Below, piece by piece: positions 1-64,000 of a stretch of 64,000 bases of DNA. Origin of the DNA: Bacteroidetes bacterium HGW-Bacteroidetes-10 (GTDB taxonomy: Bacteria > Bacteroidota > Bacteroidia > Bacteroidales > UBA932); assembly GCA_002842695.1 (NCBI GenBank), contig PHDT01000008.1, forward strand, positions 1 through 64,000, given 5' to 3'. The notes under the pieces were generated by a model. It ran no database searches. It was not told where the DNA came from and worked only from the letters and a program-made list of their open reading frames with translations. A program made the position numbers and the translations under genes. Every line of letters starts with the position of its first letter. The stretch's first letter is position 1.

Positions 1-141
1 GGAGGGAGAATGTTTATGGAGATAAATGAGGCGTTAGGTGATGAGACAAAAAAAATTCTTTTGCAATATGGCTACTCAGAAATATCTGTAAACAGGGATA
101 TTAACGAAAAAGACAGGATGGTGGCCTGTTTGAGGCCATAA
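1..141 (+). CDS. prmC: C-terminal end of release factor glutamine methyltransferase PrmC (partial)
   Basis: The frame is open from the first base to TAA at 139-141, so only about 46 C-terminal residues are present. The tail reads SVNRDINEKDRMVACLRP. It matches the usual end of HemK/PrmC proteins, where a strand ending in a D-x-N/G-K-D-R motif closes the methyltransferase domain. PrmC methylates the GGQ glutamine of peptide release factors in the cytoplasm. The S-adenosylmethionine and NPPY motifs lie upstream of the window and cannot be checked. The next promoter element begins within about 5 bp of the stop codon. Confidence 0.75.
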   Translation, partial: GGRMFMEINEALGDETKKILLQYGYSEISVNRDINEKDRMVACLRP

Positions 142-145
142 TTTT

Positions 146-178
146 TTTGCAGAGGGTAGAAAAAATAATATACATTTG
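146..178 (+). promoter_or_regulatory. Bacteroidetes-type promoter for the trp leader and trpB
   Basis: TTTG at 146-149 and TACATTTG at 171-178 are 21 bp apart. This fits the Bacteroidetes -33 (TTTG) and -7 (TAnnTTTG) elements. Transcription would begin near 184-186, about 12 nt before the leader peptide start, so the leader RNA would include the whole attenuator. Confidence 0.7.
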
Positions 179-196
179 CATTAGAAATTTACGAAG

Positions 197-277
197 ATGA
201 ATTATTCGCTTTTAATTACACAATCATGGTGGTGGCACAGGTCTGACAGATTTGTGAGCATATCCATGTGTGTATGA
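197..277 (+). CDS. Tryptophan leader peptide with three tandem Trp codons
   Basis: This 26-codon frame starts at ATG 197 and stops at TGA 275-277. It begins MNYSLLITQSWWWHRSD, with TGG codons at 227-229, 230-232 and 233-235. Three consecutive Trp codons in a short frame just downstream of a promoter, followed by a strong terminator and then a tryptophan synthase gene, is the classic arrangement of ribosome-mediated attenuation. A ribosome stalled at the Trp codons for lack of charged tRNA-Trp would leave the downstream RNA free to form an alternative structure. The gene is inferred from architecture; the peptide probably has no function beyond its translation. Confidence 0.82.
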   Translation: MNYSLLITQSWWWHRSDRFVSISMCV

Positions 278-314
278 TAAGGTAGTAAAAGGCTATTTTA
301 TTGACAAATATAAG

Positions 315-346
315 GGTCCGTTGCTCACGCAACGGACCTTTTTTTT
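315..346 (+). terminator. Trp attenuator: intrinsic terminator before trpB
   Basis: A perfect 10-bp stem (315-324 with 329-338, arms GGTCCGTTGC and GCAACGGACC) has a 4-nt loop and is followed by eight Ts at 339-346. It lies between the leader peptide and trpB, in the position expected of an attenuator. The segment GTGAGCA at 254-260, inside the leader peptide frame, is complementary to TGCTCAC at 322-328. That pairing would break the terminator and is a candidate antiterminator. Confidence 0.85.
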
Positions 347-388
347 ATTTATTATTTCAACATTCATTAACCAAAAAGATTTTCAGAA

Positions 389-1693
389 ATGAAACAGAAC
401 AGGAAAATCGTACTCTCAGAGAGTGAAATGCCAAAGCAGTGGTACAACATTACCGCAGACATGAAGAATCAGCCCCAGCCACTTCTCAATCCCGGAACAA
501 GGGAGCCTCTCAAGGCTGCCGAAATGGAAGGATTGTTCGCAAAGGAGCTGGTTGCTCAGGAATTCTCTTCTCAGCGATGGCATGATATTCCGGAGGAGGT
601 TCTTGAATTGTACAAGATTTACAGACCCACTCCTCTGGTGAGGGCATATGGTCTCGAGAGAGCGCTGGATACACCGGCAAAAATCTATTTTAAAAATGAG
701 AGCGTAAGCCCTGTTGGGTCTCACAAGCTTAATACTGCTATTCCTCAGGCCTACTACAACAAGGTACAGGGAATTACCAATATCACCACAGAGACCGGAG
801 CCGGTCAGTGGGGGTCTGCAATGAGCGTTGCCTGCCAGCATTTTGGCCTTGACCTGAATGTCTTCATGGTAAGACAGAGTTATGATGCAAAGCCATACAG
901 AAAGGTTGTAATCAAGAGCTATGGAGGGAAAGTTCATGCATCTCCTTCTGCACTTACTGAATACGGTCGCTCACTACTTGCAGGAGACCCGTCAAACAGG
1001 GGCAGTCTTGGAATTGCAATTTCTGAAGCCGTTGAAATGGCAGTGACAAATCCCGGAACAAAATACACTCTGGGCAGTGTGCTCGACCACGTACTCCTTC
1101 ACCAGACTATAATTGGACTTGAGGCCGAGAAACAGATGGAGATGGCAGGAGAGTTTCCTGACAAAATTATCGCATGTTTTGGAGGAGGTTCCAATTTTGC
1201 GGGTATATCTTTCCCATTTCTTCGCCACAAACTAACAGGTGATGGAAACTCAAAGGCTGCAGGACTTAAGCTTATTGCTGCCGAACCGGCTGCCTGCCCA
1301 AAGCTCTCCAGAGGCAAACTTGAATATGACTTTGGTGATACTGCAGGCATGACTCCGCTCATTCCAATGTATACCCTGGGACACGATTTTGCACCTGAAC
1401 AGATACACGCTGCAGGACTCAGATATCACGGAGGCGGACGTATTGTCAGCAGGCTCAAGGCAGATGGTTTTCTTGACAGCATTGCCGTGGAGCAGACTGA
1501 GGCTTTTGCTGCGGGATTGCTCTTTGCAAAAAGTGAGGGTATAATTCCGGCACCGGAGTCTACCCATGCAATTGCAGCAACAATCAGGGAGGCTCTTAAG
1601 GCTAAGGAATCCGGGAAGAGCGAGGTTATTCTGTTTAACCTCTCAGGTCACGGATTGCTTGATATGGCTGCATATGAAGAGTATCTGCCATAA
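389..1693 (+). CDS. trpB: Tryptophan synthase beta chain, TrpB2 type
   Basis: This PLP enzyme of 434 aa condenses indole with serine to give tryptophan. The PLP lysine lies in GSHKLN (Lys113). The phosphate-binding loop is GGGSN (265-269), and TETGAGQWG (134-142) is the beta-chain signature. The long N-terminus and the overall sequence match the TrpB2 branch rather than TrpB1, which partners TrpA. No trpA or other trp gene is adjacent. TrpB2 proteins often act without TrpA and may salvage free indole. The attenuator upstream indicates control by tryptophan supply, which supports a real role in Trp synthesis. No clear Shine-Dalgarno sequence is seen. Confidence 0.93.
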   Translation: MKQNRKIVLSESEMPKQWYNITADMKNQPQPLLNPGTREPLKAAEMEGLFAKELVAQEFSSQRWHDIPEEVLELYKIYRPTPLVRAYGLERALDTPAKIYFKNESVSPVGSHKLNTAIPQAYYNKVQGITNITTETGAGQWGSAMSVACQHFGLDLNVFMVRQSYDAKPYRKVVIKSYGGKVHASPSALTEYGRSLLAGDPSNRGSLGIAISEAVEMAVTNPGTKYTLGSVLDHVLLHQTIIGLEAEKQMEMAGEFPDKIIACFGGGSNFAGISFPFLRHKLTGDGNSKAAGLKLIAAEPAACPKLSRGKLEYDFGDTAGMTPLIPMYTLGHDFAPEQIHAAGLRYHGGGRIVSRLKADGFLDSIAVEQTEAFAAGLLFAKSEGIIPAPESTHAIAATIREALKAKESGKSEVILFNLSGHGLLDMAAYEEYLP

Positions 1694-1760
1694 AAAATGT
1701 TGTTATTCTCATTAAATTATCCCAAATTTGAAGAGTATAAACAACTTAAACCTAAACATT

Positions 1761-2105
1761 ATGGAATGGTATCTCAAAGTCGTAAGGAATTACGCTGTCT
1801 TTACAGGCAGGGCCCGAAGAACAGAATACTGGATGTTTGTATTGTTTAACATTCTCTTTGCAGCACTTGCTTCTGTGCTGGACTGGATTCTTGGTTCCTG
1901 GAACATGGTTAGCGGCTTATACGGACTGGCAATGCTCATCCCTTCAATTGCCGTTGCTGTAAGAAGGCTCCACGACATCAACAAGACAGGCTTTTTCCTG
2001 CTCATTGGACTCATTCCTGTGATTGGTTTCATCTGGCTCCTCATACTCTTCCTGAAGGAGGGAGATATGGGTGACAACCAGTACGGCACCGATCCTAAAC
2101 TCTAA
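1761..2105 (+). CDS. DUF805 family membrane protein
   Basis: A small membrane protein of 114 aa. It begins MEWYLKVVRNYAVFTGRARR, the typical N-terminus of DUF805 proteins (short amphipathic start, then F-x-G-R-A-R-R-x-E-Y-W). Several hydrophobic segments follow, together with the conserved RRLHDINKTG motif. The frame is open 33 bp further upstream, but family members start at the W-Y-L-K region, so ATG 1761 is preferred. Function is unknown. The gene lies 67 bp after trpB and is followed directly by a strong terminator; co-transcription with trpB is possible. Confidence 0.85.
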   Translation: MEWYLKVVRNYAVFTGRARRTEYWMFVLFNILFAALASVLDWILGSWNMVSGLYGLAMLIPSIAVAVRRLHDINKTGFFLLIGLIPVIGFIWLLILFLKEGDMGDNQYGTDPKL

Positions 2106-2110
2106 AATAT

Positions 2111-2146
2111 GCCCGGGACAAGATTCTTAATCTCCCGGGCTATTTT
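2111..2146 (+). terminator. Intrinsic terminator after the DUF805 gene
   Basis: GCCCGGGA (2111-2118) pairs perfectly with TCCCGGGC (2133-2140) around a 14-nt loop. A T-rich tail follows. It closes the trpB-DUF805 transcript. The next gene has its own TACCTTTG -7 element at 2162-2169. Confidence 0.75.
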
Positions 2147-2188
2147 ATTTCCTCTTTTTTATACCTTTGCGCTCCTTATAATTCCACT

Positions 2189-3211
2189 ATGCAATATTTT
2201 GGCGAACTGATATCAATAGCGGTTGCTGTCTCCTGGACCTTCACCGCACTCTTTTTTGAATTCGCGGGCAAAAGAATAGGATCGCTCTCGGTGAACCTGC
2301 TCAGGCTCTTTTTTGCATTCTTCCTGCTGGGAGGGATGCTCTATTTTACCACAGGCTCTTTTCTGCCGCTTCATGCAGATGCCAGTACCTGGCTGTGGAT
2401 GAGCCTTTCAGGACTTGTGGGATTTGTTTTTGGAGACCTGTGTCTCTTCTATTCCTACACAATCATCACTGCTAGGTTTGCACAACTTTTCATGACTCTG
2501 GCACCTCCCTTTGCTGCTTTTTTCGGCTGGATCCTTCTGGGAGAGAAGCTCTCTTTTATGGGCTTTGTGGGAATGTCGGTTACACTTTTTGGAATAGGCA
2601 TATCTATACTCAAGAAGAGTCAGCCTAAAAACGGAGACAATACAGTAGTTGCCGGTATAAGTCATATGTCTGTCGTTACGGAATCTCCGGCCGAAAAGAA
2701 AAAGAGTTTCGTGGGCAAGATGATGCCCAATGTAGAATTGCATCTTCCAATGAAGGGAGTGCTGCTTGGTGTTGGTGCGGCTCTCGGACAGGGATTCGGA
2801 ATAGTCCTCAGCAAGGTTGGAATGAACTATTATGCCATCTCTGCAGAGGGTACATCAGTGGTTGAGTATATCCCTTTTGCTGCAACCCACATGAGAATCA
2901 TCAGCGGAGCGGCAGGATTTGCTCTCATTATTGCCCTTACCGGAAGAATTAAAATTCTGAGGGAGGGAGTCAAAGATAAAAAGGCGATGGTAGTTACATT
3001 CCTTGGGTCAATTTTTGGTCCCTTTGTTGGAGTTTCCCTCTCGCTTCTTGCTGTTCAGAATACCAACACAGCTGTTGCCTCCACAATCATGGCAACAACT
3101 CCCATTATCATTCTTCTGCCTTATGTGCTGTTCTACAAGAAAAAGGTAACCATGGTTGAGCTTGCCGGCGCAGTGCTGAGTGTGGTGGGTGTTTCGCTCT
3201 TCTTTCTTTAA
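2189..3211 (+). CDS. EamA/DMT-family membrane transporter
   Basis: A 340-aa inner-membrane protein with ten predicted hydrophobic segments in two EamA halves (about residues 5-140 and 185-340). A hydrophilic linker at about 145-185 separates them and is longer than usual. EamA proteins of the drug/metabolite transporter superfamily export metabolites or amino acids; the substrate cannot be read from the sequence. ATG 2189 sits 19 bp after a TACCTTTG element, so the 5' UTR would be short. The gene ends 20 bp from the convergent radA stop. Confidence 0.85.
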   Translation: MQYFGELISIAVAVSWTFTALFFEFAGKRIGSLSVNLLRLFFAFFLLGGMLYFTTGSFLPLHADASTWLWMSLSGLVGFVFGDLCLFYSYTIITARFAQLFMTLAPPFAAFFGWILLGEKLSFMGFVGMSVTLFGIGISILKKSQPKNGDNTVVAGISHMSVVTESPAEKKKSFVGKMMPNVELHLPMKGVLLGVGAALGQGFGIVLSKVGMNYYAISAEGTSVVEYIPFAATHMRIISGAAGFALIIALTGRIKILREGVKDKKAMVVTFLGSIFGPFVGVSLSLLAVQNTNTAVASTIMATTPIIILLPYVLFYKKKVTMVELAGAVLSVVGVSLFFL

Positions 3212-3231
3212 ATTATTGTCAAAACAGTTAT

Positions 3232-4608
3232 CTACTGCTGAAACAGCGCTCTTACAAGCTCGGGGATGTCCTTCAGAGCAATTACCTTTATGCCGGATTT
3301 GAGCCCTCTCTTTTCAGGACTGTTGTATGCAGATATAAAGATCTTTTTGAATCCAAGTTTTTCGGCCTCGGAAATTCTTCTGTCTATCTGACTCACGGGA
3401 CGAATCTCTCCGCTAAGGCCAACCTCTGCGGCAAAACAGTATCCCGGCGAAATTGCAAGGTCAAAATTAGATGACAGGATGGCACAAACTACTGCCAGGT
3501 CGCATGCGGGGTCTGTTACCTTAAGGCCACCGGCCATGTTCAGAAATACATCCTTGGCTGAGAGTCTGAATCCTGCCCTCTTTTCAAGAACGGCAAGAAG
3601 CATGTTGGTTCGTCTTGTATCAAAGCCGGTGGCCGAACGCTGCGGCGTTCCGTAGGCCGCCGTACTCACAAGAGCCTGCGTCTCAATAAGGAATGGTCTT
3701 GTTCCGTCCAGCATTGCCGCTACGGCAATCCCGGATAACTCCTCTCCGTGCATTGGGATAAGCATCTCAGACGGGTTCTCAACTTCGCGAAGACCGGTGT
3801 TGATCATCTCGAAAATCGCAAGCTCTGCAGTTGAGCCAAACCTGTTCTTGATACTTCTTAATATTCTGTATGAGTGACGGGTGTCGCCCTCAAACTGGAG
3901 TACAACATCCACAATATGCTCAAGCACCTTTGGTCCGGCTATACTGCCCTCCTTGGTAATATGCCCGATAACGATGGTTGGAGTATTGGTCTCCTTGGCA
4001 TATCTTAGAAGAAGTGCGGCACACTCCCTCACCTGTGAAACAGAGCCCGGAGAACTCTCCAGAGCCTCTGAATACATTGTCTGGATTGAGTCTATAACAA
4101 TAAGCTGAGGCTGAACCTCTTTTGCCTGAAGGATAATATTTTCGAGTAGCGTCTCTCCAAGGATAAGGCAATTTGAGTCATCGCCCCCAAGGCGCTGAGC
4201 CCTCAGTTTTATCTGTCTTGTGCTCTCTTCACCGGATACATACAGGGTTTTAAGCGACGGGCTGTGAAGGGGAATCTGCAGTGAGAGGGTAGATTTTCCA
4301 ATTCCCGGCTCTCCGCCAATAAGTACCATTGAGCCCTGTACAAGTCCTCCGCCCAGAATTCTGTTTAGCTCTCCTATGCCCAGCGAGATTCGCTGCTCCT
4401 CAGAAGAGTTAATAGATGATAGTGGCTCAGGCTTTGGACTTCTGCCGGGAATGTGCGAACTGCGTCCCCCGGCGTTTGACGAGCTATCCTTTGTGATAAG
4501 CTCCTCCTGCATCGTATTCCACTCCCCGCATGCCGGACATTTACCCAGCCATTTTGCACTCTCATTCCCGCACGATGTGCAGAACCACGCTTTTTTCACT
4601 TTGGCCAT
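3232..4608 (-). CDS. radA: DNA repair protein RadA (Sms)
   Basis: RadA is a RecA-like, DnaB-like branch-migration helicase used in recombinational repair. At 458 aa it has the standard length. The N-terminal zinc finger has cysteines 10, 13, 24 and 27. Walker A is GGEPGIGKST (98-107), and the RadA-specific KNRFG motif is at 254-258. The C-terminal third is the Lon-protease-like domain with D-L-A-V-V-C-A-I-L-S. The start ATG lies 23 bp downstream of a minus-strand TATATTTG element (4631-4638), divergent from the serine hydrolase promoter. Confidence 0.97.
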   Translation of the reverse strand: MAKVKKAWFCTSCGNESAKWLGKCPACGEWNTMQEELITKDSSSNAGGRSSHIPGRSPKPEPLSSINSSEEQRISLGIGELNRILGGGLVQGSMVLIGGEPGIGKSTLSLQIPLHSPSLKTLYVSGEESTRQIKLRAQRLGGDDSNCLILGETLLENIILQAKEVQPQLIVIDSIQTMYSEALESSPGSVSQVRECAALLLRYAKETNTPTIVIGHITKEGSIAGPKVLEHIVDVVLQFEGDTRHSYRILRSIKNRFGSTAELAIFEMINTGLREVENPSEMLIPMHGEELSGIAVAAMLDGTRPFLIETQALVSTAAYGTPQRSATGFDTRRTNMLLAVLEKRAGFRLSAKDVFLNMAGGLKVTDPACDLAVVCAILSSNFDLAISPGYCFAAEVGLSGEIRPVSQIDRRISEAEKLGFKKIFISAYNSPEKRGLKSGIKVIALKDIPELVRALFQQ

Positions 4609-4630
4609 TCTTGCTCTCTTTTATACTTTA

Positions 4631-4648
4631 CAAATATAATTATCTTTG
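4631..4648. promoter_or_regulatory. Back-to-back -7 elements between radA and the serine hydrolase gene
   Basis: Minus-strand TATATTTG (4631-4638) points to radA. Plus-strand TATCTTTG (4641-4648) points to the serine hydrolase gene. Both fit TAnnTTTG. No matching -33 TTTG was found at 19-21 bp for either one, so these are partial matches. Confidence 0.5.
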
Positions 4649-4666
4649 TCTTAAATGAACTAAACT

Positions 4667-6241
4667 ATGAGCAAACTATTCAACCCCCGTTTAGCCGGCT
4701 TATTGCTTTTCCTTGCAACAGCCACAACCTCTTTCTCACAATCTCAGCCGGTCAAATCGCCGTCTGTTATCAAAGAGTTCGACGAATACGCATCAAAGGT
4801 TGTTAATGAGTGGAAAATTCCCGGGATGTCTGTGGGTGTTATCAAAGATGGTAAGGTTGAATTGCTCAGGGGATACGGAGTGAGTGAAGAGGGCGGAGCA
4901 CTTATCACTGAGAAATCTCTTTTTCAGATTGGCTCTGTTTCGAAGTCGTTTACGGCCACTATCATGGCACAGCTTGTAGATGAAGAGCTGGTTAAGTGGG
5001 ACGATACAGTTAAAAATATTCTGCCCGATTTCAGCATGTATGACAAATGGGTTGAGCAAAACCTGCAGGTTAAGGATATCATGATTCACAGAACCGGCCT
5101 GAAGGGGCAGCAGGGAACATATATTCCAAACCTTGGCTACTCAAGGGATGATGTCTATAAAATGCTTCCGCTTTTGAAGCCGGGTTACAGTTTTCGCGGT
5201 GCATACGAATACAACAACATTACTTTTATCATTGCACAGAAAATTATTGAGAAGGTTACCGGTAAAAGCTGGGAGGAGAATCTCAGAGCAAGAGTTCTGG
5301 AGCCGCTTGGTATGTCTGCGACATCTGCAAATGGTGATGCTTTTGCTGCAGATCCAAATTCAGTTACTCCGCACGATTACGGATATGCAAAAGGTAAAGT
5401 TGTTAACGACTCAACCTGGGCAGACTCAGTAAAGGTAAGTCCGTTAAGGGGTGAGGAGCAGGCTCTGCACTGGCTCACAGTTGTAGGACCTGCAGGGTCT
5501 GTCAATTCCACAGCAGGAGATATGCTCAAGTATCTCCAGTTTCACCTGAACAAGGGAGCTGTAAACGGAAATCAGCTAATCACAAGAAAAGGAATGAACT
5601 ACCTTCACAGAGGGCAGACAATAACATCACAGGACTCCGCAAGAACGACTCTCTACGGCCACTGCTGGTTCGTGGAGCAGAACAACAGATACAGACTCTG
5701 GTTCCATACCGGTACAACATGGGGGTTTACTACTCTGGCAGCATTTGTTCCAGAACTTAATCTGGGACTGATTGTGCTTGTAAACTCAGATGCCTCATCA
5801 AATATGAGATATGCTCTTATGAGAAGGCTGATAGATCTTTATATGGGTGTTCCTTCAAAGGACTACAGCAAAGAGTATTTTGACGAGTGGAACAAGAGCT
5901 CCCGCGAATCAATCCTCAAGGCAGCAAAACGACCTGCGCCTGAAAAGGTGGCTGCACCGGAGCTTAATCTCCTTTCAGGTGTTTATGACAAGGGGGAGAT
6001 TTTCGGGAAGGCTGTTGTAGATATTGAGGGCGGTGATGCATACATAACTGTTGGACCAAAAGGATGGAGACATAAACTCAGCCATGTAAACGGAAATGAA
6101 TTTTCCTTCCGCAGTGATGGTCACAGATTTTCAGTAAAATTCAAGACAGGCCCCGAAGCCTCACTGGATATTGATTTTGATGGAGGCGAGAACTTTGGAG
6201 AATGGAAGAGAATCGGCACTAATAATTTAAAAACCAAATAA
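4667..6241 (+). CDS. Secreted serine hydrolase, class C beta-lactamase/PBP-like
   Basis: A 524-aa protein with a signal peptide (hydrophobic to about residue 24). A beta-lactamase-fold domain follows, with S-x-x-K as SVSK (Ser90, Lys93), Y-x-N as YNN (182-184) and HTG (347-349) in place of KTG. The C-terminal 110 residues resemble the small beta-sheet domain often attached to such hydrolases. Family members include D-aminopeptidases, esterases and carboxypeptidases, so the substrate is open; the HTG motif and extra domain argue against a classical beta-lactamase. It is exported. The AbgT transporter gene begins 16 bp downstream and is probably co-transcribed. Confidence 0.87.
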   Translation: MSKLFNPRLAGLLLFLATATTSFSQSQPVKSPSVIKEFDEYASKVVNEWKIPGMSVGVIKDGKVELLRGYGVSEEGGALITEKSLFQIGSVSKSFTATIMAQLVDEELVKWDDTVKNILPDFSMYDKWVEQNLQVKDIMIHRTGLKGQQGTYIPNLGYSRDDVYKMLPLLKPGYSFRGAYEYNNITFIIAQKIIEKVTGKSWEENLRARVLEPLGMSATSANGDAFAADPNSVTPHDYGYAKGKVVNDSTWADSVKVSPLRGEEQALHWLTVVGPAGSVNSTAGDMLKYLQFHLNKGAVNGNQLITRKGMNYLHRGQTITSQDSARTTLYGHCWFVEQNNRYRLWFHTGTTWGFTTLAAFVPELNLGLIVLVNSDASSNMRYALMRRLIDLYMGVPSKDYSKEYFDEWNKSSRESILKAAKRPAPEKVAAPELNLLSGVYDKGEIFGKAVVDIEGGDAYITVGPKGWRHKLSHVNGNEFSFRSDGHRFSVKFKTGPEASLDIDFDGGENFGEWKRIGTNNLKTK

Positions 6242-6257
6242 TTTAATTTTACACAAA

Positions 6258-7772
6258 ATGACTAAAAAAAGCCGTTTTGCGCGTGTCCTCGACACGATTG
6301 AAGTTGTAGGGAACAAACTGCCTCACCCTGCAACTCTGTTTTTCATGATGGCAGCACTTATTGCCCTTCTTTCGTGGTGGGCATCTGCTGCCGGACTTGA
6401 GGCAATTCACCCTGCGACGGGAGAGGCTGTTAAGGTTAAAAACCTTCTGAGTGCAGATGGAATCAGGTGGATTTATACCAATGTTGAGCATAACTTTGTC
6501 AAGTTTCCTCCTCTTGGTCTTGTTCTAGTGATTATGATAGGAATTGGCGTTGCCGAAGGGTCCGGACTCTTTACAGTGCTGGTACGTCAGCTCGTGCTGG
6601 GAGCTCCCAAAAAACTGATAACAGCTTCTATTGTAGCTGCAGGTATCTTTTCACACCTGGCATCTGAAGTTGGATATGTTATACTTATTCCTCTGGGAGC
6701 AATGATTTTTCATGCTCTTGGCAGGCACCCGATGGCCGGTTTTGCTGCTGCATTTGCCGGTGTAAGTGCCGGATTTGGCTCAAATTTCCTGATAGGCTCG
6801 GTTGACCCCATACTGGCGGGCCTATCGACATCTGCGGCTCAGATTATTGATCCGGCAATGAACATCAACCCAATGGTAAACTACTTCTTTATGGTAGTAA
6901 GTGCTCTCATGGTTGTATTTGTGGGTACCTGGATTACAGAGAAAATTGTTGAGCCACGGCTGGGTGCATATCATGGAACGGAAAAGCCTCTTGAGATTGA
7001 GCAAATTACACCTCTTGAAAAAAAGGGGCTCAAATGGGCGGGGTGGGGCACCCTTTTGTTTATTGCCCTGATGGCTTATACAATTATCCCTGAAGAGGGG
7101 CTACTCCGCGACCCTGAAACAGGAGGAATACTTCGCTCACCATTCTTCTCGGGAATTGTTGTAGGTCTTCTTCTTCTCTTTATGGTTCCGGGTATGATTT
7201 ACGGAATTATTGTAGGAACAATCAAGAACGACAAAGATGTAATCAAGCATATGACCCACTCAATGAAGGGGCTGGGCGGATATATCGTTCTTGTTTTCTT
7301 TGCTGCTCAGTTCATCTACTGGTTTAACTATTCAAATCTGGGACTGGTTCTTGCTATTGACGGAGCGGAGTTTCTACGTAATGTAGGTTTCACCGGAATT
7401 CCGCTAATAATTGCTTTTGTTTTTCTTGCGGCATTCCTGAACCTTTTTATGGGAAGTGCCTCTGCAAAGTGGGCAATTATGGCTCCTGTATTTATCCCAA
7501 TGTTTATGCTTCTGGATTATCATCCAGGCTTTACACAGGCGGCCTTCAGGGTTGGAGACTCTGTTACAAATGTAATTACCCCAATGATGAGCTATTTTGC
7601 TCTCATAGTTACCTATGCCCAGAAGTATGATGAGAAAAACGGCATAGGTACAATAATCTCACTGATGATACCTTATACTGTGATATTCCTTCTGGTGTGG
7701 CTTGTGCTGATCACTGCATGGATGCTTCTTGGTCTGCCGGTAGGATTCGACGGACCTGTACATATGCCTTAA
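6258..7772 (+). CDS. AbgT-family transporter (p-aminobenzoyl-glutamate type)
   Basis: A 504-aa inner-membrane protein with many hydrophobic segments. The opening, VGNKLPHPATLFFMMAALI, is typical of AbgT. Later motifs include GSASAKWAIMAPVFIPMFM and DSVTNVITPMMSYF, which line the transport core in AbgT/MtrF-like proteins. E. coli AbgT imports p-aminobenzoyl-glutamate, a folate breakdown product; other members export sulfonamides. It lies between a secreted serine hydrolase and an exported gamma-glutamyl-hydrolase-like gene, with gaps of 16 and 20 bp, which suggests salvage of gamma-glutamyl or pABA-glutamate compounds. Confidence 0.9.
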   Translation: MTKKSRFARVLDTIEVVGNKLPHPATLFFMMAALIALLSWWASAAGLEAIHPATGEAVKVKNLLSADGIRWIYTNVEHNFVKFPPLGLVLVIMIGIGVAEGSGLFTVLVRQLVLGAPKKLITASIVAAGIFSHLASEVGYVILIPLGAMIFHALGRHPMAGFAAAFAGVSAGFGSNFLIGSVDPILAGLSTSAAQIIDPAMNINPMVNYFFMVVSALMVVFVGTWITEKIVEPRLGAYHGTEKPLEIEQITPLEKKGLKWAGWGTLLFIALMAYTIIPEEGLLRDPETGGILRSPFFSGIVVGLLLLFMVPGMIYGIIVGTIKNDKDVIKHMTHSMKGLGGYIVLVFFAAQFIYWFNYSNLGLVLAIDGAEFLRNVGFTGIPLIIAFVFLAAFLNLFMGSASAKWAIMAPVFIPMFMLLDYHPGFTQAAFRVGDSVTNVITPMMSYFALIVTYAQKYDEKNGIGTIISLMIPYTVIFLLVWLVLITAWMLLGLPVGFDGPVHMP

Positions 7773-7792
7773 TTGTTAAAATTATAAACACA

Positions 7793-8593
7793 ATGAAAAA
7801 AATTGTCTTATTTTTCCTGATCTCCTTTGTTGCTCTCTCCCTGTTCGCTCAGGGAGGAAAAAAGCCGGTTATCGGAATCTCTTCCACCTGGGGAGAGGGT
7901 AGCTCAGCACAGGCTCCCATAACCTATGTGAACTCTGTAATCAGAGCCGGGGGTGTTCCGGTTGTACTTCCTGTGACAGAAGATCCTGAATTGCTGACTG
8001 CAATGCTTGAAAGGGTAGATGCTGTAATTATGACAGGGGGAGAAGATATTGACCCTCTTAAGTGGTTTGGAGAGGAACCGCATCCGGCTCTTGGGGAGGT
8101 TGCTCCAAAAAGAGATGCCTTTGATATAGCTCTTATTCGGATGGCTGTAGGTAAGGGCCTTCCGCTTCTTGGAATCTGCAGGGGGCACCAGTTGCTGAAT
8201 GTTGCCTTTGGCGGATCACTTTATCAGGATATCCCGTCTCAGATGAAGGGGTATTTTGTAAAGCACAGCCAAAAAGCACCGGGCTGGTACGGAACTCATT
8301 CAATTATTATTGATAAAGGCTCTCTTCTTAATAAGCAGATTGGGCTTGACAGCGTTGCCGTAAATACTTTTCACCATCAGGCTGTAAAAGATGTTGCTCC
8401 CGGCTTCAGGGTTACTGCCCGTTCAAAGGACGGAGTGGTTGAGGCAATGGAAAAGATTGGCAGCACGAAGGTCTATGGAGTACAGTTTCACCCTGAGGTA
8501 TTTACCTCAAACGGGTATGATACCTTCCTGGGAATCTTCAGGAGTCTTGTAAACGAAGCCTCTATTTACGGAGCTTCGCGTAAGAAAGAATAA
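7793..8593 (+). CDS. Exported class I glutamine amidotransferase-like hydrolase (peptidase C26)
   Basis: A 266-aa protein with a signal peptide (MKKIVLFFLISFVALSLFA). A C26 domain follows: nucleophile Cys129 in GICRGHQ, and His233 and Glu235 in VQFHPE. C26 includes gamma-glutamyl hydrolase of folates and PuuD, which cleaves gamma-glutamyl-GABA. Export is uncommon for the PuuD group and fits a periplasmic gamma-glutamyl hydrolase. The frame is open 96 bp further upstream inside the AbgT gene, but the signal peptide sets ATG 7793. Its 3' end overlaps the convergent membrane-protein gene by 32 bp. Confidence 0.88.
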   Translation: MKKIVLFFLISFVALSLFAQGGKKPVIGISSTWGEGSSAQAPITYVNSVIRAGGVPVVLPVTEDPELLTAMLERVDAVIMTGGEDIDPLKWFGEEPHPALGEVAPKRDAFDIALIRMAVGKGLPLLGICRGHQLLNVAFGGSLYQDIPSQMKGYFVKHSQKAPGWYGTHSIIIDKGSLLNKQIGLDSVAVNTFHHQAVKDVAPGFRVTARSKDGVVEAMEKIGSTKVYGVQFHPEVFTSNGYDTFLGIFRSLVNEASIYGASRKKE

Positions 8594-9200
8594 GTCCCAG
8601 GACTATTGACAGAGACGCTGCAAAGAGCACTCTGTACTGGTCCGGGAGCATAAATGTAATCGTGTGGGCAGGAATCCAGAATAGCGGGATTGTCTTGCCC
8701 ACTACGAATTTTATGAAACCACTCCAGTCTGTTTTTGAAATAATTACTCCAATACTCTCTCTTGTCTCAATCCATGTGTCGGAAATTCTGTGAGAGGCCA
8801 TAAACACCGGGGCAAATGTGAGATTCATGATTGCAGAGATGTAGAAGGCAGTGAGAAGCCTTGAGAAAAACGAAGCTTCACCTGTCCACAAAAGACCTTT
8901 TGATATTGCCACGTTTACTCCGCCGGTAAAGATTGCGAACATTGCAACAATCATCACACCAAGGATTCCCCAGACAAACATCTTTGCCAGAACACCCTTT
9001 ACGGCTTTCCACTCACCGGTGACCAGCCTTAAAGCAAGAAATTCACCCATCGTTGAGAGAAGGGCGAATTTCATAAATCCCATTATATATGGGTGCATTT
9101 TTGTAATATTTTCAAATGCCTCCCTGGTGGAAGGTATTGCAAGAAAAAGTGATATAGCTGCCAGGAGTGTTACCCAGATAGCGGTGCCGTATTTTGCCAT
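8562..9200 (-). CDS. Mpv17/PMP22-like integral membrane protein
   Basis: A 212-aa protein with four to five hydrophobic segments. Two parts recall the Mpv17/PMP22 family: FMKFALLSTMGEFLALRL near residues 42-59, and a C-terminal W-x-P-A-x-T-I-x-F-x-x-P-x-x-Y-R-V-L stretch followed by a last membrane segment. The second resembles the W-P-x-x-Q-x-x-N-F-x-x-V-P-x-x-Y-R-V signature of Mpv17. The resemblance was seen by eye. Mpv17 proteins are known mainly as eukaryotic organelle membrane channels; the bacterial role is unknown. The gene overlaps the 3' end of the convergent C26 hydrolase. Confidence 0.65.
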   Translation of the reverse strand: MAKYGTAIWVTLLAAISLFLAIPSTREAFENITKMHPYIMGFMKFALLSTMGEFLALRLVTGEWKAVKGVLAKMFVWGILGVMIVAMFAIFTGGVNVAISKGLLWTGEASFFSRLLTAFYISAIMNLTFAPVFMASHRISDTWIETRESIGVIISKTDWSGFIKFVVGKTIPLFWIPAHTITFMLPDQYRVLFAASLSIVLGLILSYAKLRK

Positions 9201-9227
9201 TGATTGTTTTTATGGCAAATATAGCCT

Positions 9228-10787
9228 TTATCTCCTTTTCTTTCCGAATGAATTTTGCGATTTCTTCCGGCTGTTCTTGCCAAAATACCTCTTCTTTGAA
9301 GCGGTTCCGCTGCTTCTTTCGGCTTTCATGTCTGCTGCAATCAGGTCTTGCCAAACCTCATCCTTGCGGGATAAAACCGGTCTTGCCTGAGCATCTTCCT
9401 GCTCTCTTGAGTAGTTTCTCTCTCTTACAGGCGCTCTCTCATTTCTCTCTCCCCTGTAACCTCTGTCACTTCTCTCACCTCTGTCGCTCCTGTCACTTCT
9501 AACTGCTCTGTCTCTGCCCTCTGACCTGTCACCTCTTGGTGCAACTCTTTCTGCTCTCTCTCCTCCTCCGGCATTCTCTTTCTTCAACTCTCTCGGTGCT
9601 CTTTTTGTAACTTCGTGCTCGAGAATATCAAGTTTTTTGCCAATAAGTTTCTGGATGCTTTTTAGAAGCGATCTCTCTTTGTTGTCGCAGAATGAAAGGG
9701 CAATGCCTGACATTCCGGCTCTGCCTGTACGGCCAATCCTGTGGACATAACTCTCCGGATCCTCTGGAAGATCGTAGTTAATTACGTGTGAAAGGCGGTT
9801 TATATCAATTCCTCTTGATGCTATGTCTGTTGCAATAAGAACTCGTATCTTTTTGCTTTTGAACATATTGAGTGCGGCTTGTCTTGCGCTTTGAGACTTG
9901 TTTCCGTGGATTGCATCACTTTTGATACCTTCCAGCATAAGCCCTTTTGCGATTCTGTCTGCTCCATGTTTTGTTCTTGAGAAAACAAGTACAGATTCTT
10001 TACTCTCATCCTTGAGAAGATCTACCAGCAGTGGAAGTTTTTCGTCCCTGTCTGCGTAGTAAAGATATTGTTCTATTGTGTCCACTGTTGAAGATACAGG
10101 AGTAACTTCAACTCTTACGGGATCCCTTAGGATACTCTCTGCAAGATGCGCTATCTCATCCGGCATTGTTGCCGAAAAGAGAAGAGTCTGCCTTTTTGTA
10201 GGAAGCGTAGATACCACTTTGCGGATATCATTAATAAATCCCATGTCCAGCATGCGGTCTGCCTCGTCAAGTACGAGAAACTGCACGCTTCTCAGGTCTA
10301 CATATCCCTGGCCCATAAGGTCAAGAAGTCTGCCTGGTGTTGCTATAAGAACATCAACGCCTCTTCTCAGGGCGTCTGTCTGCGGGCGTTGTCCAACGCC
10401 TCCGAATACTACCGTGTGTACAAGTCCGGTATATCTGCCATATGTACTGAAACTCTCGTCAATCTGAACGGCGAGTTCACGTGTGGGTGTAAGGACAAGC
10501 GCCTTAATCTCTCTTCCGGGTCCTCTTCCTCTCTTTTTAAGTCTGCTCTCCTGGCTGACTTTAACTTCCTGAACCGGTTCGTTCTGGCATGAGAGAAATA
10601 TATTCTGAATAATAGGAATAGAAAATGCAGCCGTTTTACCGGTGCCTGTCTGTGCGCAACCAAGAACATCGTGGTTATTTAAAATAATCGGGATTGCCTG
10701 TTGCTGAATTGGTGTAGGGGCTGAATAGCCCGCTTGATTAAGAGCCCGCAATACAGGCTCGATAATTTCTAAATTTTCAAACGTCAT
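9228..10787 (-). CDS. rhlE: DEAD-box RNA helicase, RhlE-like
   Basis: A 519-aa ATP-dependent RNA helicase. The Q motif is PTPIQQQA (25-32), motif I is AQTGTGKT (45-52), DEAD is at 174-177, SAT follows, and HRIGRTGRAG is present, so the helicase core is complete. A basic insertion lies at about 70-92. The last 120 residues are a low-complexity tail rich in RGDRSDR-type repeats, probably an RNA-binding region. It likely acts in ribosome assembly or RNA decay. A minus-strand TACCTTTG element (10796-10803) lies 9 bp upstream of the start, so the 5' UTR would be very short. Confidence 0.93.
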   Translation of the reverse strand: MTFENLEIIEPVLRALNQAGYSAPTPIQQQAIPIILNNHDVLGCAQTGTGKTAAFSIPIIQNIFLSCQNEPVQEVKVSQESRLKKRGRGPGREIKALVLTPTRELAVQIDESFSTYGRYTGLVHTVVFGGVGQRPQTDALRRGVDVLIATPGRLLDLMGQGYVDLRSVQFLVLDEADRMLDMGFINDIRKVVSTLPTKRQTLLFSATMPDEIAHLAESILRDPVRVEVTPVSSTVDTIEQYLYYADRDEKLPLLVDLLKDESKESVLVFSRTKHGADRIAKGLMLEGIKSDAIHGNKSQSARQAALNMFKSKKIRVLIATDIASRGIDINRLSHVINYDLPEDPESYVHRIGRTGRAGMSGIALSFCDNKERSLLKSIQKLIGKKLDILEHEVTKRAPRELKKENAGGGERAERVAPRGDRSEGRDRAVRSDRSDRGERSDRGYRGERNERAPVRERNYSREQEDAQARPVLSRKDEVWQDLIAADMKAERSSGTASKKRYFGKNSRKKSQNSFGKKRR

Positions 10788-10907
10788 TAGGGGCGCAAAG
10801 GTACTACAAAATCGGAAACAAACAACTTATCAACAATTTTCTGCCCGATTTTTGCTGCAGAAAAGGTGAAGGTGAATGCGTTTCCTTTGTCTGGTTAATT
10901 CTTTGCC

Positions 10908-11903
10908 TCAATGATTTTTCCGGAAAAGGTCAATAAAAATTGATGAATCTTTTCGAGCCAGCATAACAGGCTCTCCGCTGTTAATCTTAACATTTCTGGC
11001 ATCGTACACCAACCCTGCAAACCCCGCTTTCATATCTGAATAGTATCCGTCAACCGGATGAGAAAACATCTTAATTATCCAGTTGTATACAAGCGAAGGA
11101 TCATAAATGGAAAATGGGAAGAAATCCTTGTTGGGAACTCCGGTGCCCGGGTGCCACCTTCTGCGGCTCTCAATATCATAGCTCCCAACTCTTTTCTGCT
11201 TGTTGTACCTTCCGCCAATAAGAGAGTAAGGAATATTTACCTCTACCCGCCAGTCGGGATTATCAATGCACACTCCGGCGGCTTCAAGCGCAGAGAGGGC
11301 AAATGAAGAGCAGCCGGCACCCTCTTTTTCATATCTTGGCCAGAAGGCTCCGCCATAATAATTGCAGGGAGTGAATCCGCTTTTTCCCTCTCTGGAAAAA
11401 TTTTCCAGAAATGTTTTGACCCGGAGCGCAGATTCCCTGTTGAGCCTGTATCTGATGTATGCCGCGCCTGTTCCCTTTTTTGAGTAGTGATCCAGCAGGG
11501 CCGTAATCTCTTCTTTTGTTTCAAGACGGCCTTTCATTGGAACACCAAGTATAGCGAGCCCTATCTTCTCTTTCATGAAAAGCTGAATTTTTTCACTGTT
11601 GGATGTCGAGCGCATTGCAGCATAAACAACGCTGTCAACTACAGGAGATTCAAACTTAATGAGCATGTGTCCTATTGAGTAAGAGTACTTCACAAATCTG
11701 GATACAAGAAAACTTGCAATGGATGTCCTGTATAGTCTGGCAGGAGATCCCCAGTCCAGTTTTGAGTATGAAGGAATCGCATAAATTGTGAGTTCATGTA
11801 CCTTAGCAGTGTCCTGAATATATGGCTCTGCCCCCTGCATTTTTCCAGCGGAAAACAACAGGAGGGAATAAAACAGGAGCTTACCGAACAATAATCTGTT
11901 CAT
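10908..11903 (-). CDS. Secreted papain-like (permuted NlpC/P60-like) protein, copy A
   Basis: A 331-aa protein with a signal peptide. Its C-terminal motif GAGCSSFALSALE (Cys198) and upstream GHMLIKF (His79) are shared with the neighbouring copy. His before Cys, with the Cys at the start of a helix, is the order seen in circularly permuted NlpC/P60 or LRAT-like papain folds. A hydrolase of peptidoglycan, amide or ester bonds is therefore possible, but this is inference. Other shared blocks are YGGAFWP, GGR-x-N, RRRWHPGTGVPNKDF and YDPS-x-x-x-NWI. It lies 15 bp downstream of copy B and probably shares its transcript. Confidence 0.7.
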   Translation of the reverse strand: MNRLLFGKLLFYSLLLFSAGKMQGAEPYIQDTAKVHELTIYAIPSYSKLDWGSPARLYRTSIASFLVSRFVKYSYSIGHMLIKFESPVVDSVVYAAMRSTSNSEKIQLFMKEKIGLAILGVPMKGRLETKEEITALLDHYSKKGTGAAYIRYRLNRESALRVKTFLENFSREGKSGFTPCNYYGGAFWPRYEKEGAGCSSFALSALEAAGVCIDNPDWRVEVNIPYSLIGGRYNKQKRVGSYDIESRRRWHPGTGVPNKDFFPFSIYDPSLVYNWIIKMFSHPVDGYYSDMKAGFAGLVYDARNVKINSGEPVMLARKDSSIFIDLFRKNH

Positions 11904-11918
11904 GGTGTCCTTTTTGTG

Positions 11919-12917
11919 TTACTTAATAAAGAAGGATGCCTGGGATCTTTTCCGGAAAACCGGATTATCTTCTGATATTTTTATATTTCTTGCATTATAG
12001 TACAGCCCGGGAATTGCCGTTTTAGACTTAGCCGTACCCATTTTTTTTACCGGGACAAACCCCTCTGAGGTTTTATCCGGGTTGATTCGTTGTCTGAGAA
12101 TCCAGTTAAAAATCATACTGGGATCATAAGTTCTGAGTGGTACGAAATCTTTGTTAACAACACCCTCTCCGCTATGCCATTCTTTCCGGCGTTTGATATC
12201 TTTTCCTTTTACCCTTTTTCCGTCATTGTTTCTGCCACCAAGAAGATCCATAGGAATGAGCAGGTCTGCAAACCAGTCTGCTCTCTCAATTATGAAACCT
12301 GTGGTTTCAAGTGCAGACATCCCGAATGAACTGCAACCGGCACCTTCATTTTCAAAGAGTGGCCAAAATGCTCCGCCGTACTGGTCCGACGGGGATTTAC
12401 CATCACTGTTTTTGGTTGTAAACCTGCGGATATATTCAAGAACTCGTTTTGCTGCCTCACCATTTAGAGCAAACTGCATGAATGCAAGTTTTTTCTTTGC
12501 AGAAAAGCGATCAATTTTTTTGCGCAGCTCATGACTGGTCTCCATTCTCCCTTCTACAGGAGTGCCAAGTATTGAGAGGCCGACTTTCTCTTTAAGCACC
12601 ATGTTACGCTGCTCCTTTCCTGAAACACTCGTAATTGATGTAAGAATCACAGAATCACAGAGAGGTGTGCGGAGTTCGATGAACATGTGCCCTATAGGAT
12701 ACTCCTTTTTCTGGAAAAATGACTCGGAATAACTATTGATTGCACTTTTGTAAAGTTTTGAGGGGCTGCTCCAGTCTATAGGTGAGAAAGAGGGTATTAC
12801 ATAGATTGTGAGTTCGTGGGAAACCTCATTATCTTGAACTGTTGCCTCAACCGGAGAAGAGAAAGACAGAAAGAAGACAATTAAAAATAACCTGATATAT
12901 GCCGCGCCTCGAAACAT
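11919..12917 (-). CDS. Secreted papain-like (permuted NlpC/P60-like) protein, copy B
   Basis: A 332-aa paralogue of the next gene downstream, colinear along its whole length. It has a signal peptide (to about residue 25), His77 in IGHMFIEL and Cys195 in GAGCSSFGMSALE. Shared blocks include ELTIYVIPSFSPIDWSSPS, SILGTPVEGRMET, YGGAFWP and YDPSMIFNWI. The two copies have diverged clearly, so the duplication is old. Exported or periplasmic hydrolase activity is inferred from the His/Cys arrangement only. The 5' flank to the DUF1295 gene is just 30 bp. Confidence 0.7.
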   Translation of the reverse strand: MFRGAAYIRLFLIVFFLSFSSPVEATVQDNEVSHELTIYVIPSFSPIDWSSPSKLYKSAINSYSESFFQKKEYPIGHMFIELRTPLCDSVILTSITSVSGKEQRNMVLKEKVGLSILGTPVEGRMETSHELRKKIDRFSAKKKLAFMQFALNGEAAKRVLEYIRRFTTKNSDGKSPSDQYGGAFWPLFENEGAGCSSFGMSALETTGFIIERADWFADLLIPMDLLGGRNNDGKRVKGKDIKRRKEWHSGEGVVNKDFVPLRTYDPSMIFNWILRQRINPDKTSEGFVPVKKMGTAKSKTAIPGLYYNARNIKISEDNPVFRKRSQASFFIK

Positions 12918-12947
12918 GGCATAAAGATAGTATTTTTCTGAAATATG

Positions 12948-13820
12948 TTAAAAAAGCCTTGGCAGAAAGCGCGGAACCCTCTTCTGATACTCCTTGTATT
13001 CAGGGTACTTGCTGCTGCTGATTCTCTCCGTAAGCGTGCTGCTTCCTATAAACAGAAGAATAAGAAGGATTGCCCCGGATGCACTCCAGTTGAGCCACTC
13101 TCCGGATGCAGAGGCTCCGAAAATATAGAAGAAGACCCACACAGCCTGTTCAGCTGCAAAGTTGGGATGCCTGGACTTTGAGAACAAACCGTCAGAAATA
13201 AAACCGTTCTTAAGCGAGCGTGCAAATCTATCCTGATGAGGTGCCGCTCCTTTTTTTTGTTGCTGAAAACTGAATAACTGATTATCTGCTGTAGTTTCAA
13301 TTATTAAAGCACCAATTATAAGAATTGCGGCAATAATATCTGCCGCAGAAAGAGGAGTATCTGTATACCGGGCAGCAACAAGAAGCGGAGTTGAAAACAA
13401 AAGAATAAGAATGTTCTGATATAGCGAAATGAAAAGCAGATTGAAAATTCCAAAACGAATTCGTCCCCGGAGCATTGGTTTTCTTCTCATAATCTCCCAC
13501 CTGTAATCCTCTTCGCCTCTCCACGGAATCCTGCTGTATCCTCCCTTTCTTGCAAAGTTGAGACTGAGCCTCAAGCCCCATGCTGCAACAAGAATGGTCA
13601 TTATCCAGATGCGGGGAGAGTCAGGGAAGTTATATAAAACAATTATGGAGTATATGACCGGCATAATACTCCATAGCTTGTCTACCTGACTGTAATTGCG
13701 CACGATTTCCGAGACAACAAAGCATATAAGGGCAGTAACCAGCATGACTGTTGCAAGATTGCCGGCCAGATTGATTATCTGGCTGTTCCCATTGAAAAAA
13801 TCGTGCAGCAGATTTTCCAT
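12948..13820 (-). CDS. DUF1295 family membrane protein (steroid 5-alpha-reductase-like)
   Basis: A 290-aa membrane protein with about seven hydrophobic segments. The C-terminal SRHPNFAAEQAVWVFFYIFG block and the PEYKEYQKRVPRFLP end are the usual marks of DUF1295, a relative of steroid 5-alpha-reductases and isoprenylcysteine methyltransferases. An internal GGYSRIPWRGEEDYRWE motif is also typical. The substrate is unknown and is presumably a lipid. The start codon overlaps the stop of the upstream 71-aa gene (TGATG), suggesting translational coupling. Confidence 0.85.
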   Translation of the reverse strand: MENLLHDFFNGNSQIINLAGNLATVMLVTALICFVVSEIVRNYSQVDKLWSIMPVIYSIIVLYNFPDSPRIWIMTILVAAWGLRLSLNFARKGGYSRIPWRGEEDYRWEIMRRKPMLRGRIRFGIFNLLFISLYQNILILLFSTPLLVAARYTDTPLSAADIIAAILIIGALIIETTADNQLFSFQQQKKGAAPHQDRFARSLKNGFISDGLFSKSRHPNFAAEQAVWVFFYIFGASASGEWLNWSASGAILLILLFIGSSTLTERISSSKYPEYKEYQKRVPRFLPRLF

Positions 13821-14035
13821 CAGGCTGTGAAAATTCTGTGAATTTGTTCGTTTGCTATCTCCTGGCAGCTTACTTTTTTGTAAATGTTAACGAATTTGTG
13901 CTCACTTTTGAACCTCTCGAAAGCCGACATTTCATCCGATCCCTCTCCCCAGCCTAGTACCTGGCTGTTTTCTGTTTCGTTTCCGTCAGGATCCAGTGTC
14001 GAGCCGTCGCAAGTAAAAAAGATATATTTTCTCAT
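13820..14035 (-). CDS. Small conserved hypothetical protein
   Basis: A 71-aa soluble protein of unknown function. It begins MRKYIFFTCDGSTLDPDGNE, then contains an acidic NSQVLGWGEGSDEMSAFERF segment. The look is that of a small cytosolic beta-strand/helix protein; I recognise no family. Support for the gene comes from the TGATG overlap with the downstream DUF1295 start and from its bacterial-style composition. Confidence 0.6.
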   Translation of the reverse strand: MRKYIFFTCDGSTLDPDGNETENSQVLGWGEGSDEMSAFERFKSEHKFVNIYKKVSCQEIANEQIHRIFTA

Positions 14036-14101
14036 AATCGTTTAAATGGTTTAAATTGTAATTACAAGACAATATAGCAAAAAATATTTCAGGCTCCAAG
14101 T

Positions 14102-14626
14102 TTAGAACCTGAATCCTATGCGGATATCCCAGCCGCGGAGAAATTTGTTGAGGTATTCGTTGTAGTCAAGATCGTTGAAAACATCGTGTTTCTGGTATAG
14201 AAAACCAGTCTGGAAATATAGACCGTATCCCTTGAATATATTGAAGTCTGAACCAAAATATGCTGCATATGATACACCATAACCTTCGCCCATCTTTGTG
14301 CCTGGTGAAAAAGTGTATCCCACATTCATAAGAAAATAGGGAGATATTTTCTTTTCTGTAAAGTTTAGTTTGAATCTTGCATAAAGAGGAATGAGGTATT
14401 TTTCGTATTCACCGTCAGTTATGCCTATTCCTGTTCCCGCTCCTACGGTGGCTAGCTTTGAAAGTCTGAAATCATAGTTGAAAGCTGCATTGAAAACGCT
14501 GCTTCTGATATCTCCAACGCCAAGGGCATAGCCAACTTCAGCAGATTTTTCGAATACCCTCTCTTTTTGCGCAGAGATGGTAATACTGATGAGCATTATG
14601 GAGAAGAGAACTACAAGTTTTTTCAT
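14102..14626 (-). CDS. Outer-membrane beta-barrel protein
   Basis: A 174-aa protein beginning MKKLVVLFSIMLISITISAQ, a signal peptide ending in AQ. Alternating strands follow (for example SSVFNAAFNYDFRLSKLATV), and the C-terminus is DIRIGFRF, the aromatic end required for barrel insertion. It resembles small OmpA/OmpW-like barrels of Bacteroidetes; function is unknown. The frame extends 36 bp upstream, but that would overlap the yqaE-like gene and lacks a signal sequence at the start. It lies 16 bp after that gene. Confidence 0.8.
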   Translation of the reverse strand: MKKLVVLFSIMLISITISAQKERVFEKSAEVGYALGVGDIRSSVFNAAFNYDFRLSKLATVGAGTGIGITDGEYEKYLIPLYARFKLNFTEKKISPYFLMNVGYTFSPGTKMGEGYGVSYAAYFGSDFNIFKGYGLYFQTGFLYQKHDVFNDLDYNEYLNKFLRGWDIRIGFRF

Positions 14627-14642
14627 AATCAGAAAGATTAGT

Positions 14643-14798
14643 TTATCTGTGCCGGTTAACAATTATGAGCGCGGCAATCACCCCCGGAACCCATCCGGCA
14701 AGAGTAAGCAGGAAGACAAGAAGGATTGATCCGCAGCCGTAATCAATCACAGCCAGCGGCGGGAACAGAATGCAAATGAGCGCTCTAATAAATGACAT
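14643..14798 (-). CDS. YqaE/Pmp3 family small membrane protein
   Basis: A 51-aa gene on the minus strand. The protein starts MSFIRALICILFPPLAVIDY and contains FLLTLAGWVPGVIAALIIV. Two hydrophobic helices with F-P-P-L-A-V in the first and L-T-x-x-G-W-x-P-G in the second are the signature of YqaE/Pmp3 (UPF0057) proteins, which in yeast affect membrane potential and salt tolerance. The minus strand has TAAGTTTG just upstream of the ATG, so a near-leaderless transcript is possible. The barrel protein gene follows 16 bp downstream. Confidence 0.88.
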   Translation of the reverse strand: MSFIRALICILFPPLAVIDYGCGSILLVFLLTLAGWVPGVIAALIIVNRHR

Positions 14799-14830
14799 AA
14801 CATACAAACTTAAGAAAAAATTTCTTTTTA

Positions 14831-16765
14831 TTAAATAGGATGTGTAAAGCAGAACTTGGCACCCTCTGTATATGTTGGGTCTATCCAGATTTTACCTCCC
14901 AGGCGGGAGACAATCTGTTTTGAAATGGCAAGGCCAAGGCCTGCACCCTGAGTATATTCGTCAAGTTTTTCAAACCTTTCAAAAAGGCGGATATGTTTCT
15001 CCTGAGGAATTCCGGATCCGGTATCTGAAATGCAGAAGAGTACATGCCCCATGTCTCTGTCTACAGAGTACTGCATTGTAATTGAACCCTTGTCTGTGAA
15101 TTTGTTTGCGTTTGTAATCAGGTTAATAAGTACCTGAGAGAGGCGGTGGAGGTCAGTTTTGATAATTACCTCCTGAGAATCAGGGATGCAGATGTATTCA
15201 ACAGTATCTTTGCGAAGGTGACCGGTTGTCTGGAAAATTCTCTCGCAAAGTTCCCTGAGGTTAACCTCTTTGTAGTCGAGATCAAACTTTCCGGTATCCA
15301 TTTTTGAGATGTCAAGAATATCTGAGATAAGGGTCAGAAGCATGTCTGAATTCTGAGTGATAACCTCGCTGTAGCTTGAACGCTCCTCCTGTGAGCAGCC
15401 GTCATCGCTCAAAAGCTGCGAGAAGCCTACAATTGCATTGAGAGGTGTGCGAATTTCGTGACTCATGTTTGCCAGGAAAGCAGACTTTAACCTGTCTCCC
15501 TCTTCTGCTCGCTCTTTTGCCTCAAGAATGTCTTTCTCGTTCTTCTCCAGAGTTTGTCTGAGTTTTCTGTTTTTGCTGTAAAGCCATGCAAATGTGATCA
15601 CAAAGAATATTAATACAAGTACGGCTCCAATTGCAAACACAAGAAATTTTCTGTACTGCTTCAGCTGCGGATCTTCAGTGTCAATTATAACACTGTTCGC
15701 AGGAAGCTGATAATTGAGCACTCCCATTTCGTCAAGTCTTCGTTTGTCGAAACTGTACTCTCCTGAACTCACAATAAAATTAACAGCACTCTTATTTCCT
15801 TTATAGTATGCATTAATCTGTTCAGCAATTTTTCTTGAGTCGGCATTGTAAACAGGGACGAATCCGCCTATAGCTATACTTCCTATTCCGGCACCGGTTA
15901 GCGAGAACACAGGAAGATTCTTAGCTTGTGAAAAGAGCTCCTGCAGAGAGCTTCCCAGGAAATACTGCCCTTCACTGTTGACTCTCCATGTACCAATAAG
16001 AGCTACACTGTTCTCCGGAAGATTCCCTATGCTTCTCTTTACCTCATCCTCTGAGAGCAGTCTGCCGTCAATATATCTGAATGAGATTTCGGGATATATT
16101 GAAGACTCCTCTTCAACCAGTGCCTTTATTGATGCTCCCCCGTATGTGTTGTCGGTTATTAGTGCTATTGTTGAAACATTAGGGTAAAAGGTCTTTATAA
16201 GACCAATATTCTTGCTTATTTCGTACGAGTTGAGGAATCCGCCGGCGGCGTTTAATGACTTGATGCGGTCTGATGTCCTGACGGCCACCGGTTGCCAGCT
16301 TCTGTCAAGTGAGTCAGAAGGAATGTCAATTCCGTTTTCACTTGCGAATGCAGAGAAAACAGGAGTATTCCGGAACATCTGAGCGATTGCTTCGTCCTTT
16401 GAAACGAGACTAAGGAAAGTGGCCCATGCCTCTTGTCCCAGAAATACAACAGAAATTATGTTGTCTGCGTTGTGCTTTTTCAGAATTAACTTTAGCTGCT
16501 CACCCCAAAGATGGGCCTCTGTCTGGAAATTTTTGCAGCCCATATCCTCTACAAAGACTCTGGTCGCAGGATTGTTCTCCTGAAGCGTCTGCTGAAAAGA
16601 GTTTATGAAGTTACTCATCCTCTCAGTATCCGGATTGTAGGATGCTACAATGAGGTATGATCCGTTCTTTACCGAGGAGTTCTCAAGCGGAGAGTGCAGC
16701 ACGACAGCGGCATGCATTGAGATTGCAGCAATTGTGGTGCAGAGAAGAAGCAGAAGTTTTTTCAT
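14831..16765 (-). CDS. Sensor histidine kinase with periplasmic ABC-substrate-binding-like sensor
   Basis: A 644-aa protein. A signal peptide or first membrane helix is followed by a periplasmic region (about 35-370) resembling ABC substrate-binding proteins: SYLIVASYNPDTERM at the start and IALITDNTYGGASIKALVEE in the middle. A membrane helix lies at about 374-395. HisKA has His436 in NMSHEIRTPLN, and HATPase_c has N552, DTGSG (581-585) and GAGLGL (607-612). No receiver domain is fused and no response regulator gene is adjacent. It would autophosphorylate upon ligand binding; ligand and partner are unknown. Confidence 0.92.
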   Translation of the reverse strand: MKKLLLLLCTTIAAISMHAAVVLHSPLENSSVKNGSYLIVASYNPDTERMSNFINSFQQTLQENNPATRVFVEDMGCKNFQTEAHLWGEQLKLILKKHNADNIISVVFLGQEAWATFLSLVSKDEAIAQMFRNTPVFSAFASENGIDIPSDSLDRSWQPVAVRTSDRIKSLNAAGGFLNSYEISKNIGLIKTFYPNVSTIALITDNTYGGASIKALVEEESSIYPEISFRYIDGRLLSEDEVKRSIGNLPENSVALIGTWRVNSEGQYFLGSSLQELFSQAKNLPVFSLTGAGIGSIAIGGFVPVYNADSRKIAEQINAYYKGNKSAVNFIVSSGEYSFDKRRLDEMGVLNYQLPANSVIIDTEDPQLKQYRKFLVFAIGAVLVLIFFVITFAWLYSKNRKLRQTLEKNEKDILEAKERAEEGDRLKSAFLANMSHEIRTPLNAIVGFSQLLSDDGCSQEERSSYSEVITQNSDMLLTLISDILDISKMDTGKFDLDYKEVNLRELCERIFQTTGHLRKDTVEYICIPDSQEVIIKTDLHRLSQVLINLITNANKFTDKGSITMQYSVDRDMGHVLFCISDTGSGIPQEKHIRLFERFEKLDEYTQGAGLGLAISKQIVSRLGGKIWIDPTYTEGAKFCFTHPI

Positions 16766-16772
16766 AGTTTTA

Positions 16773-17777
16773 TTATCTGGTCGTCTTTCTTCTGTACAGG
16801 GTAAATGCCAGAAGTGATATTGCTCCGCACAAAACCATCGTTATTGTCTGAGATCCGTGCGAAATTGTAGCAAATATAACACCTGTTGTCTGAGAAATAC
16901 CATAAACAGAATAAAGTGCAAGAGAAATTATCAGATGATATGCTCCAATACCTCCCTGAACGGGAATTACCCATCCAAAACTTCCCACCATCATAAGGAA
17001 CAATGCATCTGCAGCTCCAAGCCCTGAATTTATCTCCGGAAAGGCCAGAATGGTAGCGTAACTCATTAACCAGTAGCAAACCCAGAGAAGAGCCGTATAT
17101 ATCAGAAAGAGCCATTTCTGTGGCATTTTGAAGCCGGAAATAACTCCGGCAAAAACACCCTTTACGATGTTTGTAATTTTGTGCAAAACCGGGTGGTTCT
17201 TTCTGTATTTGTAGATAATGTACATAAAGACTGCGAAGGCAAGAAAAACTGCAGATGCAGTAATAATCAGCTCAACAGACATTTTGCTTTGCAGCGACGA
17301 GAGAATCTGAGTGTCAATAAAGCCCCCAAAACTATCCCAGAAAAAGATAAGCACTCCAGAAAAAACAGCGCCTAAAGACAACAGGTCAATACTTCTTTCC
17401 AGAACTACAGTGCCTGCAACAGTTTCAAACGGTAGTCCGGTCTTTCTGGTAATAACACCACATCTCGCAAGCTCCCCGGCACGGGGAACAGCAAAATTTG
17501 TTATGTTCCCAATGTTAATTCCATCCCATGCATCCTTTCTTGAAATTTTCTTTCCAAGCGGGATCATAATCAGCCTCCACCTGAGAGCTCTTATAAGGAA
17601 CGCAACAATGCTGATAATCATGGCAACCCCTATCCATTTGAAATCTGCCCCTCTGATACCGCTGACAAAATCTTCCCATTTCACTTCGCGAAATGAGAGC
17701 CAGAGAAGTAGTGCTGCAACTCCCAGAAGAAGGAGGTACTTAACTGCAGACCATATTCTCTTAAGCGGCAAGTTCAT
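16773..17777 (-). CDS. LPG synthase TM-region / UPF0104 flippase-like membrane protein
   Basis: A 334-aa membrane protein with about eight hydrophobic segments. The NFAVPRAGELARCGVITRKTG motif (about 94-114) and GGIGAYHLIIS near the end are typical of the lysylphosphatidylglycerol synthase transmembrane domain family (MprF flippase domain/UPF0104). Members are thought to move lipids or precursors across the membrane. The start overlaps the panD stop (TGATG), giving a panC-panD-flippase operon. Its stop is only 7 bp from the histidine kinase start, so the kinase may be part of the same transcript. Confidence 0.88.
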   Translation of the reverse strand: MNLPLKRIWSAVKYLLLLGVAALLLWLSFREVKWEDFVSGIRGADFKWIGVAMIISIVAFLIRALRWRLIMIPLGKKISRKDAWDGINIGNITNFAVPRAGELARCGVITRKTGLPFETVAGTVVLERSIDLLSLGAVFSGVLIFFWDSFGGFIDTQILSSLQSKMSVELIITASAVFLAFAVFMYIIYKYRKNHPVLHKITNIVKGVFAGVISGFKMPQKWLFLIYTALLWVCYWLMSYATILAFPEINSGLGAADALFLMMVGSFGWVIPVQGGIGAYHLIISLALYSVYGISQTTGVIFATISHGSQTITMVLCGAISLLAFTLYRRKTTR

Positions 17778-18130
17778 CAGACAATTATTTTATTTGTGTC
17801 AGAATCGGGGAAAACAACTGAGGGTTTGAATTCAGAAGCCTCCTGAGGGCTCATCTGTGCATAGGCCATAATAATAACAAGATCACCTACAGAAAATTTA
17901 TGTGCAGCAGCACCATTAATCCCAATCTTTCCGCTTCCTCTCTCTCCTTTGATTACATAGGTCTCTATCCTCTCTCCGTTGTTAATGTTTACGACCGCAA
18001 CCTTCTCATTTGCAAAAAGGCCGGCCGCCTCTGCAAGGTCTGAGTCAATGGTTATGCTGCCAATGTAGTTGAGATTTGCCTCTGTTACACGGGCTCTGTG
18101 AATCTTCGATTTTAGTATTTCAAGAAGCAT
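17777..18130 (-). CDS. panD: Aspartate 1-decarboxylase
   Basis: A 117-aa pyruvoyl enzyme that converts aspartate to beta-alanine for pantothenate and CoA synthesis. The self-cleavage site Gly24-Ser25 sits in NYIGSITID; cleavage produces the pyruvoyl group on Ser25. The GAAAHK stretch (about 73-78) and the conserved Lys9-Ile-His block are present. It starts one base after the panC stop, so the two pantothenate genes are almost certainly co-translated. Length is normal (family about 115-135 aa). Confidence 0.97.
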
Positions 18131-18131
18131 C

Positions 18132-19007
18132 TTATTTCAGTTTAATGTTATCTATCAGTCTCACCTCGCCTGCATGAACAGCTGTACACATCTGAATGCC
18201 CTCTGCCTCGTCCCAGTTATTGATGAGTTTTAGATTTAATGAGTTTACAATTTCAATATACTCTACCTTCAGAAGCCCGCTCTTCTCAATTGAAGCAGTG
18301 GCTTCGCGAATAATTCCGTCAGGTGTGATATCATCCTGTTTCCGGGGAGACTCTTTATGCAAAATCTGAGCCGTCTTCTCCCTTGCAGCAGACAGTGCAT
18401 TGAAAATTGCAGGTGCGGCAGCTCTGTGTTCTGAAGTCAGGAGAAGGTTGCGGGAGCTCATTGCGAGTCCGTCTTCCTCTCTAAGGGTAGGGCATGCAAT
18501 TATCTCAACAGGATATCCCATTTCCTTTGTGAAATGCCTTATTATGGCCAGTTGCTGAAAATCCTTTTCCCCAAAGAATGCACATGCGGGTTTTACAATA
18601 TCAAACAGACGGGTTACAACCTGGGCAACTCCATTAAAGTGCCCCGGCCTCTTTGGCCCTTCACCATTAGAGTCAAGCCCTCCTAGGTCGAATATTCTGT
18701 TATCGGGATTTGGGTAAATATCTTCAATCCCCGGAACAAATACCAGAGATGCTCCGGCCTCCTCCAGTAACCTGCAATCTTCCTCAACGCTGCGGGGATA
18801 TTTTGCAAGATCATTCGGATTATTAAACTGTGTAGGATTGACAAAAATCGATACTACAACTGTGTTTGTTCTGGTTAGTGCCTGTTTTACAAGGGAAATG
18901 TGCCCCTGGTGCAAAGCTCCCATTGTGGGGACGAATCCTGTGGTGCAATCATTTGGCAGAGAGGCAAGAGCCTGATTGAAATCTGCCAATGAATAACTGA
19001 TGGTCAT
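18132..19007 (-). CDS. panC: Pantothenate synthetase
   Basis: A 291-aa cytosolic enzyme that ligates pantoate and beta-alanine with ATP. The HIGH-like nucleotide-binding motif is MGALHQGH (29-36); [10 protein letters not shown] and [10 protein letters not shown] are the substrate-binding blocks. A minus-strand TAGGTTTG -7 element (19024-19031) lies 16 bp upstream of the ATG. The first gene of the panC-panD-flippase cluster, divergent from the PfkB kinase gene. panB is not in the window. Confidence 0.97.
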
Positions 19008-19055
19008 CTGGTTGAAATTTTTGCAAACCTACAAAAAAATATGAACTTTGCGGAT

Positions 19056-20048
19056 ATGAAATCAATATTGGGAATTGGCAATGCACTTACCGACATCCTC
19101 GCTGTACTTGAGGATGACGCTCTTCTGAACCATTATCACCTGCCTAAAGGCAGCATGCAGCATGTAGACCGCGAAACCGGAGACAAGATCTGGCAGACAC
19201 TCAAAAACATGGGTGTACAGCTTGTTGCGGGAGGTTCTGCAGCTAATACAATTACCGGAACAGCGGTACTGGGCATGCCATCTTCATTCATAGGAAAAGT
19301 CGGGGATGACGAGCTTGGCTCACTATTTCAGTCAGATCAGGCCCGCAATGGTATAAAGTCAACTCTTCTTAAGGGCAAGGCTGCATCCGGAAGAGCTATG
19401 GTTTTTATTACCGCTCCCAATGCTGAAAGAACTTTTGCAGTATACCTTGGTGCCGCAATTGAGATGGGCCCGGAAGATCTCACAATTGATATGTTCCGCG
19501 GATACGACTATTTTCATATTGAGGGATACCTTGTTCAGAATCAGGGGCTGGTTCGACGTGCCGTTGAACTTGCGAGGGAGGCCGGTATGATCATTTCGAT
19601 AGATATGGCCAGCTATAATGTTGTTGAGAGTAACGATGCATTCTTGCACGACATAATAGAACATTATGTAGATATTGTATTTGCAAATGAAACCGAGGCA
19701 GAGGTATTTACAAAGAAACCTCCAAGAGAGGCGCTGGATGAAATTGCAAAGATTTGCGATATTGCCATTGTCAAGATAGGGAAGGATGGCTCAATGGTAA
19801 AAAGTGGCGAAGAGTATCACTATATTGAGGCCTGGCCTGCTGATACTATTGATGCGACAGGTGCCGGCGATATCTATGCAGCAGGTTTTCTCTTTGCACA
19901 CTCTCACGGATTGTCACTTAAGGAGTGCGGAGATGTGGGGTCAATTGTAGCAGCGAAAGTTGTTGAGGTTATTGGACCAAAGATTGACATACCTCGCTGG
20001 AAGCATGCAAAGCAACAGATAAGGGAGTACGCTGGCCTGCTTCAGTAA
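19056..20048 (+). CDS. PfkB-family carbohydrate/adenosine kinase-like protein
   Basis: A 330-aa sugar-kinase-fold protein. GIGNALTDI lies at the start, VAGGSAANT is the N-terminal PfkB motif, and DATGAGDIYAAGF is the C-terminal motif holding the catalytic Asp. The AGGSAANT form and length are common in adenosine-kinase-like members of Bacteroidetes, but substrate cannot be set from sequence. An ATG at 19041 is also in frame; 19056 is preferred because MKSILGIGNAL matches the normal family start and the upstream GAACTTTG resembles a -7 element. Divergent from panC. Confidence 0.88.
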   Translation: MKSILGIGNALTDILAVLEDDALLNHYHLPKGSMQHVDRETGDKIWQTLKNMGVQLVAGGSAANTITGTAVLGMPSSFIGKVGDDELGSLFQSDQARNGIKSTLLKGKAASGRAMVFITAPNAERTFAVYLGAAIEMGPEDLTIDMFRGYDYFHIEGYLVQNQGLVRRAVELAREAGMIISIDMASYNVVESNDAFLHDIIEHYVDIVFANETEAEVFTKKPPREALDEIAKICDIAIVKIGKDGSMVKSGEEYHYIEAWPADTIDATGAGDIYAAGFLFAHSHGLSLKECGDVGSIVAAKVVEVIGPKIDIPRWKHAKQQIREYAGLLQ

Positions 20049-20055
20049 GCGGGCC
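20034..20055 (+). terminator. Hairpin overlapping the PfkB kinase stop codon
   Basis: The arms 20034-20042 and 20047-20055 form a 9-bp stem with one G-U pair and a CAGT loop. The stem spans the TAA stop. The tail (CTCTTCATT) is only moderately T-rich, so this is a weak intrinsic terminator candidate between convergent genes. Confidence 0.4.
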
Positions 20056-20099
20056 CTCTTCATTAAAAAAGATAAGGCTAAAGCAGATTTTGGGGAAGA

Positions 20100-20714
20100 T
20101 TAAAAAAGGCCGTTAAGTTGAGCGTCTATACGGTCAATAACTATGCTTAAATCTTCTGTGCGGTCCTCAAATTTATTTTCATCCACATCAATTATAAGAA
20201 CCTTTCCGTCTTTATATCCGGAAATCCATTTCTCGTATCTGTCATTAAGGCCGGATAGATAGTCGATTCTTATGCCGCTTTCATATTCACGGCCGCGCTT
20301 GTGTATCTGAGAGACAAGATTTGGAATGGATGAACGAAGATAAATGAGCAATTCGGGAGGCTTCACCAGCGAAAGCATTAAATCAAAAAGAGAGTTGTAG
20401 TTTTCGAAGTCGCGTGAACTCATTAAGCCCATACTGTGGAGGTTGGGTGCAAAAATTCTCGCATCCTCATATATTGTTCTGTCCTGAATTACATTTATGC
20501 CGCTGCGTTCAATCTCAACAAGACCCTTGAACCTCTCTTTAAGGAAGTAGATCTGAAGATTAAAAGACCATCTTTGCATTTCATTGTAAAAATCTGAGAG
20601 ATAAGGATTATTATCTACCTCTTCATATTTTGGTTCCCATCCGTAGTGTTTTGAAAGTAATTTCGTGAGGGTGGTCTTACCGCTCCCTATGTTTCCGGCA
20701 ATGGCGATATGCAT
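20100..20714 (-). CDS. Deoxynucleoside kinase
   Basis: A 204-aa cytosolic kinase that phosphorylates deoxynucleosides in nucleotide salvage. The P-loop is GNIGSGKTT (7-15); the EEVDNNPYL block, W-S-F-N-L-Q-I-Y-F, the IQDRTIYEDA lid-side motif and IYLRSS follow in the dNK order. Which deoxynucleoside it prefers is unclear. A minus-strand TAAATTTG element (20758-20765) lies 43 bp upstream of the ATG. Divergent from pcm. Confidence 0.92.
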   Translation of the reverse strand: MHIAIAGNIGSGKTTLTKLLSKHYGWEPKYEEVDNNPYLSDFYNEMQRWSFNLQIYFLKERFKGLVEIERSGINVIQDRTIYEDARIFAPNLHSMGLMSSRDFENYNSLFDLMLSLVKPPELLIYLRSSIPNLVSQIHKRGREYESGIRIDYLSGLNDRYEKWISGYKDGKVLIIDVDENKFEDRTEDLSIVIDRIDAQLNGLF

Positions 20715-20757
20715 AAATGGCGTTTTTATAAGTGTGTGTGCATGGTGAATGCTTCTG

Positions 20758-20787
20758 CAAATTTACAAAAATCTTTTCGTAATTTTG
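20758..20787. promoter_or_regulatory. Divergent -7 elements between the dNK and pcm genes
   Basis: Minus-strand TAAATTTG (20758-20765) faces the deoxynucleoside kinase. Plus-strand TAATTTTG (20780-20787) faces pcm and ends only 4 bp before the pcm ATG, so that mRNA may be nearly leaderless or use another start. No good -33 TTTG accompanies either one. Confidence 0.45.
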
Positions 20788-20791
20788 CGGT

Positions 20792-21436
20792 ATGCTAGAC
20801 ACTTTACAACACAGGGGCAGGCGAAGGCAGCTCATCGAACAGTTATCCAAGAAGTTTAATTTCAGCAACGATGTTTTAGAGGCAATGAACAGTGTGCCAA
20901 GACATATGTTTCTCGAATATGGACTGGACCACCTTGCATACCTGGACAAACCGCTTCCCATAGGAGCCGGTCAGACAATTTCTCAGCCCTTTACCGTGGC
21001 TGTCCAGACCCAGCTGCTTAATGTATCTAAATGGGACAAAGTTCTCGAGATTGGTACCGGATGTGCATATCAGACAGCAGTTCTGGCAGAGATGGGGTAC
21101 CGGGTGTACAGCATAGAGCGCCAGCGCTCACTCTATCAGCTGGCACAGAAGAATCTTATACGTCTGGAGTATCACTCCCCGCTGCTTTTTTTTGGCGATG
21201 GTTTTGCCGGATTGCCCAAATTTGCGCCATTCAAGGGAATACTCATAACCTGCGGAGCTCCAGAAGTTCCTCAGGCATTGCTTGAGCAGCTTGCCATTGG
21301 AGGGAGGATGGTGATTCCTGTAGGGGTAGATACACAGCGGATGCTTGTGGTGGAGAGAAAGGGAGAGAATGAGTATGAGACAAGTGAACACGGAGAGTTC
21401 AAATTTGTTCCTATGCTTGAGGGGACGGCAAAGTAA
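20792..21436 (+). CDS. pcm: Protein-L-isoaspartate O-methyltransferase
   Basis: A 214-aa SAM-dependent enzyme that methylates isoaspartyl residues for repair of aged proteins. The SAM motif I is VLEIGTGCAYQTAVLAEMG, and the preceding IGAGQTISQPFTVA segment is diagnostic for PCMT. A C-terminal GGRMVIPVG strand is present. First gene of a plus-strand run pcm - MBL hydrolase - lytic transglycosylase - uvrA - kinase with short gaps, likely one operon. Confidence 0.94.
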   Translation: MLDTLQHRGRRRQLIEQLSKKFNFSNDVLEAMNSVPRHMFLEYGLDHLAYLDKPLPIGAGQTISQPFTVAVQTQLLNVSKWDKVLEIGTGCAYQTAVLAEMGYRVYSIERQRSLYQLAQKNLIRLEYHSPLLFFGDGFAGLPKFAPFKGILITCGAPEVPQALLEQLAIGGRMVIPVGVDTQRMLVVERKGENEYETSEHGEFKFVPMLEGTAK

Positions 21437-21467
21437 GCCCCGGTAAAAACTGATAAACCATTTTAAG

Positions 21468-22112
21468 ATGATACATATAAAAGCTTTTTATTTCAATGAC
21501 CTGCGTGAATGCAGCTATGTTTTATGGGACGAAACCAAAGAGTGCGTTTTCATTGACCCGGGATGCTATTCCGAAAGTGAAAAAGAGCGTCTTGTCAAAT
21601 TTGTTGAGGCAAACTCTCTTAAACCAGTAAAGTTGCTCAATACCCATGGCCATTTTGATCATATAATGGGAAATGCTTTTGTTGCAGGAAAGTGGAATCT
21701 TGAAACATATATTCATGCTTCTGACAAGCCACATCTTGCCAGAGCGCAGCAATACACAGAGATGTTCGGGTACAAAATTGAGCAGCCGCCACTAAATACA
21801 GTTGATGTAACTGATGGTTCGGAAGTAAAATTCGGGATAAGCACACTAAAGGTGATTCACACTCCCGGTCATACTAAGGGCGGTGTCTGCTACTATTCAG
21901 AAGATGATAAGATTGTAATTACGGGAGATTCTCTCTTCTCGGGAAGTATAGGACGGACAGACCTTCCCGGCGGAGACTATGAGGAGCTGATGGAGAGCCT
22001 GCTGGATAAAATTCTTAAACTTGGAGATGATTATACAGTATATCCCGGTCACGGCCCTGCAACAACAATTGGTCATGAACTGGCAACCAATCCATTTTTG
22101 AGGTACGAATAA
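21468..22112 (+). CDS. MBL-fold metallohydrolase (glyoxalase II-like)
   Basis: A 214-aa hydrolase. The metal-binding motif is THGHFDH (His60, His62, Asp64, His65). VIHTPGHTKGGVCYY supplies another ligand, then ITGDSLFSGSIGRTDLPGGD and VYPGHGPATTIGHE, in the order of glyoxalase II-like proteins. It probably cleaves a thioester or similar bond; exact substrate is unknown. Starts 31 bp after pcm and is followed 11 bp later by the lytic transglycosylase gene. Confidence 0.9.
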   Translation: MIHIKAFYFNDLRECSYVLWDETKECVFIDPGCYSESEKERLVKFVEANSLKPVKLLNTHGHFDHIMGNAFVAGKWNLETYIHASDKPHLARAQQYTEMFGYKIEQPPLNTVDVTDGSEVKFGISTLKVIHTPGHTKGGVCYYSEDDKIVITGDSLFSGSIGRTDLPGGDYEELMESLLDKILKLGDDYTVYPGHGPATTIGHELATNPFLRYE

Positions 22113-22123
22113 AACAAATTGTT

Positions 22124-23029
22124 ATGAAACTAAGATTATTGCTCTTTGTCCCTGTACTGGCATTTTGTACGGGAGCCGGAAACTCAGCCGCTGCAGCTGC
22201 AGAGGGAGAAATTACCCAGGTTGAACAGGTCGTAAAGGTACCGGCAATTCCGCGAAGCCTGTCGTTTGCAGGAGAGGATGTGCCTCTTAATTACTTTGAT
22301 GTAAAGGAGGCTATACAAAGGGAGTTAATGGTAATATCTTACTGGCATGCCAGTATAACCTATATTATTCAGCTTAACAACCGTTATAAGGATGAGATTA
22401 AATCATTACTTAAAGAGGAGGGACTGCATGAAGATTTCTACTATCTGTGCATAGCTGAGAGTGGGCTTCAGCCGGTAGTTTCACCTGCGAATGCCGGAGG
22501 TTACTGGCAGTTTCTGGCCGGAACCGCAAAGGAGTATAAACTTGTAGTGGATGAAGAGGTTGATGAAAGGTACAATATTGAAAAATCAACACGCGCAGCT
22601 GCTGCATATTTCAAAAAGGCATATGCTGAGTTTGGTACCTGGACAATGGCTGCTGCATCGTTTAATATCGGTATTAGCAACGTGCGTTACAGAATGAAAG
22701 TACAATCGCTCAAAAACTATTATGACATGCAGTTTCCTGAGGAGACAGCAAGATATGTCTACAGGGCGCTTGCCTTTAAAATCCTTCTTCAGGACCCCCG
22801 TCGTTTCGGTTTTTACATAGGTGCCGAGGACCTCTACAAGCCGCTGGAATACACAGAGGTGACGGTAAAGGGCAGGGTTGAGAACTGGAGCGAGTTTGCA
22901 GCAAAACACAATACTAATTTCAAAATGCTTAAGATGTACAACCAGTGGATTCGCTCAAACAAACTGGAAAACAGGCTTAACCGTACTTATGTAGTTAAAG
23001 TGCCTAAGGAAGGTACAAGGGAGCAATAG
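22124..23029 (+). CDS. Exported lytic transglycosylase, MltD-like
   Basis: A 301-aa periplasmic murein hydrolase with a signal peptide. The SLT domain contains the catalytic Glu112 in CIAESGLQP, followed by SPANAGGYWQF and AAASFNIG. The last 60 residues (VTVKGRVENWSEFAAKHNTN onward) resemble a LysM-like peptidoglycan-binding module. It would cleave glycan strands to 1,6-anhydro ends during wall turnover. Ends 11 bp before uvrA. Confidence 0.9.
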   Translation: MKLRLLLFVPVLAFCTGAGNSAAAAAEGEITQVEQVVKVPAIPRSLSFAGEDVPLNYFDVKEAIQRELMVISYWHASITYIIQLNNRYKDEIKSLLKEEGLHEDFYYLCIAESGLQPVVSPANAGGYWQFLAGTAKEYKLVVDEEVDERYNIEKSTRAAAAYFKKAYAEFGTWTMAAASFNIGISNVRYRMKVQSLKNYYDMQFPEETARYVYRALAFKILLQDPRRFGFYIGAEDLYKPLEYTEVTVKGRVENWSEFAAKHNTNFKMLKMYNQWIRSNKLENRLNRTYVVKVPKEGTREQ

Positions 23030-23040
23030 GAGATTTGTTT

Positions 23041-25848
23041 ATGCAGAATATTGAGGTAAGAGGTGCCAGGGTTCATAATCTTAAAAATATAGATGTAACG
23101 ATTCCTCGCTACAAACTGGTGACAATAACCGGGTTGAGCGGGAGTGGGAAGTCCTCTCTTGCCTTTGATACAATCTTTGCCGAGGGGCAGAGGCGATACA
23201 TGGAGACACTCTCTGCATATGCAAGGCAGTTCATTGGTTCGCTTGAGCGGCCGGATGTCGATTCTATTGACGGACTTAGTCCTATAATTGCAATTGAACA
23301 GAAGACTACCGGGAGAAATCCCCGTTCAACAGTAGGGACAATTACAGAGATCTACGATTTTCTGCGCCTTCTCTATGCCAGAGCCGCTGATGCATACTCT
23401 CCCGTAACTGGGCTTCCCATGATTAAATATTCAGATGACCAGATTGTCTCTCTGATAATGGAGCAGTATAACGGCAGGAAGTCATATCTGCTGGCCCCGC
23501 TTGTGAACGGAAGAAAGGGGCACTATCGTGAACTGTTTGACCTTTATATCAAAAGGGGATTTACACAAATGAGGGTAGATGGTGAGATTTGTGATCTTGT
23601 TGGAGTAAAACCACTGGACAGATACAAGTCACACTTTATTGAACTTGTTGTAGATAAGCTGCTTCCAGGGCCCGGAAGCGAGAAGAGAATCAAAGATTCC
23701 GTTCTCTCTGCTCTTCACCATGGTAAGGGTTCTCTGGCTGTACTGGATATGGAGAGCAAACAGCTCAGACATTTCAGCAAGCATCTGATGTGTCCGGAAA
23801 GCGGACTTTCATACCCTGAGCCGGCACCCCATACATTCTCTTTTAATTCTCCGCAGGGAGCATGTCCGCATTGCAAAGGTCTGGGAATGATTGCAAAGGC
23901 AGACCTTTCCAAAATTATTCCCGATGACAGTAAATCAATTGCTTCAGGAGGCATAACTCCAATTGGGCCGTACAAAAACAATATGCTCTTCTCTCAGCTG
24001 GATGCAATCGCCAAAAGATATCAGTTCTCTGTTCACGACCCAATAAAGGATATTCCGGAAGAGGCCTTTAATGTAATTATTTACGGATCGGACGAACTCT
24101 TTAGGGTTGGCCCTTCGCCTGCACTTTCGCAGATGATGAGCTTTAACGGGGTAATTGCAAAAATTGAACAGGGCGAAAATGACAGCGACGAGCTCATGGT
24201 AAAGAAGGAGCGCTTCACAGAAGAGGTTAAATGCCCTGTTTGTAATGGTACCCGCCTGAGGGAGGAGTCGCTCAGTTTTAAAATCGACAATAAAAATATT
24301 AGTGAGGTATCTTCACTGGATATGGATCTTCTCTATGAGTGGGTAGATCAGCTGGAGGTAAAGTTATCTGCCCGTCAGAAAGCTATAGCTCATGATATTA
24401 TAAAGGAACTTCGAGAGAGAATCACTTTTTTGCTGGATGTAGGGCTGAGTTATCTCTCACTGGACCGCTCGACAAGAAGCCTTAGCGGCGGAGAGAGTCA
24501 GCGAATAAGACTGGCTACACAGATTGGCTCCAAGCTGGTGAATGTTCTCTATATACTTGACGAACCAAGCATAGGCCTTCACCAGAGGGATAATATAAAG
24601 CTGATTGCCTCTTTGCGCAGGCTAAGGGACGAGGGTAATTCTGTTCTTGTTGTTGAGCATGACGAAGAGATGATGATGAGCTCAGACTGGGTTATAGATC
24701 TTGGGCCCGGAGCTGGAGAGAAGGGTGGTAAATTGCTCTTTTCCGGAACGCCTGAAGATATTGTTAAGATGGATGTAAAGGATGCTCTGGCAAAAAACAG
24801 CCTCAGCATTGAGTATCTCAAAAAAATTAGAAATATTGATCCACCGGCAAAGAGAAGAACCGGTAATGGAAAGTTTATTGAGTTAAAGGGGGCGACAGGG
24901 AACAATCTTAAAGGAGTTGATATTAAGATTCCTCTTGGTTGTTTTATAGGAGTGAGCGGTGTCAGCGGAAGCGGAAAATCCTCACTTATAAATGAGACAC
25001 TTATGCCTGTGTTGAATAATTATCATCATAACTCCCTCTACTCGCCGCTTCCATATGGGGAAATCATTGGGATTAATAATATTGACAAGATTATTGAGAT
25101 AGACCAGGCACCCATAGGGCGCTCTCCAAGGAGTAATCCGGCAACATATACAGGGGTTTTCGGAGATATCCGCAAACTTTTTGTTGAGACTCCTGATGCA
25201 AAAATCAGAGGTTTTAAACCGGGCCGATTCTCTTTTAATGTTAAGGGAGGAAGGTGTGAAGAGTGCAAGGGAGCCGGTGTTCAGACAATTGAGATGAATT
25301 TTCTCCCCTCGGTATATGTTCATTGCAAAGCTTGCAATGGTAAGAGATATACTCCGGACACACTTGCCGTTAAATACAGGGGAAAGTCTATAAATGATGT
25401 GCTGGAGATGAGTATTGCTCAGGCCGTGGAGTTCTTTGAACATATGCCTTCAATCATTCAGAAAATTAAAGCACTGGAAGAGGTTGGCCTTGGGTATGTC
25501 ACTCTGGGACAAGCTTCAACCACATTGTCAGGAGGTGAAAGTCAGCGGGTGAAACTGGCGGCAGAGCTGGCTAGAAGAGAGACTGGAAACTGCCTCTATA
25601 TTCTTGACGAACCAACAACGGGTCTTCATTTCGAGGATATCAGAGTCTTGCTGAGTGTTCTGCAGAAACTGGCAGATCAGGGAAATACTGTAATTATTAT
25701 TGAACACAATCTTGATGTTTTGAGATCTGTGGATTATATATTTGATCTTGGACCGGAAGGAGGCGCCAAGGGTGGAATGATTGTTGCGCAGGGTACTCCC
25801 GAGGAGCTGCGCAATAATCCTCAATCTGTTACCGGCTGCTATCTTTAG
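23041..25848 (+). CDS. uvrA: UvrABC system protein A
   Basis: A 935-aa DNA damage recognition ATPase of nucleotide excision repair. Two ABC ATPase modules are visible: GLSGSGKSSLAF near the start, LSGGESQRIRLATQ, then GVSGSGKSSLINETL and LSGGESQRVKLAAE. Zinc fingers are CPHCKGLG and C-E-E-C-x-G-x-G ... C-K-A-C-N-G. Length is standard (about 940). An in-frame TTG lies 6 bp upstream; ATG 23041 is chosen. It follows the lytic transglycosylase by 11 bp. Confidence 0.98.
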   Translation: MQNIEVRGARVHNLKNIDVTIPRYKLVTITGLSGSGKSSLAFDTIFAEGQRRYMETLSAYARQFIGSLERPDVDSIDGLSPIIAIEQKTTGRNPRSTVGTITEIYDFLRLLYARAADAYSPVTGLPMIKYSDDQIVSLIMEQYNGRKSYLLAPLVNGRKGHYRELFDLYIKRGFTQMRVDGEICDLVGVKPLDRYKSHFIELVVDKLLPGPGSEKRIKDSVLSALHHGKGSLAVLDMESKQLRHFSKHLMCPESGLSYPEPAPHTFSFNSPQGACPHCKGLGMIAKADLSKIIPDDSKSIASGGITPIGPYKNNMLFSQLDAIAKRYQFSVHDPIKDIPEEAFNVIIYGSDELFRVGPSPALSQMMSFNGVIAKIEQGENDSDELMVKKERFTEEVKCPVCNGTRLREESLSFKIDNKNISEVSSLDMDLLYEWVDQLEVKLSARQKAIAHDIIKELRERITFLLDVGLSYLSLDRSTRSLSGGESQRIRLATQIGSKLVNVLYILDEPSIGLHQRDNIKLIASLRRLRDEGNSVLVVEHDEEMMMSSDWVIDLGPGAGEKGGKLLFSGTPEDIVKMDVKDALAKNSLSIEYLKKIRNIDPPAKRRTGNGKFIELKGATGNNLKGVDIKIPLGCFIGVSGVSGSGKSSLINETLMPVLNNYHHNSLYSPLPYGEIIGINNIDKIIEIDQAPIGRSPRSNPATYTGVFGDIRKLFVETPDAKIRGFKPGRFSFNVKGGRCEECKGAGVQTIEMNFLPSVYVHCKACNGKRYTPDTLAVKYRGKSINDVLEMSIAQAVEFFEHMPSIIQKIKALEEVGLGYVTLGQASTTLSGGESQRVKLAAELARRETGNCLYILDEPTTGLHFEDIRVLLSVLQKLADQGNTVIIIEHNLDVLRSVDYIFDLGPEGGAKGGMIVAQGTPEELRNNPQSVTGCYL

Positions 25849-25881
25849 CAGAAGGGTTAAAAAAATTTAAAATTCTGAAAC

Positions 25882-27582
25882 ATGGCTGCAATTAAAGTCT
25901 TTTGTGAAAATACCAACTCTACTTTCGACTGCGAACCGGGAACCAGGCTGAGCGATTTGCTCAGAAAAACAGGTTATGTTCCCGACTATCCCGTTCTTGC
26001 GGCGATTGTGGATAATCAGCTTAAAGAGCTTAGCTACGAGATTTACGTTGCCAACCATGTTAGGTTCATTGACTATTCACACCCCGATGGTCAGAGAACA
26101 TATATTCGCTCGCTTAATTTTGTGGTTCAGAAGGCTGTTGCAGATATATATCCTCAATATTCCCTGGTAATAGACTATAATCTACAGAATGGGATGTATG
26201 CAGAATTGAGGGAGCTGGACAGAGACGAAGATGGAACACCAAAGGAGGTTCCGCTAAGCGGAAAGGAGATTGAGGCAATTGTAAAAAGAGTAAAGCAGCT
26301 TATTGATGAGGATCTTCCTTTTACAAGGCATAAAATAAGGACAGAGGAGGCAGTAAAAATGTTCCGCCGCAATAACCGTAACGAAAAGGCTCTGCTTCAT
26401 GAACTTCGTGGTAAATTTTTCACAACTGTCTATTTTCTGGATGGCTACCCGGACCATTACTATGGACCGCTTTTAGAGTCAACAGGTGCAATAACCGTTT
26501 GGGACATTGAATTTTTTAGCAGAGGATTCCTGATTAAAACTCCTCCTGTGACCAAACCATACCAGCTGGTTAGATCTGCTTATCAGTACAAACTATTTGA
26601 TGTTTTTAAGGAGTATTCAGACTGGTGCAGCATCTTGGGGGTAAGCGGGGTAGGTATGCTCAACGCAGCCATTCAGAGAGGCAAGGCAAGGGAGCTGATT
26701 CAGATTTCTGAAGCGTTGCATGAGAGAAAATATGCTCTTATTGCTGACGAGATATTCAAGCGCCGCGACAAGGTTAAACTGGTTCTCATTGCGGGACCAT
26801 CAAGCAGCGGAAAGACCACCACATCAAAAAGAGTTGCACTGCAGGCTAAAGTTCTTGGCCTTAACCCGGTTGTTATTGAAATGGATAACTATTTCGTAGA
26901 CAGGGAAAAAACTCCGCTTGATGCCGACGGGCATTATGATTTTGAATCGCTTGGGGCAATGGATACAGAGTTTCTTAATAAACAACTTAATGAGCTCTTT
27001 GAAGGCAAAACAATTGAGCTGCCCAAGTTTGATTTTTCAGAGGGAAGGCGCACCTTTACGGGCCGGACTTTAACACTGGGTGAGAAGGATATTCTCATAA
27101 TGGAGGGAATTCACGGACTTAATCCGGCTCTTACCAACCATATCCCACAGGAGAGAATTTTCAGAATCTATGCATCTGCTCTCACATCTCTGTCACTTGA
27201 CGAAAACAATAATATTTCGACTTCGGACAGCCGTTTGATAAGAAGAATGGTTAGAGATAACAGCTCCCGCGGCATGAGGCCTGAAGAGACTATCCTCAGG
27301 TGGCCAAGCGTAAGGAGGGGAGAGATAACCAATATTTTCCCATATCAGGAGAATGCAGACATAATGTTCAATTCTGCTCTCATTTATGAACTGCCTCTAC
27401 TCAAGTATTATGCAGAGCCTCTTCTGAGGAGGATTCCCGCAAACTCGCCGGCATCAACAGAGAGTATCCGCCTGCTTAAGTTTCTTTCATATATAACAGA
27501 GCTTCAGCCTTCTGAGATTTCAATAATTCCACCAACCTCAGTAATGAGGGAGTTTATTGGCGGAAGTAGTTTTGATTATTGA
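25882..27582 (+). CDS. Uridine kinase-like protein with TGS-like N-terminal region
   Basis: A 566-aa protein. The N-terminal 70 residues look like a TGS domain (FCENTNSTFDCEPGTRLSDLL). A middle region resembles the threonyl/alanyl-tRNA synthetase second additional domain, with LHELRGKFFTTVYFLDGYPDHYY following. The C-terminal half is a phosphoribulokinase/uridine kinase domain with P-loop GPSSSGKTTTSKR (near residues 304-316). This fused architecture is widespread in Bacteroidetes and is annotated as nucleoside kinase. Substrate is not proven. 33 bp after uvrA, last gene of the run. Confidence 0.9.
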   Translation: MAAIKVFCENTNSTFDCEPGTRLSDLLRKTGYVPDYPVLAAIVDNQLKELSYEIYVANHVRFIDYSHPDGQRTYIRSLNFVVQKAVADIYPQYSLVIDYNLQNGMYAELRELDRDEDGTPKEVPLSGKEIEAIVKRVKQLIDEDLPFTRHKIRTEEAVKMFRRNNRNEKALLHELRGKFFTTVYFLDGYPDHYYGPLLESTGAITVWDIEFFSRGFLIKTPPVTKPYQLVRSAYQYKLFDVFKEYSDWCSILGVSGVGMLNAAIQRGKARELIQISEALHERKYALIADEIFKRRDKVKLVLIAGPSSSGKTTTSKRVALQAKVLGLNPVVIEMDNYFVDREKTPLDADGHYDFESLGAMDTEFLNKQLNELFEGKTIELPKFDFSEGRRTFTGRTLTLGEKDILIMEGIHGLNPALTNHIPQERIFRIYASALTSLSLDENNNISTSDSRLIRRMVRDNSSRGMRPEETILRWPSVRRGEITNIFPYQENADIMFNSALIYELPLLKYYAEPLLRRIPANSPASTESIRLLKFLSYITELQPSEISIIPPTSVMREFIGGSSFDY

Positions 27583-27604
27583 TTCAAGAGTGATAATCTG
27601 CAGA

Positions 27605-28789
27605 TTACCTTGAAATCCAGCTCTCCGGATTTTGTTTTGTCATACCATTCCATAACTGGAAATGAATCACAGAGCTCTTCTCATCTGCAGCCGCAAGGGT
27701 GCCAAGAGAATCTCCGGTTTTTACCTTGCTGCCTGCCTTTACTTTTATTTTGTCGAGTTTGCAGTAGAATGTATAGAAATTTCCATGCTGAATTAACACG
27801 CATTGGTTATATCCCGGCATAACAAGAACCTGTTTGACAACACCATCAAAAACGGCAAATACCTCTGCATTCAGATCTGTGGCAATATTGACTCCGTTAT
27901 TAAATGGCAGTTTGATGTTCTTAAAGACAGGGTGGTTGTGCTGGCCAAACTCCTCAACAACTGCACCTCTTTTTACAGGCCATGGCAACTTGCCGCGGTT
28001 AAGTTCAAATTTATCCGACAGCTGCCTGTCTGCTGCACTCTCCTTATAGTCAACGGACTTCTTCTCCTTTACAGCCTCTGCCATAATGCGTTCAATCTCC
28101 CTGTTTAACCTCTCAACCTCCCTCCGTTTAGCATCCAGTTGTTTTCTTACATCCTTCTCTTTTTGAGTAAGCTGAGTTATGGTGCGTTTTGCCCCCAGTT
28201 CATCGTTTTGAAGTTTCTTGAATTCCCGGCTCTTCTGGTCCTGAGCCTTCAGTGAGCTCATTTTCATCTTCTCCAGAGCATTAACCTCGGAATCAATCTG
28301 ATCTGCAGTCTTCTTAATCTGGGAAGCTCTGTTCTGCATTGAGCGGTTGAACTCCTTGAAATAGGCCCATCTTCTGTAACTCTGGTTCAGGTTTTCGCTG
28401 GCCAGAACATACATGAGCCATGCAGACTGGTCACGGTTTTTGTATGCGGTGTATATAAGTTTGGAATACTCTCTTTTAAGTTCACCAAGAGAACCTTTCA
28501 GCCTGTTAATTTCGAACTCTTTGCGAAGCATTTCCAAATTGATGGTTTTAATCTCACTCTCAATCTGAGCCAGTAGCTTTTTTCGGTTTGTGATCTTTCT
28601 TCTTATAAAGTTGAGATCATTTGTGTTAGCACTCTTTTTCTTTAAAGTCGAGGCAAGCTGAGTATCCAGAAATTCAATTTCCTGTTCAATCTGCCTTTTT
28701 TTCTTCTCCTGTTCAGTCACATTCTGAGCAAAACCTGCTGCAGGGAGTAACATACAAAATAATAGAAGTATGAGTAATCTGTTTTTCAA
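27605..28789 (-). CDS. EnvC-like murein hydrolase activator, M23 domain with lost metal ligands
   Basis: A 394-aa exported protein. A signal peptide (to about residue 21) is followed by a long coiled coil (about 22-250) and a LytM/M23 fold. In active M23 enzymes the sites are H-x-(3)-D and H-x-H; here the first site reads LPFNNGVNI and the second FYTFYCKL, so several zinc ligands are replaced, while HFQLW remains. This is the pattern of EnvC-type amidase activators. It is 31 bp downstream of the TPR gene, and in many Bacteroidetes these genes travel together. It converges on the uridine kinase-like gene. Confidence 0.87.
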   Translation of the reverse strand: MKNRLLILLLFCMLLPAAGFAQNVTEQEKKKRQIEQEIEFLDTQLASTLKKKSANTNDLNFIRRKITNRKKLLAQIESEIKTINLEMLRKEFEINRLKGSLGELKREYSKLIYTAYKNRDQSAWLMYVLASENLNQSYRRWAYFKEFNRSMQNRASQIKKTADQIDSEVNALEKMKMSSLKAQDQKSREFKKLQNDELGAKRTITQLTQKEKDVRKQLDAKRREVERLNREIERIMAEAVKEKKSVDYKESAADRQLSDKFELNRGKLPWPVKRGAVVEEFGQHNHPVFKNIKLPFNNGVNIATDLNAEVFAVFDGVVKQVLVMPGYNQCVLIQHGNFYTFYCKLDKIKVKAGSKVKTGDSLGTLAAADEKSSVIHFQLWNGMTKQNPESWISR

Positions 28790-28820
28790 ACCAAAAGTGT
28801 ATTCTTTGTTTTTACTTTTA

Positions 28821-30530
28821 CTATTTCTTTTTTAGCTTTTCTGCCTTCTGTGCAATACCCAGCGACGGATCCAGCTTATCTGCCTGTCCCCAGTACATAA
28901 ATGCCAGATCTTTCTCTCCCAGGGCAAATAAAACCTCGGCATAGTGATCTAGAATATCTGCATTTTCATTTCCACCGTATACCATTGCCTGTTTAAGAAT
29001 TGCTTTCGCTTCGACATTCTGCCCCAGTTTATGAAGGATCCATGCGTAAGTGTCAAGGTAGGTTGCATTCTCAGGCTCAAGTTCAATGGTTTTCTTACTC
29101 ATCTGCTTAGCTTTTTTAAGCTGTTTTCCCTCCTCGCTCAGATAATAGGCATAATTATTCAGGGCTGCGGCGTGATTTGGCTCCAGGCGGATAGTTTTCT
29201 GATAATATTTGTAGGCCTCTTTTTTGTTGCCTGCCATATAGTAAGTATCTCCCAGGATAGAGAGGGTTCTTACTGTTGTAGCACTGTCTCCCTTTGCAAG
29301 AGGCAGGATGCTCAGAAAAGTATTAATTGCGCTATCTGTCTGATTAAGCTGAAGCTGGCCTATCCCTTTAAGCTGAATAAAGTCAAGGTCCCCCGGAAAT
29401 TTGAGCAGGGCCGTGTCGCTTTGAGCTATAAGATTCTCCCATCTTTCAAGGTAATATATGAGTGAGAGCAACTGATGCATAGGCTCCCTCTCATTAGGGT
29501 AGTTCCCGATGTTTTTTTCAAGAACCTTAAGACCAATGTCTGCTCTAGATGTCTGGACCATAAACACGGCAAATCCGTACGCAACCAGACTATCCTGAGG
29601 GTGTGCGCCGTAAAGGTTCTGCATCATGGTGTCTACCTGAGGATAAAACGTCTGGACAAACTTGGGATTTGCAAGAATCTCCTTCATATAGTCTGCCTTA
29701 AGCCTTGGATTTACCTCCGTATTTGACATGAAGGGAAACATATATTCAAAGTAGAGGTCATACTGGCCTCTTACACGATAGCCCTCTGCAATTCCAAATG
29801 TGGCAGGGATATATTTCGGATCCATAGACAAAGCTGTGGAATAATAAGTCATTGCAAGGGTATCTTTTTGAATACTTGCAAAGTAATCTCCAAGAACTGT
29901 TGCAATGCGGGGAGAGGAGTGTTCTTTGGCAAACTCTTTCAGGAATTCAATTGCTTCCGGTTGTTTCTGCTGGCCAATAAGAATGTTGTATCTGGTAAGT
30001 CCGGTCGCTTCGTTTTTTCCGCTAACTCTCTCAATATCGTCAAGAATGGCGAGCGCTTTTGGATAGTCTTGCCTTCTTGTGTAAAGATCAATCATATCTA
30101 TATAAAGATCGCTTCTGGCCGGGTTTGATCTGCGGATATCTTCATAAACTTCTGTAGCCTTGTCAAGCTGATTTGTTGCAGAGTAGATTCTTGCAAGCTG
30201 AATTTTGTACCAGTAATTATCCGGGTCAAGCTTAACAGCCTCTGCGGTACTCTTTTCTGCCTTTTTAAGATCTCCCTTTTTGATGTATATGCTTGAAAGG
30301 TAGTAATGGGAGGCATCCATTAAAGGATTTTTCTCCAGCAGTCCCGCAAATACCTTTTCGGCAGCGTCAATATTTCCCAGATTGAGTAATCTGAGCCCTT
30401 CAATAAAGTTAAAGTCTTTTTCTCTTGAATCCACCTGCGCTGAGGCCGGGGAGAAGAGCAATGTCAATGAAAACAGCAGAGCAACTGAAAGCAGCTGCAT
30501 TCTGAAAAATGAATTCAATTGGTTGCGCAT
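28821..30530 (-). CDS. Exported tetratricopeptide-repeat protein
   Basis: A 569-aa protein with a signal peptide ending near FSPASA (residue 31). At least six TPR units follow, such as AEKVFAGLLEKNPLMDASHY, ATEVYEDIRRSNPARSDLYI and AYKYYQKTIRLEPNHAAALN. TPR arrays in the periplasm or outer membrane scaffold other proteins; the partner is not known. The EnvC-like gene lies 31 bp downstream, so it may act in cell wall turnover. Confidence 0.85.
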   Translation of the reverse strand: MRNQLNSFFRMQLLSVALLFSLTLLFSPASAQVDSREKDFNFIEGLRLLNLGNIDAAEKVFAGLLEKNPLMDASHYYLSSIYIKKGDLKKAEKSTAEAVKLDPDNYWYKIQLARIYSATNQLDKATEVYEDIRRSNPARSDLYIDMIDLYTRRQDYPKALAILDDIERVSGKNEATGLTRYNILIGQQKQPEAIEFLKEFAKEHSSPRIATVLGDYFASIQKDTLAMTYYSTALSMDPKYIPATFGIAEGYRVRGQYDLYFEYMFPFMSNTEVNPRLKADYMKEILANPKFVQTFYPQVDTMMQNLYGAHPQDSLVAYGFAVFMVQTSRADIGLKVLEKNIGNYPNEREPMHQLLSLIYYLERWENLIAQSDTALLKFPGDLDFIQLKGIGQLQLNQTDSAINTFLSILPLAKGDSATTVRTLSILGDTYYMAGNKKEAYKYYQKTIRLEPNHAAALNNYAYYLSEEGKQLKKAKQMSKKTIELEPENATYLDTYAWILHKLGQNVEAKAILKQAMVYGGNENADILDHYAEVLFALGEKDLAFMYWGQADKLDPSLGIAQKAEKLKKK

Positions 30531-30654
30531 CCTTACGATTTAAATGATTTACAAATTTAATCAAATAATCACCTTTGCAAATATTAATCCAATGTGCAAT
30601 TTCTCGTTGGAGATGCAGCAAATTGTCCTTATTTTGCATCTATAAAGAACAGCA

Positions 30655-31200
30655 ATGGCTATCCAAAAGAGAGAATATCCAACACAACAGGCAATCATTG
30701 AGGGCTGCATTAAGCGTGAAACGCTTGCCCAGCGCAGTCTTTACGATATGTATGCTCCACGGATGCTCACTCTTTGTATGCGTTATGCCGGTGACAGAGA
30801 ACGTGCAAAAGATATGCTGCACGATGGTTTTATTACGATCTTTAACAAAATTGAAAGCTACACGGGTACCGGCTCTTTTGAAGGTTGGATGAGAAGAATT
30901 TTTGTGAATACAGCTCTCATGTCACTAAGAAAGGCAGATGTTCTGCGTAAAACAGGAGAGCTTGATGATGCCTCAGGAGAACAGAGTCTTGAGCCAAGTG
31001 CTCTTGACAAAATTTCTTCAAAGGAACTTATGGAGCTTATAGCATCCATGCCGGAGGGTTTTCGTGTTGTGTTCAATATGTTTGCAATTGAGGGTTATTC
31101 ACACCAGGAGATTGCTCAGGAGTTAAATATTAGTGAGAGCAGCTCCAGGTCTCAGCTCAGCAGAGCAAGGTCATGGCTGCAGGAGAGGATTACAAGATAA
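30655..31200 (+). CDS. ECF-family RNA polymerase sigma factor
   Basis: A 181-aa sigma factor with region 2 (about residues 25-90, containing LYDMYAPRMLTLCMRYAGD) and region 4 HTH (about 125-178, containing EGYSHQEIAQELNISESSSRSQLSRAR). ECF factors with N-terminal AQRSLYDMYAPRM are usual in Bacteroidetes. The next gene starts 1 bp after its stop and encodes a membrane-anchored protein, the expected anti-sigma partner. Probable cell envelope signal response; target promoters are unknown. Confidence 0.93.
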   Translation: MAIQKREYPTQQAIIEGCIKRETLAQRSLYDMYAPRMLTLCMRYAGDRERAKDMLHDGFITIFNKIESYTGTGSFEGWMRRIFVNTALMSLRKADVLRKTGELDDASGEQSLEPSALDKISSKELMELIASMPEGFRVVFNMFAIEGYSHQEIAQELNISESSSRSQLSRARSWLQERITR

Positions 31201-31201
31201 T

Positions 31202-32347
31202 ATGATGGAGAACGAATTTGATAACAGGCTAAGAGAGATGATGGAGAGTTACGGCGAAATGCCGGAAGCCTCTTCATGGGATGGAATTGCGTCTTCTCTG
31301 GCCGGAAGCAGAAGGAGATTGTGGATGAAGAGGAGTTTTGCAACCGTAGCTGCAGCAGCTGCCGTTGTCGCTCTCTTTTTCATTGCAGGAGGAGATGATA
31401 TTTTAATTAAACAGAAAATCGAGCCTCAGATAACTGTTGTGCAGAACGCTCAGGAGGCTGTTTCAGACAGCAGTGAGGTACCTGCGAAAGTGGTGACCGT
31501 GAGAAGTGAAAGCCGCGCTCTGCATGCAGATGCAAAGGGAAGTATGAGCATAAAACAGGAAGAAGTAACTGTAATGAACCCGGTGGCTGTTGCCGCCAGT
31601 GCTGATAAAAATCCGGAATCACCCGTGATAGAGAAAAAAATACCGCAGACAGGAGAGAAGAGCATTGAAATGGTTGAATTTGAAGAGTCGCTTAAGAACC
31701 GCCTCGGTAAGAGAGGGAAACCGGTACTTGCTTTCTCTGCAATGCTCTCACCTGCTGCATCAAACGAAGATATAAACTTGCTCTCACTTTCAAACGCAAA
31801 TCACAAAGATTTACGTTCATCCATGGACCGTGAACAGGTCTCCTTTGACAATGTAAGCGATACCAGGTTTCTGCCACCTCTAACAATTGGTCTTCAGTTG
31901 ATGTTGCCGGTTGACAGAATATTCTCTTTAGGGACAGGAATCAACTACTCTCTTCTCTATTCAATAACAGAAGAGCATAACCGCTTTGGTACAGACCGCA
32001 CTGAGCAGACTCTCCATTATATTGGTGTACCATTGTTCCTTCAGATTTATCTTTATAAAACTCCAAAGCTTAATCTATATGCAAATACAGGAGTAACTCT
32101 TGAAAAGGGGCTTGCTGTAAGATTCAAAAGAACGGGATCACTTCCTTCAGACGAAATTATGAGAGTTAGTGGTTTTCAGTGGTCAATAGGATCTGGACTT
32201 GGAGTTGAATATATGATAGGCAAACATACCGGATTATATGCAGATCCTCTGCTTACTTACTACTTCAGAAGCAATCAGCCTATGAATATCCGTACAGCCG
32301 AACCTTTGCAGTTCCGTATGGAAATTGGATTCAGATATCGCTTTTAG
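31202..32347 (+). CDS. Membrane-anchored anti-sigma-like protein with C-terminal beta-barrel-like region
   Basis: A 381-aa protein. The N-terminus MMENEFDNRLREMMESYGEM is a cytoplasmic acidic helix, then a membrane helix lies at about 43-62 (RRLWMKRSFATVAAAAAVVALF). The middle is a low-complexity periplasmic linker. The last 170 residues are barrel-like strands (LPPLTIGLQLMLPVDRIFSL) ending in GFRYRF. The sigma gene stop is one base upstream, which strongly suggests a cognate anti-sigma role. The frame is open 69 bp further upstream inside the sigma gene, but ATG 31202 is the clear start. Confidence 0.75.
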   Translation: MMENEFDNRLREMMESYGEMPEASSWDGIASSLAGSRRRLWMKRSFATVAAAAAVVALFFIAGGDDILIKQKIEPQITVVQNAQEAVSDSSEVPAKVVTVRSESRALHADAKGSMSIKQEEVTVMNPVAVAASADKNPESPVIEKKIPQTGEKSIEMVEFEESLKNRLGKRGKPVLAFSAMLSPAASNEDINLLSLSNANHKDLRSSMDREQVSFDNVSDTRFLPPLTIGLQLMLPVDRIFSLGTGINYSLLYSITEEHNRFGTDRTEQTLHYIGVPLFLQIYLYKTPKLNLYANTGVTLEKGLAVRFKRTGSLPSDEIMRVSGFQWSIGSGLGVEYMIGKHTGLYADPLLTYYFRSNQPMNIRTAEPLQFRMEIGFRYRF

Positions 32348-32383
32348 TGCATTTTTTGTACCTTTGAAAAAATTGCATATCCA

Positions 32384-33406
32384 TTGCCTTCAACAGCCGT
32401 AGTTATACTAAACTGGAACGGGAAACACTATATAGAGCGTTTCCTTCCTTCGCTTGTCGCTCTGACTAAAACCCCGGGGGCCTTTATCGTTATTGCCGAT
32501 AATGGTTCTTCAGATGGCTCTGTCAGCTGGGTGAAACATCACTACCCTGCGGTTAAGATCATTGAATTTGACAAAAATTACGGTTTTACCGGAGGATACA
32601 ACCGGGCTCTGTCAATGATAGAGGCAGATTTTTATGTACTCCTCAATTCAGATGTAGAGGTTACTCCCGGATGGCTGGACAGGATGCTGGAGGGATTTGA
32701 GGCACATCCGCGGGCAGGCATCGCTATGCCTAAGATACTCTCTGCATTTGAGAGAGACTATTTTGAATATGCAGGTGCTTCTGGCGGATATATTGATGTA
32801 CTTGGCTACCCTTTTTGCCGTGGGCGGATTCTCTCTCATATTGAAAAGGATTGTGCTCAGTACAACAGGGATGTTCCGGTCTTCTGGGCTTCAGGAGCAG
32901 CAATGATGGTGAGGTCCGGCTTATACAGAGACCTTGGCGGGCTGGATGACAATTTCTTTGCACACATGGAAGAGATTGATTTCTGCTGGAGAGCTCAGCT
33001 TTCCGGAAGTGAAGTCTGGGCATTTCCCGGCTCGGTTGTTTATCATGTAGGGGGCGGAACCCTCCCCAATAACTCTCCCAAAAAGCTCTATCTTAACTAC
33101 AGGAATAACCTGCTGATGCTATACAAGAATGTATCATCAGGCTGGTTATTGCCGGTGCTTTTTGCCAGAATGTTAATGGACGGACTCTCTGCTATTGTCT
33201 ATTTATTACAGGGGAAACACGGTTTCTTCAGGGCAGTTCTGAATGCCCACAAAGACTTCTATGAAATGAGAAGTAAAACTGTACGCACCGGCAGAGCAGA
33301 AAATGCAAAACCAAAAGGAGTTTTCAGAGGCCTTATAGTTTTGTCATTCCTGTATCATCTTGGAAAACCAAGGTTTATTGATATTGCTCCGGGTGTTGAG
33401 AGGTAA
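32384..33406 (+). CDS. Glycosyltransferase family 2
   Basis: A 340-aa transferase with an N-terminal GT-A fold: AVVILNWNGKHYIERFLPSL, IADNGSSDGSV, then VLLNSDVEVTPGW, and a downstream HMEEIDFCWR motif. It likely adds a sugar to a surface glycan. No ATG is in frame near the 5' end; the only good start is TTG 32384, 18 nt after a TACCTTTG element. The C-terminal 80 residues may include a membrane helix. It ends 4 bp before the convergent murF stop. Confidence 0.87.
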   Translation: MPSTAVVILNWNGKHYIERFLPSLVALTKTPGAFIVIADNGSSDGSVSWVKHHYPAVKIIEFDKNYGFTGGYNRALSMIEADFYVLLNSDVEVTPGWLDRMLEGFEAHPRAGIAMPKILSAFERDYFEYAGASGGYIDVLGYPFCRGRILSHIEKDCAQYNRDVPVFWASGAAMMVRSGLYRDLGGLDDNFFAHMEEIDFCWRAQLSGSEVWAFPGSVVYHVGGGTLPNNSPKKLYLNYRNNLLMLYKNVSSGWLLPVLFARMLMDGLSAIVYLLQGKHGFFRAVLNAHKDFYEMRSKTVRTGRAENAKPKGVFRGLIVLSFLYHLGKPRFIDIAPGVER

Positions 33407-33410
33407 CTTC

Positions 33411-34715
33411 TCAGGCCAGAATCTCCAGAACCTTTTCCAGTTTTGTTCCCCTTGATCCCTTTATGAGAATTGTATTTCCCCTTAAAGGATTCTCCTCAAG
33501 GAATTCCCTTAACCTTGGTGAATCATCAAAGAAATGTCCCTTTGTTTCATAGAATTTATCTCCGGCTGCTGCATTCCTGAACTCTTTTCCTACAAAAAAG
33601 TAGTATCTGATGTTTATTGATTTGGCAACCGCAAGAATTCCTGCATGCTCCTTCTGTGAGTCAGCCCCAAGTTCCAGCATGTCTCCCAGAATGACAACCT
33701 TGTTTGCTGCCTCCATCTGGCGAAAATTCTCCAGGGCAGCGCTCATACTTGTGGGATTTGCATTATAAGCATCAACAATGAGCAGGTTCTCCTTGCCCTT
33801 CATCATCTGGGAGCGGTTATTTGAAGGGATATAGTTCTCTATAGCAGCAATTGCGGCATTTCTGTCTGTACCGGTAAGCTCAGCGGCGGCAAGGGCGGCC
33901 ATAACATTCTCGGCATTGTAAGAGCCAACAAGACGGGTATTAACAACCTTCCCGTCTTCAAGCGCAATCCTCAGGAATGGTTGCTCAGGAGAGGCTGGCA
34001 GAATTGTTGCGCCAGCATAGTTAAGGCCATACGCCACCTTGCGAAGATCTCTTCTTTGACCAATCATTTCACACAGATGTGGATTGTCAATATTGTAAAG
34101 TGCTGTTGAACCCTTTTTCTCAAGGAAATCGTAAAGTTCCCCCTTAGTCTTTTTTACCCCTTCGAAAGAACCGAATCCCAGTAGGTGCGCCTTACCAACA
34201 TTGGTTATAAGCCCCATATCAGGTCTTGCAATTTCGCACAAGTCCCGTATTTCGCCCGGTCCACTTGCTCCCATCTCAACAACTGCCATCTCTGTAGAAG
34301 AGTCCATTTTAAGGAGAGTGAGAGGTACGCCAATATGGTTATTAAGGTTTCCTGCAGTAAATGCTACCTTGAATTTCGCTGATAGTACTGCCGATATCAG
34401 CTCCTTTGTTGTTGTTTTTCCGTTTGTGCCGGTAAGTGCAAAGAGCGGAATTGCCAGCCTCTCCCTGTGATATCTCGCAAGCTGCTGCAGAGTGGTAAGC
34501 ACGTCATCAACAATTATTATATTCTCGCCGGCTACATCTGCTCTGTCTGCAACACTCAGAGATGCCCCCTTTTCTATTGCGGCAGCAGCAAAATCGTTAC
34601 CATCGAAATTATCTCCCTTTAGTGCAAAAAAGATGCATCCGGGTTTGATTGCCCTGCTGTCTGTTGTTACTCCTGCAGATGCAGTAAACAGACTGTATAA
34701 CTCTTCAATTTTCAT
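33411..34715 (-). CDS. murF: UDP-N-acetylmuramoyl-tripeptide--D-alanyl-D-alanine ligase
   Basis: A 434-aa cytoplasmic enzyme that adds D-Ala-D-Ala to UDP-MurNAc-tripeptide. ATP motif GTNGKTT (96-102), the VEMGASGPGEI block, and the C-terminal VILGDMLELG and KGSRGTKLE motifs are typical of MurF. Length is normal. Stop lies 4 bp from the end of the convergent glycosyltransferase. It begins 11 bp after dut, in the same direction as the flippase and patatin genes. Confidence 0.97.
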   Translation of the reverse strand: MKIEELYSLFTASAGVTTDSRAIKPGCIFFALKGDNFDGNDFAAAAIEKGASLSVADRADVAGENIIIVDDVLTTLQQLARYHRERLAIPLFALTGTNGKTTTKELISAVLSAKFKVAFTAGNLNNHIGVPLTLLKMDSSTEMAVVEMGASGPGEIRDLCEIARPDMGLITNVGKAHLLGFGSFEGVKKTKGELYDFLEKKGSTALYNIDNPHLCEMIGQRRDLRKVAYGLNYAGATILPASPEQPFLRIALEDGKVVNTRLVGSYNAENVMAALAAAELTGTDRNAAIAAIENYIPSNNRSQMMKGKENLLIVDAYNANPTSMSAALENFRQMEAANKVVILGDMLELGADSQKEHAGILAVAKSINIRYYFFVGKEFRNAAAGDKFYETKGHFFDDSPRLREFLEENPLRGNTILIKGSRGTKLEKVLEILA

Positions 34716-34726
34716 GATTATCAGAT

Positions 34727-35161
34727 TTATTTTTTACCGGTAGATCCAAATCCCCCTTCTCCTCTTTCGCTCTCGCCCAGTTCATCCACAGCCTTCCATT
34801 CAACTCTCTCAAATTTTGCAACAACCATCTGGGCAACCCTTTCTCCCGGATTCAGGACAAACTCCTCATCAGATAGATTCACCAAAATAATCTTAATCTC
34901 TCCTCTGTAATCTGCATCAATAGTTCCCGGACTATTCACGATACCTATGCCGTGTTTAGCGGCAAGACCGCTTCGAGGCCTTATCTGAGCCTCATAACCC
35001 TCAGGCAGCTCAATGTGAAGACCTGTTGGAACAAGTATTCGTTTCAAAGGGCCAATAACTATGCTCTCAGTAATGTTTGCCCTCAGGTCCATTCCTGCTG
35101 AATGAATAGTCGCGTAGTTGGGAAGTTCGTTTGACGACTTGTTTAGAATTTTAACTTCCAT
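34727..35161 (-). CDS. dut: dUTP pyrophosphatase
   Basis: A 144-aa trimeric enzyme that hydrolyses dUTP to dUMP. The five motifs are present: AGMDLRA (22-28), [12 protein letters not shown] (61-72), [14 protein letters not shown] (76-89), GERVAQMVV and the C-terminal GFGSTGK. Its 5' end overlaps the flippase stop by 19 bp, and murF begins 11 bp downstream, so it sits inside the flippase-dut-murF transcript. Confidence 0.97.
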
Positions 35162-36618
35162 ATGGTAATCTTTTCTGTTTTAAGGTAAATGAAAATATAG
35201 ATGATTATTAAAAGTGAGTGAACAAGGTACTTTTGCACAAGACTTGCATCTTTTACCAGCATTGATAGTGCATAAAGAACCACGCCCGAGCCAACAAAGA
35301 TTGTTATTCGCTTCCAGTTGTAGGGAATCGGATAGTAACGGTTTCCCATCCACACACTCACAATGAGCATAATGAGGTAGCTCACAAGGTGTCCCCATGC
35401 GGCTGCATGGTATGAAAACAGAGGCATGAAAATCATATTGGCAGCAAGTGTTACAGGAAGCCCTGCTGCAGTTATGTAGATTGCATATCTGGTCTTTCCT
35501 GAAAGTTTGTACCACATAGATACGTTGAAGTTCATTCCAAGAATTACATAGGCCATGAGCATGACAGGAACAATGTCCATACCTTCGCGGAAGTCCTTGC
35601 CCAGTATCAAAGCCACCACATCAATAAAGAGGGTAATCCCCAGGAAAACAAGTATGCTGAAAGCTGTAAAATGCTCCATTATTGTAGCATAATCCTCTCT
35701 GGACTTCTCCTTTCCTGCCCTTGAAAAGAAAAACGGTTCAGATGCATATCTGAACATCTGGATAAAGAGCATCATGAGAGTTGCAATTTTTACCCCAGCC
35801 TGGAAGATTCCCAGCTCTGAGCTCCAGTCAAGACCTTCGGGAGTAAAGAACCTGAAGAGAGGCCTGTCAATGGTATCGTTAATAATACCGGGAAGCCCGG
35901 CCACCATTAGTGGAAGTGAATAGAGCATCATCTGCTTCCATAGCTTTGGGGTGAACCTGAAACTGATTGTCGAGAGGTCTGGAATAAAAAGCAGGAGCGA
36001 AACAATTCCGCTCATAAAGATTGCGAAGATAATGTATGTAAAGTCCGGAGTTGCAGAAATGAAGTTAAGTAAAAAGGTATCGGGATGCGAAACGATGTAT
36101 TTGGGTACCCAGAAAAAGAGAATAAAATTGAAAGCAGTCTCTGAAAGGATTTTAATTGTCTTTAGAAGTGCAAATTTGGAAGCTTTGTGCTGGTAACGGA
36201 GCCTGGCAAAGAGGATTGCAGTAAAAGAGTCTATTGCCAGAATACTGCCAATGTAAATAATAATGTAACCATAGCCGTCAAATTCCATCCAGGAAGAGAT
36301 GTCCTGTGAGAATACCACCATTGAACCAAAAAAGAGGAGCGCCAGAATTCCAACAGTAAGGAGTGCATTAGAAAAGACATCAGATGGCTTTTCATGCTTG
36401 TTTGCGAAATTAAAGCAGCCGGTCTCCAGACCAAGAGTAAGCACAACCTGAAGAATGGCAATGTATGCAAGAAACTCTGCTGCTATCCCGTAGCTTCCGG
36501 TTGTAAGCATGCGGGTATATATGGGGACAAATATGAAGTTGATGATTCTGGCAAGTATGGTGCTTAGTCCGTATATTACAGTTTCACCTGCCAGTTTTTT
36601 CAAAAGATTTCCACTCAT
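35143..36618 (-). CDS. Wzx-like oligosaccharide flippase (MATE/MOP family)
   Basis: A 491-aa membrane protein with about fourteen hydrophobic segments. The N-terminus ([25 protein letters not shown]) matches the polysaccharide biosynthesis protein family. It probably moves undecaprenyl-linked oligosaccharide units across the inner membrane. In many Bacteroidetes such a gene sits beside dut, as here. It begins 27 bp downstream of the patatin gene. Confidence 0.9.
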
Positions 36619-36645
36619 TGGTTTAGGTTGGTTTTAAAACTATTA

Positions 36646-38961
36646 TCAGTTCTCCAGAGATTTAGGTTTAAACAACAGCAGTCCAATATTGAACTGCGGA
36701 TACCACTTAACATCTCCGTTCTGGTAGTAAGAGACAGACAAAGATACGGGTCCTACGGGAGATTGCCATACCGCTGCAACATTTCCCATAAAGAATCCTT
36801 TTGGAAATATCCCTGTGAAACTTCCTGTACCGTCACTATTTTTGACAAGAGAACGATATGGCTGAAAATAGGAGACCTGAGTATTTAAAAACACGCTGTT
36901 TGAAACTCTTATAATTGGGTTAAGACCGGCAGCTAAATAGGACGGTGCTCTGTAGTCTCTGAGCAACAATGTCTTGCTGTGTGGAGTTGGCTGAAACGCA
37001 GGCAATGCAATGAGTGTAGAGATATAATCTCCAAGAACAATTTTATTGGAAAAGGTTATGTCAGCAATTGTTCCAAGGGTAAACCAGCTGTTTATCTGAT
37101 GGTATATTTCTGAGTAGAGTCTTGCCTTAAGCCTGTGGTTAATGACATGGCTTGTTGGTGTCATTTCTGCAGAGGTGCTGCCCGGTGTGTAGTCAGAAGA
37201 CATAAAGGCATATCCTGCACTTATACGCTGATTCATCCCCGCGGTTGGATATATTCTGTAGTTAGTGGTATTTCTTTCAAGGATAACCGATGGTGCAATT
37301 ATTGAAATACCGGTACGATCCGGAATATCGTAAGATGTGAAGTTGTCTGTGAGATAGTAGATGAAATTATCGCGTCCTACATTCAGTTTGAATTTTCCCA
37401 TTATACTCCTCTCCAGGTTAATTGGTGTGCCTACCTTAAGAGTGAAGAACACCTCTGTCTCTTCTATGCTGGTTGGAAGCCTGTCCGGATAGTATTTTGT
37501 CTGGCTTCCCCGGAAGTAGTCGAATTTATGTGCAGTTACTGAGGCTTCGTAAAACACAAGAGGTTTCACGGAAAAGTCCTGGCGGAAAGATATTGTTCCA
37601 CCTGTGTAAAATCTGCCAAGATCGATATCCAGAGAAGCTCTCCACGGATATAGTCCAAATTTTCTGTAATCCAGACCAAGATAGCCCTGATTAAGTGAAG
37701 ATGATGAGATATTACCTCCAATTGCAATTCTGAAAGGAGGTCGTTCTGAAACCCTGAGATATAGGTCAAAAAGGGAATCCTTATTCATTCTTGCAGTTGG
37801 GAAAAAAGTGTTAACATTCCCGGATGCAACAACCCGAAAGTAGCCTCTCTTAATCATCTCGAAATTCACTTCACCTTTTCTGTGGCTTCGGAGGGTATTT
37901 GTAATGAAAGTCTTTTTGCTATCCTTAAGAGTGTCAGGCGAGAAATAGATTTTGTCAAAAATTAACTGCGGGCATTTTTTTCTGAATTCCAGTCTCATCT
38001 CTGCCAGCTCTTTTGCACTTCTGCGGCTTTTAACCCTCTCTTTGATTTCATCCATATGAGACATAGCCAGGTCGTATCCTTTCTGCACAAGCTCATCAAT
38101 GCGTTCAAAGTCCATCAGCCCCACACCCGGATATAGCTGGTCCAGCAGAATGCCCTTTTCACGCGGGATATCATAATTTGTCTCTACCATCATCATGTTT
38201 TCAATCTGAGTCATCAGATCTTCGGAGTCGGGTTCAGTGGGGTTGGAAGAGCATTTTGCCCCGATAATGTAGCCGGGGTTAAAGTCTTTAACCATAACGT
38301 CCCACGGAAAGTTATTATAAAAACCACCGTCAAACATGAGTACAGAATCAATTATGATTGGTTTGAAAACAAACGGGAATGTCATGGAGGCCCTGATAGC
38401 CTCTCCGAGACCACCCTTTCTTATCACATAAGGCTTTTTATTTGCAATATCTGAGGAGACGCAGCGAAAAGGAACCATCAGCCTGTTAAAATCATACCCT
38501 GCAGCCGCAGATGACGAGGCAAAGAGCTGTATTAGTGCAATATCCATTGGGTAAGGAGAGATAAGGCTGGTAGGAAGATTATAATTTATTGACCTCTCCT
38601 TAGTATTTAGTGAGAAGGTTGCTCCAAAGAGCTCGGGTACAGGATCTCTTCTGTAGACATAAGTTGCAAAATTTCTTTCAGATTCCCCCTGCTGCCAGGA
38701 GTTGAAGTCTTCAGACCGGAAGAGAACTATCATCTCATCGGGAGTAAGTCCAATGGCATAAAGCCCGGAAATAATTGAACCCATAGATGTCCCGGCGACA
38801 TAGTCAACAGGTATATTATTCTCTTCAAGTGCTTTGATTACTCCAATATGAGACAGACCTTTTGCGCCACCCCCGCTAAGCACAAGTCCCACGCTCTGAG
38901 CACCCGCACCCCAGGAGATTGCCGCGAGAATAAAAAATATGATAATCTTTTTTCCTTGCAT
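36646..38961 (-). CDS. PlpD-like patatin phospholipase with C-terminal outer-membrane barrel
   Basis: A 771-aa protein with a signal peptide (to about residue 22). A patatin domain follows: oxyanion loop SGGGAKG (29-35), GTSMG with catalytic Ser59, and a DGG motif (MFDGGFYNNFP, about residue 210) holding the catalytic Asp. After residue 340 come a POTRA-like linker and a long barrel, ending in QFNIGLLLFKPKSLEN. This type Vd-like architecture secretes a lipase to the surface. A minus-strand TACCTTTG (38996-39003) lies 34 bp upstream. Confidence 0.9.
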   Translation of the reverse strand: MQGKKIIIFFILAAISWGAGAQSVGLVLSGGGAKGLSHIGVIKALEENNIPVDYVAGTSMGSIISGLYAIGLTPDEMIVLFRSEDFNSWQQGESERNFATYVYRRDPVPELFGATFSLNTKERSINYNLPTSLISPYPMDIALIQLFASSSAAAGYDFNRLMVPFRCVSSDIANKKPYVIRKGGLGEAIRASMTFPFVFKPIIIDSVLMFDGGFYNNFPWDVMVKDFNPGYIIGAKCSSNPTEPDSEDLMTQIENMMMVETNYDIPREKGILLDQLYPGVGLMDFERIDELVQKGYDLAMSHMDEIKERVKSRRSAKELAEMRLEFRKKCPQLIFDKIYFSPDTLKDSKKTFITNTLRSHRKGEVNFEMIKRGYFRVVASGNVNTFFPTARMNKDSLFDLYLRVSERPPFRIAIGGNISSSSLNQGYLGLDYRKFGLYPWRASLDIDLGRFYTGGTISFRQDFSVKPLVFYEASVTAHKFDYFRGSQTKYYPDRLPTSIEETEVFFTLKVGTPINLERSIMGKFKLNVGRDNFIYYLTDNFTSYDIPDRTGISIIAPSVILERNTTNYRIYPTAGMNQRISAGYAFMSSDYTPGSTSAEMTPTSHVINHRLKARLYSEIYHQINSWFTLGTIADITFSNKIVLGDYISTLIALPAFQPTPHSKTLLLRDYRAPSYLAAGLNPIIRVSNSVFLNTQVSYFQPYRSLVKNSDGTGSFTGIFPKGFFMGNVAAVWQSPVGPVSLSVSYYQNGDVKWYPQFNIGLLLFKPKSLEN

Positions 38962-39036
38962 AATAGGGGTAATTGAGGTATTTTTGTCCTCATTACAAAG
39001 GTATTAAATTTTGAATAAATCTTATAACTTAATCAT

Positions 39037-39699
39037 ATGAAGAACGGAATTTTCAACCTTCTGATTATCACATCCTTGCTAATTGTTTCCTGCAAAGGAG
39101 GCAAGCAGGAGGAGGGTGTAGATCAAACTAAACAAGAAGACACAACTATTATGACATCAAACCTTGCATTTAATCCTGCCGAACTTCCGGCATCACCTGT
39201 ATTCGATATCGAAACTACAGCAGGCACTATTCGTGTAAAACTTTATGAGGAGACCCCTCTCCACCGTGACAATTTCGTAAAACTTGCTTCTGAAAGATTC
39301 TACGATGGTATACTCTTCCACAGGGTTATCCGCGGATTTATGATCCAGACCGGAGATCCTTTCACAAAAGATCCCGGTGCGGCATCTCAGTATGGCACCG
39401 GTGGGCCGGGCTATACTATTCCTGCAGAGATTCTTCCTCAGTTCAAGCACAAAAAAGGGGCTCTTGCGGCTGCACGAAGGGCAGATTCTGTAAACCCTCA
39501 GAAAGAGTCGTCAGGATCTCAGTTCTACTTTGTTGAAGATGCAGGAACTTGCGCTCAGCTTGACGGACAGTATACTGTATTTGGAGAGACAATCTCAGGA
39601 CTGGAGGTTGTGGATAAGATTGCTGCAGAGCCAACAGGTCCGCGTGACAGACCTGCAAACGACATTAAGATAATCTCAGTAAAACCTGTAATTGAGTAA
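39037..39699 (+). CDS. Peptidyl-prolyl cis-trans isomerase (cyclophilin) lipoprotein
   Basis: A 220-aa protein with a lipobox LIVSC (Cys19), so a lipoprotein. The cyclophilin domain (about 55-220) has FHRVIRGFMIQTGDP, GSQFYFVEDAG and DGQYTVFGETISGLEVVDKI. It would catalyse proline isomerisation during folding of envelope proteins. It is monocistronic; a 21-bp perfect inverted repeat lies 25 bp downstream. Confidence 0.93.
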   Translation: MKNGIFNLLIITSLLIVSCKGGKQEEGVDQTKQEDTTIMTSNLAFNPAELPASPVFDIETTAGTIRVKLYEETPLHRDNFVKLASERFYDGILFHRVIRGFMIQTGDPFTKDPGAASQYGTGGPGYTIPAEILPQFKHKKGALAAARRADSVNPQKESSGSQFYFVEDAGTCAQLDGQYTVFGETISGLEVVDKIAAEPTGPRDRPANDIKIISVKPVIE

Positions 39700-39723
39700 T
39701 CTCTGTTGCAGCAGATGAATAAT

Positions 39724-39769
39724 GGCGGCGGCCGCATAAAAGCACTTCTGCTTTTATGCGGCCGCCGCC
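39724..39769. repeat. Perfect 21-bp inverted repeat with a 4-nt loop
   Basis: The arms 39724-39744 and 39749-39769 are exact reverse complements around CTTC. The GC-rich outer part carries a GCGGCCGC octamer in each arm. No clear T tract follows on either strand, so it is not a standard intrinsic terminator, although a bidirectional termination or RNA-stability role between the convergent cyclophilin and mlaF-like genes is possible. No second copy is seen in the window. Confidence 0.85.
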
Positions 39770-39818
39770 TCATTTATTATATGATCAATAAAATCTTATT
39801 CCTTAGATCATTTACTTC

Positions 39819-40589
39819 TTAGATGACTTGTCCTTTCTGCATCAGCTCCTTCATCCGTTTTGCCATGTTGTTTGCAAACACGAATTCATTCAGCTCAGGA
39901 TTATCAGATGTCAGAATGTCGTTGCTATTACCTTCCCACACTTTCTCTCCTTTGTGAATAAATGAGACCTGGTCTCCAATCTCCATAACCGAGTTCATGT
40001 CGTGAGTGTTCACGATTGTGGTTATGTTGTACTCCTGAGTAATCTCAGCAATGAGTTGGTCTATAAGGATTGAGGTGTGAGGATCAAGGCCTGAGTTTGG
40101 TTCGTCACAGAAGAGGTATTTTGGATTGAGGGCGATTGCCCTGGCAATTCCAACCCTTTTCTGCATTCCGCCGCTCAGTTCGTTGGGGTAGAGTTTATTT
40201 ACATTAATGAGGTTAACCCTCTTGAGACAGAAGTTAACTCTTTCCAGTTTCTGTTCGTTGCTCCAGTCAGTGAAGAAATCCATTGGAAACCTGATGTTCT
40301 CTTCTACTGTTGCAAAGTCAAACAGCGCACTTCCCTGGAAAAGCATTCCAATCTCTTTTCTTATCTCCTTTCTTCCGTTTTCGTCCAGCGTGCTGAAATT
40401 TACATCGCCGTACCATATATTGCCGCTCTCCGGATTGTGCAGTCCAACAAGTGACTTCAGAAGCACTGTCTTTCCGGAGCCGCTCGCCCCAATTATCAGA
40501 GAGCATTTGCCCGGCTCGTAAGAGATAGAGATGTCTTTCAGAACCTGTTTTTCTCCAAAGAATTTATTTAGTTTTTCTACTTTAATCAT
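39819..40589 (-). CDS. MlaF-like ABC transporter ATP-binding protein
   Basis: A 256-aa ATPase. Walker A GASGSGKT (34-41), LSGGMQKRVGIARA signature, CDEPNSGLDP Walker B and an H-loop THDMNS are all present. The MQKR variant is typical of MlaF/Ttg2A-type ATPases that pair with MlaE permeases for phospholipid transport between membranes. It begins 1 bp after the MlaE-like stop. No MlaD-like MCE protein is in the window, so the set is incomplete here. Confidence 0.9.
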   Translation of the reverse strand: MIKVEKLNKFFGEKQVLKDISISYEPGKCSLIIGASGSGKTVLLKSLVGLHNPESGNIWYGDVNFSTLDENGRKEIRKEIGMLFQGSALFDFATVEENIRFPMDFFTDWSNEQKLERVNFCLKRVNLINVNKLYPNELSGGMQKRVGIARAIALNPKYLFCDEPNSGLDPHTSILIDQLIAEITQEYNITTIVNTHDMNSVMEIGDQVSFIHKGEKVWEGNSNDILTSDNPELNEFVFANNMAKRMKELMQKGQVI

Positions 40590-40590
40590 C

Positions 40591-41334
40591 TTATCCGAGC
40601 ATTAATTGAGTGATAACCAGGTTGGCAACGAGAATCATTACTGAACTCACCACAATAGCCTTTGTGCTTGACTTACCTACTCCAAGCGATCCGCCAGATG
40701 CATAATAGCCATAGAATGATGAGATGCTTGTAATTACATAGCTGAATACAGACATCTTGATCATACTGTAAAAGATATAGTAGGAGCGGAATGCGTAGTG
40801 CAGTCCGTCTACATACTGGCTCATTGTAACAATGCCGGTAATGAAGATTATCAGTGCTCCGCCCACAAGCCCCAGCATAAAGCTGAAGAGCATCAGCAGA
40901 GGATTAAAGAGGGTAGCTGCTGCAATCTTTGGCAGAATGAGGTAATTTGCGGAGTTAACTCCCATCATGTCCATTGCGTCAATCTGTTCAGATATTCGCA
41001 TGCTTCCAATCTCGGATGAGATATTTGAACCTACTTTTCCTGCAAGAATAAGTGCAATCATTGTAGAACAGAACTCCAGCACAAGACTCTCTCTTGCCAT
41101 GTAGCCAACATACATTTTGGGAATAAAGGGGCTTTCAATGTTGGAGGCTGTCTGGATAACGATTACCGCACCTATGAACACCGAAATGACTGCGACAATG
41201 GGAATCGAATTAATCACCAGCTTCTCTATGTCTGTAAAGAACTGTTTGAAGAATATCGACCTCTTGTCCGGACGGGTAAATACTTTTCTCATGAGAAGAA
41301 AGTACCTGCCGAGTATTTCAAGGGTATTTTTCAT
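40591..41334 (-). CDS. MlaE-like ABC transporter permease
   Basis: A 247-aa inner-membrane permease with five to six hydrophobic segments. MlaE-family motifs are visible: LAGKVGSNISSEIGSMRISEQIDAM and the C-terminal GKSSTKAIVVSSVMIL. It moves lipids with MlaF. The gene starts 28 bp after the TonB receptor stop. A minus-strand TAATTTTG (41354-41361), at the very end of the receptor gene, could be its own promoter, and a TTTTGC-GAAA-GCAAAA hairpin is in the leader, so co-transcription with the receptor is not assured. Confidence 0.92.
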   Translation of the reverse strand: MKNTLEILGRYFLLMRKVFTRPDKRSIFFKQFFTDIEKLVINSIPIVAVISVFIGAVIVIQTASNIESPFIPKMYVGYMARESLVLEFCSTMIALILAGKVGSNISSEIGSMRISEQIDAMDMMGVNSANYLILPKIAAATLFNPLLMLFSFMLGLVGGALIIFITGIVTMSQYVDGLHYAFRSYYIFYSMIKMSVFSYVITSISSFYGYYASGGSLGVGKSSTKAIVVSSVMILVANLVITQLMLG

Positions 41335-41362
41335 GTAATTTGTTTTGCTTTCGCAAAATTAC

Positions 41363-43891
41363 CTAAAAAATGGCTAACCTCACACCTGCACTTGCATTAA
41401 TTCCAAAACCCCAGAACCCTCTGAAGCTGTTCATGGTGTGGTCGTACCCATCTTTTCCTCTTTCGATGTACTTGCTGTTTAGCATGTTGTTTACACTTCC
41501 AAAGAAAGTTGCCTCAAAACGGCCGAACTTTTCCATCCATGTTAAACCTGCATTTGCTACATGATAATCTGGCAATCTGAGGGAATTGCTCCTGTCGTCT
41601 GCGTTTTGTCTGCTTATTGGGTCAAAGTCTGCATACAGGCGGGAATTCCAGCGCCAGTCTGCATTCAGCCTTAATTGTCTCCACAATTTAATGTCTGCAA
41701 AGAGTCCCGCCTGAGTCTGCGGAGCGTCTCCCACTGCAAGGCCGTCGCTGTATACATTTATTTGTCCCATCTCAACTCCTGAATAGTTGTCGTAAATAAT
41801 TGCTGAGACATCGTTCTTCCACTTCCAGCTCCCGATTGATCCGTAAGCTCTCAGTTTCAGCCAGTGCCAGGGGGTAAATTCTGCATCGGCCTCAATACCA
41901 ATATGCAAAGCATCCAGCCCCTGCACCATGTATCTGTGTGCAATATTGTCAAACTGTTGTTTATAGGGGTCGGACATAATAGTTTTGTTCTTCCAGTATG
42001 CAGCATATGCTGTTGCTTCCACTGATCCCCTGTCAAAAATGAACCGGTAACCCAGCTCGCTGAGAATATTCTTCTCGTTCTTTACTCCTTTTGTTATTTC
42101 ATTGTTCCCGCCTGAGAAAAATACATCAGAATAGGGAAGGCGGCTGTAAATTGCAGCATTCAGATAGAGAGAGCTGTTGCGGCTTATTTTGCGCAGGGCG
42201 CCTCCCTTGATGCTGTAACCGGCGGCGGTTGCCACATCGCTGTGGTAATCGTTTATGTAGTTGTATTTGTCCCATCTCTGATTGGTGCTTCCCATTGCGG
42301 AGGCGCCCAGTCTCACTTCCCACTCCTCACTGCTGTAGTTTGCCATTGCATAGGCAGTCAGGTGGCTTATGATTTTGCCGTTATCTGTACGGATATGATC
42401 TCCAACTACTTTGTTTGTATTCCTGCCTGCAAGACCGGCCAGTGACTTGCCCTCATAATCTTCAAACCAGAAATCGCCTCCCAGAAGGTCTGTGATTAAC
42501 TCCTTCTCCCATGTAGAGTAAAACTGATAATGGAGCCCGGCTGTGTATGTAATTCCGTTATTCGCCTTATAAGTTGCATTGCTCTTGAATCCGGTCTGAG
42601 TGTGTCCGGCAAGGTAGTCGGTCAGGATATTGTACGAAGAGCCGTCGGTTCTGCGGTTTACTGCAATAGCAGTATCCCAGTCTATGTACCCGTCCTTTTG
42701 AAAATCAATCAGCCTTTTAGCATTTGACTCAGACCATCTGCCTCCGCCGTTTCCTACCGAAACATAGGCTGTGTTTGAGAGCTCAAAACCGTTACCGGAA
42801 TTGTAAAAATGATGAAGGGTAACGTAAGGTTTGTGGTAAAAATTCTCACTTAGGTTAAATGGTACTCTTTTAATTTCAGATGAGCCCTCAGAAACCGGCA
42901 TATTTCTGTAACCCCAGTTTTTGCTGTAGCCGAGTCCGTAAACATCAACCTCTGAGGCACTCAGCCTTGCGCTTCGCTGCTCATGCCTTTCCGGCGAACC
43001 CAGTGCTGTAAGAAGCAGCGAGTGGCGGTTGTTAATCCGTTTGCTGATGTTAACCATATACGCCCATGAGTTCACATCTGTCTGCTGAACATACCCGCTG
43101 CCAAAAGCATAAGAGGCCATGGCAGAAACAGCCCATCCGCCCTTTAGCTTTCCGCTGTTCATGCTGACAAAGCTTTTCCCCTGACCATAGCTGGTATAGA
43201 AGAGACCAGCAGATGCCGATGCCTTTGTCTGAGGAGTTGTTGTAATGATGTTGATAGTTCCGCCCACGGAGTTGTCTGAAAGCATTGAGCCCCCAATTCC
43301 TTTCTGCACCTGTATGGTGTGAGTTGCATCTGCAAGCCCCAGCCAGTTGTTCCAGAACATGTTTCCGGTAACGAGTCCCGAAACAGGAATCCCGTTAAGC
43401 ATTACAGAAATGTTCTCCTGTTTGAATCCCCGGATGTTTATCCTTGCATCTCCATAGCTGCCACTTTCGCTGGTTGCATAGATGCCGGGAATATCCCTTA
43501 CGAGCTCGGGATAGGTGCTCCCAATTGCACGCCTCTCAATTTGCTCCCTGTTAACGCTTTTAAGCCTAAGCGGGCTCCTCCTTTCGTTAAGCACAGATGC
43601 CGTAAGAACAATCTCCCTCAGGTTTGCCTGAAGAGTACTGTCCTGCCCGGAAACTGCATAAACAGTGTCAGGAGACAAAATCTCCGCATTGCCTGAAGAT
43701 GGCATTTCCAAAGGATTTTTGGCCTGAGAGTTTTCTGCTGCTGAATTAGCTTTTGCTGAACTGATTTCTGCTGACTCGGCTCGCGCCGGCTTTACAGCTG
43801 CTGCAGATACCTGAATTGACGCTCCGCCCAGGAGCAGAAGGGCAATGCCACCGGCAATGACCCTTGTGTAGAGTATTGTGTTGTGTTTCAT
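41363..43891 (-). CDS. TonB-dependent outer-membrane receptor under FMN riboswitch, probable flavin transporter
   Basis: An 842-aa receptor. A signal peptide (MKHNTILYTRVIAGGIALLL) precedes a low-complexity Ala/Ser/Glu region. The plug (about 110-230) has INIRGFKQENISVMLNGIPV and GSMLSDNSVGGTINIIT, and the remainder is a 22-strand barrel. Start: ATG 43891, although the frame is open for 138 bp upstream, because that stretch is the riboswitch. FMN riboswitch control implies that the gene is switched off when flavin is plentiful, so the ligand is probably riboflavin or FMN. That is an inference from regulation, not from receptor sequence. Confidence 0.9.
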   Translation of the reverse strand: MKHNTILYTRVIAGGIALLLLGGASIQVSAAAVKPARAESAEISSAKANSAAENSQAKNPLEMPSSGNAEILSPDTVYAVSGQDSTLQANLREIVLTASVLNERRSPLRLKSVNREQIERRAIGSTYPELVRDIPGIYATSESGSYGDARINIRGFKQENISVMLNGIPVSGLVTGNMFWNNWLGLADATHTIQVQKGIGGSMLSDNSVGGTINIITTTPQTKASASAGLFYTSYGQGKSFVSMNSGKLKGGWAVSAMASYAFGSGYVQQTDVNSWAYMVNISKRINNRHSLLLTALGSPERHEQRSARLSASEVDVYGLGYSKNWGYRNMPVSEGSSEIKRVPFNLSENFYHKPYVTLHHFYNSGNGFELSNTAYVSVGNGGGRWSESNAKRLIDFQKDGYIDWDTAIAVNRRTDGSSYNILTDYLAGHTQTGFKSNATYKANNGITYTAGLHYQFYSTWEKELITDLLGGDFWFEDYEGKSLAGLAGRNTNKVVGDHIRTDNGKIISHLTAYAMANYSSEEWEVRLGASAMGSTNQRWDKYNYINDYHSDVATAAGYSIKGGALRKISRNSSLYLNAAIYSRLPYSDVFFSGGNNEITKGVKNEKNILSELGYRFIFDRGSVEATAYAAYWKNKTIMSDPYKQQFDNIAHRYMVQGLDALHIGIEADAEFTPWHWLKLRAYGSIGSWKWKNDVSAIIYDNYSGVEMGQINVYSDGLAVGDAPQTQAGLFADIKLWRQLRLNADWRWNSRLYADFDPISRQNADDRSNSLRLPDYHVANAGLTWMEKFGRFEATFFGSVNNMLNSKYIERGKDGYDHTMNSFRGFWGFGINASAGVRLAIF

Positions 43892-43895
43892 ATTT

Positions 43896-44004
43896 TCTTC
43901 TTCCTTCCAGACTTTAACTGTCGGTACCGTAGTTACAACGGTTCTGCCATTTACGGCTCGCGGACTATACCGCCGATCGGGAATCACACCCTGCCCTGAA
44001 GATT
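43896..44004 (-). promoter_or_regulatory. FMN riboswitch (RFN element)
   Basis: On the minus strand the leader contains ATCTTCAGGGCAGGGTG, then ATTCCCGATCGGCGG, AGTCCGCGAGCC, and finally CCGACAGTTAAAGTCTGG with GGAAGGAAGAAGA. These are the conserved blocks of the RFN element in order, forming the six-helix FMN-binding fold. The 3' end lies 4 bp from the receptor ATG, and the last stretch is purine-rich, so translational control by hiding the ribosome binding site is likely. Confidence 0.95.
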
Positions 44005-44016
44005 TTTTAACGGCGG

Positions 44017-44047
44017 CAAAGATATACAAAAAATATTTCCCGCCAAA
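44017..44047 (-). promoter_or_regulatory. Promoter for the FMN-riboswitch transcript
   Basis: On the minus strand TTTG (44044-44047) and TATCTTTG (44017-44024) are 19 bp apart, a complete Bacteroidetes promoter. The transcription start would fall near 44010, just upstream of the riboswitch. Confidence 0.75.
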
Positions 44048-44089
44048 TTGCCGGTCGCAGGTCGGAATGCTGAAGCGCAGGGGTGCCTT

Positions 44090-44195
44090 GCCTCAGAGGT
44101 AAAGTGTCAAATATTTGTAGGTTAGCATTTTATGCAATTTTCAATATTTCGCTAAATCCTTGTTTATTAATCATTTGACACTTTACCTCTGAGGC
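44090..44195. repeat. Left inverted repeat pair (REPIN-like)
   Basis: Arms 44090-44112 and 44173-44195 are exact reverse complements of 23 bp, beginning GCCTCAGAGGTAAAGTGTC. Each arm has an inner CCTC-A-GAGG mini-palindrome. The 60-bp spacer is AT-rich. A 23-bp stem with long loop could form in single-stranded DNA. Confidence 0.85.
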
Positions 44196-44292
44196 GGCGG
44201 TGTGGCTCTTGGACTGAATTGTGTTTAGATGTTGTAATTTCAAACTTATTTTGTAGCTTTAAATCAACTTTTTAAAGAGGCGGAGGATTTTT

Positions 44293-45126
44293 ATGAGAAA
44301 GAAAAGAGTTATCACAGATGTGGGTATCTACCATATCTATCAGCAAGCAAATTCAAGAGTAATTATTTTTTATGATGATGAGGACAGAACTCAATTCTTA
44401 AGGCATGTAGCAGAAAGCTCCCGGTTATATGGTGTATCTGTATATGCTTATGTATTAATGGATAATCACTGGCACTTGCTTGTTAAAGCCACATATCTAA
44501 CCGAATTTGTGAAAAGGTATTTGTTGACTTATGTGAAATGGTACAATAGAAAGTATGGAAAGAGGGGGAATTTATGTAATGGACCATTTTCCAGTTCTCC
44601 AAAATCATCAATTCAAAGTATTGTAAACTGCATTTGTTATATAATTAACAACCCGGTTAAAGCCGGAATTTTTGACAAGCCGTTTAATTACAGATGGTCT
44701 TCAGCAAATCAGTATTTTGATGATATCATTAATTGCTCTAGTCAGCTTCCTGTTGATTATTCTATCTTAAAAATTAATTTTTCGAACAAAACCGACTTCT
44801 GTAAATTCATTATTAATTCACAGCACGACATTGACGACTTCAAGGAGGGCATGGATTTAAATTTTCCCGTTAAGCATTCAGAACTTTCTGAAAAACTAGT
44901 ACAATTACTTAATAACAGATCTTTGTATGAATTGTCAAGAAATGAAATAGTTATAATGATTCTTTATTTCGTAAATAAAACAAATGCATCTTACGTACAA
45001 ATAGCAACTCTTATGCATGTTAGTTACACATTTGTAAGAGATGTTGCGAAAGGTAGATTAGCCTCAGAGGTAAAGTGTCAAATAGCACGTAATCACCAAC
45101 TTAGGAATTTTGCGAATAAGTCATAA
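44293..45126 (+). CDS. REP-associated Y1 (HUH) transposase, RAYT
   Basis: A 277-aa single-stranded DNA transposase of the IS200-like Y1 superfamily. The HUH motif is DNHWHLL (His59, His61), and the probable catalytic Tyr116 lies in CYIINNPVKAG, the usual RAYT block. The C-terminal domain (about 213-255) looks like an HTH: SYVQIATLMHVSYTFVRDVAKGR. The gene is visibly AT-richer than its neighbours, and a GGAGG sequence lies 7 bp before the ATG, unusual here. Its codons 257-264 (ASEVKCQI) are encoded by the repeat at 45061-45083, so the gene ends inside the right repeat pair. Confidence 0.9.
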   Translation: MRKKRVITDVGIYHIYQQANSRVIIFYDDEDRTQFLRHVAESSRLYGVSVYAYVLMDNHWHLLVKATYLTEFVKRYLLTYVKWYNRKYGKRGNLCNGPFSSSPKSSIQSIVNCICYIINNPVKAGIFDKPFNYRWSSANQYFDDIINCSSQLPVDYSILKINFSNKTDFCKFIINSQHDIDDFKEGMDLNFPVKHSELSEKLVQLLNNRSLYELSRNEIVIMILYFVNKTNASYVQIATLMHVSYTFVRDVAKGRLASEVKCQIARNHQLRNFANKS

Positions 45127-45166
45127 ATTACAATTAGTCAGCTATTTGACACTTTACCTCTGAGGC
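45061..45166. repeat. Right inverted repeat pair overlapping the RAYT 3' end
   Basis: Arms 45061-45086 and 45141-45166 match over 26 bp (the common 23 plus AGC/GCT). Arm one lies in the coding frame; the stop codon (45124-45126) is in the 60-bp spacer. The outer span is 106 bp, equal to the left pair. Confidence 0.85.
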
Positions 45167-45194
45167 AACAGCTTTCTACTCGTCTACCAAGCAT

Positions 45195-45227
45195 AAAAAA
45201 CGCGCTCCTATTTGAAGCGCGTTTTTA
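45195..45227. terminator. Bidirectional intrinsic terminator
   Basis: AAAAACGCGCT (45196-45206) pairs perfectly with AGCGCGTTTTT (45216-45226) around a 9-nt loop, with T runs on both strands. It can end both the RAYT transcript and the minus-strand tsf transcript. Confidence 0.8.
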
Positions 45228-45285
45228 TTATTGGAACTAACTCAGGGTTAATTCTTTGTGAAATTACATTTGTAATCTCGGAGAA

Positions 45286-46110
45286 TTAGTCGTTGAGTGA
45301 GTATCTGAAGAAGCCTGTTACCTTTACTTCCGGATCTACGGTTTTAAGGTAAGCGGCAACTGAAAGTTTACCATCGTGAACGAATGTCTGATCTTCGAGA
45401 GTGCTCTCCTTGAAGAACTTGTTAAGTTTGCCCTGGGCAATTTGCTCAACCATGTTCTCAGGCTTACCCTCTTCGCGAATCTGAACGCGGTAGATTTCAA
45501 GCTCTTTTTCGATTACTTCCTGAGGGCAGTTATCCCTGTTTACAGATACAGGGTTCATTGCTGTAACCTGCATTGCAATTTCGTCACCTACATTCTCGCT
45601 TACTTTCTTAGAGAAACCAACTACAGTTGCAACTTTACCATTTGTGTGGATATAAGTTGAAATGTATGGAGCCTCGATTTTTGCGTAGAATGGAATAGCG
45701 TGCTTTTCGCCGCTCTTTCCTGTTTGCTGGGTGATTGCCTCTTCGATTGTCTGTGAGCCGTATTTAACAGCCATAAGACCCTCAAGGTTTGCAGGCATGC
45801 TCTCAAGAGCTGCTTGTGCAATACCATTGGCAAGTTGCTGGAACTCTGCGTTTTTAGCTACGAAGTCAGTTTCGCAACCAAGGCATGTAAGGATAGCTTT
45901 AGTTTTGTCTGCATTTGCAAGAGCAATTACAGAACCCTCGGTAGTATCGCGGTCTGCTCTTTTAGCTGCTACGAGTTTACCTTTTTCGCGAATGATGTCT
46001 TTTGCTTTGTCAAAATCTCCGTTTGCTTCAACGAGGGCACTTTTACAGTCCATCATTCCGGCACCGGTCATCTGGCGCAGTTTGGCAACATCTGTTGCTT
46101 TGATTTCCAT
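45286..46110 (-). CDS. tsf: Elongation factor Ts
   Basis: A 274-aa translation factor that reloads EF-Tu with GTP. The N-terminal TDVAKLRQMTGAGMMDCKSAL and the TDFVAKNAEF core are diagnostic. Length is normal for Bacteroidetes. It follows rpsB by 53 bp in the rplM-rpsI-rpsB-tsf cluster. Confidence 0.98.
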   Translation of the reverse strand: MEIKATDVAKLRQMTGAGMMDCKSALVEANGDFDKAKDIIREKGKLVAAKRADRDTTEGSVIALANADKTKAILTCLGCETDFVAKNAEFQQLANGIAQAALESMPANLEGLMAVKYGSQTIEEAITQQTGKSGEKHAIPFYAKIEAPYISTYIHTNGKVATVVGFSKKVSENVGDEIAMQVTAMNPVSVNRDNCPQEVIEKELEIYRVQIREEGKPENMVEQIAQGKLNKFFKESTLEDQTFVHDGKLSVAAYLKTVDPEVKVTGFFRYSLND

Positions 46111-46163
46111 ATTCTGTATAAAATAAAGAAGTTATTACTTATTAATTCTGTGTGAGATCGAGA

Positions 46164-47072
46164 TTACTCAGCAGCTGCCTCTTCTCCTGCCACTTCAGCA
46201 GCCGGAGCTTCAACAACAGGAACTTCAGCAACCGGAGCCTCTGCAGGAGATGCAGGAGCTGTAGCTGCAAATGCTGCTGCAATATCTACATCGGCCTTGG
46301 CAGATGCGTTTTTGCGAACGCGTGTTCTCTTGCCTTCTGGTGCAGATTCCTTAGATTCAGTCTGAACCTCTTTCTCTTTCTCCATTTTCCTCTCTGACAA
46401 TCCTTCAGCAACGGCCATTGAAAGTCTCTCCATAATGAGAGCGATAGACTTAGCTGCATCGTCATTTGCCGGGATCACGTAATCAATCGGACCTGGATCG
46501 CAACATGTATCAACCATCGCGATTACCGGAATGTTAAGACGATTTGCCTCTTTAACGGCGTTCATTTCTTTCTGGATGTCAACTACGAACAGTGCAGAAG
46601 GGAGTCTGTTGAGGTCTGCGATAGAACCGAGGTTCTTCTCGAGTTTAGCCCTCTGACGTGTAACCTGAAGTTTCTCGCGTTTTGCAAGAGTTTCAAATGT
46701 ACCGTCTGTCATCATCTTGTCGATGGTGTTCATCTTCTTCACCGCCTTGCGGATAGTAGGGAAGTTTGTAAGCATACCACCTGGCCAGCGCTCAGTAACG
46801 TATGGCATGTTTACGCTTTTTGAATATTCGGCAACGATATCTTTTGCCTGTTTCTTTGTAGCTACGAAAAGAATTTTGCGTCCGGCACGAGCCAGTTGCT
46901 TCATTACATTTGCAGCCTCATCTATTTTGATAACGGTCTTGTGCAGGTCAATGATGTGAATCCCGTTCTTCTCCATGAAGATATAAGGAGCCATCTTTGG
47001 ATTCCATTTTCTCTTAAGGTGACCGAAGTGTACACCTGCATCAAGTAGTTCTTGGAAATTAGTTCTAGGCAT
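46164..47072 (-). CDS. rpsB: 30S ribosomal protein S2 with long acidic C-terminal tail
   Basis: A 302-aa ribosomal protein. The conserved core ends near residue 237; then comes a charged linker (KMEKEKEVQTESKESAPEGK) and an Ala/Pro/Val/Glu-rich tail with repeated APVAEV and VEAPAAE units. S2 in many bacteria lacks this tail, and tails of this kind are known in some Bacteroidetes. The 172-bp gap upstream to rpsI holds a structured leader. Confidence 0.97.
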   Translation of the reverse strand: MPRTNFQELLDAGVHFGHLKRKWNPKMAPYIFMEKNGIHIIDLHKTVIKIDEAANVMKQLARAGRKILFVATKKQAKDIVAEYSKSVNMPYVTERWPGGMLTNFPTIRKAVKKMNTIDKMMTDGTFETLAKREKLQVTRQRAKLEKNLGSIADLNRLPSALFVVDIQKEMNAVKEANRLNIPVIAMVDTCCDPGPIDYVIPANDDAAKSIALIMERLSMAVAEGLSERKMEKEKEVQTESKESAPEGKRTRVRKNASAKADVDIAAAFAATAPASPAEAPVAEVPVVEAPAAEVAGEEAAAE

Positions 47073-47115
47073 TTTTTTAATAATAAATGTTAGTTTTTTT
47101 TTCTCTTTACTTCAA

Positions 47116-47174
47116 CCGGGAGTAGCGGACTTTCCGATCTCCCTGATTTTCCGCGGAAGGACAAATTCCGGTAG
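47116..47174 (-). promoter_or_regulatory. Candidate structured leader upstream of rpsB
   Basis: On the minus strand a GGGAG arm (47139-47143) pairs with CTCCC (47118-47122), and inside it CGGA (47133-47136) pairs with TCCG (47126-47129). An outer ACC...GGT pairing and a TCCGCGGA palindrome (47150-47157) are near. This looks like a ribosomal-protein leader that could bind S2 and reduce translation. It does not match any leader I recognise, and the fold is from inspection only. Confidence 0.4.
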
Positions 47175-47244
47175 CTTTTAACAAGATCCTGAATTTTCTA
47201 TCCTTGCCGTGCAATAAATCAGTTTTCTGGTTAATAAATAAATA

Positions 47245-47634
47245 TTAACGTTTGCTGAATTGGAAGCGTCTGCGTGCACCAGGCTGACCAGGTTTCTTTC
47301 TCTCAACCTCTCTTGGGTCGCGGGTAAGAAGGCCATTTGACTTAAGTGTCGAACGGTAAGCTTCTGCATCAATTTTGCAGAGAGCGCGGGCTATACCAAG
47401 GCGGAGAGCCTCAGCCTGACCTTTAGTTCCACCACCATCCAGGTTAACTTTGATGTCAAACTGAGTAAGAGTGTTGGTAAGCTCAAGAGCCTGCTTCACG
47501 ATGTACTGCAGAGACTCATCAGGAAAATAGTTCTCCAGAGTTCTGTCGTTGATCGTAATGTTACCTTTACCTGAATTCACATAAACGCGAGCAACTGCTG
47601 ATTTTCGTCTTCCAAGGGCGTTAATTACTTCCAT
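47245..47634 (-). CDS. rpsI: 30S ribosomal protein S9
   Basis: A 129-aa protein with GRRKSAVARVYV at the start and the basic C-terminal RKKPGQPGARRRFQFSKR tail that reaches the P site tRNA. It starts 6 bp after rplM, the usual rplM-rpsI pair. Confidence 0.98.
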   Translation of the reverse strand: MEVINALGRRKSAVARVYVNSGKGNITINDRTLENYFPDESLQYIVKQALELTNTLTQFDIKVNLDGGGTKGQAEALRLGIARALCKIDAEAYRSTLKSNGLLTRDPREVERKKPGQPGARRRFQFSKR

Positions 47635-47640
47635 GCTCGT

Positions 47641-48093
47641 TTAAATTTCGTTTAAATTGATTTGTTTTGGTTGCTGTGCCTGATGCGGATGCTCTGCTCC
47701 TTCGTAAACGAAGAGATTGCGGAACAGCTGTGCTCCGAGGCGATTCTTTGGCAGCATGCCCTTCACGGCGTGCTCAACTACTGCCAGCGGCTTGCGATCC
47801 AGCAACTCCTTGGGAGAAGCAAATCTCTGTCCGCCGGGATACCCGGTGTGACGTACGTACACCTTGTCAGTCAACTTCTTTCCAGTCAGGCGGACCTTAG
47901 TTGCATTGACAATGATAACATTGTCCCCGCAGTCCACATGTGGAGTGTAGTTGGCTTTGTGCTTGCCGCGAAGGATGAGAGCAACCCTCGACGCAAGTCT
48001 TCCTAATACCAGGTCGGTTGCATCAATAACTACCCAGTTCTTTGTAACTGTAGCTTGATTTGCCGACACGGTCTTGTAGCTCAATGTGTCCAC
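47641..48093 (-). CDS. rplM: 50S ribosomal protein L13
   Basis: A 150-aa protein. WVVIDATDLVLGRLAS, HVDCGDNVIIVNA and the C-terminal NRLGAQLFRNLFVYEGAEHPH are typical; the MDTLSYKTVSAN start is the form seen in Bacteroidales. The 5' UTR starts near 48149 and carries CCCTA...TAGGG (48136-48149), a short hairpin at the mRNA 5' end. Confidence 0.98.
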   Translation of the reverse strand: MDTLSYKTVSANQATVTKNWVVIDATDLVLGRLASRVALILRGKHKANYTPHVDCGDNVIIVNATKVRLTGKKLTDKVYVRHTGYPGGQRFASPKELLDRKPLAVVEHAVKGMLPKNRLGAQLFRNLFVYEGAEHPHQAQQPKQINLNEI

Positions 48094-48154
48094 TTTGTTG
48101 ATTTTTAGATTAATACAATTTTTTTGTTGCGATTTCCCTATACATAGGGGGGTG

Positions 48155-48185
48155 CAAAGTTATAACTATTTTTTAAAGTGACAAA
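48155..48185 (-). promoter_or_regulatory. Promoter of the rplM-rpsI-rpsB-tsf cluster
   Basis: On the minus strand TTTG (48182-48185) and TAACTTTG (48155-48162) are 19 bp apart, a full match to the Bacteroidetes promoter. A plus-strand TACTTTTG at 48241-48248 serves the divergent dus gene. Confidence 0.75.
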
Positions 48186-48252
48186 ATCCAGCCCATTTCA
48201 AACCATATTTATGCCACTTTTTTATTATTGTTCAATTATCTACTTTTGCAGC

Positions 48253-49227
48253 ATGAAAATTGGAGAGACAGAACTGGGCGACAGGCCCCTCTTCCTTGCA
48301 CCTATGGAAGATGTTACAGATGCGTCGTTCCGTTACATTTGCAAGGAGTTTGGAGCAGATGTGATGTATACTGAATTCATATCTTCCGACGGTCTTATTA
48401 GAGATGCACGAAAGTCGCTTGAAAAGCTAAAGACATTCCCTTACGAAAGGCCCATCGGAATTCAGATTTACGGCCATATTCCCGAAGCAATGGTTGAGGC
48501 AGCCCAAATGGCAGAGGCTGCGGCACCATCTTTCATAGATATAAACTTTGGATGTCCTGTAAATAAGATTGCCAACAGAGGAGCCGGCTCCGGCATGATG
48601 CGCTATCCTGAGAAAATGATCGATATAACCCGCAGAGTTGTTGAGGCCGTGAAGCTGCCGGTTACAGTGAAGACCAGGCTGGGCTGGGACGAGGAGTCAA
48701 AAATTATTGTGGAACTGGCAGAACAGCTGCAGGATACCGGAATAGAAGCACTTACCATACACGGAAGAACAAGGTCGCAGCTTTACAGGGGAGAGGCAGA
48801 CTGGACCCTGATTGGAGAGATAAAGAAGAATCCAAGGATGAAGATTCCAATAATTGGGAATGGTGATATTTCAACACCGGAGGGAGCAAAAGAGGCATTT
48901 GAAAGATATGGAGTAGACGGCGTAATGGTTGGAAGAGCTACATACGGCCGCCCCTGGATTTTTAAAGAGATAAAGCATTACCTTGCAACCGGAGAGCACA
49001 TGCCTCCACTTACTGTTGAAGAAAAAGTCGAACTTGCAAAGAGGCACCTCCTAAAGTCGGTCGAAGTAAAGGGCGACAGGGTGGGAGTTCTTGAAATGAG
49101 GCGCCACCTCTCCAGCTATTTTAAATCCCTTCCTGATTTTAAGGCAACCCGTATGTTGCTTGTAACAGAAAACAGCCACGAGGAGCTGATAAAAATCCTC
49201 GACACTATAAAAGAAAAATACTGCTGA
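48253..49227 (+). CDS. dus: tRNA-dihydrouridine synthase, DusB type
   Basis: A 324-aa FMN enzyme that reduces uridines in tRNA. The start MKIGETELGDRPLFLAPMED, INFGCPVNKI with the catalytic Cys, VTVKTRLGWD, and IPIIGNGDISTPEGA are Dus motifs. An open frame runs 75 bp further upstream, but it crosses the TACTTTTG promoter element (48241-48248) and lacks the family start, so ATG 48253 is used. Ends 3 bp before lpxK. Confidence 0.94.
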   Translation: MKIGETELGDRPLFLAPMEDVTDASFRYICKEFGADVMYTEFISSDGLIRDARKSLEKLKTFPYERPIGIQIYGHIPEAMVEAAQMAEAAAPSFIDINFGCPVNKIANRGAGSGMMRYPEKMIDITRRVVEAVKLPVTVKTRLGWDEESKIIVELAEQLQDTGIEALTIHGRTRSQLYRGEADWTLIGEIKKNPRMKIPIIGNGDISTPEGAKEAFERYGVDGVMVGRATYGRPWIFKEIKHYLATGEHMPPLTVEEKVELAKRHLLKSVEVKGDRVGVLEMRRHLSSYFKSLPDFKATRMLLVTENSHEELIKILDTIKEKYC

Positions 49228-49230
49228 CAG

Positions 49231-50235
49231 ATGAGATACGCTTTTGTAAACAAGGTCCTGCTCTTTCCCTACTATTTCATATTAAGGGCCAGGCACTTCA
49301 TGTACGACACATCAATCCTTAAGTCGAAGAAATTTCCGGTAAAGGTCATTTCTGTAGGTAATATAACAGTTGGAGGCACAGGCAAGACGCCTTACATTGA
49401 ACATCTTTTGAGAGAGATGTCGTCAGAAGAAAGAGTTGCTGTTCTTTCAAGAGGTTACGGCAGGAAATCCAGAGGGTTTCATATTGTCTCCTGTGAAGAC
49501 AAGGTAGCCGCCAGCGGGGACGAACCATTGCAGATTAAACGCAAATTTCCGCACGCAATTGTAGTCGTTGATGAAAAACGCCGTCGCGGGATTGAAAAAT
49601 TACTTGCCTTGCCGGAAGGAGAGAGACCAGCAATTATCCTCCTCGACGATGCTTTCCAGCACAGGTCTGTGATGCCGGACGAAAATATTGTTCTTATTGA
49701 TTCCAGCCGCCCGATAGACGAAGATTGCCTCTTGCCTGTGGGAAGGCTGAGAGATTTGCCGGATCAGATTAAGAGGGCGGGTAAGGTTGTAGTTTCAAAA
49801 TGCCCTCCTGAAATGGAGGCCGGTGACATGTTCATGTGGGAGCAGAGACTAAATCTCTCTCCGGGAACAGAGGTAGAATTTACCTCACTAAGGTATGACG
49901 AGCCTGTCGCAATCTTTCCTGAGGCCGACAAACGCTATGTTTACTCAAAATTTGTAATGATGCTTACCGCAATAGCGAATCCGCAGCACCTCAGATACCA
50001 CCTTCTGAGCCTTTACAAGATTGAGGATCATCTCGAATACAGAGACCATCACAACTTCAGAAGAAGAGATGTAAAGCGCATCAACAACTGGGCAAAAAAT
50101 AACCCTAAATCTCTGATAATGACTACTGAAAAGGATGCTCAGCGGTTAGTCTCTCTCTCAAATCTCTCTGAAGAAGTTAAGAGAAGATTGTTCTACCTTC
50201 CGGTGGTAGTAATAGTTTTGCAAAAAGAAGCCTGA
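49231..50235 (+). CDS. lpxK: Tetraacyldisaccharide 4'-kinase
   Basis: A 334-aa inner-membrane-associated kinase that phosphorylates the lipid A disaccharide. The P-loop region is GNITVGGTGKTP (43-54), followed by LSRGYGRKSRGF and LLDDAFQHR. It proves that the organism makes lipid A. Co-transcribed with dus. Confidence 0.97.
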   Translation: MRYAFVNKVLLFPYYFILRARHFMYDTSILKSKKFPVKVISVGNITVGGTGKTPYIEHLLREMSSEERVAVLSRGYGRKSRGFHIVSCEDKVAASGDEPLQIKRKFPHAIVVVDEKRRRGIEKLLALPEGERPAIILLDDAFQHRSVMPDENIVLIDSSRPIDEDCLLPVGRLRDLPDQIKRAGKVVVSKCPPEMEAGDMFMWEQRLNLSPGTEVEFTSLRYDEPVAIFPEADKRYVYSKFVMMLTAIANPQHLRYHLLSLYKIEDHLEYRDHHNFRRRDVKRINNWAKNNPKSLIMTTEKDAQRLVSLSNLSEEVKRRLFYLPVVVIVLQKEA

Positions 50236-50766
50236 AAATGAGAGTTATAACAAAATATAACCTCGATACTTTTCATGCAGAACTGAGCAAAGTAATCAAG
50301 GCACTTTATTAATAGGTATAGCATTTTCGGACACCAACCATGGTTAGCGAATTAACCAGTTAATGTTACATTTTAACAATATCAAGTTTGTCAAACTGAT
50401 AAATTGTCTGTAAACAGTTGTTTTTTATATTAAATAACTCTCTTTTATATGGCCGTTGTTATTCTTAATTATATTTTAAAAGTGTTATAAAAGTTTAAAA
50501 TGTCTGAAATTCAGCCTCTAGCATACTAAGTTTTTGTTCTGAATCGGAATATTGAATATTCATTTTGTAACAATCATTAACTAAATAGTTGAAAATTAGA
50601 GGAGAAAAATTCACTTTTATTATAAACTGTAATCGAATCTCTTTTTTACATATTAAATGCAATCTAGTATCACTTTTTTTTTATACTTTTGCGAATGTGC
50701 TTTTGCATTCACATAAACAAGTGATAAAACCACTAAAAAAATTATTAACCTAAAATTCTTAAACTC
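50236..50766. other. 531-bp AT-rich intergenic region before the first susC gene
   Basis: No gene of confidence lies here. A 24-codon frame (50238-50312) follows lpxK but matches nothing I know. The last 80 bp hold a TACTTTTG -7 element (50684-50691) without a good -33 TTTG, and GAATG...CATTC near 50693-50710 can form a small hairpin in the susC leader. Confidence 0.5.
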
Positions 50767-53700
50767 ATGCATGTTTCAAAGAAAGGAAGCCAGTTAGCGC
50801 GCAAAGTGCTATCGGTTTTTGCCCTCCTGCTCATTGCAGGCACGATGTGGGCTCAGAACATCAAGGTTACCGGAGTTGTTACAGATGAGAGAGGCGAGCC
50901 CATTATTGGAGCTAGCGTTCTCATTCAGGGAACAAGGACCGGTGAAGCTGCAGATCTTGATGGTAAATTCACAATGAATGTACCAGGAAACGCAGCCCTT
51001 GAGATATCCGCAATTGGATACGAAAAGCAGGTAATTCAACTCAGAAACAGAACTACTCTTAAGATAGTTCTAAGAGAAGATGCCGTATTGCTTGAAGAGA
51101 CCGTAATCGTAGGGGAGTTTGGTGTAAAAAGAGCTGCCCGCGCAGTAGGTGGAGCTGTAGAAAGCGTTAGAGGTGCAGAAATTGCTGAATCTGGACGCGA
51201 AAACTTCGTTACAGCACTGCAAGGTCGTGTTGCCGGTGTTCAGATTACCAATTCAACCGGTACCCCTGGTGCCTCGAGTTCGGTACTGATTCGCGGTGCT
51301 ACGTCAATCTCTGGAAATAACCAACCTCTTTACGTTATCGATGGTATTCCTATGAATAACTCGACCTTCAATCCGGTTGGCAACCTTGCCGTTAGATCGG
51401 GTGGAAGTGAAGTTGTAGCTGACCGTGACCTTGACTTCTCAAGCCGTGGTTCAGATATCAACCCTGAGGATATCGAGAGTATGACAATTCTGAAAGGTGC
51501 TGCTGCTGCTGCTCTTTACGGAAGTGATGCATCAAATGGTGCAATCATTATTACTACTAAGAAAGGTAAGTCTGGTCGTGGTGTTGTTCAATACAGCAAC
51601 TACTTCCGTTTAGACAAAGCCTATAACTATCCTCAAGTTCAGACTCAGTATGACAATGGTATGTATGGTGTTACCAACTATTACACTACCAGAAAATTCG
51701 GAGCTCCTTACGAGCAGGGTACTCAGCTTTATGATAACCTTGGAAACTTTTTCCAGACAGGTTTCACACAGAGACATAATGTCTCTTTTGAAGCAGGTAA
51801 CGAAAGTATGACAGTTCGTGCAGGTGCAAGTACAACCAACCAAACAGGTATTGTACCTACATCTGACTATACTCGTACAAATATTACTTTGTCAGGTACT
51901 GCAAAACTTACAAAATGGATGAACATTGAGGCTGCCCTCCAGTACGCAAGTACTACCAATACAAAAGTTGGTAAGGGAACTTCAGGTCCACTCGGAAGAA
52001 CAATGGTATGGCCTCTTACAGACGACATGAGAGTATACCTTAACGAGGCAGGACAAATTCGTTATCCAAACAATTATGCAGACGGAGATATCCTAAACCC
52101 ATATTTCGACCTGTACAAAAACAAGAACTACGATACATCAGAGCGTTTTATCTCTAATCTCGTGGCAAACTTTACACCTATTAAGGACCTCCTTATCCGT
52201 GCACAGATTGGTCTTGACGTGAGCAGCTCTGTTTATCAGATTGTTCGTCACCCTGAGTGGTCATACAACCGTAATGGTAAAGGTACTTACGACCAGTCAA
52301 ACGTAAACCAGTCAAACCCAACAATCAACTTGATTGCTTCGTACAAGAAAGAGGTTGGTAAGTTTAATGCATCTGCAATGGTTGGATATCACCAGCTGGA
52401 ATCGGCAAACAGCACACTTGCTGTTCACGGTGAAAACTTCCTTGTTCCAGATTTTCAGTCAATTGCAAACTGCGATATTACAACCCTGGTTAACAGAACA
52501 AACACTTACAAAAGACGTCTGCAAGCTGTTTCAGGATCACTTGAGCTTTCATACAACAACATGGCTTTCGTTACAGCCCGTGTAAGAAATGACTGGTCAT
52601 CCACACTTCCAATTGATAACAACACATATTTCTATCCCGGCATTGATGCCAGCTTTATTCTCTCAGAGCTTCCTTTCATCAAGGCTCATTCTGAGACATT
52701 CAGCTACATTAAACTAAGGGGTTCGGTTGCTCAGGTAGGTAAGGATGCTCCACCGCTCTCAATTTATCCATCACTTGAAACTACCTCAACAACTGCCGGT
52801 GGTTACAGATATGGCTTTACCGGTCCAAACCTCAGTCTTCGTCCGGAGATGAATACTGCATGGGAAGTTGGTCTGGAGGCTCGTTTGTTCCGCAACCGTG
52901 TAGATGTTGACCTTGCTTACTATAATACATTCTCAGAAGATCAGATTATTACCGGTTTCCGTATGAGTTACGCAACAGGTTTCGTTCTCAATAATATGAA
53001 CGTTGGTTCATTCAAAACAAGTGGTGTTGAGATGAGAATCGCTGGTGATATCGTAAAGAATCGTGACTGGGTAGTTAACCTCTCAGTGAACGCAAGTAAG
53101 AACTGGAGTCAGGTAACAAAACTGCCTGAAAACGTATCTGAATACTATAATGCATACACTTGGGTATCTGGAAACATCCGTAATGGTATTAAAGTAGGTC
53201 ATCCTATTACTACAATTACCGGTCAGGACTTCCAGAGAAACGCAAATGGTGATGTACTTATTGATCAGTCAACAGGTCTTCCTCTTGTTTCAGGCGCATG
53301 GTCTGTTCTTGGAGACAGGGAACCGGATCTTAAGTTTGGTTTCATGGGAACAGTTAAATACAAAAACTTCTCACTTTCTGCACTTTTTGATGGTCGTCTA
53401 GGCGCAACCGTTGTAAACGGAACAAAACGCTGGATGATGCAAAACGGTTACAGCGAGGAGTCAATTGATATGAGAAATGCAGGTCCAAAGGTGTTTACAG
53501 GTGTACTTAAAGATGGTCTTGAAAATTCAGAGACTCCTACCGTTAACACAATTGGTGTAAAACTTGGTGATATTCAGTACGGTTATGCAGGAGCAGACCC
53601 GGATTGGATTGAAACAGGTGTTAATTACCTGAGAATGGCAGAGCTTCGTGCTTCTTACAACCTTGACAGAAAATGGCTATCAAAGGCAACCAAGGGAATC

Positions 53701-53883
53701 CTGTCGGCAGCTTCAATTTTTGCTACCGGAACTGACCTGTTTGTTTTGACAAACTACTCTGGTATCGACGTAGTCGGTAACTCAAACTCGGCAGCACTCG
53801 GCGGAACCGGCGGAGTAGGCTTCGATATGATGGCCATTGCGGCCCCACGAGGACTATCTTTTGGTGTAAACGTAACATTTTAA
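50767..53883 (+). CDS. SusC/RagA-type TonB-linked outer-membrane transporter, copy 1
   Basis: A 1038-aa transporter. A signal peptide ends near MWAQ (residue 29); the carboxypeptidase-like N-terminal domain (VTGVVTDERGEPIIGASVLI) is followed by the plug with LQGRVAGVQITNS, SSVLIRGATSISG, and LKGAAAAALYGSDASNGAIIITTKKG, then a barrel ending GLSFGVNVTF. It forms the pore of a SusCD pair with the next gene, 10 bp away, taking up oligomers. No nearby glycoside hydrolase, so the substrate may be peptide or another glycan. Confidence 0.95.
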   Translation: MHVSKKGSQLARKVLSVFALLLIAGTMWAQNIKVTGVVTDERGEPIIGASVLIQGTRTGEAADLDGKFTMNVPGNAALEISAIGYEKQVIQLRNRTTLKIVLREDAVLLEETVIVGEFGVKRAARAVGGAVESVRGAEIAESGRENFVTALQGRVAGVQITNSTGTPGASSSVLIRGATSISGNNQPLYVIDGIPMNNSTFNPVGNLAVRSGGSEVVADRDLDFSSRGSDINPEDIESMTILKGAAAAALYGSDASNGAIIITTKKGKSGRGVVQYSNYFRLDKAYNYPQVQTQYDNGMYGVTNYYTTRKFGAPYEQGTQLYDNLGNFFQTGFTQRHNVSFEAGNESMTVRAGASTTNQTGIVPTSDYTRTNITLSGTAKLTKWMNIEAALQYASTTNTKVGKGTSGPLGRTMVWPLTDDMRVYLNEAGQIRYPNNYADGDILNPYFDLYKNKNYDTSERFISNLVANFTPIKDLLIRAQIGLDVSSSVYQIVRHPEWSYNRNGKGTYDQSNVNQSNPTINLIASYKKEVGKFNASAMVGYHQLESANSTLAVHGENFLVPDFQSIANCDITTLVNRTNTYKRRLQAVSGSLELSYNNMAFVTARVRNDWSSTLPIDNNTYFYPGIDASFILSELPFIKAHSETFSYIKLRGSVAQVGKDAPPLSIYPSLETTSTTAGGYRYGFTGPNLSLRPEMNTAWEVGLEARLFRNRVDVDLAYYNTFSEDQIITGFRMSYATGFVLNNMNVGSFKTSGVEMRIAGDIVKNRDWVVNLSVNASKNWSQVTKLPENVSEYYNAYTWVSGNIRNGIKVGHPITTITGQDFQRNANGDVLIDQSTGLPLVSGAWSVLGDREPDLKFGFMGTVKYKNFSLSALFDGRLGATVVNGTKRWMMQNGYSEESIDMRNAGPKVFTGVLKDGLENSETPTVNTIGVKLGDIQYGYAGADPDWIETGVNYLRMAELRASYNLDRKWLSKATKGILSAASIFATGTDLFVLTNYSGIDVVGNSNSAALGGTGGVGFDMMAIAAPRGLSFGVNVTF

Positions 53884-53893
53884 TTGATTTAGA

Positions 53894-55675
53894 GTGATGA
53901 AAAAAATAATATTATCATTAGCTATACTTCTTGCCATTGGAACTTCATGTACGAAGTGGCTGGATGTTAACAAAAACGTGGATGCACCAGACTGGGTTCC
54001 ACCGATTCTCAGATTGGCACCTACAATGGCTGCATACGAGGGTATCGGATATGACCTGCGTGCATTAGCTCCTATGATGCAATATTTCGGGGGAACCGGA
54101 TATGCATCAGTATTTGGAATGCACACATACTATTCTGGTAGTGATGCTGGCGGAGAGGCCTGGAGAATGGTATACTGGCTCCAGGGTATGAACACAGAGG
54201 CTATTATTGATGACGGCCGCGAGCGAGGAGAATACACTCTTGCAGGTATTGGACTGGCTATGAAAGCATACTCTTGGCACATAATCTCTTCAATTCACGG
54301 AGATCTTCCTGTTGAGGATGCGTTTGTTCCCGGACTTCTCTCTCACGACTACGATACTCAGGAGTATGCATTCCAGAGAGTAAGATCGTGGGCAAGACAG
54401 GCAATTGCAGAATTTGATAAAACAGATGCAAATGCATATCCTACACTGGCAAAGAATGACCTGATTTATCAGGGAGACGCTTCAAAATGGAGAAAATTTG
54501 CATATGCTGTTCTCGCAAGAAACTACATTGCAATGTCAGGAAAAGATGCAAAATATCTTGACTCGGCAATTGCATGTGCAGACCAGTCATTTGCAAGCTC
54601 AGGTGATGATGCTTCATTCAGATTTGACGCAACCGGTATTTCTGTAAATTCAAACTTCTTTGGAGTTCTTCGCTCAAATATTGGTATGACCTATTCTCAA
54701 TCTGACTATATGGTTCAGCTTATGACAGGAACTATTCCTAATTATAACTCAGAAGGTGCAATTGAGGGACTTATTCCTAACCAGATTATTACCGATACTG
54801 CAACTCTAGATCCAAGAGCAATTCTTATGTTTGGTTCTCGTGACACTATGCCTGCAGATCAAAGCGCAATAACCAAGGGAACTTTCAAGTTCACCGGTTA
54901 CAGACAAGGTTATAGTGTTGGTACATCAGTATATGGCTTGACTAGCTCAGCTACTGCTACTACTTCTGGTACAGGCAGATGGTTGTTCAGAGATGATGCA
55001 AAATGGCCACTGACTACTTATGCTGAAGTTCAGTTTGTTAAGGCTGAGGCTCAATTCCGTAAAGGAATGAAAGCAGAGGCTCTTGCAACCTTCAAAAAGG
55101 CTGTTGCAGGACATTTTGACTGGATGAAAACACTTATTGTTCCTGGCACAGTTGTAAGAAACTCAGCAGGAAAGCAGACATCTGTAATAGGTGATAAAAT
55201 TTCAACAGCAAGATTTAATCAACTTGCATCTGAGTACCTTAACAGTAAATTTGTTAACAATCTTCCTTTGGAGGAGTTCTCTTTGTCACACATTATGATG
55301 CAGAAATATGTATCTATGTATCCATGGAGTCTTGATACATGGAATGACCTGCGCAGATACCATTATGACCTTAAACTGGGTGCTTCAGGTGTACCTGAGT
55401 CAGGAGTTTCGTGGACTACAGACAATGTATACCATAAAGAGAACAGTGATGTTAACAGAATCTACAAAGGATTCTATCTTCCACCTGCAGACGTTCAGAA
55501 CAGACGTGCGAAGTTTGGTGCTATTAACCAGGGTTCTCCTTGTTACCGCCTGCGTCCGCGTTACAACTCGGAATATATGTGGAACATGCCTTCTTTGAAG
55601 AAGATTACTCCTATCGCAGGTGATGCAGAAAACTACCATACATCCATTGTTTGGTTTGCACAACCAGGTAATTAA
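53894..55675 (+). CDS. SusD/RagB-type surface lipoprotein, copy 1
   Basis: A 593-aa lipoprotein with lipobox GTSC (Cys19). The W-L-D-V-N-K-N-V-D-A-P start and the many-helix SusD-like fold with WRKFAYAVLARNYIAMSGK (about 200) match the SusD_2-type group. It binds ligand over the SusC channel. The C-terminal part has PWSLDTWNDLRRYHYD, a normal SusD end-motif. It lies between susC and the DUF4397 gene with 10- and 2-bp gaps, so all are in one operon. Confidence 0.92.
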   Translation: MMKKIILSLAILLAIGTSCTKWLDVNKNVDAPDWVPPILRLAPTMAAYEGIGYDLRALAPMMQYFGGTGYASVFGMHTYYSGSDAGGEAWRMVYWLQGMNTEAIIDDGRERGEYTLAGIGLAMKAYSWHIISSIHGDLPVEDAFVPGLLSHDYDTQEYAFQRVRSWARQAIAEFDKTDANAYPTLAKNDLIYQGDASKWRKFAYAVLARNYIAMSGKDAKYLDSAIACADQSFASSGDDASFRFDATGISVNSNFFGVLRSNIGMTYSQSDYMVQLMTGTIPNYNSEGAIEGLIPNQIITDTATLDPRAILMFGSRDTMPADQSAITKGTFKFTGYRQGYSVGTSVYGLTSSATATTSGTGRWLFRDDAKWPLTTYAEVQFVKAEAQFRKGMKAEALATFKKAVAGHFDWMKTLIVPGTVVRNSAGKQTSVIGDKISTARFNQLASEYLNSKFVNNLPLEEFSLSHIMMQKYVSMYPWSLDTWNDLRRYHYDLKLGASGVPESGVSWTTDNVYHKENSDVNRIYKGFYLPPADVQNRRAKFGAINQGSPCYRLRPRYNSEYMWNMPSLKKITPIAGDAENYHTSIVWFAQPGN

Positions 55676-55677
55676 TA

Positions 55678-56550
55678 ATGAACTTTTTAAAAAGAATGAC
55701 AATGAAAAAAATATTTTCAATATTATCAGTAGTATCATTGTTTTTGCTGGCATCGTGCGAGAAAAATGTTTTGAGCTATCAGGCATCTGATCTTGATGTG
55801 ACCACAAAAGCACAGATAAGACTGGTTTACGATTTGCCGGTAGTTGCCGCAACTGCTCAAAATATCACGCTGCTTAAATACAACGATCAGACGGTATCTC
55901 AAATATCAACTGCTTTGGGAAATATTTTCCCTAACAGTACTGCCAAATACCATGTTCTTCCTATTGGTGCAAACAAGGTTGAAGCATTTAAGGGCGCTGC
56001 AAAAGATCAGCTTGTATACAGCAACACATTCAATGTGCCTGCGGGTAAGTGGAGTGCGTTTGTATACAATGCAAATGAAGCTCCTCTTATGGTTCAGGAT
56101 CCTGAAGAGTATGAGACCGGTCATCCATGGACAGACACAGTTACCTATATCCGTTTCGTGAATTTGCTTTATCAGGCAGATGGCGTTACTCCTTATGGTA
56201 AGGTTTATCTCAAAGGAAGAAGAGCAGCTACACAACCAAACATCAATACCTATGACTATATTGACATAGCTGAGTGTGATTTTAAAGAGTCATCTGGCTA
56301 CATTCCGTACACTCTGAAAAGAAACGGAATTGCAATCTGGTCTGGTACAGAAACTGGTCTTGCATTTGTTCTCTTTAACGAAAATGGTGAGCAACTGAAG
56401 GTATTTACATCTGCCGGAGCTTTAATTGATTATGCTGCTACAGGCTATTCGATGACAAAGGGTGTAAACTATATTTTCCACCTAAACGGTAAAATGGGTG
56501 CCGCATACAGTTCTCAGTCTGTTCGTCTGAGTACAATTGCTGTAAACTAA
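55678..56550 (+). CDS. DUF4397-like lipoprotein
   Basis: A 290-aa lipoprotein with lipobox LLASC. Two beta-sandwich segments (AQIRLVYDLPVVAATAQN and VTYIRFVNLLYQADGVTPYG) resemble DUF4397 repeats. The longest reading starts at 55678, 2 bp after the SusD stop; an in-frame ATG at 55702 (MKKIFSILSVVSLFLLASC) is an equally good start. Probably a surface accessory protein of the SusCD complex. Confidence 0.7.
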   Translation: MNFLKRMTMKKIFSILSVVSLFLLASCEKNVLSYQASDLDVTTKAQIRLVYDLPVVAATAQNITLLKYNDQTVSQISTALGNIFPNSTAKYHVLPIGANKVEAFKGAAKDQLVYSNTFNVPAGKWSAFVYNANEAPLMVQDPEEYETGHPWTDTVTYIRFVNLLYQADGVTPYGKVYLKGRRAATQPNINTYDYIDIAECDFKESSGYIPYTLKRNGIAIWSGTETGLAFVLFNENGEQLKVFTSAGALIDYAATGYSMTKGVNYIFHLNGKMGAAYSSQSVRLSTIAVN

Positions 56551-56555
56551 TTGCT

Positions 56556-57062
56556 ATGAAAAGATTATTATTGCTAACCCTAATGTTAACTCTTGCAGTT
56601 GCTGCCGGGTATTCTCAAAACAAAAAGGCAGAGAAAGAGGCTGCTGCGCTGGCCATGTTCGAAAAGGCCAAAGCTGCAATTGAAGCTAAAGACTTTGTTA
56701 TTGTGCCGGATAGTTATGAGACCAGCAATGGTACCCTTGAAAATAATAATGATGATGCGAACTTCCTCTCTTCTGAGGGGGAGTTCCTCTATCTTCAGGG
56801 AGCTATTATTTGCGGTAACAGCTACACAAACCGTGCAACTGCAACTTCAGTTGAGCAAAAGCTTGATAAAAAGGGCAATTACAGTGTGGTTATGCAAATA
56901 ACCGGAACTCAAATACAGGCAAAAGTTGAGATCTTTCTAAGGAAGGGTGGAAATTATGCCGAGGTTATTGTAACTCCTTCAAGAGGCACAGTAAGAAGGT
57001 TTTCCGGCGAAGTTACTTTGAGATCTGAGTCAAAATATTACAAGAGACCAAACGTAGTGTAA
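56556..57062 (+). CDS. DUF4251 domain secreted protein
   Basis: A 168-aa protein with a signal peptide (MKRLLLLTLMLTLAVAAGYS). The remainder (FEKAKAAIEAKDFVIVPDSY, NFLSSEGEFLYLQGA, then GNYSVVMQITGTQIQAKVEI) matches the layout of DUF4251 proteins. Function is unknown. It is the last gene before a strong terminator, 5 bp after the DUF4397 gene. Confidence 0.8.
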   Translation: MKRLLLLTLMLTLAVAAGYSQNKKAEKEAAALAMFEKAKAAIEAKDFVIVPDSYETSNGTLENNNDDANFLSSEGEFLYLQGAIICGNSYTNRATATSVEQKLDKKGNYSVVMQITGTQIQAKVEIFLRKGGNYAEVIVTPSRGTVRRFSGEVTLRSESKYYKRPNVV

Positions 57063-57082
57063 TTATACCCGATAATTATTTT

Positions 57083-57113
57083 AAAAAGCGTCGCCAAAAG
57101 CGACGCTTTTTTT
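57083..57113 (+). terminator. Terminator of the first SusCD operon
   Basis: The arms 57083-57094 and 57100-57111 (AAAAAGCGTCGC / GCGACGCTTTTT) form a perfect 12-bp stem with a 5-nt loop and a T run. It ends the transcript after the DUF4251 gene. Confidence 0.88.
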
Positions 57114-57142
57114 GTTTTCGGTATGAAAAAATACTAATTTTA
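57111..57142 (+). promoter_or_regulatory. Promoter of the second susC gene
   Basis: TTTG (57111-57114) and TAATTTTA (57135-57142) are 20 bp apart. The -7 element has one mismatch to TAnnTTTG. The -33 TTTG lies in the T run of the terminator. The leader would be about 100 nt. Confidence 0.5.
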
Positions 57143-57246
57143 CAAGTAACAATGTGAAACTAAATTTCATTTTTTGTTACAATTACTAACCCAAATCGTC
57201 TTTTTTTAATAAGGGAAAGATGGTTTACTAATCTAAAACTAAATTC

Positions 57247-60200
57247 ATGAATTACTCACAAAAAAAGGCCGGGATGATGAGGATGATCATTATGTCGCTT
57301 ATGGCCATTTTCCTTGTGTCTGGAAACATGTTTGCCCAGAGCATCAATGTTAAGGGAAAAGTGGTCGACAAAACGGGGCAACCCCTTGTTGGTGTTACTG
57401 TTATCATTGATGGCACCAGGACAGGTGTTGCAACAGAACTGGACGGAACGTATTCGATTACTGCTCCGGCCACTGCTGTTCTTCGATTCACTGCAATAGG
57501 AATGGAAGATTTAAAGGAGCAGATCAACAACCGTAATGTTATTAATGTTACTATGAATGAGTCTTCAATTTTTCTTGACGACGTTGTGGTAACAGCCCTT
57601 GGAATTAAAAAGGAGAGAAAGGCACTGGGATATGCAGTATCCGACATCAAGTCCGAGGAACTGATGAAGAATAAGTCAGCAAACCCAATCTCTTCTCTTT
57701 CAGGTAAGATTGCCGGTGTTAACATCACTCAATCTTCCGGAGCTGCAGGTGCTGGTGCGCAGATTATTCTTCGCGGAGGTACATCAGGCTCTGAAGGTAA
57801 AGACAATCAACCTTTGTTTGTAGTGGATGGTGTAATTTATGATAACTCTTCAACTCTGGTAGGTAACTCTGGATTTGATGGTTCTTACAAAGCGGCAACC
57901 ACAACTTCAAACCGTATCATGGACATAAATCCTGAGGATATTGAAAACATGTCAATTTTGAAAGGCCCGGCTGCTTCTGCACTTTATGGATCCCGGGCTG
58001 CAAATGGAGTTGTCATTATCACTACCAAGAAAGGTAAAGAGGGAGTGGTTGAAGTTAATATTAACTCTAAACTATCTACTTCATGGGTAAAAAGCCTTCC
58101 TGAAGTTCAAACAGAGTACACCAGAGGGTACATGGAAGATCAGTATGATAACCAAAAGAATTATCTGGGAACAGTTTTCAATGATTTCTCATATAGTTCA
58201 TGGGGTGAAAAATCGAATGCGCAGACATTTGACAACATAGGGAACTTCTTTCAGGGAGGTTTGATATATGACCAGAGTGCCAGCATCGCAGGAGGAACAA
58301 AAAACAGTAACTTCTACTTGTCCGGATCTTATTATGATCAACAAGGTCTTGTCCCTCAAACCGGGTATGACAAATATACTTTCCGTTTTAATGGAGAACA
58401 GAGAGCAGGTATTTTCACATTCAATGCAAATGCAGCTTACTCACAAGCTCATACAGACAGAACTTTGACAGCTGCAGGTCTTTATGGTTCACAAGGAACA
58501 GGTGCTCTTTACGGCGTTTACAATTGGTCTCCGTTTGATAATATGTCAAATTATATGAATGAAGACGGATCTCGCTACAGGATGTTCGGTGAAAGGCTTG
58601 ATCCTTGGGAAGAGCGTGACAATCCATATTGGATTATTAATAAAAACAAAATGTTTGATGATACTGATCGTTTTACCGGAAGTTTAAGCGTAAAGGCAGA
58701 TATTGCAGACTGGTGGTTCGTTCAGTACAGACTGGGTATTGACTCATATACTCAGACTAACTCTACTCGTATTGCAGCCAAAGGAGCTATCAAACAAGTA
58801 TGGCAGAATGGTATGATGAGTGACAACAATCTTAGTTTCAAATATATGTCACACAATTTCATATCAAATATGAATAAGAAATTCGGAGACTTTGACCTTA
58901 ATTTGTTACTCGGTGCTGCTACAGATGATACTGAAGCCAATAGTAAATTTATGATGGCCTGGAACTTCTCAGTTCCTGATTTCTATTCATATGCAAATGC
59001 TTCAACAGAGAATAAGCAATTTGCTCGTTCTGCATCTCAAAAGCGATTGGCAGGTGTTTTCGGAGAATTCCGTGCATCCTGGAAGAATATAGTATATATG
59101 ACTGTTACAGGGCGTAATGACTGGACATCAACACTACCTATAGAAAATCGCTCTTACTTCTATCCATCTGTGAGTGGTTCATTTGTATTTACAGAACTTC
59201 TTCCAAAGAATAGCATTCTTACTTTCGGTAAGCTTAGAGCATCTTGGGCTAAGGTGGGTAAAGATACAGGTGCTTATGAAACAAACACCTCTCTTTGGCC
59301 TGTAGGAATATATCTTGGCGGCAAAATTGGTGTCGGTAACTCATGGACACGCGGTAACCCATATATTAAACCGGAAATGACCAAATCAACTGAAATAGGA
59401 GTTGAATTAAGTCTCTTTAAAGATCGTTTACGTGTTGACTATGCATACTATACAAACGACTCTTACAACCAGATTTTGTCTCCTCGCGGCCCTCAGTCTA
59501 CAGGTTATATTTTCTGTTCAATTAATGCAGGAAATGTTTATAACAAAGGTATGGAGTTGACTATATCAGGTACTCCTGTTGAGACCAGAAACCTGAAGTG
59601 GGATGTGGCATTGAATGTCGCAGGTAACCGTGGTACTCTTGATGGTCTTCCTGCAGGTATGGATGTAATGTATGTTACAGATGTTCAGTATGCAGGAGCG
59701 CAAGCCGCTTCTTTCAACGGTGGTAATTTTATGGCTATCGCTGGTACTCAGTGGAAGAGATATAAATATAATCCAGAAGATGCAAACTCTATAAAAGAGC
59801 TTGATGGGAAACTTCTTCTAGATGCAAACGGAATGCCTACCTATACAACTTCATTGTCAGAAGTAGGTAATCGTGAAGCTAAGTTCTCCGGCGGCTTAAA
59901 TAATTCTCTTACATGGAAAAGTTTATCTGTTAACATGTTGTGGGAATTTAGAGTGGGAGGTGACGTTATCAATGGAACACAATATGCTATGACCAATAGC
60001 GGTGTTAGTAAATTCTCAGGTGATGTTCGTAATAGAGAACTTACAGTAACAGGTATTGATGCAAGCGGAAACGCTGTATCCAATACTTGGAGTGCAGATA
60101 ACACTTACATGTTTAATGGCGTAGAGACAAGTGGATATAATATTATTCAAAGTTATTATACATCTTATTATCCAAGAGAAACTGCAAATTATATTACAGA

Positions 60201-60456
60201 TGTAAATCTTCTAAGACTTCGTTCTCTGTCTGTAATGTATGATTTTCCTACGAGATGGCTCGACAAAATTGGATTCATTAAACGTGCTTCTATTTCTGCT
60301 TCTGCAAACAACCTTCTTCTCTTTACAAATTACGAGGGAGATCCTGAAGTTGCTGCATCGGGTGCAGGTGTAGGTGGTTCGTCTTCTGTTGGATTTGACT
60401 ATTGTGGAGTACCTGCAACTTCAGGTATGACATTCGGTTTAAATTTAACTTTCTAA
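57247..60456 (+). CDS. SusC/RagA-type TonB-linked outer-membrane transporter, copy 2
   Basis: A 1069-aa transporter, related to copy 1. Signal peptide (to residue 31, MFAQ), N-terminal carboxypeptidase-like domain (VKGKVVDKTGQPLVGVTVII), plug with LSGKIAGVNITQSSGAAGAG, INPEDIENMSILKGPAASAL, and a barrel ending GMTFGLNLTF. An ATG-rich 5' end (MNYSQKKAGMMRMIIMSLMA) leaves the exact start slightly open. It forms a pair with the next gene. No CAZyme is adjacent. Confidence 0.95.
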   Translation: MNYSQKKAGMMRMIIMSLMAIFLVSGNMFAQSINVKGKVVDKTGQPLVGVTVIIDGTRTGVATELDGTYSITAPATAVLRFTAIGMEDLKEQINNRNVINVTMNESSIFLDDVVVTALGIKKERKALGYAVSDIKSEELMKNKSANPISSLSGKIAGVNITQSSGAAGAGAQIILRGGTSGSEGKDNQPLFVVDGVIYDNSSTLVGNSGFDGSYKAATTTSNRIMDINPEDIENMSILKGPAASALYGSRAANGVVIITTKKGKEGVVEVNINSKLSTSWVKSLPEVQTEYTRGYMEDQYDNQKNYLGTVFNDFSYSSWGEKSNAQTFDNIGNFFQGGLIYDQSASIAGGTKNSNFYLSGSYYDQQGLVPQTGYDKYTFRFNGEQRAGIFTFNANAAYSQAHTDRTLTAAGLYGSQGTGALYGVYNWSPFDNMSNYMNEDGSRYRMFGERLDPWEERDNPYWIINKNKMFDDTDRFTGSLSVKADIADWWFVQYRLGIDSYTQTNSTRIAAKGAIKQVWQNGMMSDNNLSFKYMSHNFISNMNKKFGDFDLNLLLGAATDDTEANSKFMMAWNFSVPDFYSYANASTENKQFARSASQKRLAGVFGEFRASWKNIVYMTVTGRNDWTSTLPIENRSYFYPSVSGSFVFTELLPKNSILTFGKLRASWAKVGKDTGAYETNTSLWPVGIYLGGKIGVGNSWTRGNPYIKPEMTKSTEIGVELSLFKDRLRVDYAYYTNDSYNQILSPRGPQSTGYIFCSINAGNVYNKGMELTISGTPVETRNLKWDVALNVAGNRGTLDGLPAGMDVMYVTDVQYAGAQAASFNGGNFMAIAGTQWKRYKYNPEDANSIKELDGKLLLDANGMPTYTTSLSEVGNREAKFSGGLNNSLTWKSLSVNMLWEFRVGGDVINGTQYAMTNSGVSKFSGDVRNRELTVTGIDASGNAVSNTWSADNTYMFNGVETSGYNIIQSYYTSYYPRETANYITDVNLLRLRSLSVMYDFPTRWLDKIGFIKRASISASANNLLLFTNYEGDPEVAASGAGVGGSSSVGFDYCGVPATSGMTFGLNLTF

Positions 60457-60486
60457 AAAAAGTTGCAAATATTTAAATTTAATAAT

Positions 60487-62337
60487 ATGAAATATATTAA
60501 ATCAATAATTTCTTTGTGTGTCATAAGCTTGATGTCACTTTCACTGGTCTCTTGCAGCGATTGGCTCAATATAAATGTTGATCCTGAAAATCCTTCTTCA
60601 GAAAGTGCAACATATCAAACTCGTTTGGCGCATATTGAATTTTATACCAACTCGGCAACTCAATTTGCCGCTTGGCGTACAAGTATGTCCACAGGTGATT
60701 GGACCAGATACTACAATGGTGGTACATATTGGAACATGTCATATTGGAGTCCTCAAACCGGTGCTGTTACCACATCCTATCAGTGGTGGTTTGTAGGTGC
60801 TGCAAGTAACATATCTTATATGTATGACAAAGCCATAGCAGAAGAAGCATGGCATTATGCAGGGGTCGCTAAAGTTATCCGTGCATATGGATTTATGTTA
60901 ATGACTGACCTATATGGTGAAATGCCATACACAGATGCAGTGGGTCAAAATGCAACTCCTACATATGATAACGGAAAAACCATCTACCTGGGTTGCTTGA
61001 ACGAATTAAACGAAGGGCTTGAACTTTTGGCAAAAACTCAGGATTCAAAACTTCCAACGTTGGCAGAAGGTGATTTTTGGAACAACGGAGATGTTGCCAA
61101 ATGGATTAAATTTGGTAATTTACTGAAAGCTCGCTACTTAGTAAAACTAAGTAAAAAAGCTGACGGAAACTATCTTGATGGCAAATATGATGCTGCAGCA
61201 ATTCTTGATGCCCTTTCAAAAGGTCCTCAAAGCAATGCCGATAATACAATAATTTATCATACAGATGACAATAGTACCACTCACGACGTTCTTGGATGGA
61301 ACGAACCTGTTGACTACTCTCCTATATATTCTGTTTGCGGTATGAATGCCGGTTATATGGTAACCGATATGCTATATAAGAACCTTACCAATTTTGCAGG
61401 TAGCGGTGTTGAAGACCCTCGTGCCGACAAAATTATTCCTTGGGCTGTTTCAGAAAAGTCTGATGATACACCATCAAACATTAAATGGAATGGTAAATGG
61501 AGACGTTCACTTGGAGTAGACATAGCAACTAATGACTCTCCAAATCTTAATGGTGGACCATTAAGAGCAGGATATACTGCTGAAAAGCGTTGGTGGATTG
61601 ACTCTTCCTCTCCGATTAGATTGGGTGATACTGTTTATGTAGAGGCTACAAGCACATCTAAAGGTTACGCTGCTAAAACAGATCTTCTTTATAGAAGAGA
61701 TGGAACTGATGCATCAAAGGAGTCCGGCTCTTTCTATTCAAGAGTTTCTTCCCCAACATACTTAGGTACTTATTCGGAAGCTTGTTTTATCAAAGCAGAA
61801 GTTTTATTTAATCAAGGTAATACTGCTGGTGCTTTTACTGCATACAAAGAGGGTGTTAAGGCAAGTATGGAACAAATGAATGTGACCCTTAATTCCTGGA
61901 TAGCAGGAGATCCAAATCTTGCAGATTGTCCTTCGTTTACTCCTATTAGTCAGACCGATATGGATAATTTCTTGAATAACGGAATTGGTACTGCAGGTAA
62001 TATTACTCTAGGTAAGATTCTAACACAGAAAAGAATTGCTTTACACTTCTCAGTTGAAATCTGGAACGACATGCGTCGTTATGACTTTGATGAAGATTTG
62101 TTCCATAATTGGGGCATACCTGCATATCATGCAGTAAATGCTACCGCTCTTAAAGGAATTCCTGAAGGTAAACATTTCCGTCGCTGGCGTCAATGCTCAC
62201 ACGAGCTTAACTACAACGCTGCAAATCTTCAGGCAATAGGAGCAGAAGTTCCGGGTGCCAATACGGGGCTTGCTCAATGGAATAGTGCAGATGACGTTTG
62301 GACAATTCCGGTATGGTGGGATTCTAATCAGCAATAA
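60487..62337 (+). CDS. SusD/RagB-type surface lipoprotein, copy 2
   Basis: A 616-aa lipoprotein; MKYIKSIISLCVISLMSLSL leads to lipobox LVSC. ATG 60487 is used; a TTG at 60463 is in frame but would move the signal peptide away from the start. Segment FGNLLKARYLVKLSKKADGN and the C-terminal LHFSVEIWNDMRRYDFDED are SusD-like. It is distinct from copy 1. A strong terminator follows. Confidence 0.92.
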   Translation: MKYIKSIISLCVISLMSLSLVSCSDWLNINVDPENPSSESATYQTRLAHIEFYTNSATQFAAWRTSMSTGDWTRYYNGGTYWNMSYWSPQTGAVTTSYQWWFVGAASNISYMYDKAIAEEAWHYAGVAKVIRAYGFMLMTDLYGEMPYTDAVGQNATPTYDNGKTIYLGCLNELNEGLELLAKTQDSKLPTLAEGDFWNNGDVAKWIKFGNLLKARYLVKLSKKADGNYLDGKYDAAAILDALSKGPQSNADNTIIYHTDDNSTTHDVLGWNEPVDYSPIYSVCGMNAGYMVTDMLYKNLTNFAGSGVEDPRADKIIPWAVSEKSDDTPSNIKWNGKWRRSLGVDIATNDSPNLNGGPLRAGYTAEKRWWIDSSSPIRLGDTVYVEATSTSKGYAAKTDLLYRRDGTDASKESGSFYSRVSSPTYLGTYSEACFIKAEVLFNQGNTAGAFTAYKEGVKASMEQMNVTLNSWIAGDPNLADCPSFTPISQTDMDNFLNNGIGTAGNITLGKILTQKRIALHFSVEIWNDMRRYDFDEDLFHNWGIPAYHAVNATALKGIPEGKHFRRWRQCSHELNYNAANLQAIGAEVPGANTGLAQWNSADDVWTIPVWWDSNQQ

Positions 62338-62359
62338 TCTCATTTGTCGAAAATAAATT

Positions 62360-62394
62360 AAACAAGGTGGTTTTTTAGCCACCTTGTTTTTTTT
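62360..62394 (+). terminator. Terminator of the second SusCD operon
   Basis: AACAAGGTGG (62361-62370) pairs with CCACCTTGTT (62379-62388) around an 8-nt loop, with a T tract to 62394. Confidence 0.88.
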
Positions 62395-62434
62395 AAAATT
62401 GTATCTTTGCTAAAACGACAAAAAACAGATTGAT

Positions 62435-63826
62435 ATGTTTTCAAAAGAGGTATATACAAACAGACGCAAGGCCCTTGCATCGGGTATTAAATCGGGAATA
62501 TTGCTCTTTCTGGGCAACTCAGAGGCAGGTATAAATTATATTGACAATACTTACAGATTCCGTCAGGACTCTTCTTTTCTCTATTTCTTTGGTCTTGATG
62601 CACCAGATCTGGCTGCAGTAATTGATGTTGAAAGTGGCGAGGAGATTATCTTCGGAAACGATGTTACAATTGACGATATTATCTGGATGGGTCCTCAGCC
62701 GGCAATGATGGATAAGGCAGCCTCAGTTGGGGTAAACAGAGTTTTGCCTTCAGATGAACTTGGAAAATATCTTGATAAAGCAAAATCATTGGGCAGAAAG
62801 ATTCATTTCCTTCCTCCGTACAGATACCATAACAGAATTCAGCTTTTCAAAATGCTGGGAGCAGACTTTGACAATCAGAGAGAGCTTGCTTCTGAAGAGT
62901 TTATCAAAGGTGTTGTTGCACTTCGCGAAATCAAGGATAAATACGAGATTGCAGAGCTTGATAAGGCTGCAGATATTGGATATGCAATGCACTATACTGC
63001 AATGAGAATGGCAAAGGCCGGAATGGTCGAGCAGGAGCTGGTTGGTCTCATGGAGGGAATCGCAATTTCTCATGGAACAATGCCTTCATTCCCAATTATT
63101 CTGTCGCAAAACGGTGAGACTCTTCATAATCATACACACCACCAGATACTCACAGAGGGACGACTTCTTGTTATGGATGCGGGTGCAGAGACAAATATGC
63201 ACTACGCATCAGATTTTACAAGGACAATTCCTGCGGGAGGTAAGTTCACACAAAAGCAAAAGGACATTTACAATATTGTTTCTGCTGCAAATGATCTGGC
63301 AACAGCAATGACAAAACCTGGCATTACATACCGTTCTGTTCACCTTGCTGCGGTAAGAGTGCTTGCACAGGGACTCATTAATCTTGGCCTGATGAAAGGT
63401 GATGTTGACGAAGCAGTTGCTGCCGGAGCACACGCCCTCTTTATGCCTCACGGGCTTGGTCACCAGATGGGACTTGATGTTCACGACATGGAGGACCTTG
63501 GAGAAAAATATGTAGGTTATGACAGCGAGCACATAAGAGCAACCCAGTTTGGTTTGAAATCCCTCAGAATGGGAAAAATGCTGCGTCCGGGACATGTAAT
63601 CACTAATGAGCCGGGCTGCTACTTCATTCCTGCACTTATTGAAAAATGGAAAAACGAGGGAATCAACAAAGATTTCATAAACTTTGACAAGCTTGCAGAT
63701 TACTACAACTTTGGAGGAATCCGCATTGAAGATGATATTCTGGTTACAGAAAACGGTTGCAGGCTGCTTGGCGAAAAGAGACTCCCAAACACACCGGAAT
63801 CTGTAGAGGCAGAAATGTCCAAATAA
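62435..63826 (+). CDS. Xaa-Pro aminopeptidase (M24B)
   Basis: A 463-aa metallopeptidase that removes N-terminal residues before proline. An AMP_N domain (about 1-135) precedes the pita-bread catalytic domain. The metal ligands are visible in VMDAGAETNMHYASDFTRT, HGLGHQMGLDVHD, TNEPGCYF, and IRIEDDILVT. TATCTTTG (62402-62409) is 25 bp upstream. No signal peptide, so cytoplasmic: it may digest imported peptides. Confidence 0.95.
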   Translation: MFSKEVYTNRRKALASGIKSGILLFLGNSEAGINYIDNTYRFRQDSSFLYFFGLDAPDLAAVIDVESGEEIIFGNDVTIDDIIWMGPQPAMMDKAASVGVNRVLPSDELGKYLDKAKSLGRKIHFLPPYRYHNRIQLFKMLGADFDNQRELASEEFIKGVVALREIKDKYEIAELDKAADIGYAMHYTAMRMAKAGMVEQELVGLMEGIAISHGTMPSFPIILSQNGETLHNHTHHQILTEGRLLVMDAGAETNMHYASDFTRTIPAGGKFTQKQKDIYNIVSAANDLATAMTKPGITYRSVHLAAVRVLAQGLINLGLMKGDVDEAVAAGAHALFMPHGLGHQMGLDVHDMEDLGEKYVGYDSEHIRATQFGLKSLRMGKMLRPGHVITNEPGCYFIPALIEKWKNEGINKDFINFDKLADYYNFGGIRIEDDILVTENGCRLLGEKRLPNTPESVEAEMSK

Positions 63827-63864
63827 AATATTAAAAGAGATTTACAAAGACTGACCCCCAAACT

Positions 63865-64000
63865 ATGAAAAGCTCCCAAATTGCCGGCCGCCTGCTGAAA
63901 TTTCTTCAGGTGGCCGCTTTTGTTGCTATTATTGCAACATCCTGCTCTAAAGACGATGTGATTCCACCTGTGGTAACTCCAAAGTCAGACAAATGCGACC
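63865..64000 (+). CDS. N-terminal part of a lipoprotein (cut by window end)
   Basis: The frame from ATG 63865 stays open to the end. It begins MKSSQIAGRLLKFLQVAAFV and has the lipobox IATSC followed by SKDDVIPPVV, so a lipoprotein. Only 45 residues are present. It lies 38 bp after the aminopeptidase gene. The function cannot be told. Confidence 0.7.
   Translation, partial: MKSSQIAGRLLKFLQVAAFVAIIATSCSKDDVIPPVVTPKSDKCD

Follow-up and report, generated by a model that had tools for sequence, protein, structure and literature searches.

Why should a solitary tryptophan synthase beta-like gene in a Bacteroidales genome be preceded by a short reading frame with three consecutive Trp codons and an intrinsic terminator? 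Trp attenuators are textbook examples of regulation, and the arrangement before trpB2 resembles one. We examined it in a window of 64,000 nt whose first base is also base 1 of contig C19, so that the gene upstream is cut by the contig start. The source genome is a draft of 2.41 Mb in 42 contigs, with a completeness of 93.5%. Comparison with relatives makes it very probable that the element is a ribosome-mediated attenuator, responsive to the charging of tRNA-Trp, for the stand-alone TrpB2.

Features of the trpB2 leader region (positions in the window)
Feature	Position	Strand	Description and basis
Likely promoter	146-178	+	TTTG 146-149 and TACATTTG 171-178; fit to Bacteroidetes-type consensus
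Leader peptide ORF	197-277	+	ATG start, 26 codons, MNYSLLITQSWWWHRSDRFVSISMCV and stop; equivalents in relatives
Three tandem Trp codons, TGG TGG TGG (regulatory codons)	227-235	+	Read in sequence
1:2 hairpin	232-259	+	Strand 1 (232-243) with strand 2 (249-259); covariation in relatives
Strand 2, GTGAGCA	254-260	+	Antiterminator partner, 322-328
Intrinsic terminator hairpin, strands 3 and 4	315-338	+	Perfect 10-bp inverted repeat; covariation
T8 run closing the terminator	339-346	+	Read in sequence
trpB2, stand-alone tryptophan synthase beta-like enzyme	389-1693	+	434 aa; NF009057 and TIGR01415 above cut-offs

The sequence-only reading had placed these elements correctly: its leader of 26 codons, Trp triplet, 10-bp terminator, T8 run and trpB2 agreed with the DNA base for base. 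The terminator arms, GGTCCGTTGC (315-324) and GCAACGGACC (329-338), enclose the loop TCAC (325-328), and the top of strand 3 together with the loop (322-328) doubles as the antiterminator strand. Bacteroidetes-type promoters follow the consensus TTTG-N~20-TAnnTTTG, and a likely promoter of this type lies at 146-178. In 46 of 68 leaders a TAnnTTTG motif stood no more than 60 nt ahead of the leader start, a raw count with no chance control. In the genome, TGGTGGTGGCRC had a single other copy, inside an OmpA-like gene (identity read by eye). The frame cut by the contig start leaves a tail at 10-141 on the + strand, whose residues resemble the end of PrmC; similar tails were seen by eye upstream of some relatives' leaders. 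The sole Rfam match above threshold within the 64-kb window was an FMN riboswitch at 43891-44007 (- strand, 105.7 bits).

We compared the upstream regions of related genes. A protein search of 299 family genomes gave a match at E<=0.001 in 218, the weak matches probably including TrpB1. Upstream regions came from the 30 best of these 218, from 80 of 588 named loci and from 80 further copies. There were 191 regions in all, 189 with at least 60 bases, and 158 were distinct after strict removal of duplicates. A leader followed by a terminator was found in 61 of the 158 (window and relatives), and in none of the 158 in each of five dinucleotide shuffles or in the reverse complements. When WWW was demanded, the count was 46/158 against 0 in both controls. 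Looser duplicate removal gave 68 of 171 regions against 0, 0, 1, 0 and 0 in the five shuffles and 0 in the reverse complements. This set of 68 leaders, which includes shifted copies of the same loci, consists of the 71 positive rows minus three that were rejected as false (L079, L109 and L150, none of them among the strict 61); the frame of one leader (L024) was re-set by motif. By record name, leaders outside the family belonged to Dysgonomonas (L060), Paludibacteraceae (L051, L052), Bacteroidaceae (L104) and Alistipes (L099).

A leader and terminator before TrpB2 are not the product of chance. Within the family, 128 TrpB2 copies had at least 200 bases upstream (two of 130 were too short and were dropped), and by the rule used the element stood before 75 of them and was missing from 53. 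It preceded all 21 copies read in the window's genus, and its frequency varied in other genera (g21, 10/10; g17, 3/3; g4, 12/18; g22, 13/37; g15, 0/4). Given this uneven spread, the element is common in the family but far from universal. The sequence-only reading had proposed that tandem TGG codons and a terminator should be kept in related genomes, and they were, in the genus, in the family and in records named for other Bacteroidales families. A separate TrpB2 paralogue marked by the leader is unlikely; the TrpB2 tree needs 10 label changes, and copies with and without a leader are close sisters.

The alternative pairings were examined in an alignment of 23 relatives, all of them chosen because they have the leader. 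All nine bases of the Trp codons were invariant, as was the CACA after them except at one position, and TGTGAGC and GCTCAC were invariant or nearly so. The 1:2 hairpin, which takes in strand 2 and the last part of the Trp codons, was paired in 93.9% of cells, with 13 cells changed on both sides, and its covariation score was reached in 0 of 500 shuffles. The terminator scored 0.302 against 0.150 in shuffles, again with 0/500 reaching the observed value. Pairing of the antiterminator, 254-260 with 322-328, was possible in 96.3% of cells, and its covariation was no better than in shuffles among these close relatives. Because the helix hardly varies there, we turned to distant leaders.

When duplex energies were computed over the whole leader, only 30 of 68 leaders had a p of 10/200 or less, and for this reason a swap test was performed on 25 distinct representatives less than 65% alike. 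The segment at nt 5-42 after the last Trp codon was paired with the top of its own terminator or with those of other leaders. Strand 2-3 pairing with the own terminator had a mean of -14.10 kcal/mol, compared with -10.37 (sd 0.59) after swapping, and 0 of 20,000 permutations paired as well. A control segment directly before the terminator showed no effect (1602/20,000). The partners changed together, as in GTGAGC/GCTCAC, TTGTGGG/CCCACAA and TAAACAA/TTGTTTA. Taken singly, 11 of the 25 representatives reached p<0.05 for the antiterminator helix, and the window's own helix was not significant alone (p 0.168).

In folding predictions with strand 1 masked, at least five bases of strand 3 paired with upstream RNA in 68/68 leaders, and in 46-52 of 68 when the upstream RNA was shuffled. 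With strand 1 free, strand 3 still paired upstream in 43/68. The window RNA from 227 to 328 was predicted to fold as the antiterminator even with strand 1 free, and the 1:2 hairpin and terminator became the predicted fold only when strand 4 was out and the terminator complete. Such predictions agree with classical attenuation, where the outcome depends on the order in which the RNA is made. The locus has the parts of a Trp attenuator: a leader ORF with tandem Trp codons, an intrinsic terminator before the gene, a hairpin that sequesters strand 2 and, by covariation in distant leaders, an antiterminator mutually exclusive with the terminator. The antiterminator had not been named in the sequence-only reading, and its presence and covariation between distant leaders are comparative evidence for the attenuation proposed there.

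A simpler reading is that the terminator merely ends the upstream gene, that the Trp-rich frame is incidental, and that TrpB2 is made by constant basal readthrough. Intergenic terminators are common, and the upstream frame on the same strand does end at 141. Yet the combination of leader and terminator was absent from all 158 shuffled regions five times over, the antiterminator pairing covaries, and a promoter-like TAnnTTTG stands close before the leader in the 46 of 68 cases counted above without a chance control. We regard this reading as highly improbable. The same low probability attaches to a TnaC-like leader. In TnaC it is the nascent peptide that detects free Trp within the ribosome, and a leader of this kind would make TrpB2 inducible by high Trp or indole. 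The leader does encode a Trp-containing peptide and the genome has a tryptophanase, but such a peptide would require conserved residues. Instead, the residues that follow the Trp codons are not conserved and even change frame between relatives (FVS vs ICE) while the nucleotides are kept; the constant feature is a close group of two or three Trp codons. That a T-box, a TRAP-like system or another ligand- or protein-binding leader governs the terminator seems to us extremely improbable. Terminators under such control look alike, but no Rfam family reached threshold over the leader, and conservation centres on the Trp codons and the three strands.

In the favored reading of ribosome-mediated attenuation, a ribosome short of charged tRNA-Trp would stall at codons 227-235 and cover strand 1 (232-243). 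Strand 2 (254-260) would then be left free to pair with strand 3 (322-328), the terminator at 315-338 would be blocked, and trpB2 would be transcribed. When Trp is plentiful, or when no ribosome is present, the leader would be finished or released. Strand 2 would then be covered or else base-paired to strand 1, so that the terminator could form and transcription would stop near 346. The spacing of the elements fits a stalled ribosome, and we infer from the comparative data that the switch operates in cells and depends on Trp. The likeness to E. coli trpL includes the tandem Trp codons and the 1:2, 2:3 and 3:4 hairpins. The E. coli leader, however, has two Trp codons instead of three and controls a full biosynthetic operon, and the stop codon in the window leader lies beyond strand 2, unlike that of trpL.

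The regulated protein scored 680.7 bits with NF009057 (cut-off 366) and 606.8 bits with TIGR01415 (cut-off 518.85). Its best solved relatives were 6hul, 4qys and 6hte, the latter two carrying the name tryptophan synthase beta chain 2. Of the remaining pathway, trpA, IGPS, TrpB1 and TrpE were searched for. In the 93.5% complete draft there were zero matches to trpA and zero to IGPS. TrpB1 was not among the genome's four PLP fold II matches, and the three besides TrpB2 were threonine synthase-like (below cut-offs), ACC-deaminase-related and a cysteate synthase. The genome's sole chorismate-binding enzyme was far below the TrpE cut-offs and scored as aminodeoxychorismate synthase (PabB; NF005486, 396.6 bits, cut-off 275). 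A tryptophanase was present (NF053783, 888 bits, cut-off 750). A second tryptophanase-like gene (L241, C17:26100-27197 of the same genome) was above the subfamily cut-off and below the equivalog cut-offs of TnaA and tyrosine phenol-lyase.

Judged by this gene content, the bacterium is probably unable to make Trp from chorismate. It appears able to release indole from Trp, and with TrpB2 it could rebuild Trp from indole and serine. Because trpA, IGPS, TrpB1 and TrpE were not found and tryptophanase is present, the role of TrpB2, which joins indole to serine, is probably indole salvage. The earlier suggestion that TrpB2 really serves Trp supply gains strength from the genes that were not found, with the amendment that since the upstream pathway was not found, the supply is most likely salvage of indole. 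There is precedent for this role. E. coli delta-trpA had a growth benefit near wild type when given a TrpB2 of Bacteroides thetaiotaomicron, an effect that the authors attribute to conversion of secreted indole (PMC11535334). Indole salvage by the stand-alone TrpB2 of Thermococcus kodakarensis is cited in PMC11085991. Both that enzyme and the B. thetaiotaomicron BT_RS23500 product are of the same kind and form Trp from indole, but the accessible portions of the two papers mention no Trp attenuator.

The distribution of the element was compared with that of trpA, which was over cut-off in 42 of the 299 family genomes. Forty genomes were scored as having trpA; the genes of G149 and G280, both genomes without a leader, were fragmentary and were counted as absent. 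Among sampled genomes, TrpB2 had a leader and terminator in 69 of 101 without trpA and in 6 of the 27 in which trpA was present (Fisher p 2.1e-5; Mantel-Haenszel odds ratio 11.5, stratified by genus). Before 20 hand-picked g14 and g22 genomes were added, the counts were 55/84 and 5/24. A tree of 57 TrpB2 proteins, whose rows were chosen by the author and not at random, gave nine independent pairs that differed in trpA. The leader differed in the opposite sense in a mean of 5.7 pairs, in the same sense in none, and not at all in 3.3. The sign test had a median p of 0.031 with trpA as the first trait and of 0.0625 when the leader was taken first. In draft genomes trpA may escape detection, and the link between the TrpB2 attenuator and the absence of trpA is suggestive, not settled.

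Trp operons of relatives were also considered. Eight of 12 operon regions fetched had a Trp leader, one of them in the window's genus; of the other four, one was cut by the contig end and three had no leader found. In G064, of the window's genus, and in G071 the operon and TrpB2 were each attenuated, which makes these genomes exceptions to a simple either-or. Their operon loci (L229, G064:C7; L228, G071:C125) are full trp operons with trpE-sized first ORFs and Trp leaders of their own, the ORFs being named by length and by the position of trpA. Within genus g14, G134 has a TrpB2 leader that aligned with the trp-operon leaders of G144 (score 63) and G014 (59), where shuffled maxima were 24.5 and 25, respectively. 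Six other operon leaders scored 34 to 40 with it, also above their own shuffles, and the TrpB2 leader of the Bacteroidaceae record (L104) scored 58. Because these leaders score as well, an old shared module appears equally possible as a recent move of the leader.

These observations might be joined by supposing that in this family the attenuator sits on whichever unit forms the genome's Trp. Where the operon is present it would be on the operon, with TrpB2 usually free. Where the operon has been lost it would be on TrpB2, in at least one lineage with a recognisable relative of the operon leader. We hold this only tentatively and consider it somewhat doubtful. If true, a bacterium that catabolises Trp and makes indole would switch on indole salvage only when Trp runs out. 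The comparison offers sequence evidence that a stand-alone TrpB2 works in Trp supply in Bacteroidales seemingly unable to make Trp, and such bacteria may use indole as a shared good. An attenuator on TrpB2 when trpA is absent is a pattern that can be tested directly.

The sequence-only reading called attenuation before a solitary TrpB2 in a Bacteroidales genome less familiar. Trp leaders as such are not unfamiliar in Bacteroidetes: the Bacteroid-trp RNA (Rfam RF01692), which has an entry in the table of Weinberg et al. 2010 (PMC2864571), is already one. Like the window element, it is a Bacteroidetes leader RNA with Trp codons within a long hairpin before Trp genes. However, it stands before trp operons whereas the window element precedes trpB2, and the latter scored 23 bits against a gathering threshold of 49. 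An Rfam scan at the window leader gave sub-threshold matches only, and a stricter-filter search of the source genome gave no RF01692 match at E<=0.001. Of 20 TrpB2 loci scanned, a single leader, in Dysgonomonas sp. 520 (L060), narrowly attained the threshold (49.2 vs 49). In the order, RF01692 matched 26 of 295 genomes, 15 over threshold. A trpB1-like gene lay at 20 of the 26 loci, full-length in 19 and cut in one. Of the remaining six, five had an ORF of 452-469 aa downstream, assigned to trpE by its length only, and one ran off the contig.

Among other attenuators, those of Actinobacteria are alike in having a UGG-codon leader and a terminator, and a candidate was described before trpB2A in Corynebacterium diphtheriae (PMC1262725). 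That paper names the C. diphtheriae trpB2 as sharing an operon with trpA, and so it is not stand-alone. Among the open-access matches listed, with most subscription journals outside, none described a stand-alone TrpB2 preceded by a Trp attenuator. Already known are the Trp attenuation mechanism in kind and Bacteroidetes Trp leaders before trp operons (RF01692). New are the salvage target, the failure of the Rfam model to recognise the element, and the link with trpA absence; an RNA element that this model misses is thereby added.

We built a covariance model (R1) of the element from the 23 relatives, with pairs in the 1:2 hairpin only and the terminator as sequence alone. One copy was found in each of 43 of the 299 family genomes, including 22 of 25 in the genus; relatives used to train the model are bound to match. 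Of the three genus genomes missed, one had no TrpB2 match, one had a TrpB2 cut at the contig start (G209), and one had a weaker match whose place was unlisted (G204). Weak matches elsewhere stood before the trp operon of G071 and before a TrpB1-sized gene in G154. The G154 locus (L226, G154:C65:20400-22600) has a WWW leader before an ORF of 395 aa, probably TrpB1 by length; this ORF was the genome's only weak match, and trpA had no match there. The layout resembles that at trpB2, with the other enzyme as its target. A TrpB2 with a similar leader in G086 (L225, C17:38200-40500) lies in a frame of 511 aa; its match is split at residue 282/283, the two parts being separated by some 74 additional residues. 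The TrpB2 match in G257 (L224) was likewise longer than the query.
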